Positions 1-42,470 of a stretch of 42,470 nt of DNA are shown here, piece after piece. The translations under genes were made by a program, and so were the position numbers. How positions within the stretch are numbered: position 1 is the stretch's first letter; every line of letters starts with the position of its first letter. This DNA comes from Coriobacteriia bacterium (lineage in GTDB: Bacteria > Actinomycetota > Coriobacteriia > Anaerosomatales > Anaerosomataceae). The stretch covers positions 1 to 42,470 of the forward strand of contig JAFGNP010000066.1 of the NCBI GenBank assembly GCA_016926975.1, in the 5' to 3' direction. The notes beneath the pieces are model-generated. The model saw only the letters and a program-made list of their open reading frames with translations, was not told where the DNA came from and did no database searches.

Positions 1-1602
1 CACCTGGAGTTCGTGGAAGCCATCCGCCGTCTGGCTGAGCGGGCCCACATAGACATCAAGGAGGAAGGCGGGTCTGGGCTGCCGTCAGGCCGCAAGGAGC
101 GTCTGATCGCAGCGTGCGAGGAGGCCGCCGACTACTTCCACAGACAGCTGACGACTGCGCGCGATCCAGGTGCAGTAGAAGCGCGGGAGTATCTGGCCGA
201 CCGAGGCTTCGGTTCGGATGTGGCGAAGCGATGGAGACTGGGGTACGCGTCTCAGGGCCGCGGAGCGCTCGTGGGGCACTTGACCGGGGCCGGGTTCTCT
301 CGCGATGAGATTCTGGAGGCTAATCTCGCGCTTGCTGACGGGGCGAGCCTGAAGGACCGCTTCTTCGGCCGAATCATGTTCCCGATAGCGGATCTGTCGG
401 GGAGAGTCATAGCCTTCGGTGGCCGTGTTGTGGGCAACGGTGAGCCGAAGTACCTGAATTCGCAGGAGACGCCCATCTTCCACAAGTCGGCGAACCTCTA
501 CGGCCTGGACCGCTCGAGGAACAACATCGTGACGAGTGGCTCTGCGGTTGTCGTGGAGGGATATACCGACGTCATCGCGCTGCAGGAGGCGGGCATAACG
601 TGCGCCGTGGCCACGCTCGGCACGGCGCTGACCGAGCGACACGTCAAGTTGTTGAGTCGCTTCGGGAAGAGGGTAGTGTATCTCTTTGACGGCGACGAAG
701 CCGGGCGGCGTGCCGCACTTCGCGCGGTGGAGTTCCTTGATTGGAGTGTGACTCCGGAGGCGGGGAGCGGGCAGATCGAGTTGGACGTGGCCTTGATCCC
801 GGACGGCATGGATCCGGCGGAGTACGTGAGTTCCAAGGGTGTCGAAGCGATGCAGGCGATAGTGGATGGCGCGCGACCTCTCATCGAGTTTGCGCTCGAT
901 TCGCGTTTGGAGGCTCACGATCTCGGACGGCCCGAGGGACGCAGCGCTGCGCTGGCAGACGCGGCAGCCATTCTCGTTCCGGTGCGGGACTCACTGCTCG
1001 GCAAGGACTACATGAACTACCTGGCGGGGAGGTTGCAGACGGACTTCGCTACGGTCCAACGCGCGGTTCCCAAGGGTAGGAGGATTGCGCAGAAGAGCGA
1101 GAGTGTTGAAGCCCCGGTACCGCCAACGCTATCGATCCAGGTGAAGGCGGAGCGGGAACTGGTCCGGCTGGCTGCGGTGGCGCCGTCGGTGCGCAGGAGA
1201 GCGCGGGCACTTATAGATGAGGGCGCAGTCACTGATGAGGTCGCGGTGCGGTTACTGGGGCTGATCTGCGATGCAGACGAAGCGGTCGGAGAGGCCCTGT
1301 ACTCAGCAGTAGCTGTGGCGGATAGACAATCGGCCGAATTGCTGACGGGCTGGTTGGTGGACGCGCGTGAAGTGGAACAAGTAGAATATGCGTTTCGTGA
1401 AATAGCTGCCCGGGTCAAGGAGTTCGCGCTCGGACGTCTAATCTTACTTAAGAAGACTGAGCTGAGCGCGCTCGACCCGAAGCGTGACACAGATGCGTTC
1501 GACCGCCTCTTCGGCGAGATAGCCGATTTGCAGCGCGCGCAGCAGCAGCTCAAGACGCACGAAGCTGGGGCAACCGATGTTGAGATGGAGCACAAGACGT
1601 GA
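1..1602 (+). CDS. dnaG: DNA primase DnaG (5' truncated by window edge)
   Basis: DnaG makes RNA primers at the replication fork. The reading frame is open from base 1, so the N-terminal zinc-binding domain lies upstream and only its last residues ([11 protein letters not shown]) are present. The Toprim catalytic core is clear: EGYTDV, then ATLGTALTE and the acidic motif [11 protein letters not shown]. The C-terminal part, the helicase-binding region, is less conserved. The stop codon overlaps the rpoD start in GTGA, which implies translational coupling and the classical dnaG-rpoD macromolecular-synthesis operon. 533 residues are visible. Family identity is secure from the Toprim motifs and the neighbour. 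Confidence 0.96.
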
Positions 1603-3128
1603 CGCCTGCACCGAGGAAGTCCGCACCAAGAACATCTGTTGAGCCTGCGAAGAAGGCCGCGCCGAAGGCGGCGCCCAAGGCTGCACCGAAGGCGGCACCG
1701 AAGCCCGCACCGAAGGCCGCGCCCAAGGCTGCACCGAAGGCGGCACCGAGGAAGTCCGCACCAAGAACATCTGTTGAGCCTGCGAAGAAGGCCGCGCCGA
1801 AGGCGGCGCCCAAGGCCGCACCCAAGGCCGCCGAGCGCAAGGAGGCGCACGAGAAGACCGCTCCAGAACTCGAGCTGTCAGCCGTGAAGACCCTGGTGAA
1901 GATGGGCAAGGCGAAGGGGAATCTCAGCGACGAGGAGATCCAAGGTGCGCTTTCGGACATCGATCTCTCCGAGGACCAGTTCGAGAACGTGTACGCCTTC
2001 TTCGCGAAGAGCGGGATAGACATCACGGAAGCGCACGTGACTGATGAAGACATCAATGACGTCCCGGAGGACCATGTGATCGATCCAGAGGCTGGGGACG
2101 TGCATGAAGACCAAGCGGCGACTGTCGCCGTAGCGGAGAAGCCTGTGGCCAAGACGCCCGCGAAACGCAAGGCCAGGCGGAAGGTAGACACTGTCGCATC
2201 GGCGCCTCTTACCAGCGATCCGGTGCGTATGTATCTGAAGGAGATTGGGAAGGTGCCGCTCCTGACGGCGCGTCAGGAAGTTGATCTGGCTATGAAGATC
2301 GAAGCCGGGCTGCTGGCGGTGGACGAACTTGATGCCGCAGCTGCCAAGGGTGTGAATCTCGGTCGGGCCGAGGTGAGACGACTTGAGCGTCTCGAGAGAA
2401 TCGGGGTTGAGGCCAAGAAGCAGCTGGTGGAAGCCAATCTGCGTCTGGTCGTGTCGATAGCCAAGCGATATGTGGGTCGCGGGATGCTGTTCCTGGACCT
2501 GATCCAGGAGGGCAACCTGGGATTGATCAGGGCGGTCGAGAAGTTCGACTACGAGAAGGGTTTCAAGTTCTCTACCTACGCCACGTGGTGGATTCGTCAG
2601 GCTATCACCAGAGCAATCGCGGACCAGGCGCGCACGATTCGCATCCCGGTGCACATGGTCGAGACGATCAACAAGTTGATCCGAATCCAGCGTCAGTTGC
2701 TTCAGGAGTTCGGGCGGGAGCCGACTCCGGAGGAGATCGGCGAGAAGATGGAGATGACTGCCGAGCGAGTACGCGAGATCCTGAAGATCTCCCAGGAGCC
2801 GGTATCTCTGGAAACGCCCATCGGCGAGGAAGAAGACTCCCAGCTCGGCGACTTCATCGAGGACGGCGAGGCGGTCGTGCCGCCGGACGCGGCGAGCTTC
2901 TCGATGTTGCAGGAGCAGCTTGCAAAGGTCCTGGACAGTCTGTCGGAGCGTGAGCGCAAAGTGATCGAGCTGCGTTTCGGTCTGGAAGACGGTCATCCGC
3001 GCACTCTCGAGGAGGTCGGTCGGGAGTTCGGAGTGACACGCGAGCGCATCCGGCAGATCGAGAGCAAGACCCTGTGTAAGCTCCGGCATCCCTCGAGGAG
3101 TAGCCGCCTGAAAGAGTATCTGGAGTAA
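1599..3128 (+). CDS. rpoD: Primary sigma factor RpoD (sigma-70/HrdB type) with Ala/Pro/Lys-rich N-terminal tail
   Basis: This is the principal sigma factor of RNA polymerase, 509 residues from the GTG that overlaps the dnaG stop. Residues 1-80 are a low-complexity basic tail of APK/AAPK units that contains a duplicated block. Region 1.1 follows (about residues 90-150, ending near FFAKSGIDI), then 1.2 ([16 protein letters not shown]), region 2 ([16 protein letters not shown]; the -10 recognition segment [20 protein letters not shown]), region 3, and region 4 with the -35 helix-turn-helix ([18 protein letters not shown]). All conserved regions are intact. The tail resembles those of actinobacterial HrdB proteins and probably lies outside the core fold. 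No strong Shine-Dalgarno precedes the GTG, so coupling to dnaG translation is likely. Confidence 0.97.
1608..1816 (+). repeat. Two 74-bp perfect direct repeats inside rpoD
   Basis: Bases 1608-1681 and 1743-1816 are identical over 74 bp. The offset is 135 bp (45 codons), so the frame is kept. Between and within the copies lie shorter repeats of gcaccgaaggcg type encoding AAPK. The identity includes synonymous positions, which points to recent duplication or ongoing gene conversion rather than selection on protein alone. Confidence 0.95.
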
Positions 3129-3151
3129 TCTGTTCGCGGTCGTCGGACGTG

Positions 3152-3179
3152 CGAAAGCCCCGCAAGAACGGGGCTTTCG
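3152..3179. terminator. Hairpin between convergent rpoD and tRNA-Asn
   Basis: A perfect 11-bp stem (cgaaagccccg at 3152-3162 with cggggctttcg at 3169-3179) encloses a six-base loop. It lies 24 bp past the rpoD stop and just beyond the 3' end of the minus-strand tRNA-Asn, so it can serve both convergent transcripts. There is no long T-tract on either side, only the T's inside the stem. Confidence 0.75.
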
Positions 3180-3189
3180 GTTGATTGGC

Positions 3190-3265
3190 TGGCTCCTCGG
3201 GTAGGACTCGAACCTACAACCCTCCGGTTAACAGCCGGATGCTCTGCCAATTGAGCTACCGAGGA
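3190..3265 (-). tRNA. tRNA-Asn (anticodon GTT), CCA encoded
   Basis: The reverse strand folds as a standard cloverleaf. The acceptor stem pairs TCCTCGG with CCGAGGA, the discriminator is G and the CCA end is encoded. The anticodon loop reads CTGTTAA, giving anticodon GTT, and the T-arm has GGTTCGAGTCC. It is transcribed convergently to rpoD from its own promoter at 3299-3327. Confidence 0.95.
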
Positions 3266-3298
3266 ATCTGGGTCGCGCTGTGCGTGGCGCGACTGCCG

Positions 3299-3327
3299 AT
3301 TATACGGATAGCCTCCATGCTCCGCAA
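3299..3327 (-). promoter_or_regulatory. Promoter of tRNA-Asn
   Basis: On the minus strand, TTGCGG (3327-3322), a 17-bp spacer and a perfect TATAAT (3304-3299) form a near-consensus sigma-70 promoter. The predicted start lies about 27 nt upstream of the mature tRNA 5' end. On the opposite strand TATGAT (3362-3367) is a candidate -10 for the next tRNA, but it has no good -35. Confidence 0.8.
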
Positions 3328-3393
3328 CCGGATGATTGAGGTCGATTCTGCCAGCTTGCGGTATGATAATCGCTCGCGAACGCATGTCCTTAG

Positions 3394-3468
3394 GGGCCCG
3401 TAGCTCAACGGTGGAGCAGGGGACTCATAATCCCTTGGTTGCAGGTTCGAATCCTGCCGGGCCCACCA
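3394..3468 (+). tRNA. tRNA with CAT anticodon, probably tRNA-Ile2 (alternatively elongator Met), CCA encoded
   Basis: The acceptor stem GGGCCCG pairs with CGGGCCC, the discriminator is A and CCA is encoded. The anticodon loop CTCATAA gives CAT. It is not an initiator, because the anticodon stem lacks the three G-C pairs. C4-G69 and C5-G68 are present, as is the CATAATCCCTTGGT arm, which resembles E. coli Ile2. That favours the isoleucine tRNA modified by TilS to lysidine. An elongator Met reading cannot be excluded from sequence alone. The amidase gene starts only 15 bp after the CCA, so the two may share a transcript. Confidence 0.9.
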
Positions 3469-3483
3469 CAGGAAGCAGCAGGC

Positions 3484-4575
3484 ATGGCGCAGCGTAGCAG
3501 AGCCGAGAGACTTGGGCGCGTGCGCGGCAAGCGCAAGCGCGTCTACATCGCGGTGGCTGCGGCGGTTGCCGTTCTCGGCGTTGCAGCAGTCGGCATAGGG
3601 TTCGCAGCCGTCGCTTCGTGGGGAGACGGTAGTGCAGGGCGCGATGAAGGGCTACCGGCTTCTGCCGACTCATCGGAGACCGCTTCGTCGTCCAGGGTCT
3701 CGACACCCACCGTCTCTGTCGAGGTCCCGGACTTGGTGGGGATGCAGATCGCCGAGGCTGAACTCATGCTGGAGGCCGCAGGACTGGCGCTTGTGCGCGT
3801 TCCGACGCCTCCGGGAGACAGCGCAGTGGGCTGCGTGCTCTCACATGCTCCGAGCGGTGGTGAGCGGGTTGCGCGGGGCACTGTGGTGGAGGTGGTCTAT
3901 GCGGATCCCGCAGCAGTGGCGACCGCACTGAACGGATCGGCGGCCGGACTTGTGGTCTGCATCGACCCGGGTCACCAGGCGGTTGCCAACAACGGGCAGG
4001 AACCAGTGGGTCCGGGTGCCACCGAAACCAAAGCGAAGGTCACAGGTGGGGCTGTTGGCGTGGTCACGGGGCAGGCGGAACACGTTATGGTCCTCGCTCT
4101 GAGCATGAAGATCAAGGAGCGCCTCGAGCGTTATGGCGTGACCGTGATCATGACCCGCAACACTGCAGATGTGGATATCTCCAACAGCCAGAGGGCCGCT
4201 GTTGCCAACGAGGCGAACGCGGACTTGTTCTTGCGCGTGCATGCTGACTCGAGCACTAACGCCGACGTTCGGGGAGTCTCTACTCTGTACCCCGGGGGCA
4301 ATGCGTGGGTTGCGGCTATCAGCGAGGAGAGCCTCAGGGCCGCGGGACTGGTACACCAGGAGATTCTGGTGTCTACCGGTGCTTCTGATCGCGGTGTCTT
4401 GGCCCGCTCGGATCTGGCAGGATTCAACTATGCGACCGTGCCTTCGATCCTGGTGGAGACAGGCTATCTGTCGAATCCGGTGGACGATCGTCAGCTGGCG
4501 GACCCTGAGTATCAGGATCGGCTGGCCGATGGGATAACGCGGGGGATTCTGGAGTACTTGGGGGTAACCCAGTAA
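3484..4575 (+). CDS. Membrane-anchored N-acetylmuramoyl-L-alanine amidase with PASTA domain
   Basis: This predicted zinc hydrolase cuts the amide bond between muramic acid and the stem peptide. From the ATG at 3484 (preceded by aggaag; the longer frame would begin inside the tRNA) it is 363 residues. A basic N-terminus (RGKRKR) leads into one membrane segment at about residues 20-44, then a Ser/Thr linker, one PASTA-like domain (about 75-140, VPDLVGMQIAEAELMLEAAG) and amidase_3. Amidase_3 is recognised by CIDPGHQ (zinc His), the Glu of GQAEHVM, RVHADSS (zinc His) and the catalytic Glu in LVETGYLSNP. PASTA domains bind muropeptides or cross-linked peptidoglycan, so a role in wall remodelling or cell separation is likely. 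It may be read from the tRNA promoter. Confidence 0.9.
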   Translation: MAQRSRAERLGRVRGKRKRVYIAVAAAVAVLGVAAVGIGFAAVASWGDGSAGRDEGLPASADSSETASSSRVSTPTVSVEVPDLVGMQIAEAELMLEAAGLALVRVPTPPGDSAVGCVLSHAPSGGERVARGTVVEVVYADPAAVATALNGSAAGLVVCIDPGHQAVANNGQEPVGPGATETKAKVTGGAVGVVTGQAEHVMVLALSMKIKERLERYGVTVIMTRNTADVDISNSQRAAVANEANADLFLRVHADSSTNADVRGVSTLYPGGNAWVAAISEESLRAAGLVHQEILVSTGASDRGVLARSDLAGFNYATVPSILVETGYLSNPVDDRQLADPEYQDRLADGITRGILEYLGVTQ

Positions 4576-4665
4576 GGGCGTGGTCTGGCTACTGTGTTAG
4601 GGTGCTGGTCGTAGTCAGGGTGGTGTACCATTCCCGGCAGGGGGCACCGGCAAGGAGATAGCGCC

Positions 4666-5643
4666 ATGCGCGTTCTTATCACCGGCGGCGCGGGGTATGT
4701 CGGCAGCGTCTGCACGCGGTCGATCATTGAAGCCGGTCATGAAGTGGTCGTACTCGACTCCTTGGAGCGCGGGCATCGCAGGGCGGTCGATCCCAGGGCG
4801 ACGCTGGTCGTGGCATCTGTTGGCGATCGGGAAGTGCTGGATTCAGTTCTCCCCGGGATGGACGTCGTCCTGCGTTTCGCCGGGTATATCGATGTCGCTG
4901 AGTCGCAGCGCGACCCCGACCTCTACTACAGGAAGAACCTGGCCGAGCCGGTCATGATGCTAGATCGGATGACCTGCAACGGTGTCGGACGGCTGGTCTT
5001 CTCGTCGACCGCGGCGGTGTACGGCGAACCCCGCGAGGTGCCGATTCGCGAGGAGGCGCCAACCGAGCCCATAAACGTGTACGGGCGCACGAAGCTCGAG
5101 TTCGAGCGCATGCTCGACAAGGAAGCCGCACTTCACGGATTGCGTTCGATCCGTTTCCGCTACTTCAACGTGGCAGGCGCATTGCCCGACGGCTCCCTCG
5201 GCGAGGCCCACGATCCCGAGACCCACATCATCCCACGCGCCCTGCGCTCGATCGCGGCGACCGGCGCGTTCGAGATCTTTGGCGACGACTACGCGACACG
5301 TGACGGAACGTGCGTCCGTGACTACATGCACGTCTGTGACCTGGCGGCGGCGCACCTCGTCGCCTTGGAGGCCCTGGGCTCTGGTCACGCGGGTGGTGTC
5401 TACAACCTCGGCAACGGGGAGGGCTTCTGAAATCTCGAGGTCGCCCACGCATGCGGGCGCGCCATCGGCCGCGAAGTGGATGTACGCTTCGGACCGCGCC
5501 GGGAGGGGGATCCCGCACGGCTCGTGGCCTCTTCCGCAAAGGCGAGAGACGAGCTCGGCTGGCGCCTGGAACGTCCGGACCTTGATACGATCGTCGCCGA
5601 CGCGTGGCGCTTCCAGGAGCTTCACCCTGACGGGTATGTCTAG
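4666..5643 (+). pseudogene. galE: UDP-glucose 4-epimerase GalE interrupted by an in-frame TGA
   Basis: GalE interconverts UDP-glucose and UDP-galactose. The ATG at 4666 has a good aaggag site at 4652. The protein shows the NAD-binding GGAGYVG (residues 7-13), the SST motif and the catalytic Tyr139-Lys143 pair (YGRTK). After NLGNGEGF the frame meets TGA at 5428-5430 (codon 255). The same frame then continues for 70 codons with typical GalE sequence, including GPRREGDPARLVASS and DELGWRLERP, and ends at TAG 5641-5643 at the expected length of about 325. In homologues the TGA position is usually Ser (GFS), and TCA to TGA is one base. It could be a recent nonsense mutation, a base-call error or a recoded codon. 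As read, the protein is 254 residues and lacks its C-terminal substrate domain. Confidence 0.88.
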
Positions 5644-5677
5644 AGCGTCCGGTGGGGCTAGCGCTGGGGCGCGAGAC

Positions 5678-5686
5678 TGCTACAAT
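5678..5686 (+). promoter_or_regulatory. Extended -10 promoter of tRNA-Val
   Basis: TGC followed directly by TACAAT (5681-5686) is an extended -10 element about 27 bp upstream of the tRNA-Val 5' end. No convincing -35 is visible, which fits an extended -10 promoter. Confidence 0.6.
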
Positions 5687-5712
5687 GGGCGGCGTCGTTT
5701 GAGGCGACACGC

Positions 5713-5787
5713 GGGCGATTAGCTCAGTGGGAGAGCGCTTCCTTCACACGGAAGAAGTCACAGGTTCAAATCCTGTATCGCCCACCA
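5713..5787 (+). tRNA. tRNA-Val (anticodon CAC), CCA encoded
   Basis: The acceptor stem GGGCGAT pairs with ATCGCCC, with discriminator A and encoded CCA. The D-arm is GCTC/GAGC. The anticodon stem CTTCC/GGAAG carries the loop TTCACAC, giving anticodon CAC (reads GTG). The T-arm contains GGTTCAAATCC. A strong hairpin follows 8 bp after the gene. Confidence 0.95.
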
Positions 5788-5795
5788 GCCACTAT

Positions 5796-5823
5796 CGGGG
5801 CCCCGGCGCAAGTCGGGGCCCCG
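5796..5823 (+). terminator. Hairpin after tRNA-Val
   Basis: A perfect 10-bp stem, CGGGGCCCCG (5796-5805) with CGGGGCCCCG (5814-5823), encloses an 8-base loop. There is no T-tract, so it may be a hairpin-only terminator. Confidence 0.6.
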
Positions 5824-5852
5824 TCGCGTACTCAGAGGAAATCGGCAGCTGG

Positions 5853-5866
5853 TAGACTGTTCGGCG
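5853..5866 (+). promoter_or_regulatory. Candidate -10 for a leaderless ABC-F mRNA
   Basis: TAGACT (5853-5858, TANNNT type) lies exactly 7 bp upstream of the GTG at 5866, and no Shine-Dalgarno sits in between. This is the usual geometry of leaderless actinobacterial transcripts, in which the start codon is the first transcribed base. The -35 region is not recognisable. Confidence 0.5.
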
Positions 5867-7875
5867 TGATCATATCTGTCGACCATGTGACCAAGACCAT
5901 CGGAGAACGCGTCCTGTTTGCGGACGCGTTCCTTCGTATCGGTGCGCGAGACCGCATCGCTCTGGTCGGGTCGAACGGTACGGGCAAGACCACACTGCTG
6001 GAGATCATCGCGGGGGAACAGCAGTGCGATGAGGGCGTCGTCACGCGAATCAAGGATGCGAGCGTGGGTTACCTGCGCCAGGAAGCTATCGAGATGGGTG
6101 GCCGGGCCGTGCTCGACGAGGTGCTGTCCGAGGCCTCCGGAGTCCAAGGGGTAGAGCACCGGATCCGCCTGCTGGAGAAGGAGTTGGAGACCGCAACGAA
6201 CGAGGATGCCGAAGCTCTCCTCACAGAGTACGGCCGGCTGCAGGAGCGCTTCGAGCACATGGGCGGATACACGGTTGAGTCGGAGGCACGCGCCGTGCTC
6301 ACGGGGCTCGGCTTCAAGGAGAGCGACCTGGGCCGCGATGTCGCCCAGCTGTCCGGCGGGTGGCTGATGCGTGTCGCGCTGGCAAAGCTGCTGCTTGTGG
6401 AGCCGGACGTCCTGCTACTGGACGAGCCGACGAACCACCTCGATCTGGAGAGCCTGACCTGGCTGGAAGGGTTCCTGAGAAGCTACGAGGGCGCGGTTGT
6501 CCTTGTCAGCCACGACCGTTCGTTCATGGATGCGCTCGTGACGCGGGTGGCGGAGATCGACCGTGGAAGGCTGACGGTGTACCACGGCGCGTATTCGGAG
6601 TACGAGAAGCAGAAGGCCGAAGACGTCGAGCGGCTGCGGGCGGCCAAGAAGCAGCAGGACCGGTACATCGGCCAGCAGGAGCGGTTCGTCGAGCGGTTCC
6701 GGTACAAGAACACGAAGGCGAAGGCCGTTCAGAGCCGCATCAAGGCTTTGGAGCGTGTGGAGAGGGTGGAGGTGCCCGAGGGCAGGAAGGCCGTACGCTT
6801 CACCTTCCCCCAGCCGGAACGCACGGGTAACGAGGTCGTACGCCTTGACGGCGTTGGGAAGGCCTACGGCGAGAACGTGGTATACAGCGACTTGAGCCTT
6901 ACCCTGTACAGGGGTGACAGAGTGGCCATCGCGGGTCCGAACGGCGCAGGGAAGTCCACGCTGCTGCGAATCCTGGCGGGAGAGTTGGAGCCCGATGCCG
7001 GAGAGAGGACCCTGGGTCACAAGGTGACCGTCTCATATTTTGCGCAACACCAACTCGAGGCGCTCGGGCTGGAGAACTCGGTTCTGGACGAGCTGCTGGC
7101 CGCCGCTCCGGACTGGAGTCAGGAGAGTGCGCGTTCACTTCTGGGGACTTTCCTCTTCCACGGCGAGGATGTTCGTAAGCGGGTGAAGGTTCTCTCGGGC
7201 GGTGAGCGTGCGCGCCTGGCTCTGGCGAAGATGCTCGTTCGGCCAGCATCTTTCCTGTGTATGGACGAACCGACAAACCACCTGGACATCCAGGGCAGGG
7301 ACGTGCTGGAGACGGCTTTACAGCAGTACACGGGCACGCTTGCGCTGATCACCCACGACCGTCATCTCATAGGGTCTGTAGCGAACCGCGTCGCCGATGT
7401 CCGCGACGGTGCAGTGCGCGTATACGATGGCGACTACGAGTACTACGCGCGCAAGCGCGCCTCGTCACAGAGTGCAATGCCGGGCTTAGGAGGCGGTGGG
7501 ACGAGCAGAATGTCGGACGCCTCCGAGACCGCAGGTAGCCGCGTGCAGCAGGTGTCGCAGGAGCGTGCTCAGAAGGACCGTGGAGCGAGACGTGCGGAGG
7601 CGGAGAGACGCAATCGGCTCTACCGTGGTACCCGGGAGGCCCGGCGGCGTCTGGCGAGTGTGGATCAGGAGTTGGCCGTCGTCACGGCGAGACACGCGGA
7701 GTTGCTAGCAGCTTTGGGGGACAGTGAGCTGTATCAGGACAAGGCCCGCTTCGAGGCGACGATGGACGAGTACAGGGGCGTGAAGGATACGCTGGCAGCG
7801 CTCGAGGGTGAGTGGATGCAGTTGCACGAGGACATCGAGGCTTTTGCGGCAGAAGCGGGAGATGTGGATGGCTGA
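5866..7875 (+). CDS. ABC-F family ATPase (Uup/YdiF-like)
   Basis: A 669-residue soluble protein with two ATP-binding cassettes and no membrane segments, as in ABC-F proteins that act on the ribosome. Cassette 1 has [17 protein letters not shown] and [11 protein letters not shown]. Cassette 2 has [22 protein letters not shown] and [10 protein letters not shown] charged linker ([19 protein letters not shown]) joins them, and a C-terminal Arg/Glu-rich coiled coil covers about residues 560-660, as in Uup. Either a housekeeping translation factor or an antibiotic-protection protein is possible; the coiled coil favours the former. It is monocistronic by context, since a tRNA lies upstream and a promoter and hairpin lie downstream. 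The GTG start follows a candidate -10 at 7 bp. Confidence 0.92.
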
Positions 7876-7929
7876 CGGCGGTAGGTGAGAAGTCCTGCAA
7901 TATTCCGGCACTTGTGAGCATATTCACGC

Positions 7930-7958
7930 TTGCATTAAGGAGTCTTGTGCCGTACACT
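7930..7958 (+). promoter_or_regulatory. Sigma-70-type promoter downstream of the ABC-F gene
   Basis: TTGCAT (7930-7935), a 17-bp spacer and TACACT (7953-7958) form a good promoter with a predicted start near 7965. The transcript would carry a leader of about 150 nt, including the hairpin at 7994-8021, before the FlgM-like ORF. Confidence 0.6.
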
Positions 7959-7993
7959 TTCCGAAGGTGTTGCTACGGTGACCCCTTACCCCT

Positions 7994-8021
7994 GAGCCTC
8001 AAGGTGCCGGCCTTGGGGCTC
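7994..8021 (+). terminator. GC-rich hairpin: terminator of the ABC-F gene or attenuator
   Basis: An 11-bp stem with one G-T pair (gagcctcaagg at 7994-8004, ccttggggctc at 8011-8021) has a 6-base loop and is followed by aacctttgtggttt. It lies downstream of the promoter at 7930-7958, so it could also stop short transcripts from that promoter. Confidence 0.5.
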
Positions 8022-8077
8022 AACCTTTGTGGTTTGAATCACGGAGTACCGTCCGTCGGCAAGTCACTCACGCGGTG

Positions 8078-8105
8078 TCAAGCCCGTGGATAGTGGTGCC
8101 GATAG
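8078..8105 (+). promoter_or_regulatory. Sigma-28 (FliA/SigD)-like promoter motif
   Basis: TCAAG (8078-8082), 15 bp, then GCCGATAG (8098-8105). The downstream element matches seven of eight bases of the flagellar sigma-28 -10 box GCCGATAA; the upstream element is a weaker match. It lies immediately before the FlgM-like gene, where such a promoter makes biological sense. Confidence 0.45.
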
Positions 8106-8112
8106 GCTAGTC

Positions 8113-8373
8113 ATGATGATCTCCAACCAGCAGATACGGCTAGCAGCGGAATACAGGGCAAGCCCTTGCGGTTTCGGGTGCTCGGGTTTGCGCGAATCCC
8201 GGCAGGTCTCGCCGGAGTTCCTCGAGAGGATGGTCACGCATGTCAGGGAGCTCCCCGACGTGCGCGAAGACCGCGTCGCCCATGGGCGAGTACTCGTTGA
8301 GTATGCGATGCCGTCGTCGGGCGAACTGGCGGCCAAACTGATAGGGCGCTTGGTCTCAGACTCCATCAGATAG
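8113..8373 (+). CDS. Small FlgM-like protein (putative anti-sigma-28 factor)
   Basis: An 86-residue protein from the first ATG of the ATGATG pair; 8116 is the alternative start and no Shine-Dalgarno decides between them. The N-terminal half is not recognised and has two Cys residues (SPCGFGCSG). The C-terminal half resembles the sigma-binding part of FlgM: LPDVREDRVAHGRVLVE, then ELAAKLIGRLV. FlgM holds FliA/SigD inactive until the flagellar hook is complete. No other flagellar gene is in the window, so this is an orphan. A sigma-28-like motif lies directly upstream and a terminator hairpin follows. The call rests on short C-terminal similarity seen by eye. Confidence 0.55.
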   Translation: MMISNQQIRLAAEYRASPCGFGCSGLRESRQVSPEFLERMVTHVRELPDVREDRVAHGRVLVEYAMPSSGELAAKLIGRLVSDSIR

Positions 8374-8397
8374 CGCAGGTGAGAGTGCTGGTTCACG

Positions 8398-8424
8398 GCG
8401 CGGGCTCCCAAAGGGGGTCCGCGC
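8398..8424 (+). terminator. Terminator of the FlgM-like gene
   Basis: A 12-bp stem with two G-T pairs (gcgcgggctccc with gggggtccgcgc) has an AAA loop and is followed by TTCTGTT. This is one of the better intrinsic terminators in the window, 24 bp past the stop codon. Confidence 0.75.
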
Positions 8425-8430
8425 TTCTGT

Positions 8431-8586
8431 TAGCATGGGATTGTGGCCCGGCCGGGGCGAACACGGTAGCCGTGTCGGCTGCTGTGACGTGGTTCCCCAG
8501 GGTGCTGATTGAGGGAATCCAGGTGGTCTCGGGGTTCTTGTGGGACCGGTCGTGTAGCCCTGCGGGTGTGAGCCACGGGAGGGGTC
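8431..8586 (+). promoter_or_regulatory. Candidate -10 and hairpin-rich 5' leader of deoB
   Basis: TAGCAT (8431-8436) could act as a -10, giving a leader of about 145 nt. The leader contains several hairpins: ACACGG-TAG-CCGTGT (8461-8475); GGTTCCC with GGGAATCC (about 8491-8520, one bulge); GGTCTC with GGGACC (about 8525-8547); and CCC-TGC-GGG near 8558-8566. The segment AGGGAATCCAGGTG near 8512 recalls the conserved core of cobalamin riboswitches, but the other boxes of that family are not convincing. A purine-rich ribosome site (gggagggg) precedes the GTG. It is a structured leader of unknown function. Confidence 0.4.
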
Positions 8587-9789
8587 GTGACGGCTGCAGT
8601 GCGCGAATCACGGGCGATCGTACTCGTTCTGGACAGCGTCGGTGCGGGGGAGCTGCCGGACGCGGCCGAGTACGGGGATGTCGGGGCGAATACGCTGGCG
8701 AACATCTCGCGGGCCGTCGGCGGTCTGCGTATGCCGAATCTGCAGTCGATGGGCCTGGGGAACCTGACGGCTATCGAGGGCGTTCCGGCTGCTCCGTCGG
8801 CGACCGCGTCGTGGGGACGGTGTGCGGAGCGCTCCTCGGGCAAGGACACCACGACAGGGCACTGGGAGATGATGGGGCTGGTGCTGGATGCGCCCTTTCC
8901 CACGTATCCGGAGGGGTTCCCCCCCGAGGTGATCGACGAGTTCTGCAGGTTGACTGGACTCCCCGGAGTCCTGGGAAACACCGTTGCGAGTGGAACGACC
9001 ATAATCAACGAGCTCGGCAACGAGCACTTGCGCAGCGGGCGTCCCATCGTATACACGTCGGCGGACTCCGTGTTCCAGATCGCCGCACACGAGGAGCGCT
9101 TCGGGTTGGACGCTCTGTACGACGCGTGCGAGATCGCGCGCGATGTTCTCACTGGGGAGCACTGCGTAGGCCGGGTCATCGCCCGACCGTTTGTTGGGCC
9201 GGACGGCAACGGCGTCTATCGGCGCACCCACCGGCGGCGCGACTACTCGGTGGTTCCCTTCGGACCGACGGCGCTCGATATTCTCGAGGAGGCGGGCGTA
9301 CGGGTCTTGGGCGTGGGCAAGATCGGCGACATCTTCGCGTGGCAGGGCGTGACGTCCTCGGCACACGTTACCGACAACATGGACGGCTTCGATCGCTTGC
9401 TGGCCGAGGTGAGTCGCGCCGAACAGGGCTTCGTCTTCTGCAACCTGGTGGATTTCGACATGCTATGGGGTCACCGCAACGATCCGCGCGGCTATGCCGA
9501 AGGGCTTGAAGCGGTCGATCGTCGGATGCCGGAGCTGTTCGAAGCGATGGCAGACGGCGATCTGCTCATAGTCACGGCCGATCACGGGTGCGATCCCACG
9601 ACGGACTCCACGGACCACAGCCGTGAGTACGTGCCGTTGCTGGCGAAGGTCAAGGGAGTGGATTCCGGAGTCGATCTTGGTATCCGGAGTACATTCGCGG
9701 ATGTGGGTCGTACCGTTCTGGACTTCTACGATCTGGACTGCGCGCACACGGCCGGCACTTCATTTCTCGAGGAGGTGCGCTCCGCGTGA
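8587..9789 (+). CDS. deoB: Phosphopentomutase DeoB
   Basis: Interconverts ribose- or deoxyribose-1-phosphate and the 5-phosphate, linking nucleoside phosphorolysis to central metabolism. It is 400 residues from a GTG with gggagggg upstream. Alkaline-phosphatase-superfamily metal motifs are clear: VLDSVGAGELPDA near the N-terminus (metal Asp), KDTTTGHWEM (phosphorylated Thr), then VTADHGCDP and DHSREYVP near the C-terminus. Length is typical. Its stop overlaps the next gene in GTGA, and the pairing with a nucleoside phosphorylase makes a nucleoside catabolism or salvage unit. Confidence 0.95.
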   Translation: MTAAVRESRAIVLVLDSVGAGELPDAAEYGDVGANTLANISRAVGGLRMPNLQSMGLGNLTAIEGVPAAPSATASWGRCAERSSGKDTTTGHWEMMGLVLDAPFPTYPEGFPPEVIDEFCRLTGLPGVLGNTVASGTTIINELGNEHLRSGRPIVYTSADSVFQIAAHEERFGLDALYDACEIARDVLTGEHCVGRVIARPFVGPDGNGVYRRTHRRRDYSVVPFGPTALDILEEAGVRVLGVGKIGDIFAWQGVTSSAHVTDNMDGFDRLLAEVSRAEQGFVFCNLVDFDMLWGHRNDPRGYAEGLEAVDRRMPELFEAMADGDLLIVTADHGCDPTTDSTDHSREYVPLLAKVKGVDSGVDLGIRSTFADVGRTVLDFYDLDCAHTAGTSFLEEVRSA

Positions 9790-11093
9790 GGTCTGTCGAG
9801 CGCCTGATCGCAGCGAAACGTGATGGTCGCACGCACACCACTGACGAAGTGCAGCGGATCGTGGGCGCGTTCATGGATGGCGAGATGGCGGACTGCCAGA
9901 TGGCTGCATGGCTGATGGCAGCCTGCATCAGGGGGCTGGACGGGGACGAGACCGTCGCACTGACGGATGCGATGGCTCGTTCGGGCCGAATGATCGATCT
10001 ATCAGGCATCCCGGGAGTGAAAGTGGACAAGCACTCTACCGGGGGAGTGGGGGATTCGACGACTCTCGTGCTGGCGCCCCTGGTGGCCAGCTGCGGAGTC
10101 CCGGTGGCCAAGATGAGCGGCCGCGGCCTCGGTCACACGGGAGGGACTCTGGACAAGCTCGAGTCAATCCCCGGATTTCGCGTGGACATCGGGCCGGATG
10201 CCTTCATCGCGCAGGTTCGCGATATCGGGGTGGCGGTGATCGCCCAGAGCGATGACGTCGTTCCGGCGGACAAGAGGATGTACGAGCTGCGAGACCTGAC
10301 AGCGACTGTGTCGTCGGTTCCGTTGATCGTAGCCTCGGTCATCTCGAAGAAGTTGGCGGGTGGAGCAGATGCGATCGTCCTGGACGTCAAGTGCGGGTCG
10401 GGCGCGTTCATGAAAGACGAGTCGCAGGCCCGCGCGCTTGCCGATGAATCGATCAGGGTCGGTGAGGCCCTGGGCCGGACGGTCACGGCGGTGATGACGG
10501 ACATGAGCCAGCCTCTGGGATACGCGGTGGGCAACGCCCTGGAAGTGCGAGAGGCGATCGAGACGCTTCGTGGCGATGGACCACCGGACCTGTGGGAGCT
10601 GTGTCTCGTACTGGGGTCGGAGATGCTCGTAGCCGGACGCGTGGCTGCAGATGAGGTTGCAGCGCGAGGTCTTCTGGCGGATGCAGTGGAGTCGGGTCGG
10701 GCGCTCGCGACCTTCGCGAGATGGATAGCCGCGCAAGGGGGGGACCCGGGGGTTGCCGAGGACGTATCGCGGTTGCCCGTGGGAGCCCACCGACGCGTGG
10801 TGAAGGCGCGAAGCGGCGGCCTGGTCGCTGCGTTCGACGGCGAGGGTGTGGGGCGTGCCGCGATGGGCCTGGGTGCTGGAAGGATGAGGAGAGGGGAGCC
10901 CGTGGATCCGGGGGCAGGCATCGAGCTTGCTGTGAAGATCGGTGCTAGGGTGGATCCTGGGGACCCATTGGCAACACTTCACACCAACGAGCTATCGCGG
11001 CTTGACGAGGCCGAGGGGATGCTGGTGCATGCGATATCGATCATCGATGGTGAGTGCGCGCCACCACCGCTCGTGATGGAGATACGGCGATGA
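9786..11093 (+). CDS. deoA: Pyrimidine-nucleoside (thymidine) phosphorylase
   Basis: Phosphorolyses thymidine, deoxyuridine or uridine to the base and the sugar 1-phosphate, which is the DeoB substrate. It is 435 residues from a GTG overlapping the deoB stop. The family signature is present: VDKHSTGGVGD (phosphate site), SGRGLGHTGGTLDKLES (pyrimidine site), then KKLAGGADAIVLDVKCGSGAFM. Sequence cannot decide between Pdp and DeoA specificity. Its stop overlaps the next start in ATGA. Confidence 0.93.
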   Translation: MRSVERLIAAKRDGRTHTTDEVQRIVGAFMDGEMADCQMAAWLMAACIRGLDGDETVALTDAMARSGRMIDLSGIPGVKVDKHSTGGVGDSTTLVLAPLVASCGVPVAKMSGRGLGHTGGTLDKLESIPGFRVDIGPDAFIAQVRDIGVAVIAQSDDVVPADKRMYELRDLTATVSSVPLIVASVISKKLAGGADAIVLDVKCGSGAFMKDESQARALADESIRVGEALGRTVTAVMTDMSQPLGYAVGNALEVREAIETLRGDGPPDLWELCLVLGSEMLVAGRVAADEVAARGLLADAVESGRALATFARWIAAQGGDPGVAEDVSRLPVGAHRRVVKARSGGLVAAFDGEGVGRAAMGLGAGRMRRGEPVDPGAGIELAVKIGARVDPGDPLATLHTNELSRLDEAEGMLVHAISIIDGECAPPPLVMEIRR

Positions 11094-13735
11094 CTCGCCC
11101 AGTGCCCCGGGGGCGCACGCACATCACAGGTATCGTCGTCGGCCACGCTAATCCCGATTTCGACGCGTATGCGTCCATGGTCGCGGCGACCAAGCTGTAC
11201 GAGGACACCCGGGCCGTCTACCTGGGATCGCAGAATGCGAACGTACGGGAGTTCCATAACCTGCACGAGGAGTTTGTGGCTTTCACCGATCTCAAGACCC
11301 TCGACCTGGACGCTATAGAACGCGTGATCATGGTGGACACCCGGGAACCCGGTCGTGTCGGAGAACTGGGTGGTGTGGTCGCGCGCGAGGGTGTAGAGGT
11401 CATCGTCTACGACCACCACCCCCGCCAGGCGGGTGATGTCACTCCTTCGCAGGACCACTCGATGAACGTGGGCGCCACCACTTCGATCCTGGTGCACGAG
11501 ATAAGAGACCGGGGTATCCCGATCACGCCGCTCGAGGCGACCGTGATGCTCCTCGGCATTCACGAGGACACCGGCTCGCTCACGTATCCGGGAACGACCG
11601 CCTACGACCTGGAGGCTGCGACCTATCTCATGGCCTCCGGCGCAGAGATGGAGGTTCTGAACCAGTTCCTCTCGCGGACGTTGTCTCCCGAGCAGAGGCG
11701 GGTCTTGGACATGTTGCTCGACTCGCTGGAGGTGTGGGACATCCACGGACAGGAGGTGGCGGTGGGGCGCGCGAGTGTCGAGGAGTACATCGACTCGGCA
11801 TCCGTGCTGACGCACTACATCTGCGAGGACCTCGGCTACAGGGTGGCCATCGCCCTGGTGGCAATGCCGGAGAGGTTGCAGGTTGTCGGTCGCAGCCGTC
11901 TGGCTGAGGTGGACATCGGCAAGGTGCTCAAGCATATAGGCGGGGGAGGCCATCCGCAGGCGGCGGCTGCTGCGGTTCGCGGGGCCTCGATCGACGATGT
12001 GCTTCCCTCGTTGCACGAGGCCCTCTTGGCCGAGGTGCAACCACCGGCCAAGGCCACGGACATCGCGTCGGCACCCGTGCGTACGATTACACCTGAGACC
12101 GCAATGTCCGAAGCCGGCCGTATCATGGCGACCTGGGGACACGGCGGGTTGCCGGTCGTTGAAGACGGGCGGCTCGTGGGGCTGGTGACACGCAAGGATG
12201 TGGACAAAGCGACACGCCACGGGTTGGGGCACGCGCCAGCCACGGGCTTTATGGCCCGGGACCCGATAACGGTAGGGCCTGACACCGATATGATCGAGCT
12301 CGAGCGCCTGCTGGTTCGCACCGGCATTGGCCGGGTTCCTGTGGTCGAGGGTGGGGTGTTGACCGGCATCGTCACCCGAAAGGACCTGCTTCGCGCCGAG
12401 CACGGCGAGTCGTATCTCGACAGAAGGCTGACCCGGCAGCACAGCGAAGCATCTCAGCGATTCCTGGAGTCTCTCGGACGGCTCCCGGCAGATGTCAGCG
12501 AAGCCGTCACTGTGATCGGCCGATCTGCAGACGAGGCGGGTCTTCGAGCTCATGCTGTGGGAGGGTTCGTGCGGGACATGCTTCTGGGACAGGAGAACCT
12601 GGACCTGGACATCGTGATCGAAGGTGATGGCCTTACATTCGCTCTCGAGGTCGCCGAGCGGCTCGGGAAGCGGGTGAAGGTGCACCGGAGGTTCGGTACG
12701 GCAGTACTCGTGTGGTCCAAGACGCTGCATGTGGACATCACCAGCGCGCGAACCGAGTACTACCAGCGGCCCGGCGCCCTGCCGACGGTGGAGCGCTCGT
12801 CGCTCCGGCAGGACCTCTTCCGACGGGACTTCTCGATCAACGCAATGGCGGTATGCCTGAATCCGGAGTGTTTCGGGCAGATAGCCGACCCGTTCGGAGG
12901 GTTGTTCGACCTTGAACGAGGGGTTCTGCGGACCCTGCACTCTCTGTCGTTCGTCGAAGATCCTACGCGCATCATGCGTGCGGCTCGTTTCGAGAAGCGG
13001 TTCGGCTTCGCAGTGGACCCGGCGAGTGAGGCGTTGTTGCGGCAGGCTGTCGAGATGGCCATGTTGGAGGAAGTCAGTGGCGCGCGTCTTCGCGAAGAAC
13101 TACTCGACATCATCGACGAGGACGTGCCTGCGGACATCCTGGCGCGTTTGCACGAGATGGGTGCCCTCGGAGGGCTGTTGCCGGAGGGCGTCAAGGTGCA
13201 GAAGGCTATTGCCGACGTGCGCGCGTGCGCGACGGCGTACGAAGAGCTGAAGCTTTCGTTCAAGAGGATGCCGCGGCGTCGGACGACGCTGATCGCGGCT
13301 ATTGCAGGTTCGGCAGAGAAGGCCGAGGCGGACCGGTGGTGCCGTTGGCTGAGATTCGGGCGGGAGTACGCGGAGCCGGCTCTGGCAGCCGCAGAACGCG
13401 CCACAGGGCTTCTGGCAAGGCTGGGCGATCGCAGGAAGATCCGTCCGAGCAGGCTGTACTTCATGCTGGAGACACTGCCCGCCGAGACGCTGGTGTACCT
13501 GTGGGCGATCGGCGGGCGTACCGTGCGCAAGAGGGTTGAGGAGTTCTTGCGAGTGCTGGCCTCGATGCGGCCGGCGGTTAGCGGGGAGGACCTTATCGAG
13601 CTCGGGCTTGAACCGGGTCCGGCCTTTGCTGCTATTCTGGCTCAGGCCCGTGCCGACAGGCTGGACGGGAAGGTAGAGGGCCGCGAAGCGGAACTTGCGA
13701 ATCTAAAGCGGCTCGCCAGGCGCGAGACCCGCTAG
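11090..13735 (+). CDS. DHH/DHHA1-CBS-CBS-CCA-adding nucleotidyltransferase fusion protein
   Basis: An 881-residue multidomain protein starting at the ATG that overlaps the deoA stop. Order: a DHH phosphoesterase domain (GHANPDFDAYAS, then VDTREPGR and YDHHPRQ) with DHHA1 (GGGGHPQAAA); two CBS domains (about residues 325-440, the first with GGLPVVEDGRLVGLVTRKD); and a class II nucleotidyltransferase head (AVGGFVRDMLLG, then LDLDIVIEGDG with catalytic Asp residues) followed by the tRNA-binding helical domain. Proteins of this design are known in several phyla and add C, A or CCA to tRNA ends or act as poly(A) polymerases. The three tRNAs here already encode CCA, so 3'-end repair fits. The CBS pair may sense adenine nucleotides. 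Which nucleotides it adds cannot be read from the sequence. Confidence 0.9.
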   Translation: MTRPVPRGRTHITGIVVGHANPDFDAYASMVAATKLYEDTRAVYLGSQNANVREFHNLHEEFVAFTDLKTLDLDAIERVIMVDTREPGRVGELGGVVAREGVEVIVYDHHPRQAGDVTPSQDHSMNVGATTSILVHEIRDRGIPITPLEATVMLLGIHEDTGSLTYPGTTAYDLEAATYLMASGAEMEVLNQFLSRTLSPEQRRVLDMLLDSLEVWDIHGQEVAVGRASVEEYIDSASVLTHYICEDLGYRVAIALVAMPERLQVVGRSRLAEVDIGKVLKHIGGGGHPQAAAAAVRGASIDDVLPSLHEALLAEVQPPAKATDIASAPVRTITPETAMSEAGRIMATWGHGGLPVVEDGRLVGLVTRKDVDKATRHGLGHAPATGFMARDPITVGPDTDMIELERLLVRTGIGRVPVVEGGVLTGIVTRKDLLRAEHGESYLDRRLTRQHSEASQRFLESLGRLPADVSEAVTVIGRSADEAGLRAHAVGGFVRDMLLGQENLDLDIVIEGDGLTFALEVAERLGKRVKVHRRFGTAVLVWSKTLHVDITSARTEYYQRPGALPTVERSSLRQDLFRRDFSINAMAVCLNPECFGQIADPFGGLFDLERGVLRTLHSLSFVEDPTRIMRAARFEKRFGFAVDPASEALLRQAVEMAMLEEVSGARLREELLDIIDEDVPADILARLHEMGALGGLLPEGVKVQKAIADVRACATAYEELKLSFKRMPRRRTTLIAAIAGSAEKAEADRWCRWLRFGREYAEPALAAAERATGLLARLGDRRKIRPSRLYFMLETLPAETLVYLWAIGGRTVRKRVEEFLRVLASMRPAVSGEDLIELGLEPGPAFAAILAQARADRLDGKVEGREAELANLKRLARRETR

Positions 13736-13747
13736 GAGCGGAGACTC

Positions 13748-14416
13748 ATGTCGGACCTTGCCCTCGGGCTCTTCCAACTCGCCATGTTCATACCGGCGAT
13801 CGTGCTGCACGAGGTGTCTCACGGGTACGTGTCGTACAAGCTGGGAGACCCCACCGCCAAGATGCGTGGCAGGATCACGCTCAACCCTATCAAGCACGTT
13901 GATGCTTTCGGTACGGTGCTCCTGCCCTTGTTGCTCTGGGCTACCGGTGGGCCGGTGTTCGGCTACGCGAAGCCGGTGCCCATCAATCCTGCGTACTACA
14001 AGGACTACCGCAAAGGCATGATGCTTACGGGACTCGCCGGGCCGGTGACGAATCTTGCGCTGGCATCGGTGGCGGGTCTAAGCGTGCGCCTTATGGTCGC
14101 GTTCGGGGCGCTCGGGACAGAGGTCATGCGTGCGGGTGACTGGGTCGCCCTGGCGTTGTACTACTTCGCGATGGTCAACCTGGTTCTGATGTTCTTCAAC
14201 CTGATCCCCATCCCGCCGCTTGACGGCTCGCGCGTGCTGCCACTGTTCCTGTCCGACCGCGCGCTCGAGGTCTACCATGGCGTGGAGCGCTACGGGATCC
14301 TCATCTTCTTCGGGCTCCTGATGTTCCTCCCGAGGCTTCTTCCGAACGTGGACTTGCTGGGAGGCTACTTCAACCTTACCGTCGGCCCGCTGATGCACCT
14401 TCTGACCGGGGTGTAG
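13748..14416 (+). CDS. Site-2 protease family (M50) membrane metalloprotease
   Basis: An intramembrane zinc metalloprotease of the compact YwhC/Rip type, 222 residues. The HEXXH motif is HEVSHG in the first membrane helix (about residues 22-27), and the third zinc ligand is in LIPIPPLDGSR (about 157-167). Four or more hydrophobic segments are visible. It has no PDZ domain, which is usual for the small subfamily. The start follows the fusion gene stop by 12 bp with ggagcggag upstream. Its substrate is unknown; this subfamily often lies beside trpS and scpAB. Confidence 0.9.
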   Translation: MSDLALGLFQLAMFIPAIVLHEVSHGYVSYKLGDPTAKMRGRITLNPIKHVDAFGTVLLPLLLWATGGPVFGYAKPVPINPAYYKDYRKGMMLTGLAGPVTNLALASVAGLSVRLMVAFGALGTEVMRAGDWVALALYYFAMVNLVLMFFNLIPIPPLDGSRVLPLFLSDRALEVYHGVERYGILIFFGLLMFLPRLLPNVDLLGGYFNLTVGPLMHLLTGV

Positions 14417-14437
14417 GTCGCCGGCAGCTCTCGTAGT

Positions 14438-14471
14438 CGCACCACCTGTGCGTCGGTGGGTGCGGTAGAAT
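14438..14471 (+). promoter_or_regulatory. Hairpin followed by the trpS -10 element
   Basis: A stem of nine pairs with one bulge (14438-14446 with 14455-14464) lies after the protease gene and may end that transcript. TAGAAT (14466-14471) follows at once and is a good -10 for trpS, with a predicted start near 14478. No clear -35 is seen. Confidence 0.5.
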
Positions 14472-14508
14472 ACCTGCATCCGTCACCTGCACGAGGAGAG
14501 GCACCTCT

Positions 14509-15513
14509 GTGAGCCCTAGGAAGCGCGTGCTTACCGGTTACCGCCCCACAGGGCGGCTGACGCTCGGGCACTGGTTCGGCAACCTGCTGAACATGCGCGA
14601 GATGCAGGACTCGTACGAGGCGTACTACTTCGTGGCGGACTGGCATGCGCTGACCAGCGACTGGCAGGACACGCACGCGATACGGCAGTACACGGAAGAG
14701 ATGGTGCTGGACTGGGTGGCCGCCGGGATCGATCCATCGAAATCGGTCATCTACCGTCAGTCTGACGTCCAGGAAGTCGCCGAACTGACGATGTACCTGT
14801 CGATGGTCACGCCGATGACGTGGCTGGAGCGGGTGCCGAGCTACAAGGAGCAGCGCGAGCAGATCACCGAGAAGGACCTCGGGAACGTGGGGTTCTTCCT
14901 CTACCCGCTGATGCAGGCTGCCGACATCACGATCGTGCGTGGCGATGTCGTGCCGGTGGGCGAGGACCAGCTGCCCCATCTGGAGCTGACCCGCGAGGTG
15001 GTTCGCCGCTTCAACAACCAGTACGGGCAGCTCCTTCCCGAACCGCAAGCGCTGATCGCGAAGGAAGGCGCGCGAGTTCCGGGCACTGATGGGCGAAAGA
15101 TGTCCAAGAGCTACGGGAACGCGATCTACCTGTCTGAGAGCGAAGACGAGACGGCGGCCAAGGTGATGGGGATGGTCACCGACCCTGCGCGCAAGCTCAA
15201 GACGGATCCCGGAAATCCCGACATCTGTCCGCTGCATCAGATCCACAAGCTGGTGACGTCCGATTCGGCTGAGATCGCCGAGTGGGAACGCTGCTGCCGT
15301 GTGGCCGAGTGTGGGTGCGTGGCGCACAAACGGAAGCTGATCGAGGACCTGAACGCGTACTTGCGGTCGTTCAGAGAGCGCCGCGCGGAGCTTGCCTCGA
15401 CTCCCGGGTACGCCTGGGAGGTGCTCGCCGAAGGCGCTGCCAAGGTCCGGCCTGCTGTGGAGGAACTGATGGGTGCTGTTAGGCGTGCGATGCACGTGGA
15501 CGCCGAGCAGTAG
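14509..15513 (+). CDS. trpS: Tryptophanyl-tRNA synthetase
   Basis: Charges tRNA-Trp. The protein is 334 residues, the usual size, from a GTG with gaggag upstream. The class I signatures are present: the HIGH variant TGRLTLGHWFGN (residues 14-25) and the KMSKS loop GRKMSKSYGN. The segment GFFLYPLMQAADI is the conserved TrpS core. The scpA start is 3 bp past the stop, so trpS-scpA-scpB-rluB appear co-transcribed. Confidence 0.96.
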   Translation: MSPRKRVLTGYRPTGRLTLGHWFGNLLNMREMQDSYEAYYFVADWHALTSDWQDTHAIRQYTEEMVLDWVAAGIDPSKSVIYRQSDVQEVAELTMYLSMVTPMTWLERVPSYKEQREQITEKDLGNVGFFLYPLMQAADITIVRGDVVPVGEDQLPHLELTREVVRRFNNQYGQLLPEPQALIAKEGARVPGTDGRKMSKSYGNAIYLSESEDETAAKVMGMVTDPARKLKTDPGNPDICPLHQIHKLVTSDSAEIAEWERCCRVAECGCVAHKRKLIEDLNAYLRSFRERRAELASTPGYAWEVLAEGAAKVRPAVEELMGAVRRAMHVDAEQ

Positions 15514-15516
15514 GAG

Positions 15517-16260
15517 ATGTCCTACCGGATCCACACAGAGGGCTTTGAGGGGCCTTTCGATCTCCTCCTCCAGCTCGTTGCGAAGCAGAAGGTGGACATC
15601 GCCGATCTGTCGCTTACTGACATCGCGGACCAGTATTTGGAGTATCTGGATCGCATGGGCGATCTGGACCTTGACGTCGCGAGTGACTTCCTCCTCGTCG
15701 CGGCTACCCTCCTGGAGATCAAGGCCGCGTCGCTTCTCCCTCGTGACGAACCTATGGACATGGTCGAGTTCGAGGACATGTCCCCCGAAGAGGCGCGCGA
15801 ACTGCTCATCGCGCGGCTGCTGGCCTACAAGCAGTTTAAGAACGCTGCGGCGGAACTCTCGGCTCGCTACGAGGCGGAGGCGCTGACCCACTCGCGTGCT
15901 GCGGGTCTCGAGGAGCCTTTCCTCCAGCTGATGCCCGACTATCTGGAGGGTGTGACTCTCCACGGCCTTGCAGTGATCTGCGCGGACCTGGTACATCGGC
16001 GTGACGTGTTCCTGCTGGAGGCCGACCATGTGGCGTCTGCGCCGATCAGCCTGGAGGCACACGTCGATGACGTCGCGCGGATTATGCGCAGCAAGAAACG
16101 CACGAGCTTCAAGCAGCTTGTGAGGTCGGACGCCCCGCTGGAGGAGCTAGTCGTCACCTTCCTGGCGATTTTGGAGCTGTACAAGCGCGGCTTGATCGTG
16201 CTGGAGCAAACCGAGCTGTTCGGAGACATAGAGATCGTGGGGACGGGAGGCAAGGCATGA
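15517..16260 (+). CDS. scpA: Segregation and condensation protein ScpA (kleisin)
   Basis: The kleisin subunit that bridges the SMC heads in the chromosome-condensing complex. It is 247 residues. The N-terminal kleisin signature EGFEGPFDLLLQLV is at about residues 9-22, with the helix IADLSLTDIADQYL next. The C-terminal winged helix contains VVTFLAILELYKRGLI, the SMC-binding part. Its stop overlaps scpB in ATGA, the usual scpAB arrangement. Confidence 0.95.
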   Translation: MSYRIHTEGFEGPFDLLLQLVAKQKVDIADLSLTDIADQYLEYLDRMGDLDLDVASDFLLVAATLLEIKAASLLPRDEPMDMVEFEDMSPEEARELLIARLLAYKQFKNAAAELSARYEAEALTHSRAAGLEEPFLQLMPDYLEGVTLHGLAVICADLVHRRDVFLLEADHVASAPISLEAHVDDVARIMRSKKRTSFKQLVRSDAPLEELVVTFLAILELYKRGLIVLEQTELFGDIEIVGTGGKA

Positions 16261-16910
16261 GTCGCAAGGATTCAGACGTGATGGGTGCCATAGAGGCCCT
16301 GCTGTTCGTATCCGACGAGCCGGTGGCGACCTCCCGCTTGGCGAAGATCGTAGAGGCCCCCGTTGCGGAGGTGGAGTCGGTGCTCCGGGAGCTCGCGAGC
16401 GAGTACGCCGAGGAAGAGAGGGGCTTCCAGTTGCGGGAGGTTGCCGGAGGCTGGAGGCTGTACACGCACCCGGCATACCACAGCCAGGTGGAAGAGTACG
16501 TGCTGTCCTGGGACACCCGCCGACTTTCGCAGGCGGCGCTCGAGGCTCTGGCTGTGATCGCATACCACCAGCCGGTGACACGGCAGGGCGTGAACGCGAT
16601 ACGCGGCGTGAACAGCGAGGCGGTCATCTCGTCACTGATAGAGAAGGGTTTCGTTCGAGAGGCAGGGCGCGACCGCAATCCGGGGAGCGCCATCCTGTAC
16701 GGCACGACGCGGACATTCCTGGAGCGCTTTGGACTGAAGGATCTCTCGGAGTTGCCACCGATCGAGGAATTCGCTCCGGACCCTGACACCGAGCTTGCGA
16801 TCAGGGAACGTTTGAACGCGTTGGAGGGCAGCGTGCTGGACATCGACGAAGGTCTCGACGCAGAGGAAGACGTTGATCCAGAGGACGACGATGGCGCCGA
16901 AGAGGAATGA
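16257..16910 (+). CDS. scpB: Segregation and condensation protein ScpB
   Basis: A dimeric winged-helix partner of ScpA in the SMC complex, 217 residues. Recognisable segments are AIEALLFVSDEPV (residues 7-19), GFQLREVAGGWRLYT, LEALAVIAYHQPVTR and the second winged helix GVNSEAVISSLIEKGFV. The C-terminus is a very acidic tail, whose DNA overlaps the start of rluB. Confidence 0.95.
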   Translation: MSRKDSDVMGAIEALLFVSDEPVATSRLAKIVEAPVAEVESVLRELASEYAEEERGFQLREVAGGWRLYTHPAYHSQVEEYVLSWDTRRLSQAALEALAVIAYHQPVTRQGVNAIRGVNSEAVISSLIEKGFVREAGRDRNPGSAILYGTTRTFLERFGLKDLSELPPIEEFAPDPDTELAIRERLNALEGSVLDIDEGLDAEEDVDPEDDDGAEEE

Positions 16911-17676
16911 TGCCGCGCCCGACGCCGTGGCTGCCGAAGCGTGTTGTGAGCCAGAACGCATTCAGAAGTTCCTTGCGCGCGCGGGCGTCGGATCCCGTCG
17001 CAGTGCCGAGCAGATGATATCCGACGGCCGCGTGAGCGTGAATGGAGCCGTTGTCGTGACGCCGGGCATGAAGGTGAGGCCGGGGGTGGACGACGTGTGT
17101 CTGGACGGTTGTCCGGTCGAGGCGCCGCGCGAACTCAGGTATTTGATGCTCAACAAGCCGGCAGGTGTGGTGACCACTCTGGACGATCCTCAGGGCCGAC
17201 CGACAGTGGCAGGCTTCATGCCCGCGGATGGTCCCCGCCTGTTCCCGGTCGGCAGACTGGACCTTGCGACCACAGGCTTGCTGCTGCTCACCAACGACGG
17301 CGAACTCGCGCATGCCCTGATGCATCCTCGCCATCACGTAGAGAAGGTGTATCGTGCCGAGGTCGACGGGGTACCTGATGCCGAGGATATCCGCAGGCTT
17401 GAAGAAGGTATCGAGCTGGACGACGGGCTCACGGCACCGGCTCGCGCGGTGCTAGTGGAGGTCCTGGACGGGCGGGCGATCGTGCACCTCACCCTTCGGG
17501 AGGGTCGCAAGCGTCAGGTCCGGCGCATGCTCTCGTCGGTGGGGCACCCGGTGCTCGAGTTGTGTCGCATCGCTTACGGCCCGCTTCCGCTGGGCGAGCT
17601 TGCGGAGGGTGCGGTAAGGGAGCTTGTCGATGATGAGGTCGCGCAGCTGCGTGCTGCTGCAGGAGGTGCCGGGTAG
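16891..17676 (+). CDS. rluB: 23S rRNA pseudouridine synthase, RluB/RsuA family
   Basis: Isomerises a uridine of 23S rRNA (position 2605 in E. coli numbering for RluB). The chosen ATG at 16891 gives 261 residues and a 20-bp overlap with scpB; a longer TTG start in the same frame is less likely. The S4 RNA-binding domain is at about residues 20-75 (RIQKFLARAGVGSRRSAEQMI). The catalytic motif is GRLDLATTGLLLLTNDG, with the nucleophilic Asp in RLD. LREGRKRQVRRM is the family's C-terminal signature. The scpAB-rluB order is common in Gram-positive genomes. Confidence 0.93.
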   Translation: MAPKRNDAAPDAVAAEACCEPERIQKFLARAGVGSRRSAEQMISDGRVSVNGAVVVTPGMKVRPGVDDVCLDGCPVEAPRELRYLMLNKPAGVVTTLDDPQGRPTVAGFMPADGPRLFPVGRLDLATTGLLLLTNDGELAHALMHPRHHVEKVYRAEVDGVPDAEDIRRLEEGIELDDGLTAPARAVLVEVLDGRAIVHLTLREGRKRQVRRMLSSVGHPVLELCRIAYGPLPLGELAEGAVRELVDDEVAQLRAAAGGAG

Positions 17677-18246
17677 ATGTTGGCTGTGCTCACTGGACCT
17701 GTTCGTAGCGGGAAATCGCGTTTCGGACTGGACCTCGCGCTGTCGTCGGGTGCGCCGGTTGTGATTGCCGTCGGCGCGCAACCGGACGATTCGGAGATGG
17801 AGAGGCGCATCGCGCGCCATCAGGCGGATCGTCCTGCGGGGATCAGCGTGGTCGAGACCTCTGCAGATCGCGGATGGCTTGCGGCGGTACCCGAAGACGC
17901 GTGTCTTGTCGTGGACTGCCTCGGCACTGTTCTGGGCGGCATTCTTGCCGGACTGCTGGAGAGCGGTGTGGAAGTGGCTGACGCGAGCGCCGAGCAGCAG
18001 GCCGAGGAGGCTGCCGGCACCTTGGTGAAGGGTCTTGTCACGCGAACCGGGCCGACAGTGGTCGTGACCAACGAAGTCGGGTGGGGCGTGGTCCCCGCCA
18101 CTGCGCTGGGGCGCCTGTTCCGTGATGTGCTGGGCCGAGCCAACCGCGATCTGGTGGACCAGGCTGACGCGGCGTGGCTAGTGGTGGCCGGCCGCTGCAT
18201 AGACCTTGGCGCCGCGGGTCGGGAGGTGTCATGGCCGACGACATGA
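17677..18246 (+). CDS. cobU: Adenosylcobinamide kinase / cobinamide-phosphate guanylyltransferase
   Basis: Phosphorylates adenosylcobinamide and transfers GMP to it, the first step of nucleotide-loop assembly in B12 synthesis. It is 189 residues. The P-loop is TGPVRSGKSRFG (residues 6-17), and the His in RRIARHQADRP matches the GMP-carrying His of CobU. VVVTNEVGWGVVP is also a family signature. The ATG directly abuts the rluB stop. First gene of cobU-cobT-cobS-cobC. Confidence 0.92.
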   Translation: MLAVLTGPVRSGKSRFGLDLALSSGAPVVIAVGAQPDDSEMERRIARHQADRPAGISVVETSADRGWLAAVPEDACLVVDCLGTVLGGILAGLLESGVEVADASAEQQAEEAAGTLVKGLVTRTGPTVVVTNEVGWGVVPATALGRLFRDVLGRANRDLVDQADAAWLVVAGRCIDLGAAGREVSWPTT

Positions 18247-19328
18247 CGGGGTATTCCGGCCCCTACGAACGTGATCTATACGCGCTTGTGGACTCTGTGA
18301 ACGAGCCCGATCGCGCGATAGCGGATCGGATGTGGGACCATCTGGACGCGCTGACAAAACCGCCGAAGAGTCTCGGCAAGCTGGAAGAGATCGTCGTGAA
18401 GATGGCTGTCGCGCAGCAGTCTGAGACTCCCGAGGCGGCGCCTTGCGCGATAGTGCTCTTCGCCGGGGACCACGGGGTCGTCGATGAGCGGGTATCGGCG
18501 TGGCCGTCCGAGGTGACCCGGCAGATGGTTGCGAACTTCGTCGCAGGCGGTGCGGCGATCAACCAGCTGGCGGCCCATGTCGGAGCAAGACTCGTCTTGG
18601 CCGACGTTGGGGTAGCTTCAGACACGAGCGATCTGCCGGGGGTCCTGCAAGCCAAGGAGCGGCAGGGCACGCGGAACCTCGCAAAGGAACCGGCGATGAC
18701 TCGCGAAGAGTGCTCTGCGGCGTTTCTCTCAGGTGCGCGGATCGTGTCCGATCTTGCGCAAGAAGGAGTGCGGGTCGTCGGTGTCGGAGAGATGGGGATC
18801 GGCAATACGACGTCCGCATCCGCTCTAGTGGCCGCGTACACCGGGGTTCCTGTGAGCCGTATCGTCGGGCGAGGTACGGGGATCGACGATGCGACGTTGA
18901 GCAGGAAGGGCCGAGTCATCGAGAGCGCGATGGCGCTTCATGCACCTGCGTCGGCGGATGCTGTTGGCACCCTGGCGAGCCTTGGAGGTCTGGAGATCGC
19001 GGCGATGGCGGGAGCGTTCGTAGGAGGCGCGGCTGCAGGGATCTGCGTAGTGAGTGACGGTTTCATATCCAGCGCAGCGGGTCTTGCGGCCGCACGTCTG
19101 TGTCCGGCGTGTCTGCCACACATGTTCGGGTCGCATCTGTCGGCGGAACCGGGACACCGAGTTGCGCTGGTCGACCTGGCCATCGAGCCGATGGTCGATC
19201 TTGATATGCGACTCGGGGAGGGGACGGGGGCTGCGATCGCGATGGGCATAATGGGCGCCGCGTGTGCAGTCGCGAACGGTATGGCCACGTTTGCGGAGGC
19301 GGGCGTCACGGAACGCGAGGACGTGTGA
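18231..19328 (+). CDS. cobT: Nicotinate-nucleotide-dimethylbenzimidazole phosphoribosyltransferase
   Basis: Makes alpha-ribazole phosphate from nicotinate mononucleotide and the lower-ligand base. The ATG at 18231 has gggagg 4 bp upstream and gives 365 residues with a 16-bp overlap with cobU; an ATG at 18243 is the alternative. Motifs: TKPPKSLGKLEE, FAGDHGVVDE, GEMGIGNTTSASAL, and SHLSAEPGH with the likely catalytic Glu. Its stop overlaps cobS. Confidence 0.94.
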   Translation: MADDMTGYSGPYERDLYALVDSVNEPDRAIADRMWDHLDALTKPPKSLGKLEEIVVKMAVAQQSETPEAAPCAIVLFAGDHGVVDERVSAWPSEVTRQMVANFVAGGAAINQLAAHVGARLVLADVGVASDTSDLPGVLQAKERQGTRNLAKEPAMTREECSAAFLSGARIVSDLAQEGVRVVGVGEMGIGNTTSASALVAAYTGVPVSRIVGRGTGIDDATLSRKGRVIESAMALHAPASADAVGTLASLGGLEIAAMAGAFVGGAAAGICVVSDGFISSAAGLAAARLCPACLPHMFGSHLSAEPGHRVALVDLAIEPMVDLDMRLGEGTGAAIAMGIMGAACAVANGMATFAEAGVTEREDV

Positions 19329-20080
19329 GTGCGTCTCGGGACATAGCCGCAGCCATTCGTCTGCTGACCATCGTGCCCGTCGGCTCGCTCGAAGGTGGGG
19401 AACCTGCACGGTACTTTCCGCTCGTTGGTTGGCTGTACGGGCTGGTAGCGGTAGGTATCGCTCAGGTCTCAGGGTTGCTTCACCGGTCAGATGGCCTGGA
19501 AGCGGTGGTCGTTGCGGCGCTGGTCGTGGGCACCTGGGCGTTGTTGTCAGGTCTGCTGCACGTAGACGGGCTTGCAGACAGCGCTGACGGACTGGGGGTC
19601 CGCGGGGACGCGCAGCGGCGCATGGAAGTGATGAAGGACAGCTCCGTAGGAGCCTTCGGTGTCACCGCGATAGTGCTCGTCCTCGTACTTGAGGTCGCGG
19701 CGGTGGCTGCAATCGTGGAGAGCCAGTGCCTGTGGGCCCTGGTGGCAGCGCCGGTCATCGGCAGGTGGGGTGCCGCTATGGCGCTCATGTACCGCACGCC
19801 TGCGCGTGCGGGCGGATTGGCGATGCGGTATGCCAGCCACCCGAGCGTCGCCGGCGTCGGAATGGCGTCGGCGTTCGTCGCGCCACTGCTTGTGTTTGCG
19901 TGGCCGCCATCTGCCAGTGTGGCTCTGGTCACATTGCTGGGAGTGGCCTTCGCTGTGGTCGCTCCGGGAGTCTTCGCGCGTCGCCTTGGCGGCATCACCG
20001 GTGACGTTCTTGGAGCCACGGTGGTCTTGAGCGAAGCGTTCGTCCTGTGCGCGGGGGCACTGATAGGAGGCTTCGTGTGA
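19325..20080 (+). CDS. cobS: Adenosylcobinamide-GDP ribazoletransferase (cobalamin synthase)
   Basis: A membrane enzyme that joins cobinamide-GDP to alpha-ribazole to complete the cobalamin. The GTG overlapping the cobT stop (GTGA) gives 251 residues. The substrate motif HVDGLADSADGLG and DSSVGAFGV are diagnostic. The rest is mostly hydrophobic helices. Its stop overlaps cobC in GTGA. Confidence 0.93.
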   Translation: MSASRDIAAAIRLLTIVPVGSLEGGEPARYFPLVGWLYGLVAVGIAQVSGLLHRSDGLEAVVVAALVVGTWALLSGLLHVDGLADSADGLGVRGDAQRRMEVMKDSSVGAFGVTAIVLVLVLEVAAVAAIVESQCLWALVAAPVIGRWGAAMALMYRTPARAGGLAMRYASHPSVAGVGMASAFVAPLLVFAWPPSASVALVTLLGVAFAVVAPGVFARRLGGITGDVLGATVVLSEAFVLCAGALIGGFV

Positions 20081-20706
20081 GTGCTCGTCCAATGAGGGTC
20101 ATGCTGGTGCGTCACCCGGAGACCGAGGCGAACTTGGTGGGGCGATACATCGGACGGAACCATTCGCCGGTGACTGATCGGGGGCGGCTGCAGATGCGCT
20201 GGCTTGCACGCGCAGTGGCCGAATGGAACCCCGAGACGGTACTCTCCTCGCCGCTGGAGAGGACTCTGGATGCTGCCAGGGCGGTTGTACCGGCAGGGGT
20301 ACCGCTTCGTGTTCTGGACGATCTGGTGGAGATCGATTTCGGTGATGCCGAGGGCTACACGTATGCGGAACTGCAGGAGAGAGGTCTGGAGCTCGACTAC
20401 ACCGGGAGCGGTCCGATAGCGCCCGGAGGTGAAACGGTCGCCGAGTTCGAGGCGCGAGTCGTGCGAGCGGCCGAGGAGATCGAGCGCAGCGGGATGCGAG
20501 TGATGGTGATGACCCACGGTGGGGTCTTGAGACGTCTTGTGACCCACTGGCTCGACCTGTCCGTTGGGTCAGGATGGAGCCTGGCGTTCCCGAATGCTGC
20601 CATAGCGGTGCTGAGATTCACCGACGAGATGCGTGTCCTCGAGAGTCTCACACCACCCCCGGGATTCGACGAGCAGTCTCCCGGGCGGAGGGCCTGGCAC
20701 TTGTAG
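20077..20706 (+). CDS. cobC: Histidine phosphatase, probable alpha-ribazole phosphatase
   Basis: Removes phosphate from alpha-ribazole phosphate or cobalamin phosphate. The GTG at 20077 has taggagg upstream and gives 209 residues. The histidine-phosphatase signature is LVRHPETEAN; the common form is RHGET, so Gly is replaced by Pro. EIDFGDAEG and MTHGGVLRRL with the second catalytic His are present. Position after cobS supports the CobC role; the fold alone would only say phosphoglycerate-mutase-like phosphatase. Confidence 0.85.
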   Translation: MSARPMRVMLVRHPETEANLVGRYIGRNHSPVTDRGRLQMRWLARAVAEWNPETVLSSPLERTLDAARAVVPAGVPLRVLDDLVEIDFGDAEGYTYAELQERGLELDYTGSGPIAPGGETVAEFEARVVRAAEEIERSGMRVMVMTHGGVLRRLVTHWLDLSVGSGWSLAFPNAAIAVLRFTDEMRVLESLTPPPGFDEQSPGRRAWHL

Positions 20707-20760
20707 GAGAGGCGCTGCTGCGGGACAATCCTCGGCAACCCTGGTTGGAGGAGTATCGCT

Positions 20761-21861
20761 GTGGTGTGGGAACGGTTGATCCGAGAGGAACTCAGCACGC
20801 TAGTGCCCTACGCGCCGGGACTGCGCGAGGAGCAGGTGCGCGAGCGCTCGGGCAGAGACGACATCTGCAAGCTGTCGAGCAACGAGCATCCGGCCGGGCC
20901 GTTTCCATCCGCGATTGCCGCTATGAGTCGGGAGCTGCCGGAGCTGAACCGCTATCCCGAGGGGGCGTGCATGGCGCTCCGGGAGAGGCTTGCGGTGAAG
21001 CACAGCGTGCCTGTGGAGCAGATCGCGGTCGGCAATGGCAGCAACGAGCTGTTGAGGCTGATCGGCCAGGCGGTGCTCCGTCCGGGGGACGAAGTCGTCT
21101 ACCCGTGGCCCTCGTTCATTGTGTATCCCATGGTGACGACGATGTTCGGCGCCACACATGTGAAGGTTCCGCTCACCGGCGGCATTGACTACGATCTCGA
21201 CGCGGTCCTGGCAGCGGTCACCGACAAGACGCGGATCGTCTTCCTCTGCAATCCAAACAACCCCACAGGCACCATCTACACTCGCGACGCCTTCGAGCGG
21301 TTCCTGTCGGCGCTGCGCGACGACATCGTGCTTGTGCTTGATGAGGCGTACTTCGAGTTCGTCACCTCGGAGGAGTATCCGGATGGCCTGGACTACTTCG
21401 ACGGCGTGCGTCCCGTAGCCGTGCTGAGGACCTTCTCGAAGATCTACTCACTTGCGGGACTGCGGATCGGGTACGGCATCATGCCAGCTCCGCTGGTGCA
21501 TGCGATAGATTGCATCCGCGAGCCCTTCAACGTTAACTCCGTAGCGCAGGCTGGTGCGTTGGCGTCCCTGGATGACGAGATCGAAGTATGCCGACGCCGC
21601 ACCGAGAACCAAGAGCAGAAGACCTACCTCTATTCGGGCTTCGACCGGCTCGGCATCGAGTGGGTGCCGTCGGAAGCGAACTTCGTCTGGATCCGGACGG
21701 AGCGGCCGGTCGAAGTATTCGACGCTCTCCTCGAGGAGGGCGTGATCGTCCGGGGGTTCGGGACGACGCCGGCGCTGAGGGTGGGCATCGGCACCCCCGA
21801 GGACTCGCGCCGGACGATCGAGGCGTTCGAGGCGGTCGTCGCCCGGCTCGGTAGCGTTTAG
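20761..21861 (+). CDS. hisC: Histidinol-phosphate / aromatic aminotransferase (HisC family)
   Basis: A PLP-dependent class II aminotransferase of 366 residues, from a GTG with ggagg upstream. Motifs: KLSSNEHPAGP, FLCNPNNPTGT, VLDEAYFEF and the PLP-lysine segment TFSKIYSLAGLRIGYG. It lies between cobC and aroF-tyrA-aroA. The LAGLRIGY form favours HisC over CobD (threonine-phosphate decarboxylase), which is in the same superfamily. Because it neighbours prephenate dehydrogenase, it may also transaminate aromatic keto acids. No other his gene is adjacent, though a PHP phosphatase is 16 kb away. Confidence 0.85.
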   Translation: MVWERLIREELSTLVPYAPGLREEQVRERSGRDDICKLSSNEHPAGPFPSAIAAMSRELPELNRYPEGACMALRERLAVKHSVPVEQIAVGNGSNELLRLIGQAVLRPGDEVVYPWPSFIVYPMVTTMFGATHVKVPLTGGIDYDLDAVLAAVTDKTRIVFLCNPNNPTGTIYTRDAFERFLSALRDDIVLVLDEAYFEFVTSEEYPDGLDYFDGVRPVAVLRTFSKIYSLAGLRIGYGIMPAPLVHAIDCIREPFNVNSVAQAGALASLDDEIEVCRRRTENQEQKTYLYSGFDRLGIEWVPSEANFVWIRTERPVEVFDALLEEGVIVRGFGTTPALRVGIGTPEDSRRTIEAFEAVVARLGSV

Positions 21862-21872
21862 ACGGTACCGAG

Positions 21873-21900
21873 CTGTGACGGCCGGGTATGACCGTCACAG
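21873..21900 (+). terminator. Hairpin between hisC and aroF
   Basis: A perfect 9-bp stem (ctgtgacgg at 21873-21881, ccgtcacag at 21892-21900) has a 10-base loop. It has no T-tract. It may be a terminator or a leader element for aroF. It has none of the Trp or Tyr codons of a leader-peptide attenuator. Confidence 0.4.
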
Positions 21901-21936
21901 GTGCGCGCCAAAGGCGTGCTGAAGGGGTGAGGCACC

Positions 21937-22962
21937 GTGCTCGTCATCATGAAAGACCACGCGTCCGCCGGGGACGTTCAACATGTGGTGGACCTTCTGG
22001 AGGAGGCGGGTGCTGAAGCGCATCTGTCCCGCGGTGAGGTCAAGACCATCATCGGGGTCATCGGCGACCGTGAGGTCATATACTCTCTCGAGTTCGAGGG
22101 CCTGAGCGGTGTAGAGCAGGTCATCCGCGTTCTGAAGCCGTTCAAGCTGGTTGGCCGGGACTTCCAGCCTGAAGACACTGTGGTCGATCTCGGGAAGACC
22201 GCTGTCGGTGGGGGAGCGTTCGCCGTGATCGCTGGGCCTTGCTCGATAGAGTCCGAGGCACAGATGTTCGCGTGTGCGAGGGCGGTCAAGGCGTCCGGTG
22301 CCACGATGCTGCGGGGCGGAGCGTTCAAGCCACGTTCGAGTCCCTATGCGTTCCAGGGCATGGGCGTTGAGGGACTCCGTCTTCTGCGGGCGGCGGGAGA
22401 CGAGGTAGGACTGCCCGTGGTCACGGAGGTCCTCGACGTACGCGACGCCGTTGTGGTGGCCGAGTACGCCGATGTGCTGCAAGTAGGGGCCCGGAATATG
22501 CAGAACTTCATGATGCTCGAGGAGCTCGGCACGATGCAGAGGCCGGTACTCCTGAAGCGCGGACTGTCGGCCACGATTGAGGAGCTCCTCTCTGCCGCGG
22601 AATACATTCTCAAGGGCGGCAATCGCGACGTGATTCTCTGCGAACGCGGCATCAGGACCTTCGAGACGTACACCCGCAACACCCTGGATCTCTCGGCGGT
22701 GGCTGCGCTGAAGTCGCTGACCCACCTGCCTGTGGTGGTAGACCCATCGCATGCGACCGGTCGGCGCGACCTGATCGGACCGATGTCCCGGGCGGCCGTG
22801 GCTGCGGGTAGCGACGGGCTTATGATCGAGGTGCACCCTGACCCCGAGCACGCGCGGTGCGACGGCCCGCAGTCGCTCACTCCTGAAGACTTCGATCTGT
22901 TGATGGATGACCTGGGTCCGCGCATAGTGCTGGAGGGCAAGACCGTGGAGGTCTCCGGATGA
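21937..22962 (+). CDS. aroF: DAHP synthase (AroA-I-beta type with N-terminal regulatory domain)
   Basis: Condenses phosphoenolpyruvate and erythrose-4-phosphate, the first step of the shikimate pathway. It is 341 residues. An N-terminal ferredoxin-like domain (about residues 1-70; the type that mediates aromatic feedback control in Thermotoga) is followed by the TIM barrel: [38 protein letters not shown] and [11 protein letters not shown]. The GTG start has gaaggggtga upstream. Its stop overlaps tyrA in ATGA. Confidence 0.95.
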
Positions 22963-24092
22963 CCGTGCGCAAGCTGACCGTGGTGGGTTTCGGACTCATA
23001 GGCGGGTCTATTGCCGCAGCTGCCCGGCGTGCGTCGGCGGGCGTACGCATCCGCGCAGTCGATGACGATGCGGACACGCTCGAGTACGTGTTGTCTTCCG
23101 GAATGGCGGATGAGGCATTGTCGGCAGACGCCGCCTTGGCGGCCGGATGGTTCGTTGACGTGGAGACCGATCTGATAGTCCTCGGCACGCCGGTAGCAGG
23201 CACGGTGGAGTGGCTGAGGCGACTTGCGTACGAAGGATACACGGGCATAGTCACGGACGTGGCATCAACCAAGACCGCAGTGGTGGAGGCGGCCAGAAGG
23301 GCCGGCCGCGGTTACCGATTCGTTGGCGGCCATCCGATGGCGGGTTCCGAGCGAAGTGGCGTTGAGGCTGCGAGCGAGACGCTCTTCGACGGCGCGTACT
23401 ATATCCTCACGCCGTCCGAGGATACGGACATGGGCGCCTACCGGCTGGTCCATGCTTTCGCGGCATCCCTGGGCGCCAGGGTGGTGTCCGTGGATGCGGC
23501 AGCGCATGACGAGGCGGTGGCGATCGTCAGCCACGTGCCGCATGTCGCAGCGGCTGCACTGGTGGAGCTTGCGCGGATCAGGGCGGAGGAGGCAGGCGCC
23601 GACCTGTTGCGTCTGGCCGCAGGCGGCTTCAAGGACATGACGCGGATAGCCGCCGGAAGCCCCGAGCTGTGGACCGGCATCTGCCTGGACAACGCGGCTT
23701 CGGTCGTGGCGGGAATTCGTGGGCTGGAGCGCGTGCTAGGCGAGTTCCGTGAGTCGGTGGAGGCGGGCGATGCCGAGGGCGTGCGTGCCCGGCTAGCAGG
23801 TGCGGCGGACGTGCGGCGCGGTCTTCCCGCGCAGTGGGTGCCGGCCACCACGCGCTTGCGTGAACTCTCGGTACCCGTAGAGGACAGACCGGGTGTGGTG
23901 GGGATAGTGACGACGGCTGTAAGCCGGGCGGGGTGCAATATCGAGGACATCGAGATCGACCACCAGTCCGAGGACAGCGCCGTTCTGCGCCTGCTGCTCA
24001 CCGACGAGGGGGACCACGAGGCGCTCATGGCAGAGCTGAGATCGCACGGGTTCCTGCCCCAGCTGCGTGCGTTGAAGGAGGACGAAGGCTGA
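22959..24092 (+). CDS. tyrA: Prephenate dehydrogenase with C-terminal ACT domain
   Basis: Oxidatively decarboxylates prephenate to 4-hydroxyphenylpyruvate for tyrosine. It is 377 residues. The Rossmann motif is [10 protein letters not shown] (residues 9-18), the active-site segments are [10 protein letters not shown] and [12 protein letters not shown], and [13 protein letters not shown] follows. An ACT domain occupies about residues 300-370 ([19 protein letters not shown]) and is the usual site of tyrosine feedback. Its stop shares one base with the aroA start (TGATG). Confidence 0.94.
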
Positions 24093-25408
24093 TGGATGCC
24101 CGTGTCTCTCGCGCGACGGTCTGCCTGAGCGGTGACATCCACGTTCCCGGGGACAAGTCGATCTCGCACCGGGCCGTCCTGTTCGCCGGCATGGCGGAAG
24201 GGGAGTCGCGTCTCCTGGGGGTGCTGGACAGCGAGGACGTAAGGTCGACGATAGCCGCGGTCACTTCGCTGGGGGCCGAGGTGGCCGAGGAAGGCTCCGG
24301 CTCGATGGGGCTGCGGTTTGTCGTGCGAGGTTGGGGCGAGTCGGGACCGAAAGAGCCGGCAGAACCTCTGTTCTGCGGGAATTCCGGAACGACGGCCCGG
24401 CTTGTCCTGGGCGCACTTGCCGGATGGCCTGTGCCGGTCACCCTGGCCGGCGATTCATCGCTATCCCGTAGGCCGATGTTGAGGGTCTGTGTACCGCTCC
24501 GCGCAATGGGAGCTTCGATAGACGCGTCCGACAACGGTACCCTGCCGGTACGTATGGTCGGCGGGGACCTCGTGCCCATAGACTACGTGTCGCCGGTGGC
24601 GAGCGCTCAGGTTAAGAGCGCGATTCTTCTCGCAGGACTGCGAGCGGCAGGCACCACGCGCGTGGCAGAGCCTGTCTTGAGCCGCGACCACACCGAGCGG
24701 ATGCTGCCCGCGTTCGGAGTGATGTGCGACCGGGATAACCAGACGACAAGCGTCTCGGTGACAGGCCCGGTGACGTTGTTGGGCGCAGACGTGGTCGTTC
24801 CCGGCGATCCGTCTTCGGCGGCGTTTCTCGCAGTAGCGGCGGCGATCGTTCCCGGAAGCGCCATACGAATCCTCAACGTGGCGGTGAATCCGACTCGCAC
24901 AGGCTTCCTGAAGGTACTCACGCGTATGGGTGTGGACCATTCGGTGGATGAAGTGAGGTTCCGGGAGGGAGAGCCGCTAGGAACGCTCTCGGTGCGCTAC
25001 TCAAAGGGAGTCGCCGCCACAAGGGTAGTGGCAGAGGAGGCTCCATCGCTGATCGACGAGGTCCCGATCCTCGCTCTGCTGGCCACCCAGGCCGACGGCG
25101 TCACGCGATTCGAAGGCATATCGGAGCTTCGGGTCAAAGAGTCCGATCGCCTGGAAGCCATCCGCAGCGGGCTTGCCGCGTTCGGCGCAGACGTCACCGC
25201 CGGTCCCGATTGGCTCGAGGTGAAAGGGCCGTCGTGTCTTCAGGGCACAACCGTAGACTCACTCGGCGATCACAGGCTTGCGATGACCTGGGCGATCGCG
25301 GGGCTTGTGGCCGAAGGTACGTCGGTAGTCCGCTCGTTCGAGGCGGTGGAGGTCTCGTATCCGCGATTTCTCGAGGATGTCGTGTCGCTCATGGGGGGCG
25401 GTCAGTGA
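24092..25408 (+). CDS. aroA: 5-enolpyruvylshikimate-3-phosphate synthase
   Basis: Transfers enolpyruvyl from PEP to shikimate-3-phosphate. The ATG at 24092 with aaggagg upstream gives 438 residues; an open frame further upstream is only tyrA read out of frame. Motifs: PGDKSISHRAV (residues 17-27), the PEP-site GNSGTTARLVLGAL (Gly and Ala positions normal), SAQVKSAILLAGL, LRVKESDRLEAI and GDHRLAMTWAIAG. Only this step, aroF and tyrA of the pathway are in the window. Confidence 0.95.
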   Translation: MDARVSRATVCLSGDIHVPGDKSISHRAVLFAGMAEGESRLLGVLDSEDVRSTIAAVTSLGAEVAEEGSGSMGLRFVVRGWGESGPKEPAEPLFCGNSGTTARLVLGALAGWPVPVTLAGDSSLSRRPMLRVCVPLRAMGASIDASDNGTLPVRMVGGDLVPIDYVSPVASAQVKSAILLAGLRAAGTTRVAEPVLSRDHTERMLPAFGVMCDRDNQTTSVSVTGPVTLLGADVVVPGDPSSAAFLAVAAAIVPGSAIRILNVAVNPTRTGFLKVLTRMGVDHSVDEVRFREGEPLGTLSVRYSKGVAATRVVAEEAPSLIDEVPILALLATQADGVTRFEGISELRVKESDRLEAIRSGLAAFGADVTAGPDWLEVKGPSCLQGTTVDSLGDHRLAMTWAIAGLVAEGTSVVRSFEAVEVSYPRFLEDVVSLMGGGQ

Positions 25409-25417
25409 CGGGGGGCA

Positions 25418-25426
25418 TGCTAGAAT
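25418..25426 (+). promoter_or_regulatory. Extended -10 promoter of the cmk operon
   Basis: TGC followed by TAGAAT (25421-25426) lies 33 bp upstream of the cmk GTG, in the only real gap (51 bp) in this stretch. The predicted start is near 25433. The -35 is poor, as expected for an extended -10 type. Confidence 0.55.
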
Positions 25427-25459
25427 TCGCTTGCTGTCCACCTGACCCGGGAGCTGCGA

Positions 25460-26128
25460 GTGATCATCGCCATAGATGGCCCCGCTGCCAGCGGTAAATC
25501 GACTGTCGCCAAGTCGGTAGCAAGGCGACTAGGCGCGCGTCATCTCGACACAGGCGCCATGTACCGCGCGGTTGCGTGGCTTGCCCTCGAGAGAGACGTC
25601 CCGCTCGATGACTGGTCGGCGCTTACAGGACTGGCGGAAGCGAATCCTGTCACGTTCGAGTATGCCGACGGTGCGGCGATCGCCACGTCGGTCCGCATTG
25701 GTGGCCGCGATGTCACCACCCAGATCCGCCTGCCCGTGGTGGACGCCAACGTGAGTGCCGCAGCAAGCGTTCCCGGGGTTCGCACTTCTCTGGTCGCGCA
25801 GCAGCGTGAGTTGGCTGGCGTGTCGGACACGGTCGTAGAGGGCAGGGACATCGGGACGGTGGTATTCCCGTTGGCGGACGTCAAGGTTTTCCTGACGGCA
25901 TCGGCCGAGGAGCGCGCGCGCAGAAGGCAGCTGGACCTCGCGGCACAGGGTCACGCCGTAGAGCAGGCCGAGGTGCAGGCACGTCTGGAGCGCCGGGATC
26001 ACATCGACTCGACGCGCGAAGCGAGTCCGCTGGAGGCTGCCGACGATGCGGAACTGCTCGACACCACCGGACTGTCCATCGACGAAGTCGTGGATGCGAT
26101 CGTATCGAGAGTCGAAGCGGCGCGATGA
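25460..26128 (+). CDS. cmk: Cytidylate kinase
   Basis: Phosphorylates CMP and dCMP. It is 222 residues from a GTG with gggag upstream. The P-loop is IDGPAASGKSTVAK (residues 5-18). HLDTGAMYRAVAW is the CMP-binding region, and VEGRDIGTVVFP and RRDHIDSTREASPL are the family signatures. It overlaps plsC in ATGA and heads a run of eight coupled genes. Confidence 0.96.
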   Translation: MIIAIDGPAASGKSTVAKSVARRLGARHLDTGAMYRAVAWLALERDVPLDDWSALTGLAEANPVTFEYADGAAIATSVRIGGRDVTTQIRLPVVDANVSAAASVPGVRTSLVAQQRELAGVSDTVVEGRDIGTVVFPLADVKVFLTASAEERARRRQLDLAAQGHAVEQAEVQARLERRDHIDSTREASPLEAADDAELLDTTGLSIDEVVDAIVSRVEAAR

Positions 26129-26766
26129 GGGGCTTCTTGCTGGCAAGGTCGGTCAGGGCGACCGCAGGACATGTCGTGCGGTTCGCCTTCCGGACACGGC
26201 TCACCGGTGCGGAGAACATCCCGGCGGGCGGTGCGATACTCGCCGGCAACCACGTGTCTTATCTGGACCCGATTCTTCTGTGGTGCGCCTCGCCGCGTCC
26301 GGTGCACTTCATGGCGAAGCGCGAATTGTGGGAGAGTCGGGTGATCGCATGGGGGCTCCCGAGACTGTGGGCGTTCCCCGTGAGCCGCGGTGAACCCGAC
26401 CGTACCGCCATAATGACTGCAGCCGATCTTCTGAATGCAGGTGAACTCGTAGGTGTCTTCCCGGAGGGCCACAGGTCGGCGGATGGCGCGGCATCTATGG
26501 GCGAGGCGCACGGCGGCGCAGCGTTCATCGCACTTAGAGCCGGTGTCCCGATAGTGCCGATCGCGTTCGTAGGGACAGAGAAGGTGTGGCCGAGAGGAGC
26601 GCGATGCCCCAGGCCTGGCCGTACCTTCATACACGTAGGGAAGCCGTTGTTCCCGATGGACGTGCTTCGCGAGGGGAAGCGCAAGCAGCGGGTCGAAGAG
26701 ATCACCGCGCAGCTGATGAAGCGGATCGCGGATCTGCTGGACGAGGCCAGGGGGGCTGTGTCGTGA
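26125..26766 (+). CDS. plsC: 1-acylglycerol-3-phosphate acyltransferase (PlsC family)
   Basis: Adds the second acyl chain in phosphatidic acid synthesis at the membrane. It is 213 residues. The catalytic NHX4D motif is GNHVSYLDP (about residues 42-50), and the glycerol-phosphate motif is VFPEGHRSADG. The cmk-plsC-ispH order is common in Gram-positive bacteria, and plsY and gpsA downstream complete a phospholipid set. Its stop overlaps ispH. Confidence 0.92.
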   Translation: MRGFLLARSVRATAGHVVRFAFRTRLTGAENIPAGGAILAGNHVSYLDPILLWCASPRPVHFMAKRELWESRVIAWGLPRLWAFPVSRGEPDRTAIMTAADLLNAGELVGVFPEGHRSADGAASMGEAHGGAAFIALRAGVPIVPIAFVGTEKVWPRGARCPRPGRTFIHVGKPLFPMDVLREGKRKQRVEEITAQLMKRIADLLDEARGAVS

Positions 26767-27605
26767 AGGTAGTTGTGGCGAGGCACGCCGGCGTGTGTTA
26801 CGGAGTGGAGCGTGCGCTCAAACTGGCTGAAGAGGCGGTCGCCGTCGGCGGGGAAGTGTCCACACTCGGCCCGCTCATACACAATCCCCAGGCAGTTCTG
26901 GCGCTGCAGGCCAAGGGTGTGAGCGTCGCTTCGTCTCTCGAGGACGTCTCGAGCGGGACGCTTGTGATCAGGTCGCATGGCGTCGATCCGGCTGTCATAG
27001 CGGCTGCGCAGGACAAGGGGCTAGAGGTCATAGATGCGACGTGCCCCTTCGTGAGCGCTGCCCATCACTGCGCCGCCGACCTCAGCGAATCGGGATATGC
27101 CGTGGTGATTGTCGGCGAATCGGACCATCCGGAGGTCGAAGGTATTCTGGCCCATGCAGGAGGCGTTGCGACGATAGTCCAGCATGCCGAGGACCTGCCT
27201 GCGCGCCTGCCAGGTCGGCGCATCGGTGTCGTGGTGCAGACCACCCAACCGCCTTCCGTGCTCCAGGAGGTGGTCGATGCGCTGCTGCCCCGAGTCTCGG
27301 AGCTGAGGGTGTGCAACACGATATGCAGCGCCACTGCCAAGCGGCAGGAGTCTGCAGCCGAGCTGGCCGAATCGGTCGATGTCATCGTCGTGGTCGGCGG
27401 GCACAACTCGGGCAACACCACGCGGCTGGCAGAGATATGCTTCGCGCGCAATCCGCGGACGCACCATGTCGAGACGGCCGACGAGCTGGATGTCGCGTGG
27501 TTCGAAGGGGCGCGAGTCGTGGGCGTCACGGCCGGCGCGTCTACTCCGGACGTTCAGATTCGCGGTGTGATAGACGCCGTAGAGGCCCTGTCCTCAGATG
27601 CGTGA
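26763..27605 (+). CDS. ispH: 4-hydroxy-3-methylbut-2-enyl diphosphate reductase IspH
   Basis: The last step of the MEP isoprenoid pathway; an iron-sulfur enzyme. The GTG at 26763 (overlapping the plsC stop) gives 280 residues; longer starts lie inside plsC. The three cluster cysteines are in GVCYGV (Cys12), DATCPFV and CNTICSAT. The active-site Glu/His segment GESDHPEVEGI is present, as is VVVGGHNSGNT. Confidence 0.96.
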   Translation: MKVVVARHAGVCYGVERALKLAEEAVAVGGEVSTLGPLIHNPQAVLALQAKGVSVASSLEDVSSGTLVIRSHGVDPAVIAAAQDKGLEVIDATCPFVSAAHHCAADLSESGYAVVIVGESDHPEVEGILAHAGGVATIVQHAEDLPARLPGRRIGVVVQTTQPPSVLQEVVDALLPRVSELRVCNTICSATAKRQESAAELAESVDVIVVVGGHNSGNTTRLAEICFARNPRTHHVETADELDVAWFEGARVVGVTAGASTPDVQIRGVIDAVEALSSDA

Positions 27606-28887
27606 GAGCCTGCGCGGCGGAACCGTCACGGCGGTCGGACCCGGTGCGGCCGAGCGTGCGGGTCTGCGGCCGGGCGACATCGTGACGGCGGTCGACGGCG
27701 TACCCGTTCGCGACATCATAGACTGGTGGTGGTCCACCGACGCAGCGGCATTCACCGTGAACGCGCGCCGGGGTCCCGCTGAGATCTCGTTCACCGTGGA
27801 ACGTACGCCGGGCGAGCCTCTGGGTGTGACATTCGCCGACAGGCTCTTCGACGGGGTGCGCGAGTGCGAGAACGCGTGCGTGTTCTGTTTCATCGCGGGT
27901 CTCCCGTCCGGCATGCGTCCCGCACTGTACGTGCGTGACGATGACTACCGGCTGTCATTCCTATCGGGCAACTTCGTGACGCTGACCAATGTCGACAGCA
28001 CGGACATCGACCGGATCATCGAGCAGCGCCTGTCTCCTCTGCACGTGTCGGTGCATGCGGTCGATGCGGATGTTCGAGCGAGGCTGATCTGCCCTGCAGC
28101 GGGTGACAGTGCACTGGAGGTCTTGGACGAGCTGCTGGGGGGCGGTATCCAGGCGCACGTGCAGATCGTGCTCGTTCCGGGCATCAACGACGGCTCGGTT
28201 TTGGACGAGACGCTGTCCTACCTGTATGAGCGCCCGGGAATCCTGTCGGTTGGTGTGGTGCCGATGGGTTACACGGCGCACCAGAGCCGCTGGATGTTCT
28301 CCTACGATGCGGGCGGTTCCGCCGAAGTGCTGGAGCTCATCGATGAGTGGCAGGACCGGGCGCGAACCGAGCGTGGGGTGGGTTGGGTCTACGCCGCGGA
28401 TGAGTTCTACTTCCTGGCGGGGAAGAACGTTCCGTCCGCGAGCGCGTACGACGACTTCCCGCAGTACGAGAACGGGATCGGGATGGCGAGCGCGTTCCGG
28501 GCCGAGTTCGATCCGTCGGCGTGTGGAACCCGTGGGGCGATCACACTGGTGACGGGGGAGATGTTCGCGCCCTTCCTGAGCAGGCTGCTGGCCGACCGGG
28601 GGTGCGGGGGAGTGCGTGTCCTCCCTGTCCGCAACTCCGTTCTGGGCGGCAATGTCAGCGTCACCGGGCTGTTGGCCGGAGCCGACATCATCGCTGCAAT
28701 AGGGAACGATGGCGGTCAAGGGACCTACCTAGTGCCTGACGTTGTAGTAAACTCCGACGGGCTGTTGCTCGATGACGTACCGGCCGACAGACTCGCGGAG
28801 CTTGCGAGAGCCGAAGTGCGGATTGTCGGCAGTGACGCGGGCAGTCTGGCAGACGCCCTGAAACCGGATGAAGGACGGGCGCTGTAA
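27598..28887 (+). CDS. DUF512 family protein: PDZ-like domain plus radical-SAM-like CX3CX2C core
   Basis: A 429-residue protein overlapping ispH by 8 bp. An N-terminal PDZ-like domain (residues 1-65, GPGAAERAGLRPGDIVTAVD) precedes a cysteine motif CENACVFCFI (Cys90, Cys94, Cys97), the CX3CX2C spacing of radical-SAM iron-sulfur clusters. A TIM-barrel-like region and the C-terminal DUF512 domain follow. The function of this family is not established. It is often adjacent to der (engA), as here, where the stop overlaps the der start by one base, so a link to ribosome assembly or RNA modification is a reasonable guess. Confidence 0.88.
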   Translation: MRESLRGGTVTAVGPGAAERAGLRPGDIVTAVDGVPVRDIIDWWWSTDAAAFTVNARRGPAEISFTVERTPGEPLGVTFADRLFDGVRECENACVFCFIAGLPSGMRPALYVRDDDYRLSFLSGNFVTLTNVDSTDIDRIIEQRLSPLHVSVHAVDADVRARLICPAAGDSALEVLDELLGGGIQAHVQIVLVPGINDGSVLDETLSYLYERPGILSVGVVPMGYTAHQSRWMFSYDAGGSAEVLELIDEWQDRARTERGVGWVYAADEFYFLAGKNVPSASAYDDFPQYENGIGMASAFRAEFDPSACGTRGAITLVTGEMFAPFLSRLLADRGCGGVRVLPVRNSVLGGNVSVTGLLAGADIIAAIGNDGGQGTYLVPDVVVNSDGLLLDDVPADRLAELARAEVRIVGSDAGSLADALKPDEGRAL

Positions 28888-30194
28888 TGACTTTACCTAT
28901 CGTTGCCGTGGTGGGCAGGCCGAATGTCGGTAAGTCGACGCTCGTGAACCGGCTCATACAGGCGCAGGATGCGATCGTTCACCCGACGAGCGGCGTGACA
29001 CGCGACCGTAGCTACCACCGCACGGACTGGAACGGTCGCGACTTCATGCTGGTGGACACGGGGGGCATCGAGTTCGCGTCAGGAGACGCTTTCGGAGACT
29101 CCATCCGCGATCAGGCCGTGGTGGCTGCCGAGGAGGCGGACATCGTCGTCTTCCTGGTGGATGGTGCGGTGGGGGTTGCCCCCGGGGACGATGAGGTGGC
29201 GGCGCTTCTACGGAGGAGCAAGAAGCCCGTCTTCCTGGTGGTGAACAAGCTCGATACGCCCGGGCGCGAGGAGGCGATCCACGACTTCTGGGGTCTTGGC
29301 CTCGGCGAACCGTGGCCCGTGTCGGCGTTGCATGGCCACGGTTCGGGCGATCTGCTGGACGGTCTCGTAGAGGCGCTTCCCGATTGGGACGATACGGTCG
29401 AGGAAGAAGGCATAGGCGTCGCGATAATTGGCAAACCGAATGCGGGCAAGTCCTCGCTGTACAACAAGCTGCTGGGACGCGAGCGGGCGATCGTGTCGGA
29501 GGTAGCCGGAACCACGCGGGACGCCATAGATACCGTGCTGCACGATGGCGACACGGTATTTCGGCTGGTGGACACGGCGGGTCTGCGCCGGAAGTCCCAG
29601 ATCGACGAGTCGGTTGAGTACTACGGATTCGTCCGGGCCATGCGCGCTATCGACAGGGCGGACGTTGCGATACTGGTCGTTGATGCGGCAACGGGGGTGA
29701 CAGACCAGGACCAGCGAGTAGCGCGCTTTGCCGAAGAGCGCGGTTGCGGGATCGTCATCGCTCTCAACAAGTGGGATCTGGTCGAGTCTCCCGAGGACAA
29801 GGTGGAGCTGGTTGCACGGCTACCCGAGATGCTGGGTTTCATTGGTTACGCGCCTGTAGTGCGAGTCAGCGCCCTGACAGGCTCGGGGGTGCAGAAGCTG
29901 CTGCCGACGGTTGCGACGGTCTATGCGTCCTATTCGCAGTCTGTGCCCACGAGCAAGATCAATGCGCTGCTCACCGAGTTGCGCTCCAGCGGCCACACGG
30001 TCTCAAAGGGCGGCAAGATGCTTCGGCTTCAATATGCGACGCAGACGGGCGTCAAACCTCCGGTCTTCACCTTCTTCGCGAATCATCCCCGGTTGGTGGA
30101 CACGAACTACGAACGCTATCTGGAGAATCGACTGCGCGAGGCGTTTGACCTGTTGGGGACTCCGATCCGCTTGAAGTTCAGGCAAAAGGGCTGA
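28887..30194 (+). CDS. der: Ribosome assembly GTPase Der (EngA)
   Basis: An essential tandem GTPase needed for 50S subunit maturation, 435 residues. G domain 1: GRPNVGKSTLVN (residues 9-20), VDTGG and NKLD. G domain 2: GKPNAGKSSLYN, VDTAGLRR and NKWD. The C-terminal KH-like domain (about 350-430) contains NYERYLENRLREAFDL. All nucleotide-binding motifs are intact. Confidence 0.97.
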   Translation: MTLPIVAVVGRPNVGKSTLVNRLIQAQDAIVHPTSGVTRDRSYHRTDWNGRDFMLVDTGGIEFASGDAFGDSIRDQAVVAAEEADIVVFLVDGAVGVAPGDDEVAALLRRSKKPVFLVVNKLDTPGREEAIHDFWGLGLGEPWPVSALHGHGSGDLLDGLVEALPDWDDTVEEEGIGVAIIGKPNAGKSSLYNKLLGRERAIVSEVAGTTRDAIDTVLHDGDTVFRLVDTAGLRRKSQIDESVEYYGFVRAMRAIDRADVAILVVDAATGVTDQDQRVARFAEERGCGIVIALNKWDLVESPEDKVELVARLPEMLGFIGYAPVVRVSALTGSGVQKLLPTVATVYASYSQSVPTSKINALLTELRSSGHTVSKGGKMLRLQYATQTGVKPPVFTFFANHPRLVDTNYERYLENRLREAFDLLGTPIRLKFRQKG

Positions 30195-30195
30195 G

Positions 30196-30867
30196 ATGGA
30201 AGATGCACTTCGCCTTGCCGGTGCAGCTATCGGAGCGTACCTTGTCGGGTCGATCCCGTGGGCGGTCATCGTCGTGCGCATCTTCTGGCAGCAGGATATC
30301 CGCTCTCTGGGTTCGGGCAACACGGGAGCGACCAACGTGCTGCGCGTGTTCGGGACGGCTCCCGGGGTCGCGGTACTGATGCTGGATGCGGGGAAGGGGG
30401 CCGCCGGTGTGTGGCTGGCCTCTCTGCTCGCTCCTGTGGCTTGGGGTGCCGACGGTCTGGACTGGTTCCGAGTGATAGGGGCTACCGCTGCCATCGCGGG
30501 GCACGCGCTTTCGCCCTTCATAGGGTTCAAGGGCGGCAAGGGCGTTGCCACGGCGGCCGGTGCCATCACGATGTTGGCTCCCAAAGTGATGCCGATCCTG
30601 CTGGTCGTGTTCGTCGCGGTAGTCGCCGTGTGGAAGCATGTGTCACTCGGATCGATAGTCATTGCATCGATCTTCCCGGGTGTATGCTGGTGGATGTACC
30701 CGGATCGTCACGCCCTGCTGGCGTACTCCATTCTTGCGGCCGGTCTTGTCATATGGCGACATCGAAGCAATATGGGCCGGATATGGCGTGGCGAGGAATC
30801 GAAGATAACGTTCCGCAGGCGCGTCTGGGACGACATCAGGTCGCGCGATGTTGATGGGGGCGCGTAG
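30196..30867 (+). CDS. plsY: Glycerol-3-phosphate acyltransferase PlsY
   Basis: A membrane enzyme that transfers acyl from acyl-phosphate to glycerol-3-phosphate, the first step of phospholipid synthesis. It is 223 residues with several membrane helices. The three PlsY motifs are visible: LVGSIPWA, GSGNTGATNVLR (preceding DAGKG) and GFKGGKGVATAAG. It lies one base after der and just before gpsA, which makes its substrate. Confidence 0.94.
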   Translation: MEDALRLAGAAIGAYLVGSIPWAVIVVRIFWQQDIRSLGSGNTGATNVLRVFGTAPGVAVLMLDAGKGAAGVWLASLLAPVAWGADGLDWFRVIGATAAIAGHALSPFIGFKGGKGVATAAGAITMLAPKVMPILLVVFVAVVAVWKHVSLGSIVIASIFPGVCWWMYPDRHALLAYSILAAGLVIWRHRSNMGRIWRGEESKITFRRRVWDDIRSRDVDGGA

Positions 30868-30870
30868 GTC

Positions 30871-31893
30871 GTGAAGGTCGCTGTCATAGGTGCGGGATCC
30901 TGGGGCACGGCGGTCTGTTGGCTGTTGGGCGGCAAGGGTACGGAAGTCACACTCTGGGCCCGCGAGCCCGAGATTGCCGAGGGTATCAACGCTGACGGTC
31001 GCAATCCGCTATTCCTCAAAGACGTCGTGCTGGATCCCCGGGTCAAGGCCACTGCCGATATCGAGCGTGCGGTGTATGGAGCAGAAGCGGTAGTTATCGT
31101 GACTCCGAGTCACGGAGTTCGTGGTGTCGCGGAGCAGATGAAGCCCCTGCTGCAGTCCGGTACTCCAGTGATCAATCTCGCGAAGGGCGTCGAGCAGGGT
31201 ACCCTGATGCGGATGACGCAGGTTCTGGAGGACGTGCTGGGGGAGCGGTCGCGCCTTGCCGCCCTCTCGGGTCCGAACCACGCCGAGGAGGTATCGAAGG
31301 GCGTTCCCTCGGCCGCTGCAGTCGCGGCATACGACGAGAACATCGGGAAGCTCTTCCAGGAGATGTTCATGGCGCCCTCTTTCCGTGCTTACACCAATCC
31401 GGATGTGGTGGGTGTGGAGTTGGGTGGCGCGTCGAAGAACGTCATAGCCGTGGCCGCGGGAATGAGCGACGGTTTGGGCTTCGGGGACAACCCGAAGGCC
31501 ACTCTGATGACGCGTGGGCTTGCCGAGATGAGCCGCCTGGGTGCGCACCTGGGGGCGAATCCGTTGACGTACATGGGGCTGGCCGGGATGGGCGACCTTA
31601 TCGTCACGTGTACCTCCCGTCATAGCCGGAACCGGGCGTTGGGTGAGTGGGTGGCCAAGGGCGGTACCGTGGAGAGTTATGCCAGCGAGACCCATATGGT
31701 TGCCGAAGGCGCTGGAAGCGCGATATCGCTGGACGACCTGGCCCACAGCATCGGGATGGAGCTTCCCATCACTCACCAGGTCAGGTCGATCCTTTACGAA
31801 GGGCACTCGCCCTCTGAGGCGGTAAGCGTCCTGATGGGGCGTGCTGCCGTGGACGAGTTGCACGGCATGGGGCTGGTCGAGGACGAGGGGTGA
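30871..31893 (+). CDS. gpsA: Glycerol-3-phosphate dehydrogenase [NAD(P)+]
   Basis: Reduces dihydroxyacetone phosphate to sn-glycerol-3-phosphate. It is 340 residues from a GTG. The nucleotide-binding motif GAGSWGTAV is at residues 7-15; LSGPNHAEEV, ELGGASKNVIAVAAG (active-site Lys) and GMGDLIVTCTSRHSRNR follow. Pairing with plsY and plsC makes a phospholipid precursor unit. Its stop overlaps rpe. Confidence 0.95.
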   Translation: MKVAVIGAGSWGTAVCWLLGGKGTEVTLWAREPEIAEGINADGRNPLFLKDVVLDPRVKATADIERAVYGAEAVVIVTPSHGVRGVAEQMKPLLQSGTPVINLAKGVEQGTLMRMTQVLEDVLGERSRLAALSGPNHAEEVSKGVPSAAAVAAYDENIGKLFQEMFMAPSFRAYTNPDVVGVELGGASKNVIAVAAGMSDGLGFGDNPKATLMTRGLAEMSRLGAHLGANPLTYMGLAGMGDLIVTCTSRHSRNRALGEWVAKGGTVESYASETHMVAEGAGSAISLDDLAHSIGMELPITHQVRSILYEGHSPSEAVSVLMGRAAVDELHGMGLVEDEG

Positions 31894-32573
31894 GCACCAC
31901 GGGACACGAGCTGTTCATAGCGCCATCGATACTCTCGGCCGACTTCACGCGTCTCGCCGAAGAGATACAGATGATCGAGGACGCTGGCGCCGACTGGGTC
32001 CATGTGGATGTCATGGATGGTCACTTCGTCCCGAATCTGACTATCGGCCCGCCGGTCGTGAAGGCTCTGAAACGTGTAGTGCGCAAGCCCCTGGACGTGC
32101 ACCTTATGGTGGAAGACCCCGACCGTACGGCCGAGTGGTACGTGGATGCCGGCGCAGACATGGTCACGGTCCATGTGGAGGCGTCTGCGCACATCGGGCG
32201 GACTGTCGAGGCGATCCGCAGGGGCGGCGCATCACCCGGAGTGACGCTGAATCCGGGCACTCCCGCGAGTGAAGTGCGGGAGGTCCTACCGTTGGTGGAC
32301 CTGGTGCTGGTGATGAGCGTCAATCCCGGCTTTGGCGGACAGGCGTTCATCGAAACGTCCGTAGCGAAGGTTGCCGAGATCCGTGCGATGTGCCGGGAAA
32401 TGGGCGTGGAACCGCGCCTCGAGGTGGATGGCGGCATCGACTGCACGACTGCTCCGCTTGTCGTGTCTGCGGGCGCCGACACGCTCGTTGCGGGAAATGC
32501 GATATTCGGGGCCGAGGATCCTGCGGCGGCCCTTCGTCAGATTCGCAGGTGCGCCGCCGCGGGTTTGGTGTAA
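31890..32573 (+). CDS. rpe: Ribulose-phosphate 3-epimerase
   Basis: Interconverts ribulose-5-phosphate and xylulose-5-phosphate. It is 227 residues from the GTG overlapping gpsA. TIM-barrel motifs: PSILSADFTRL, VHVDVMDGHFVPN (metal ligands), HLMVEDP, VMSVNPGFGGQ and EVDGGI. It immediately precedes the riboflavin riboswitch; ribulose-5-phosphate is also the substrate of RibB, so the order is metabolically sensible. Confidence 0.95.
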   Translation: MSTTGHELFIAPSILSADFTRLAEEIQMIEDAGADWVHVDVMDGHFVPNLTIGPPVVKALKRVVRKPLDVHLMVEDPDRTAEWYVDAGADMVTVHVEASAHIGRTVEAIRRGGASPGVTLNPGTPASEVREVLPLVDLVLVMSVNPGFGGQAFIETSVAKVAEIRAMCREMGVEPRLEVDGGIDCTTAPLVVSAGADTLVAGNAIFGAEDPAAALRQIRRCAAAGLV

Positions 32574-32589
32574 ACTCACCCTCGAGACT

Positions 32590-32700
32590 TTCTTCAGGGC
32601 GGGGTGCGATTCCCCACCGGCGGTCATCAGCCCGCGAACCCCGAGAGGGGCCGATCCGGTGAAATTCCGGAGCCGACAGTAACAGTCTGGATGGAAGAAG
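32590..32700 (+). ncRNA. FMN riboswitch (RFN element)
   Basis: The conserved FMN aptamer is complete: TTCAGGGCGGGGTGCGATTC, CCCACCGGCGGT, AGCCCGCGA, GATCCGGTGAAATTCCGGAG, CCGACAGT, and AGTCTGGATGGAAGAAGG running into the ribosome-binding region of ribD. The aptamer ends about 14 bp before the ribD ATG and I see no terminator hairpin with a U-tract, so control of translation initiation is the likelier mode. TAAACT (32571-32576), overlapping the rpe stop, is a candidate -10. Confidence 0.97.
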
Positions 32701-32713
32701 GAAGGGTGCGTTA

Positions 32714-33865
32714 ATGGCGCTATTCTCCGACCCCGCGGTCGGAATCGACGACCCCATGCTGCGTCGCGCTTTCGGTCTTGCCGAGCGTGGACGGGGTACC
32801 GCTAGTCCCAATCCGCTGGTCGGCTGCGTCCTCGTGTCGGACGGCGCGGTTGTGGGCGAGGGCTTTCACGCACAAGCGGGTGGTCCGCACGCTGAAGTGG
32901 TGGCTCTGGAGGCCGCGGGAGACCGGGCTCGCGGCGCCCACGCATACGTGACCCTCGAGCCGTGTACGCACTTCGGGAAGACACCTCCATGTGTGGATCG
33001 CATGCTGTCTGCGGGCATCGCGGAAGTGACTATCGGTATGCGCGATCCGAACCCTGAGGTAAGCGGTTGCGGAGCGGAGGCGCTGGCTGCCGCAGGTGTG
33101 ACCGTCAACTGGGCAGCGGATCCCGGCCCATTCGAGACGCAAAACGAGGCGTGGCTTCTGCGTCTCAGGCTCGGGAGGCCATTCGTTCGAGTGAAAGTCG
33201 CCCTGACGCTCGACGGTCGTCCCGCGCTGGCTGCAAGGCGTCGTTCGAAGATCACCGGAGCGGGTGGACGTCATGTGACGATGCGGCTCCGTTCCGAGGC
33301 CACCGCAATCGTCGTAGGTGCATCCACCGTGAGCGTTGACGACCCCGAGCTGACCGTTCGCGATGAGAACGACGCACTCGCAGAGCGATCTCCGCGACGC
33401 ATCGTGCTTTCGAGGACATCCGCGCCGAACCCTCGGGCGTGCGTATTCTCGGCCGATCGGGGCGAGTGCGTCGTGGTGGCATCCGACGCCGCATCTCCAG
33501 CAGCACTCGAGCCGCTAGTCCGTGTTGGAGCCAGGGTCCTGACGTACGCGTACCGGGACGGTCTATCAGGAGCATTGAGGGCGATAGCCGCCGATGGGGT
33601 CAATGACGTTCTCGTCGAGGCCGGCCCCTCGCTGTTCACGGCTCTGTGGAGAGACCGCTTCATCGATGAGCTTGTGGTTGTGACCGCGGGAGGCATGAGC
33701 GGGAATGCGGGGCCGCCGCTGTTTCTCGGTTGTGCCGATGCGGAGGGGCAAGACCTAGCGCCGGTGTTGCATCCAGTGGAAACCGGCATTGCACAAGGCG
33801 ACGCTGTGACCGTCTGGCGCCAACTGGACCAGGAGCCGGGGCTCGGGAAGGGGAGTGTGGGCTGA
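32714..33865 (+). CDS. ribD: Bifunctional diaminohydroxyphosphoribosylaminopyrimidine deaminase / reductase RibD
   Basis: Deaminates and then reduces the pyrimidine intermediate of riboflavin synthesis. It is 383 residues. The N-terminal cytidine-deaminase-like domain has PNPLVGCV, the zinc motif GGPHAEVVAL and LEPCTHFGKTPPC. The C-terminal reductase domain (from about residue 150) begins RPFVRVKVALTLDGR and includes VEAGPSLFTAL. First gene under the FMN riboswitch; its stop shares a base with ribE. Confidence 0.96.
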   Translation: MALFSDPAVGIDDPMLRRAFGLAERGRGTASPNPLVGCVLVSDGAVVGEGFHAQAGGPHAEVVALEAAGDRARGAHAYVTLEPCTHFGKTPPCVDRMLSAGIAEVTIGMRDPNPEVSGCGAEALAAAGVTVNWAADPGPFETQNEAWLLRLRLGRPFVRVKVALTLDGRPALAARRRSKITGAGGRHVTMRLRSEATAIVVGASTVSVDDPELTVRDENDALAERSPRRIVLSRTSAPNPRACVFSADRGECVVVASDAASPAALEPLVRVGARVLTYAYRDGLSGALRAIAADGVNDVLVEAGPSLFTALWRDRFIDELVVVTAGGMSGNAGPPLFLGCADAEGQDLAPVLHPVETGIAQGDAVTVWRQLDQEPGLGKGSVG

Positions 33866-34533
33866 TGTTCACCGGACTGATCGAGTGTGAGGGAGTGATC
33901 ACGCGCGCGGATCGCGTGAGTGGCGGGATGCGCCTCGAGGTGTATTCGCCCGAGTTCGGGCGGGACATGGCTATCGGGGATTCCATCGCAGTGGATGGCG
34001 CCTGTCTGACGGTCGCGAAGTTCATACGCGGCGCGTTCCTGACGGACGTGAGTGCGGAGACGCTGGAGCGAACCACGCTAGGTGGGCTTCAGCAGGGCGC
34101 GAAGGTCAACCTCGAGCGAGCTCTCAGACTGTCGGACAGACTGGGTGGCCACCTGGTATCCGGACACGTGGACGGTGTGGGGAAGCTCGAGCTCAAGCAA
34201 CCGACCGGCAAGTTCACCGTGTATCAGTTCCAGGCTCCTCCGGAAGTGATGCGGTACATCGTAGAGAAGGGGTCTATCGCCGTGGATGGCATCTCGCTCA
34301 CTGTAGCGAAGATCGGCCCCCAGGGCTTCACGTGCGCAGTCATCCCCCAGACGGAGTCCGCGACAACGCTGAAGGACAAGGCGATCGGGTCCGGTGTGAA
34401 TCTGGAAGCCGACATGCTTGCCAAGTACGTGGAGCGGTTCGTTGCGGGGTATACGGGTGGCGCGGAGCCGGTCCCCGCCGGTCGCCGCGGGCTTGGAGAG
34501 ATGTTGCGGGAGTTCGCGGAGGGTGAGAAGTGA
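33865..34533 (+). CDS. ribE: Riboflavin synthase, alpha subunit
   Basis: Dismutates two molecules of 6,7-dimethyl-8-ribityllumazine into riboflavin. The ATG at 33865 (TGATG overlap with ribD) gives 222 residues. It has two lumazine-binding repeats, beginning [12 protein letters not shown] and [24 protein letters not shown] and [10 protein letters not shown] are the paired internal repeat signatures. Confidence 0.96.
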
Positions 34534-35759
34534 CTGCCTCCGGGTATCCCTTCGCGACCATAGAGGAGGCCATCGCCGAGATCGCTGCGGGCCGCATGCT
34601 GATAGTCGTGGACGACGAGGGGCGCGAGAATGAGGGTGACTTCGTCATAGCGGCAGAAATGGCGACTCCCGAGAACGTGAACTTCATGGCCACGCACGGT
34701 CGCGGCCTCATCTGTCTCCCGATGACGGGAGAGCGTCTGGATGAGCTGAACATCCCGCCGATGACCGACAGGAACACATCGGAGCAGGGGACCGCGTTCC
34801 ATGTCTCGATCGGCGCGAAAGGGCGCATCACCACCGGGATAAGCGCTGCGGACAGGGCGGCCACGATCTCGGCTGCCATCGATCCCGCAACAACGGCAGA
34901 TGACATATCTCGTCCGGGGCACGTGTTCCCGCTGCGTGCGCGGGAGGGTGGTGTTCTTGAGAGGGCTGGCCACACGGAAGCTGCCGTCGATCTGGCGCGC
35001 CTTGCAGGGCTCGTACCCGCCGGGGTGATCTGCGAGATCATGAATCCCGACGGCACCATGGCAAGGCGCTCCGAACTGGAAGCGGTATCCGCGCAGCACG
35101 GTCTGAAGATGGTCACTGTTGAAGATCTGATCCGTTATCGGAGGCGGAACGAACGTCTGGTCGAGCTCGTCACGACCGTGCAGCTGCCTACGGAGTGGGG
35201 CGTGTTCACCGCCCACGGGTACCGTTCGGTCCTGGACGACTCTACCCACCTCGCCCTGGTCGTAGGGGATGTGGCGGGGAGGGCGGACGTGCTCGTTCGC
35301 GTGCATTCGGAGTGCCTGACCGGGGACGTCTTCCATTCACTGAGATGCGACTGCGGCGATCAACTGAGCGAGGCGCTGAGGCGCGTCCAGGCCGAAGGGT
35401 GTGGAGTCGTGCTGTACCTCGTGGGCCACGAGGGTCGCGGCATCGGCCTGGCGAACAAGCTTCTGGCCTACAAGCTCCAGGAAGAGGGTGCCGATACCGT
35501 CGAGGCGAACGAGGCGCTCGGTTTTCCGGCAGACCTGCGCGACTACGGCATCGGAGCGCAGATACTGGCCGACCTGGGTCTGAGCTCCGTGCGGTTGCTG
35601 ACAAACAACCCGAAGAAGCTGGTGGGCCTGGAGGGTTACGGGCTGACGGTGACCGAACAGGTGCCGATACAGGCCCCCTGTGGGCCCGAGAATCTGAGGT
35701 ACCTGCGGACGAAGAAGGAGAAGCTCGCTCACCGGCTCGATCTGCCGGACGAGGACTGA
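34530..35759 (+). CDS. ribBA: Bifunctional 3,4-dihydroxy-2-butanone 4-phosphate synthase / GTP cyclohydrolase II
   Basis: Supplies both precursors of lumazine. It is 409 residues from the GTG overlapping ribE. The N-terminal RibB domain (about 1-205) has [20 protein letters not shown] and GHTEAAVDL. The C-terminal RibA domain has the zinc cysteines in [20 protein letters not shown], then [10 protein letters not shown] and TNNPKK. All active-site signatures are present, so both halves should work. Confidence 0.96.
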
Positions 35760-35772
35760 ACGAAAGGAGTCG

Positions 35773-36246
35773 ATGATGGCAACATATGAAGGCGACCTGA
35801 TAGGAAGCGGGCTGAAGGTGGGTATATGCGTCAGCCGCTTCAACGAGCTCCTCTCGTCGCGTTTGCTCGGTGGCGCCACCGATGCGCTGACGAGGCACGG
35901 CGTCGACGAACAGGACATCGATGTTGCTTGGGTGCCCGGGGCCTTCGAGATCCCACTGGTAGCGGAGCGATTGGTGCGCACGAACAAGTATGACGTAGTG
36001 CTCGCTCTCGGCGTGGTGATCCGCGGGGGCACGCCTCACTTCGACTACGTCGCGGCGGAAGTGTCCAAGGGTATCGCCAAGGTCTCTCTGGACTCCGGGG
36101 TGCCTGTCATGTTTGGCATCATCACCGCCGATACGATTGAGCAGGCAGTCGAGCGCGCCGGCACCAAGCACGGGAACAAGGGCTGGGACGCGGCACTTGC
36201 CGGTATCGAGACTGCGAAGGTCCTCAAGGGGATCACAGGCGCCTGA
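35773..36246 (+). CDS. ribH: 6,7-dimethyl-8-ribityllumazine synthase
   Basis: Condenses the RibA/RibD pyrimidine and the RibB butanone phosphate into lumazine; normally a 60-subunit or pentameric shell. It is 157 residues with aaaggag upstream. Motifs: [46 protein letters not shown] and [13 protein letters not shown]. Last gene of the riboflavin operon; a hairpin follows directly. Confidence 0.97.
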
Positions 36247-36382
36247 GAACAAGAGAACGCCCGGTGTGTCGTCTCCGACCGCCGGGCGTTCCGCTGGGCA
36301 ATCCAGTGGGTTCTCGCCACCCTGTGGCTATCAACCGTGGACGTCCTGTCAATTGCCGCCCGGAGCATCGGCTCCGAGGGGG
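36247..36382 (-). ncRNA. Candidate structured small RNA, minus strand (novel, unassigned)
   Basis: The segment has no credible ORF and is bracketed by a promoter (36417-36389) and a hairpin with a U-rich tail (ending near 36247), predicting an RNA of about 135 nt. From the 5' end it could form CGGAGC-CGAT-GCTCCG, a longer stem GGCAAT with ATTGCC enclosing the self-complementary GGACGTCC and CCAC/GTGG pairings, and finally the terminator hairpin. It runs antisense toward ribH but ends at its stop codon, so it is intergenic. I do not recognise SRP, tmRNA, RNase P or a riboswitch core. Confidence 0.5.
36255..36291. terminator. Bidirectional terminator after ribH and the minus-strand RNA
   Basis: A perfect 10-bp stem (gaacgcccgg at 36255-36264 with ccgggcgttc at 36282-36291) has a 17-base loop. 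On the minus strand it is followed by TCTTGTTCTC, a U-rich tail, whereas the + side has none. It therefore looks better suited to the minus-strand transcript but could serve ribH too. Confidence 0.65.
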
Positions 36383-36388
36383 AAGGTC

Positions 36389-36417
36389 ACCATAGCAGAC
36401 GGAAAGTCGGCCAACAA
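36389..36417 (-). promoter_or_regulatory. Minus-strand promoter of the candidate small RNA
   Basis: TTGTTG (36417-36412), a 17-bp spacer ending in TGC, and TATGGT (36394-36389) form a promoter with both -35 and extended -10 features. The predicted start is at about 36382. No minus-strand gene lies within reach, so its only visible target is the intergenic RNA. Confidence 0.6.
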
Positions 36418-36523
36418 GGGTCAGTGTGTTCGATTCGATGAACGGTAGTACCTGAGCGGTATTCGGCTCGTAAACGGGAGGCTCCGGCCCGCGTTGCGGT
36501 ATGAGCGGCACCTGTGGTGATGC

Positions 36524-36552
36524 TTCACCGGGCCCTGCCTGTCGGGTAAGGT
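36524..36552 (+). promoter_or_regulatory. Candidate promoter of the 36585 gene
   Basis: TTCACC (36524-36529), a 17-bp spacer and TAAGGT (36547-36552) lie 33 bp before the GTG. The 36420-36523 segment upstream holds GC-rich inverted repeats (GGCCCG with CGGGCC around 36486-36535, enclosing GGTGA-TGCT-TCACC) but no gene that I can support. Confidence 0.45.
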
Positions 36553-36584
36553 GTGTGTAGCAGGAGATGGTCTTAGGAGGCAAC

Positions 36585-37277
36585 GTGTCAGACGACCAGC
36601 CGAAGGATGAAGAGCAGAAGTTCGCTGTTCTCGAGGTGTTCGGAGTCAGCCTGGAAGTCAGCAATCCGCGGTTGGCGGAACTGCTCACTATGGAGGCGTC
36701 CGATGCATGGACCACCTATGTCCGAGACATGATTGCTGCTGATCGGCGCGCGATCAGAGAGGCGCTTCCTGATGTCCTGGTCGCCACTCCGACCCCGCAT
36801 TCGGAAGAAGACAACCGCATGCGACTTGAGTTCCGGAAGAGGGCGGATGCTCTCGGCGTGCGACTCGGGTTCGAGGTCGAGTCCAACGGCACGTGGTCTT
36901 CTGCGTATGGAATCGAGATAGTCACTCGGACGATCGAGCGTCCACTCACCGTCGCCGCAGCATCTCACTATGTTGAACAGGTGACTGAGGTGACCGACAA
37001 GCTTCCCGAGACGGGAGCTGTGCTGTACATCGTGTGTGGACAGGAGACAGCGGATGTCTTCAAGGTGGCCATCAGGCAGCGCAAGAAGTACAACCTCATG
37101 CGCACCGTCAGCATCGATAATCTCGAAGAGATCGCAAGCCTAGTGGAATCCGAGGGGCTGGCGCATCGCGATGTGCTGGTCTTGTTGGCGCCGATAGCCG
37201 ACATCGATGTCAGCGAGATGATGTCCGTTCTCCATGCAGGGCTTGCGCCGATGACGCCTCCTCCTCACGAGGACTGA
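36585..37277 (+). CDS. Conserved-looking protein of unknown function
   Basis: A 230-residue soluble, acidic protein from the GTG at 36585 with a strong taggagg site. I do not recognise a family. It has no signal peptide or membrane helix. The C-terminal half alternates hydrophobic strands and helices in a Rossmann-like way (GAVLYIVCGQETADVFKVAI, then DVLVLLAPIADIDV). The middle has a charged stretch with FRKRADALGVRLGFEVE. It has its own probable promoter and lies 4 bp upstream of a PHP phosphatase gene, so the two may be co-transcribed. Codon use looks like its neighbours. Confidence 0.8.
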   Translation: MSDDQPKDEEQKFAVLEVFGVSLEVSNPRLAELLTMEASDAWTTYVRDMIAADRRAIREALPDVLVATPTPHSEEDNRMRLEFRKRADALGVRLGFEVESNGTWSSAYGIEIVTRTIERPLTVAAASHYVEQVTEVTDKLPETGAVLYIVCGQETADVFKVAIRQRKKYNLMRTVSIDNLEEIASLVESEGLAHRDVLVLLAPIADIDVSEMMSVLHAGLAPMTPPPHED

Positions 37278-37281
37278 GGCC

Positions 37282-38103
37282 GTGATCGACCTCCACGTAC
37301 ACACCTGGCGTTGCAGGCACGCCGAGGGCACTGCCGAGGAGTACGTGAAGTCCGCTGCCAAGAGGGGCGTACAGGTCCTGGCGTTCACAGAGCACCTCCC
37401 ACTGTCCGCGGAACTGGCTGCGCGGGTTCCCGGAGCCGAGGGCTACGCGATGCCGCTCGAAGAGCTGCCGGACTATGTCGAGGACGTCCGGCGTGCAGCC
37501 GCGCTCGGCATGGAACTCGGTGTGGATGTGCTGTTGGGCATAGAAGTGGATGCAGTCCCGGCGGGGCTGACGGATGCCGCATCGCTGCTGGGCGCGTATC
37601 CGTTCGACATCGTTCTCGGTGCCGTGCACTTCATCGACGACTGGGCATTCGACGATCCCGAGCACACCGAGCGGTATACGGAATGGTCGATAGACGACCT
37701 CTGGGAGCGGTACTTCTCGGACCTGACAACCGCCGCTCGAACGGGTCTTGTCGATGTGGTGGCGCACATAGACCTCGTAAAGAAGTTCTGCTTTCGGCCA
37801 CACGGGTCTTTGGAGGCGCTCTACTCACGGACTGCCCGCGCGCTGGCCCAGGCGCAGGTGGCCGTCGAGGTTAACACCGCGGGCCTACGGAAGCCGTGCC
37901 GCGAGATCTACCCCTCCCAGCCACTGCTGGCAGCGCTGCGGCATGCTGGCGTCGCCGTTACGATAGGCTCCGATGCACACTGTCCGGAGGAGGTCGGGGC
38001 GGGGATGCCCGAGGCATTAGCGACGTTGCGCGAAGCGGGATACCGGTCCGCACTCGTGTTCCGCAACAGGCAGCCCCAGGAGGTCGGACTGGATGACCTC
38101 TGA
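37282..38103 (+). CDS. PHP-domain phosphoesterase, HisJ/HisK-type histidinol-phosphatase family
   Basis: A 273-residue metal-dependent PHP hydrolase. Metal-binding motifs: DLHVHTWRCRHAEG (residues 3-16), FTEHLPL, DVVAHIDLVKKF and TIGSDAHCPEEVG. This matches the PHP histidinol-phosphatases, which take histidinol phosphate made by HisC; other sugar-phosphate or nucleotide substrates are possible. It follows the unknown gene by 4 bp and overlaps the NIF3 gene by 11 bp. Confidence 0.88.
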   Translation: MIDLHVHTWRCRHAEGTAEEYVKSAAKRGVQVLAFTEHLPLSAELAARVPGAEGYAMPLEELPDYVEDVRRAAALGMELGVDVLLGIEVDAVPAGLTDAASLLGAYPFDIVLGAVHFIDDWAFDDPEHTERYTEWSIDDLWERYFSDLTTAARTGLVDVVAHIDLVKKFCFRPHGSLEALYSRTARALAQAQVAVEVNTAGLRKPCREIYPSQPLLAALRHAGVAVTIGSDAHCPEEVGAGMPEALATLREAGYRSALVFRNRQPQEVGLDDL

Positions 38104-39199
38104 ACGCGCTGAGACTGTCGGGGATCTCGTCGATGCTCTTGAGCGACGGTTCCCTTCGGCGTGGGCCGAAGAGTGGGATCGCGTAGGGCTGATCGCAGGG
38201 GAGCGGCACTCGCCGGTCGAGGGCGTGCTCGTCACCCTTGATGCCACAGCCGAGTCGGTGACGCGCGCTGCCGCGACCGGGGCCCAGGTGTTGGTGACGC
38301 ACCATCCGCCCTATCTCAATGCGCCCGAGGCCGTAGTCTCGGGACCCGGTCCTGCGGGCACGCTTGAAGCCGCACTGAGGCTCGGGGTAGCGGTCGTGTC
38401 GCTGCACACGAACCTCGACCGGGCGCCTGAGGGCGCATCGGCGCTTGCGTCAGCGCTCGGTCTTACGGAGTTGGAACCGGTGGAGCCGGCCTCGGAGCCG
38501 GTTGCGCTGATAGTGACGTACGTACCTCCGGATTCGGTGGAGATGGTCACGAGCGCGATGACGGGTGCCGGTGCTAGCAGGATGATCGCGCCTGGGGACT
38601 GCACGTTCGCCAGGCACGACGTGCGGAATCTCGCGGGGATCACAGATGCGGGCGCACGCAATGGCGCCGGTGAGGTTCGTGTTGAGGTTGTCGCACCACT
38701 GTCGGCGAGTGCGAGCGTCCTTGCAGCTGCGCGTTGTGCCCACCCGGCCCGGAAGGAAGCGGTCATCGCTTGCGAGGGTGTGAGGGCGCGTGGTGTCGCC
38801 CGCCTGGGCAGGGTCTGCAAGTGGCGCGCGGGCGGCGTGCTCTCGGAGTTTGCCGATCACGTATCGGGCACCCTGGGCGGACGATGCCGTGTTTGGGGCG
38901 ATCCAATGGCCTCCATCGGGCGGGTCGCGGTCGTGAACGGGTCCGCCGGTTCGCTGATGCAGTATGCGGTTTCTGCGGCCGATACGTTGATAGCGGGAGA
39001 GGTGCGGTATCATGACGCACTGGCTGCCGCGGCGGCGGGGCTCAAGATAGTCGAGGCCGGTCACGACAGCACCGAGTGGCCGCTTGTCTCGGTGATCGGT
39101 ACCGCTGTTCGGCAGTGTATGGCCGACACGACCGCTGTGACCGTGGAGGCCGCAAGGGCCGGATGGTGGACGACAGGGGATACGCATGTCCGAGGCTGA
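38093..39199 (+). CDS. NIF3/DUF34 family protein with PII-like insertion (YqfO type)
   Basis: A 368-residue protein of the widely conserved NIF3 family (proposed GTP cyclohydrolase I type 2 or metal-trafficking roles; not settled). N-terminal half: EEWDRVGLIAGE, VLVTHHPPYL (metal His pair) and VSLHTNLDRAPEG. A CutA/PII-like insert covers about residues 135-245. The C-terminal half closes the dinuclear metal site with AGEVRYHDALAAA and EAGHDSTEWP. The long inserted form is usual in Gram-positive bacteria. It overlaps the next gene by 14 bp. Confidence 0.9.
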   Translation: MTSERAETVGDLVDALERRFPSAWAEEWDRVGLIAGERHSPVEGVLVTLDATAESVTRAAATGAQVLVTHHPPYLNAPEAVVSGPGPAGTLEAALRLGVAVVSLHTNLDRAPEGASALASALGLTELEPVEPASEPVALIVTYVPPDSVEMVTSAMTGAGASRMIAPGDCTFARHDVRNLAGITDAGARNGAGEVRVEVVAPLSASASVLAAARCAHPARKEAVIACEGVRARGVARLGRVCKWRAGGVLSEFADHVSGTLGGRCRVWGDPMASIGRVAVVNGSAGSLMQYAVSAADTLIAGEVRYHDALAAAAAGLKIVEAGHDSTEWPLVSVIGTAVRQCMADTTAVTVEAARAGWWTTGDTHVRG

Positions 39200-39908
39200 C
39201 AGGCTGATAGCGCTCACAGAGCAGGACCTCGCTATCGCGCGGGCCGAGAAGACCCTCGAGGAACTCCCCGAGAAGCTCGCAGTGCTCCAGTTGCGCAAGC
39301 GTCTGAAGGAGATCGAGACAGTCCGGGATCGAGCGAAGGCCTACTGCCGCAAAGCGGAGAGTATGGTTGCGCGCTCCAACGACGAGGCGTCGGCGGTGCA
39401 GGCGAAGATCGATACCGAGCAGGAGAAGGTCATCTCGGGTGAAGTGACTAATCCGAAGGAACTGCAGAACCTCACGCGCGAGCTGGATGCGCTGAAGCGT
39501 CGCAAGGATGTCATCGAGTTCGAGGAATTGGGACTCATGGAGAAGGCTGAAGTCGGAGCCGCTCAACTGGCGAAGGTTGAGGAGGCGCTTGCCGAGGGGG
39601 CTGCCAAGGAAGCTCAACTGATCGCGGACTTCAAGGCGAAGGGGGGTGAGCTCCAGGCGGACATCGCAAAGATGAAGAAGGCCCGCGAGGGTATCAGAGC
39701 GCACATGTCCGAGAGGACGCTCGCCCGGTACGATTCCCTGAAGGGGTCCAAACACGGCATAGCGGTCGGCGTACTGTCGGACGGTCTGTGCAGCGCTTGC
39801 AGGACGCAGATACCTGCTGCCGAGGCGCAGGCCATCCTGGGAGGACCTGAGATCGCCGAATGCCCGAACTGCAAGCGCATCCTGGTTGTGAGGGCTGACG
39901 GCCAGTGA
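39186..39908 (+). CDS. Coiled-coil protein with C-terminal C4 zinc ribbon
   Basis: A 240-residue protein. Residues 1-170 are mostly charged helices predicted to form a long coiled-coil hairpin (for example KLAVLQLRKRLKEIETVRDR). The C-terminus is a zinc ribbon: LCSACRTQIP and ECPNCKRIL supply four cysteines. This family (zf-RING_7, related to FlgN/CT398-like proteins) commonly sits between NIF3 and RNase H genes, as here. A nucleic-acid or translation-linked role is often proposed but unproven. Confidence 0.88.
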   Translation: MSEADRLIALTEQDLAIARAEKTLEELPEKLAVLQLRKRLKEIETVRDRAKAYCRKAESMVARSNDEASAVQAKIDTEQEKVISGEVTNPKELQNLTRELDALKRRKDVIEFEELGLMEKAEVGAAQLAKVEEALAEGAAKEAQLIADFKAKGGELQADIAKMKKAREGIRAHMSERTLARYDSLKGSKHGIAVGVLSDGLCSACRTQIPAAEAQAILGGPEIAECPNCKRILVVRADGQ

Positions 39909-40372
39909 GTGGCACATGGGTGCTCAACAGCGACGGGGGAGCAAGGGGAAACCCTGGTCCGGGAGGCGCGGGGATTGTGTTGCGCTCGCCCGATGGCGCT
40001 ATCGCCGCCACAGGCGGCGCCTATCTGGGCGAGGTAACGAACAACGTTGCGGAGTACCAGGCCTTGCTGTGGGGACTACGTGCGGCTCGTGCGCTAGGCG
40101 CCAGTAGCCTGGTGGTTAAAGCCGACAGCGAACTGGTGGTCAAGCAGCTCCGTGGCGAGTATCGAGTCAAGAACGCCGGACTCAAGCCTCTGTTCGTCGA
40201 GGCCCAAGGTCTTCTGAGGACATTCGAACGCATCGAGGTCACGCACGTCAGGCGTGAGGAGAACGTCGAGGCGGACGCGTTGGCGAACGAGGCGATGGAC
40301 GGCAGGTGTACGGTAGGCGACGCTCCCGAGCCACCCGCGTCCGTGCCGCATCGATCGACGCTGTTCGACTAG
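39905..40372 (+). CDS. Ribonuclease HI family protein
   Basis: Cleaves RNA in RNA-DNA hybrids. It is 155 residues from the GTG overlapping the zinc-ribbon gene stop. The catalytic D-E-D-D set is visible: Asp10 (NSDGGARGNPG), Glu50 (NNVAEYQAL), Asp74 (KADSELVV) and Asp124 (ADALANEA). It lacks the basic protrusion of E. coli RnhA, as in the archaeal/Gram-positive short type. The coupled order NIF3, zinc ribbon, RNase H is a recurring module. Confidence 0.93.
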   Translation: MSGTWVLNSDGGARGNPGPGGAGIVLRSPDGAIAATGGAYLGEVTNNVAEYQALLWGLRAARALGASSLVVKADSELVVKQLRGEYRVKNAGLKPLFVEAQGLLRTFERIEVTHVRREENVEADALANEAMDGRCTVGDAPEPPASVPHRSTLFD

Positions 40373-40383
40373 GAGGCGTTGAG

Positions 40384-40749
40384 ATGTACGAACTGAGCAT
40401 ACGCGGGCACTTCGATGCCGCCCATGCGCTTCACGGGTATCCGGGCGAATGCGCCGGCCTCCACGGTCATACATGGGATATCGAGGTCGCTGTGCGCGGG
40501 GAGAGTCTGGATGATGTCGGGATCGTGTACGACTTCAAGAGACTGAAGGCCGATCTCGAGGCGGTTGTGGCGCCTCTGGACCACGCCTATCTCAACGAGG
40601 TGCCGCCGTTCGATGTGACCAATCCGACGGCGGAGAACCTCGCGAAGTACATCTACAACACCCTCACGGAAGAAATCGGCGGCAAGATCACAGTGACGGA
40701 AGTGTCGGTGTGGGAGTCTCCCGTTGCCAGGATCACGTACAGGCCCTGA
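40384..40749 (+). CDS. queD: 6-carboxy-5,6,7,8-tetrahydropterin synthase QueD
   Basis: Converts 7,8-dihydroneopterin triphosphate to carboxytetrahydropterin on the queuosine pathway. The ATG at 40384 with taggagg upstream gives 121 residues. Zinc ligands: His14 (FDAAHAL) and His27/His29 in LHGHTW; the catalytic Cys23 has the CX3H spacing (CAGLHGH) of QueD rather than eukaryotic PTPS. LDHAYLNE, PTAENLAKYI and VWESP are further signatures. No other que genes are in the window. Confidence 0.93.
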   Translation: MYELSIRGHFDAAHALHGYPGECAGLHGHTWDIEVAVRGESLDDVGIVYDFKRLKADLEAVVAPLDHAYLNEVPPFDVTNPTAENLAKYIYNTLTEEIGGKITVTEVSVWESPVARITYRP

Positions 40750-40823
40750 CGACAGGACGCGGCTCTTCGTGGCGTGAGGGCCGTGAAGCGGACCTCTTCG
40801 CGATACGGTCTTGGAATACAGGT

Positions 40824-40992
40824 GTCCCGAGAAACCCGACCTGCGTGATCCCGATCCCCAGACTTCCCATTTCTTACTCTAGGAATCCCCGACGGTACCG
40901 GCCTGCTTTCGCTTGCCCTTCCCGGGAGAATCCCATCGAGCAGCTACTGGTACGCTGGCTCTCAGGTTCCGCTCGGCCCGACTTCTCGGGAC
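40824..40992 (-). ncRNA. Candidate 169-nt structured RNA, minus strand, closed by a 10-bp terminal stem (novel, unassigned)
   Basis: Read on the minus strand, the segment starts GTCCCGAGAA (40992-40983) and ends TTCTCGGGAC (40833-40824), a perfect 10-bp closing stem. A promoter at 41027-40999 predicts a start at about base 40992, exactly the first base of that stem. Inside, CGAGCGG (40975-40969) can pair with CTGCTCG (40943-40937), and a GC-GAAA-GC tetraloop hairpin flanked by GGC/GCC lies near 40917-40900. Purine-rich single-stranded stretches (AGAGTAAGAAATGGGAAG) are on this strand, as in real RNAs. Size and end-pairing recall 6S RNA, but I cannot match a family core. No ORF in either direction looks coding. 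Confidence 0.55.
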
Positions 40993-40998
40993 TACCTC

Positions 40999-41027
40999 AC
41001 TCTAGGAGACCTGTCGTGGAGGGTCAA
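40999..41027 (-). promoter_or_regulatory. Minus-strand promoter of the 169-nt candidate RNA
   Basis: TTGACC (41027-41022), a 17-bp spacer and TAGAGT (41004-40999) make a strong sigma-70-type promoter. The expected start, 7 bp downstream, is G40992, the first base of the terminal stem. The next minus-strand ORFs are only shadows of queD and rnh, so the RNA is the plausible product. Confidence 0.65.
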
Positions 41028-41241
41028 GCGGGTTCGAGCGATTGGTCGTACAAGATGACGAAAGGCGAGGCTGGCGGGACGTACGGGTCCAGGTGCGGTC
41101 CATCCGGCGCGGTAGGTAGGAGCTCCGGGACGAACGGGTCGGTATCCCTGGATGGGTTAGTATGGGCGAAGAGCGTAGCCGCATAGTCTCGCAATGACCT
41201 GGTTGCTCGAAAGCGATGTCCCGTGCCGAAAGGAATCTCTC
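41028..41241. other. Intergenic region upstream of the DtxR-family gene
   Basis: About 210 bp between the minus-strand promoter and the regulator start. TAGTAT (41158-41163) is a possible -10 for the regulator, but no matching -35 is seen. I see no clear DtxR-type 19-bp operator, riboswitch or ORF. A plus-strand frame runs through 40710-41186 but its composition is not protein-like. Confidence 0.5.
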
Positions 41242-41892
41242 ATGCCGAGTGCGATCCTCGAAGAGTACCTTGAGGCTATCTACAAGCAAGCCCAGCACGG
41301 CGAAGTAAGGCCCGGGCACCTTGCGGAGGCGATCGGCGTCTCGGCTCCGACGGTGACAGCGACACTCGGCAGGCTGCAGTCTGCAGGTCTTGTGGATCGA
41401 GGGCAGAGGGGGAGTGTCGTCCTGACGTCAGAGGGCCGGCAGGCAGCGTTGGACATCATCAGGAGGCACAGATTGGCCGAGCGCTTCCTTGTGGATGTTC
41501 TCGGCCTGCCGTGGTCCGAAGTCCATGAAGAGGCCTGTCAGCTGGAACACGCCCTGTCTCCACGAGTTCAGCAGGCTCTCGAGGAGTTCATGGAGAATCC
41601 GCGGGTCTGTCCTCACGGACACCCGATTCCATCCGCTGATGGTTCCGTTGCCGAGTGTGTCGGAGCGCCTTTGTGTGAGTATGGAACGGGGGATGTCGTG
41701 GAGATCCTGCGGATCGAGGACGAGACAGAGGAGCTGCTCTCGTATCTGTCTTCTATCGGCATGTTCCCGGGAGTCCGTGTTCGGGTCTGCGATGTAGCGC
41801 CGTTCGATGGGCCACTGCTGGTGGAGGTCGGTGAGCTCCGCTACCCGGTGGGTCGGGATGTGGCGGAGAAGATCGTGGTAACCAGCAGCTAA
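41242..41892 (+). CDS. DtxR/MntR-family metal-dependent transcriptional repressor with FeoA/SH3 domain
   Basis: A 216-residue metal-sensing repressor from the ATG at 41242 with aaagga upstream. An N-terminal winged helix (residues 1-60, LAEAIGVSAPTVTATLGRL) is followed by a dimerisation and metal domain with His76, Glu80, His95, Cys99, Glu102 and His103. These align with DtxR His79, Glu83, His98, Cys102, Glu105 and His106. CPHGHPIP follows, then a FeoA-like SH3 domain from about residue 140. The N-terminal EEYLE instead matches the MntR Asp8/Glu11 positions (Glu8/Glu11) rather than DtxR Met10. So iron versus manganese specificity is ambiguous. Confidence 0.92.
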   Translation: MPSAILEEYLEAIYKQAQHGEVRPGHLAEAIGVSAPTVTATLGRLQSAGLVDRGQRGSVVLTSEGRQAALDIIRRHRLAERFLVDVLGLPWSEVHEEACQLEHALSPRVQQALEEFMENPRVCPHGHPIPSADGSVAECVGAPLCEYGTGDVVEILRIEDETEELLSYLSSIGMFPGVRVRVCDVAPFDGPLLVEVGELRYPVGRDVAEKIVVTSS

Positions 41893-41918
41893 CAGTCACG
41901 ATCCTGCAGAGAAGCGTC

Positions 41919-41947
41919 TTGTATATCGAACATACGTTCGATATACT
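41919..41947 (+). promoter_or_regulatory. SOS promoter with LexA box embedded in the spacer
   Basis: TTGTAT (41919-41924), a 17-bp spacer and TATACT (41942-41947) form a promoter. The spacer contains CGAACATACGTTCG, an exact match to the Gram-positive LexA (DinR) box CGAACNNNNGTTCG, inside a longer palindrome with perfect 10-bp arms (41922-41931 and 41936-41945). Bound LexA would cover both promoter elements, so the downstream genes should be strongly SOS-regulated. Confidence 0.92.
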
Positions 41948-41954
41948 GAGTTCG

Positions 41955-41990
41955 CCGGGTGTGGACCCCTGAAGCTCCTTCCACGCCCGG
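41955..41990 (+). other. Hairpin in the 5' leader of the SOS transcript
   Basis: An 11-bp stem with one G-T pair (ccgggtgtgga at 41955-41965 with tccacgcccgg at 41980-41990) has a 14-base loop. It lies at the very start of the predicted transcript (start about 41954) and ends 24 bp before the ATG, leaving the aaagga site free. It may stabilise the mRNA 5' end. Confidence 0.5.
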
Positions 41991-42014
41991 TCACACTCTC
42001 AAAGGACGTCTTCT

Positions 42015-42431
42015 ATGGGCCGAAACCGCGCTATAAGATCGTTCGATCCGCACAGAGCAGGTCACCCTCTGGATCTGTTCACCGCCACCGATACACGGTT
42101 GCCGGTCATAGTGGAGCTTCTCAAGAGTCCATGGATCTCCAGAGCCTCCGAGCTCATGCAGCCGACCTCAGGACTTGCCGGTAAGCTTTGCGAACGCGCG
42201 ATCGAGGTCACCTGGGACGGAGTGCGTAGTGCGCCACGCGACTTCACGCTAGAGGGGCGCCGGTATGTGATAGACGCAGTCATCCAGGCCTGGGCGGTCG
42301 AGCGCGCGTGGTGGGATCCGCGTAAGCGTCTGAGTCGCCGTTGTTATCGCGTGCTCACCAGGGGCGGCCTCTACGACCTCGCATACGACCGAATCAATGA
42401 TCGCTGGCTGCTCACAGGCATCGTAGATTAG
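42015..42431 (+). CDS. DUF6504-like protein, SOS-regulated
   Basis: A 138-residue protein from an ATG with aaagga upstream. The C-terminal half (CYRVLTRGGLYDLAYDRIND followed by WLLTGIVD) resembles the small domain annotated as DUF6504, found in actinobacteria beside imuB/dnaE2 mutagenesis genes. The N-terminal half (SFDPHRAGHPLDLF, then a helical stretch) is not recognised. It is the first gene behind the LexA-box promoter and 7 bp before a dnaE start, so a role in or beside SOS translesion synthesis is inferred. No catalytic motif is visible. Confidence 0.75.
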   Translation: MGRNRAIRSFDPHRAGHPLDLFTATDTRLPVIVELLKSPWISRASELMQPTSGLAGKLCERAIEVTWDGVRSAPRDFTLEGRRYVIDAVIQAWAVERAWWDPRKRLSRRCYRVLTRGGLYDLAYDRINDRWLLTGIVD

Positions 42432-42438
42432 CGCCGCT

Positions 42439-42470
42439 ATGGCCGGTTTCGTACACCTCCACGTGCACTC
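42439..42470 (+). CDS. DNA polymerase III alpha subunit, start only (probably SOS DnaE2/ImuC)
   Basis: Only the first ten codons are in the window: ATG at 42439 giving MAGFVHLHVH, the conserved PHP-domain start of bacterial DnaE polymerases. It lies 7 bp after the DUF6504-like gene, under the LexA-controlled promoter, which suggests the error-prone paralogue DnaE2/ImuC rather than the replicative enzyme. The ribosome site is weak, so it may be translationally coupled. Confidence 0.8.
   Translation, partial: MAGFVHLHVH

Follow-up and report, generated by a model that had tools for sequence, protein, structure and literature searches.

An in-frame TGA in an otherwise intact galE of a Coriobacteriia draft genome, possibly a very recent nonsense allele

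Draft assemblies contain pseudogenes, real or spurious, that are marked by a single nonsense codon, and excerpts of PMC11017572 attribute many apparent pseudogenes to assembly errors tied to the assembler, the platform and the coverage. An in-frame TGA is also a mark of bacterial selenoprotein genes. Bacterial SECIS elements are treated in PMC12013277, PMC4607533 and PMC13188914 (excerpts of each), and the last of these gives a rule for them (bSECIS): an apical loop of 3–9 nt with a G in its first two positions, an upper stem of 4–16 bp, a position 16–37 nt after the UGA and a minimum free energy of at most −7.5. Some real SECIS elements break this model, according to excerpts of PMC12013277 and PMC13188914. 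The galE gene described here resembles the single-nonsense pseudogenes in having one internal stop, intact flanks and no other damage, and we saw no difference from them as far as the excerpts of PMC11017572 describe such cases. It resembles the selenoprotein genes, as excerpts of PMC13188914 present them, in its TGA, in a stem-loop 16 bases downstream and in the presence of a Sec-type selD in the organism, but differs from them in having no Cys homologue at the site, a loop that departs from the rule and a TGA that occurs in no relative.

The window, that is, the whole 42,470-nucleotide stretch of DNA that was analysed, is contig C97 of a draft metagenome-assembled genome of 1.65 Mb (G000). 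On its plus strand, a galE frame opens with ATG at 4666, meets a TGA at 5428–5430 (codon 255) and continues to a TAG at 5641–5643. With the stop read through, the protein matches the galE equivalog profile TIGR01179 along its length (positions 1–331 of 332; 351.1 bits, cut-off 262.3 bits); its difference from such a GalE is the TGA at codon 255. The 254-amino-acid piece encoded before the stop (4666–5430 with the TGA) exceeds the cut-off alone, with 279.2 bits over profile positions 1–262, and the 70 residues encoded past it (5431–5643 with the natural TAG) score 54.8 bits over positions 265–331. The two pieces match adjoining parts of the profile, and their match on both sides of the stop is far beyond chance, which bears out the claim of the initial annotation that an in-frame TGA is followed here by 70 codons of intact GalE C-terminus. 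The solved structures closest to the protein are 8wxk and 2c20. A tRNA-Val gene (cac; 5713–5787, plus strand) is the downstream neighbour of galE and is given for context only.

We favour the view that the TGA would be an ordinary stop, one isolated nonsense codon within the frame of a galE that is normally conserved and has no other damage. It would represent either a loss-of-function allele that is real and very recent or a polymorphism between strains caught in the consensus. That the organism's DNA really has this TGA, and that translation ends there, is what we infer rather than observe. Translation would then stop after residue 254 and leave a product without the C-terminal stretch. Counted along the gap-free start of an alignment to chain 1kvr_A, the TGA codon is equivalent to Ser268 of E. 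coli GalE; R292 and D295 of that enzyme, which we take to be UDP-binding residues, align to R279 and D282 (counted on the same alignment), both past the stop. The stretch that would be lost carries this conserved R-x-x-D of the presumed UDP-binding region and, because it would lack it, the truncated GalE is probably inactive. We give a real, very recent nonsense allele, in a gene missing from some of the relatives, a probability of about one half. The lesion itself would be ordinary and matters little.

Orthologous GalE was found in 47 of 60 related genomes, as 48 matches with 53–66% identity and E values of 5.1e-100 or better (that of G050 was matched in two pieces). None of the 48 contains an internal stop, so the TGA is common to no relative. 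The other 13 genomes, five of them more than 95% complete, gave no GalE match of ortholog quality (their best E values run from 9.2e-27 to 9.4e-38, where there is a match at all), and in this respect galE looks dispensable. Its presence in this order is patchy. The residue at the TGA site was read at 36 loci other than our own, 29 of them from order-level relatives and 7 from genome contigs; it is Ser at 34 and Thr at 2 (27 Ser and 2 Thr among the order-level relatives, 7 Ser among the further loci) and Cys at none of the 36. Serine is indeed the usual residue there, as had been claimed at the outset. One observation counts against the nonsense reading: the serine codon from which TGA is reached by a single change accounts for only 5.9% of the serine codons sampled, so that the most direct one-step path would begin at a rare codon.

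If the gene had been interrupted for long, the part past the stop might be expected to decay, and we compared both parts with 29 relatives. Mean identity to them is 0.643 before the stop and 0.570 after it. The difference, 0.073, lies within the range of the same difference in the relatives themselves (0.003 to 0.103), 6 of which show a larger one. The after-stop value is the fourth lowest of 30, within the range of the relatives and toward its lower end. At columns with at least 95% conservation among the relatives, the gene keeps 88 of 92 before the stop and 16 of 18 after it. When departures at conserved columns were counted by leave-one-out, the present galE showed 6 in 110 and the relatives 0 to 8; 3 of the 29 have as many or more, and 22 have 0 to 2. 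Six departures would fit a slightly relaxed constraint, which is at most a hint and concerns the whole gene. Clear decay past the stop was thus not seen, in identity or in conserved columns, against these 29 relatives, a further point against a nonsense allele. Since this part is still conserved, either the lesion arose very recently, or it does not really exist, or the stop is decoded.

The second of these possibilities, a wrong consensus base in the metagenome assembly of an organism whose galE is intact, falls somewhat short of an even chance. The draft state of the genome (142 contigs, completeness 93.72%, contamination 6.45%) makes such an error nearly as likely as a nonsense allele, and both the origin of many apparent pseudogenes in assembly errors (excerpts of PMC11017572) and a galE with neither another lesion nor clear decay speak for it. 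What speaks against it is a survey for other interrupted genes, in which 633 open reading frames from 728,630 bases of the same-genus genome G003 were compared with the window and 20 further stretches of G000 (326,281 bases, about 20% of the genome). The comparison yielded 158 places, with 51,185 aligned codons, and galE was the only interrupted gene accepted; some of the 158 are wrong-frame reading frames, because a simple ORF caller was used. Stops fell within the alignment for 17 queries, of which galE was kept. The other 16 were dropped by eye, not one by one, as wrong-frame or antisense reading frames, as frames that begin ahead of the real start, or as the gene's own end. Three candidate frameshifts were discarded too: two (L078 and L090) are pairs of neighbouring genes, and the third overlaps the tRNA-Met gene at 3394–3468. 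The survey is blind to the TGA of selD described below, because the G003 copy used as the query is cut by its own TGA. It replaced a codon-usage scan for in-frame stops in coding-like sequence, which gave 43 candidates in the same 326,281 bases but missed galE and was not used. With a sole accepted interruption in 158 places, there is no sign of a global reassignment of TGA or of errors in large numbers; the assembly does not seem rich in errors, and one error is still compatible with this. The initial annotation had listed a sequencing or assembly error, a recent nonsense mutation, a polymorphism and recoding, and had chosen none of them. A nonsense allele or polymorphism and an error are together by far the likeliest, and recoding is disfavoured.

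Recoding in its most specific form would have the UGA read as selenocysteine by SelB, with a hairpin at 5442–5459 as the SECIS element and Sec where relatives have Ser, which we regard as very improbable. The hairpin exists. Bases 5442–5446 pair with 5455–5459 around an 8-base loop (−8.4 kcal/mol) that starts 16 bases after the TGA, much as in selD, where the spacing is 16–17 bases; to this extent the stem of about 5 bp that had been noted at the place of a SECIS element stands. Its loop, ACGCATGC, starts with AC and has no G in its first two positions, and so departs from the bSECIS rule while agreeing with the other limits, whereas all 12 selD sequences conform, with GG in the loop (they represent 11 genes, L066 and L070 holding the same G003 gene). 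We therefore do not accept it as a SECIS element. A looser rule, which tolerates internal loops or bulges and lone pairs, gives galE a GCAU loop and is satisfied by it, but 61.8% of 1,500 sampled positions satisfy it as well.

Hairpins of this kind are frequent in this genome. Among 5,000 sampled in-frame positions of G000, 13.2% are followed in the same range by a hairpin of −7.5 kcal/mol or better, 8.1% by one that agrees with the full rule and 3.1% by one with GG or GU; the caution voiced at the start, that GC-rich DNA often gives such stems, was justified. At the same galE site in the 29 relatives without the TGA, a comparable hairpin occurs in 5 and one that agrees with the strict rule in 4. 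Rfam SECIS models gave no match in 5300–5700 on either strand at E up to 10 (without a selD control). A weak antisense match to a CRISPR repeat (E 0.58; 19.5 bits against a gathering score of 35) was dismissed as a chance match on the same palindromic GC stretch.

An argument for selenocysteine comes from the genome. In G000, selD exceeds its family cut-off and carries one in-frame TGA near its start, followed by a hairpin with a GG loop (C94:70-987, minus strand; L062 / L078). The context is ...STKAG-TGA-AAKWGPGD..., and AG-TGA-AAKWGPGD recurs in relatives; an in-frame TGA with a GG-loop hairpin is also present in 10 other selD genes. A TGA-bearing selD match above the cut-off was found in 24 of the 27 genomes searched, our own included, and one more genome has a fragment with the TGA. 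Two selD genes of relatives show further damage, perhaps owing to assembly faults: selD at G036:C65:3727-4641 has one TAG besides the TGA, and that at G010:C23:18538-19345 lies in two separate pieces. Because selD has its own in-frame TGA, Sec decoding in this organism is likely, and the organism is probably able to read UGA as selenocysteine.

The initial annotation had pointed to selA, selB and selC in the genome as informative. What the G000 assembly gave is the TGA-bearing selD; there is no match for selA, none above the cut-off for selB and no tRNA-Sec, the best RF01852 match being a tRNA-Ser, and these absences count against a selenoprotein. Contig C94, however, ends before the selD frame does. 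In G003, of the same genus, selA and selB (order by coordinates) and tRNA-Sec lie after selD, and we suggest that selA, selB and selC of G000 may have been lost in an assembly gap at selD. tRNA-Sec was found in the stretches scanned from three of four relatives (G002, G003 and G008; not G005), and 45 of 61 genomes have a selB match above the cut-off, a point in favour of the Sec reading. Against this, selB is not above the cut-off in two of the four same-genus genomes either, G001 (98% complete) and G004 (85% complete). These two have a selD with an in-frame TGA, which may reflect the same assembly gap or selenium use without SelB. The search for further Sec genes covered one family, the molybdopterin oxidoreductases (PF00384), which has no match in G000. 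Formate dehydrogenase is a common bacterial selenoprotein; given this result it seems to be absent here, although selD has a Sec-type TGA.

Nearly all selenoproteins have Cys homologues, as stated in excerpts of PMC13188914, whereas the galE site has Ser or Thr at every one of the 36 loci. Together with the departure from the loop rule and a TGA shared with none of the 48 orthologous matches, this makes the Sec reading unlikely. A literature search for selenocysteine with UDP-glucose 4-epimerase and UGA had as its sole match a tapeworm transcriptome paper (PMC3510090). A GalE selenoprotein with Sec at codon 255, a SECIS element departing from the published rule and a Sec-type SelD in the organism would be a long shot; if true, it would be unusual, with selenocysteine at a site that has no redox role and is occupied by Ser. 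Recoding is thus disfavoured partly for reasons foreseen when it was first raised, namely stems common in GC-rich DNA and a non-catalytic site, while selD with its own TGA is a point in its favour that has since come to light. A useful caution follows: a TGA with a hairpin in a GC-rich genome does not amount to a selenoprotein, even where Sec is probably made.

The stop might also be read through, by near-cognate decoding or with a suppressor tRNA, or TGA might be reassigned. This would agree with the intact frame past the stop but is the least probable reading of all: TGA is the commonest stop in a sample of 293 long coding-like stretches (TGA 151, TAG 126, TAA 16), the 158 places surveyed gave no second internal TGA that we accept, and no tRNA with anticodon TCA was found in the window and the 20 stretches of G000 (together about 20% of its sequence; elsewhere, the scan covered only candidate tRNA-Sec loci).

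Upstream of galE, an amidase reading frame listed from a TTG at 3439 overlaps the tRNA-Met gene (3394–3468), and its real start is probably further downstream.

Follow-up and report, generated by a model that had tools for sequence, protein, structure and literature searches.

The Ro60-associated Y RNA and YrlA RNAs combine an invariant terminal stem with a variable interior. The RNA described here resembles them in architecture only, with a terminal stem that is kept and an interior that varies, and it shares with 6S RNA (RF00013) a size of about 170–190 nt, its own sigma-70-type promoter, sealed ends, a rod shape and a stand-alone gene. The original prediction for this locus had likened the RNA to 6S RNA in size and topology. 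This held for the size and the sealed ends but not for the interior, which by inspection is a chain of short covarying helices with small conserved internal loops between them, and has no large single-stranded bubble. Ms1 (scr3559) RNA of Actinobacteria is likewise a stand-alone actinobacterial RNA with a 6S-like outline; its hallmark is binding to the RNA polymerase core without sigma, that of 6S RNA binding to the holoenzyme and templating of pRNA. As Ms1 exemplifies, RNAs that bind RNA polymerase are able to diverge beyond recognition, and the synteny of Ms1 is with HAD hydrolase/oxidoreductase genes (PMC9130861). The ancestral locus of the present RNA, in contrast, is rnhA/queD, the comparison with Ms1 being one of synteny.

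The window, by which we mean the whole analysed stretch of 42,470 nt from Coriobacteriia bacterium (assembly GCA_016926975.1, contig JAFGNP010000066.1), almost certainly carries a real conserved RNA gene on its minus strand. Judged by sequence comparison, it is well supported that this gene represents a new RNA family of about 170–180 nt that occurs in two or more actinomycetote classes. The covariance-model match spans positions 40817–40996 (minus strand), from 4 nt ahead of the closing stem to 7 nt beyond it. It scored 166.7 bits (E = 8.9e-42, model positions 1–181) with model R1 and 144.5 bits with model R2, scores that are not independent because the copy in the window was itself among the 28 sequences used for R1 and also contributed to R2. 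On one side the RNA gene is convergent with queD, encoding a member of the 6-pyruvoyl tetrahydropterin synthase family (40383–40749, plus strand; PF01242, E = 6e-40). On the other side it is divergent from a gene for a DtxR-family metal-dependent repressor with a FeoA domain (41194–41892, plus strand; PF02742, PF01325 and PF04023), the real start of which is probably near 41242. The gene neighbours in the window further include an rnhA-like gene (39905–40372, plus strand; PF13456 and PF00075), which is kept as a neighbour in both classes, and genes for a CT398-like zinc ribbon protein and a Nif3 protein, the Nif3 domain scan having been done on the homologue at locus L054. Elsewhere in the window, an FMN riboswitch (RF00050) is located at 32586–32706 of the plus strand (112.8 bits).

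The original prediction proposed that transcription starts at position 40992 from a minus-strand promoter, TTGACC-N17-TAGAGT, at the very base where a perfect closing stem begins. Indeed, the promoter scan placed a −35 box, TTGACC, at 41022–41027 and, after a 17-nt spacer, a −10 box, TAGAGT, at 40999–41004 (both minus strand), and this pair (41027–40999) was the sole promoter-like site in 40700–41250, with 0.1 expected in shuffled sequences. The inverted repeat GTCCCGAGAA/TTCTCGGGAC is perfect (40983–40992 with 40824–40833) and is the sole exact repeat of at least 7 nt in the region. When G-U pairs are counted, the closing stem, termed P1, extends to 13 bp between a 5′ arm, GUCCCGAGAAGUC (40980–40992, minus strand), which begins at the predicted transcription start, and a 3′ arm, GGUUUCUCGGGAC (40824–40836, minus strand), assigned from the pairing in 80 aligned copies and from the exact inverted repeat. 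Since the −10 box ends 6–8 nt ahead of the stem in all 80 copies, the coincidence of promoter and stem is conserved and not due to chance. The view that the region lacks a credible ORF was upheld as well, the three sense frames being open in merely 14, 6 and 17 of the 80 copies.

Folding of the minus strand gave −91.8 kcal/mol (z = −6.5), which none of 200 shuffled sequences equalled, as compared to a z of −2.4 for the plus strand. In the minimum free energy (MFE) fold of the window copy, the 5′ arm of P3, CCAG (40955–40958, minus strand), pairs with CUGG (40861–40858), a register that is offset by one relative to the family, where all five pairs of P3 (helix 5) covary. According to the 80 copies, the central internal loop consists of AGUA on its 5′ side, after UACC (40945–40948, minus strand), and GAAA on its 3′ side, followed by UGGGAA (40870–40873, minus strand). 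The family pattern is UACC-AGUA/GAAA-NGGGAA, with GAAA present in 79 of the 80 copies and AGUA in most of them, the others having AGCA, AGCT, AGGA or AGAA; a second loop reads GAAA/AGUA. The resemblance of these AGUA/GAAA internal loops to loop-E-type modules is suggestive. A strict loop E/sarcin-ricin reading, which many copies would fit, was rejected on account of the variable third and fourth bases. The predicted GAAA-capped hairpin proved to be real: GC-GAAA-GC, with a GNRA tetraloop (40912–40905, minus strand), is found in the MFE fold and as apical helix 10 of the 80-copy set, where about 99% of cells are paired, and GNRA loops recur across the family. No such confirmation was obtained for the proposed 7-bp interior stem, which is absent as an uninterrupted Watson-Crick helix.

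Covariation in the stems among relatives, which had been called for beforehand, is present. For the 28-copy structure of 41 pairs, in which 94.2% of cells are paired, the covariation score was 0.220 versus 0.123 after shuffling (0 of 500 shuffles as high), and it dropped to at most 0.087 when the partners were slid. With 80 copies, the score rose to 0.430 versus 0.199 (0 of 500; at most 0.095 when slid) and 29 of 40 base pairs displayed two-sided compensatory changes, counts that lean towards the model because the 80-row alignment, like alignments A2–A4, was fitted to the model structure. The alignments include close relatives, so that their cells are not independent events. Furthermore, RNAalifold returned essentially the same helices, with two-sided changes at 31 of 42 pairs, for 18 distant copies that had been found through R1, a model built from the order's own copies, but were kept out of its building and aligned on sequence alone. 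P1 itself is paired in 99.5% of cells over the 80 copies, with two-sided changes at 6 of its 13 pairs, and it contains a tandem wobble (G-U in 77 and U-G in 58 of the 80 copies). The strand of the RNA is fixed by the conservation of these G-U wobbles in the closing stem. Low-scoring antisense matches to the model were excluded as a palindromic shadow of the rod. The commonest length between the ends of P1 is 168–172 nt. Homologues, covariation and a conserved promoter thus back the proposal of a stable RNA with paired ends, for which we infer a regulatory function.

The host assembly contains three copies of the RNA. A DNA search with a 321-base query detected the two further places, at 73% and 69% identity, and both match from query base 109, which is window position 40992, the predicted start. 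DNA similarity was found in 47 of 61 relatives, very often from exactly the predicted first base. A pattern scan of named contigs returned 40 stretches labelled as Coriobacteriia, Anaerosomatales or Actinobacteria/Actinomycetes metagenome-assembled genomes, including Anaerosomatales bacterium Yes46-06, Coriobacteriaceae bacterium EMTCatB1 and one filed as Aeromicrobium. Going by the names of the matching genomes, the order of the window is probably Anaerosomatales (class Coriobacteriia), the former OPB41, which has been described previously (PMC9686372).

Of the 298 Coriobacteriia genomes searched with model R1, 64 have the RNA, all of them in the window's order, where it covers 64 of the 69 sampled genomes; four of the five without it are at most 73% complete. 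Outside that order, R1 gave no hits in the class, and R2 matched 0 of 40 genomes from a neighbouring order of the class, a search that a very divergent copy could escape. In the phylum sample, R1 also matched over its full length in roughly ten more families, all belonging to one second actinomycetote class. R2 matched 35 of the 396 genomes of this sample and 29 of the 36 genomes of the second class, while in a third class 5 of 41 matched weakly, with RNAs that share P1 and differ in their interiors. The label 'lineage-specific', under which the RNA was originally placed, is therefore too narrow for an RNA that is order-wide and present in a second class. Most genomes have one to three copies, and in several (L053–L059) a pair of copies is separated by about 0.2–2.4 kb, in divergent or tandem arrangement, and often flanks dtxR. 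No match to the RNA was found in phage and plasmid records, and the exact core pattern was not found in viral contigs.

Of the order's 62 aligned copies, 46 have queD or rnhA close by, mostly in convergent orientation, as do 11 of the 18 in the second class. The queD/rnhA locus is therefore regarded as ancestral, with queD, rnhA and the genes for the CT398-like zinc-ribbon and Nif3 proteins as its neighbours. The order's other copies nearly all group into a single clade in a rapid FastTree phylogeny of all 80 sequences, read without support values, which is consistent with one old duplication behind the second-locus copies. Their neighbours are varied (e.g. gatB), and beyond the ancestral neighbourhood there is no consistently linked gene. 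Because copies adjoin unrelated genes and each has its own promoter, the RNA can be considered stand-alone. In two genomes of the second class, a class A RNase P RNA is encoded a few hundred bases from the RNA (L151, 6425–6866, plus strand; L153, 5521–5978, plus strand).

P1 also occurs on RNAs of 94 to about 160 nt with other interiors. These shorter or divergent forms are located at L191 (3401–3494, minus strand), L188 (3105–3250, plus strand), L190 (3472–3618, minus strand) and L183 (3689–3839 and 3407–3565, both minus strand). Most of them also carry a promoter, and two forms of 146–147 nt occupy the ancestral queD/rnhA locus. A 55-nt element at L196 (3565–3619, minus strand), comprising P1, a UUCG hairpin and a promoter, is a possible member of the family. 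Locus L183 additionally contains a match to the cspA thermoregulator below threshold (651–1075, minus strand; 60.1 bits versus a gathering threshold of 78).

A sigma-70-type promoter precedes all 80 copies, with a 17-nt spacer in 71 of them. The mean promoter score was 10.0 versus 5.9 for random sites within those loci, in a scoring scheme of our own devising and with copies that, being related, are not independent events. In the window's order, a conserved upstream box begins 39 nt ahead of the −35 box; in the window it reads GCCTTTCGTCAT (41055–41066, minus strand), the order consensus is approximately ACCGTTCRTCRC, and the CC is found in 94–97% of the order's 62 copies. Among the other collected loci, strong matches to box plus promoter occurred almost solely at the RNA's own promoters. 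This box is likely the site for an activator. A/T-rich tracts with a spacing of about ten bases lie between the box and the −35 box in the order; the second class has A/T tracts, but the upstream box is absent there. At the other end of the gene, a U-rich tract follows directly past P1, where the T fraction is 0.40–0.60 over about 12 nt versus about 0.2 farther on. By sequence, P1 and this tail may act as a terminator, although a simple scan of the window copy found no terminator-like site.

In agreement with the original view that the RNA belongs to no recognised family, Rfam 15 returned no match to it, either for the whole window at gathering thresholds or for 40750–41050 on both strands at E up to 10, and in seven distant loci searched at E up to 1 no match fell on the RNA. 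No report of the RNA was found in the literature, one 26-genome survey included. The 6S RNA model (RF00013) was among those without a match in 40750–41050 on either strand at E up to 10. Size, sealed ends and rod shape would all suit an RNA polymerase-binding RNA of the 6S (or Ms1) type, either diverged or present as a second such RNA, and Ms1 sets a precedent for such divergence (PMC9130861). We nevertheless consider this reading unlikely, since Rfam has no match, the interior loops are small and structured, the published Ms1 synteny is different, and canonical 6S RNA is encoded separately, with one match each in 54 of 61 relatives (40 above the Rfam cut-off) and likewise at another place in 27 of the 36 genomes of the second class. 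In the host assembly, which is 93.7% complete, no 6S match was found. It is similarly improbable that the gene specifies a base-pairing, RyhB-like trans sRNA, perhaps under the neighbouring DtxR regulator. The dedicated upstream box and the divergent dtxR beside ancestral-locus copies in the window's order would fit such an sRNA, but second-locus copies have the same box without an adjoining dtxR, dtxR was not detected near second-class copies, and the best-conserved unpaired segments reside in short internal loops, with no extended single-stranded seed conserved.

Flanked in the window by queD and dtxR, the RNA could alternatively be a cis element, be it a bidirectional terminator or a dtxR/queD leader. 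This is very improbable and largely refuted by the copies elsewhere, which at the second locus lie beside other genes such as gatB; moreover, the promoter is aimed away from dtxR and the end of the RNA lies opposite queD. Inverted ends, a variable interior and several copies per genome are also what a mobile element would show, a MITE whose terminal inverted repeats mimic a closing stem. Such an origin, or one from phage, is barely conceivable: the conserved G-U wobbles of the end stem would be A-C mismatches on the opposite strand, the interior helices covary, the promoter is fixed outside the stem, and an orthologous, ancestral locus is kept in two classes with mostly one to three copies per genome. 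Scarcely more credible is a Y-RNA-like RNA bound by Ro60. The kept terminal stem and varying interior recall one, but the TROVE domain (PF05731) was absent from all 61 relatives while being detected in the positive control, Deinobacterium chartae, and there was again no match in Rfam.

We put at about even the chance that the RNA is a trans-acting, protein-binding RNA. Sequence comparison gives good support to a sigma-70-type promoter, with a dedicated upstream box in the window's order, whose predicted start is the initial base of P1, and to a fold of the RNA as a rod of P1, P2, P3, the conserved internal loop, P5 and a variable arm with a GNRA cap. P1 and the following U-rich tract may serve as the terminator. 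That P1 is the most conserved element and persists when the interior changes, its sequence and tandem G-U wobbles being kept while the interior shrinks or diverges, suggests that an RNA-binding protein recognises P1 as its handle; promoter escape or termination could also be the reason for its conserved sequence. The small conserved AGUA/GAAA-type internal loops may provide a second binding surface. The RNA would then be a protein-binding regulator or a scaffold for a ribonucleoprotein (RNP), rather than an mRNA leader or an antisense RNA. More tentatively, the family may be ancestral to much of the deep-branching Actinomycetota, as an invariant end-stem handle with interchangeable interior modules, repeated AGUA/GAAA-type loops and a promoter served by a dedicated activator box, and may form a new RNP with a housekeeping or stress role beside 6S RNA.

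If this is right, two classes of a phylum with few known structured non-coding RNAs have kept a family of this kind, one that Rfam 15 lacks and that has a clear architecture of sealed ends, a fixed promoter and conserved internal loops. With the alignments and covariance models at hand, the idea can now be put to the test in cultured Anaerosomatales. Since the RNA coexists with 6S RNA, it may point to a second abundant regulatory RNP that has gone unrecognised.
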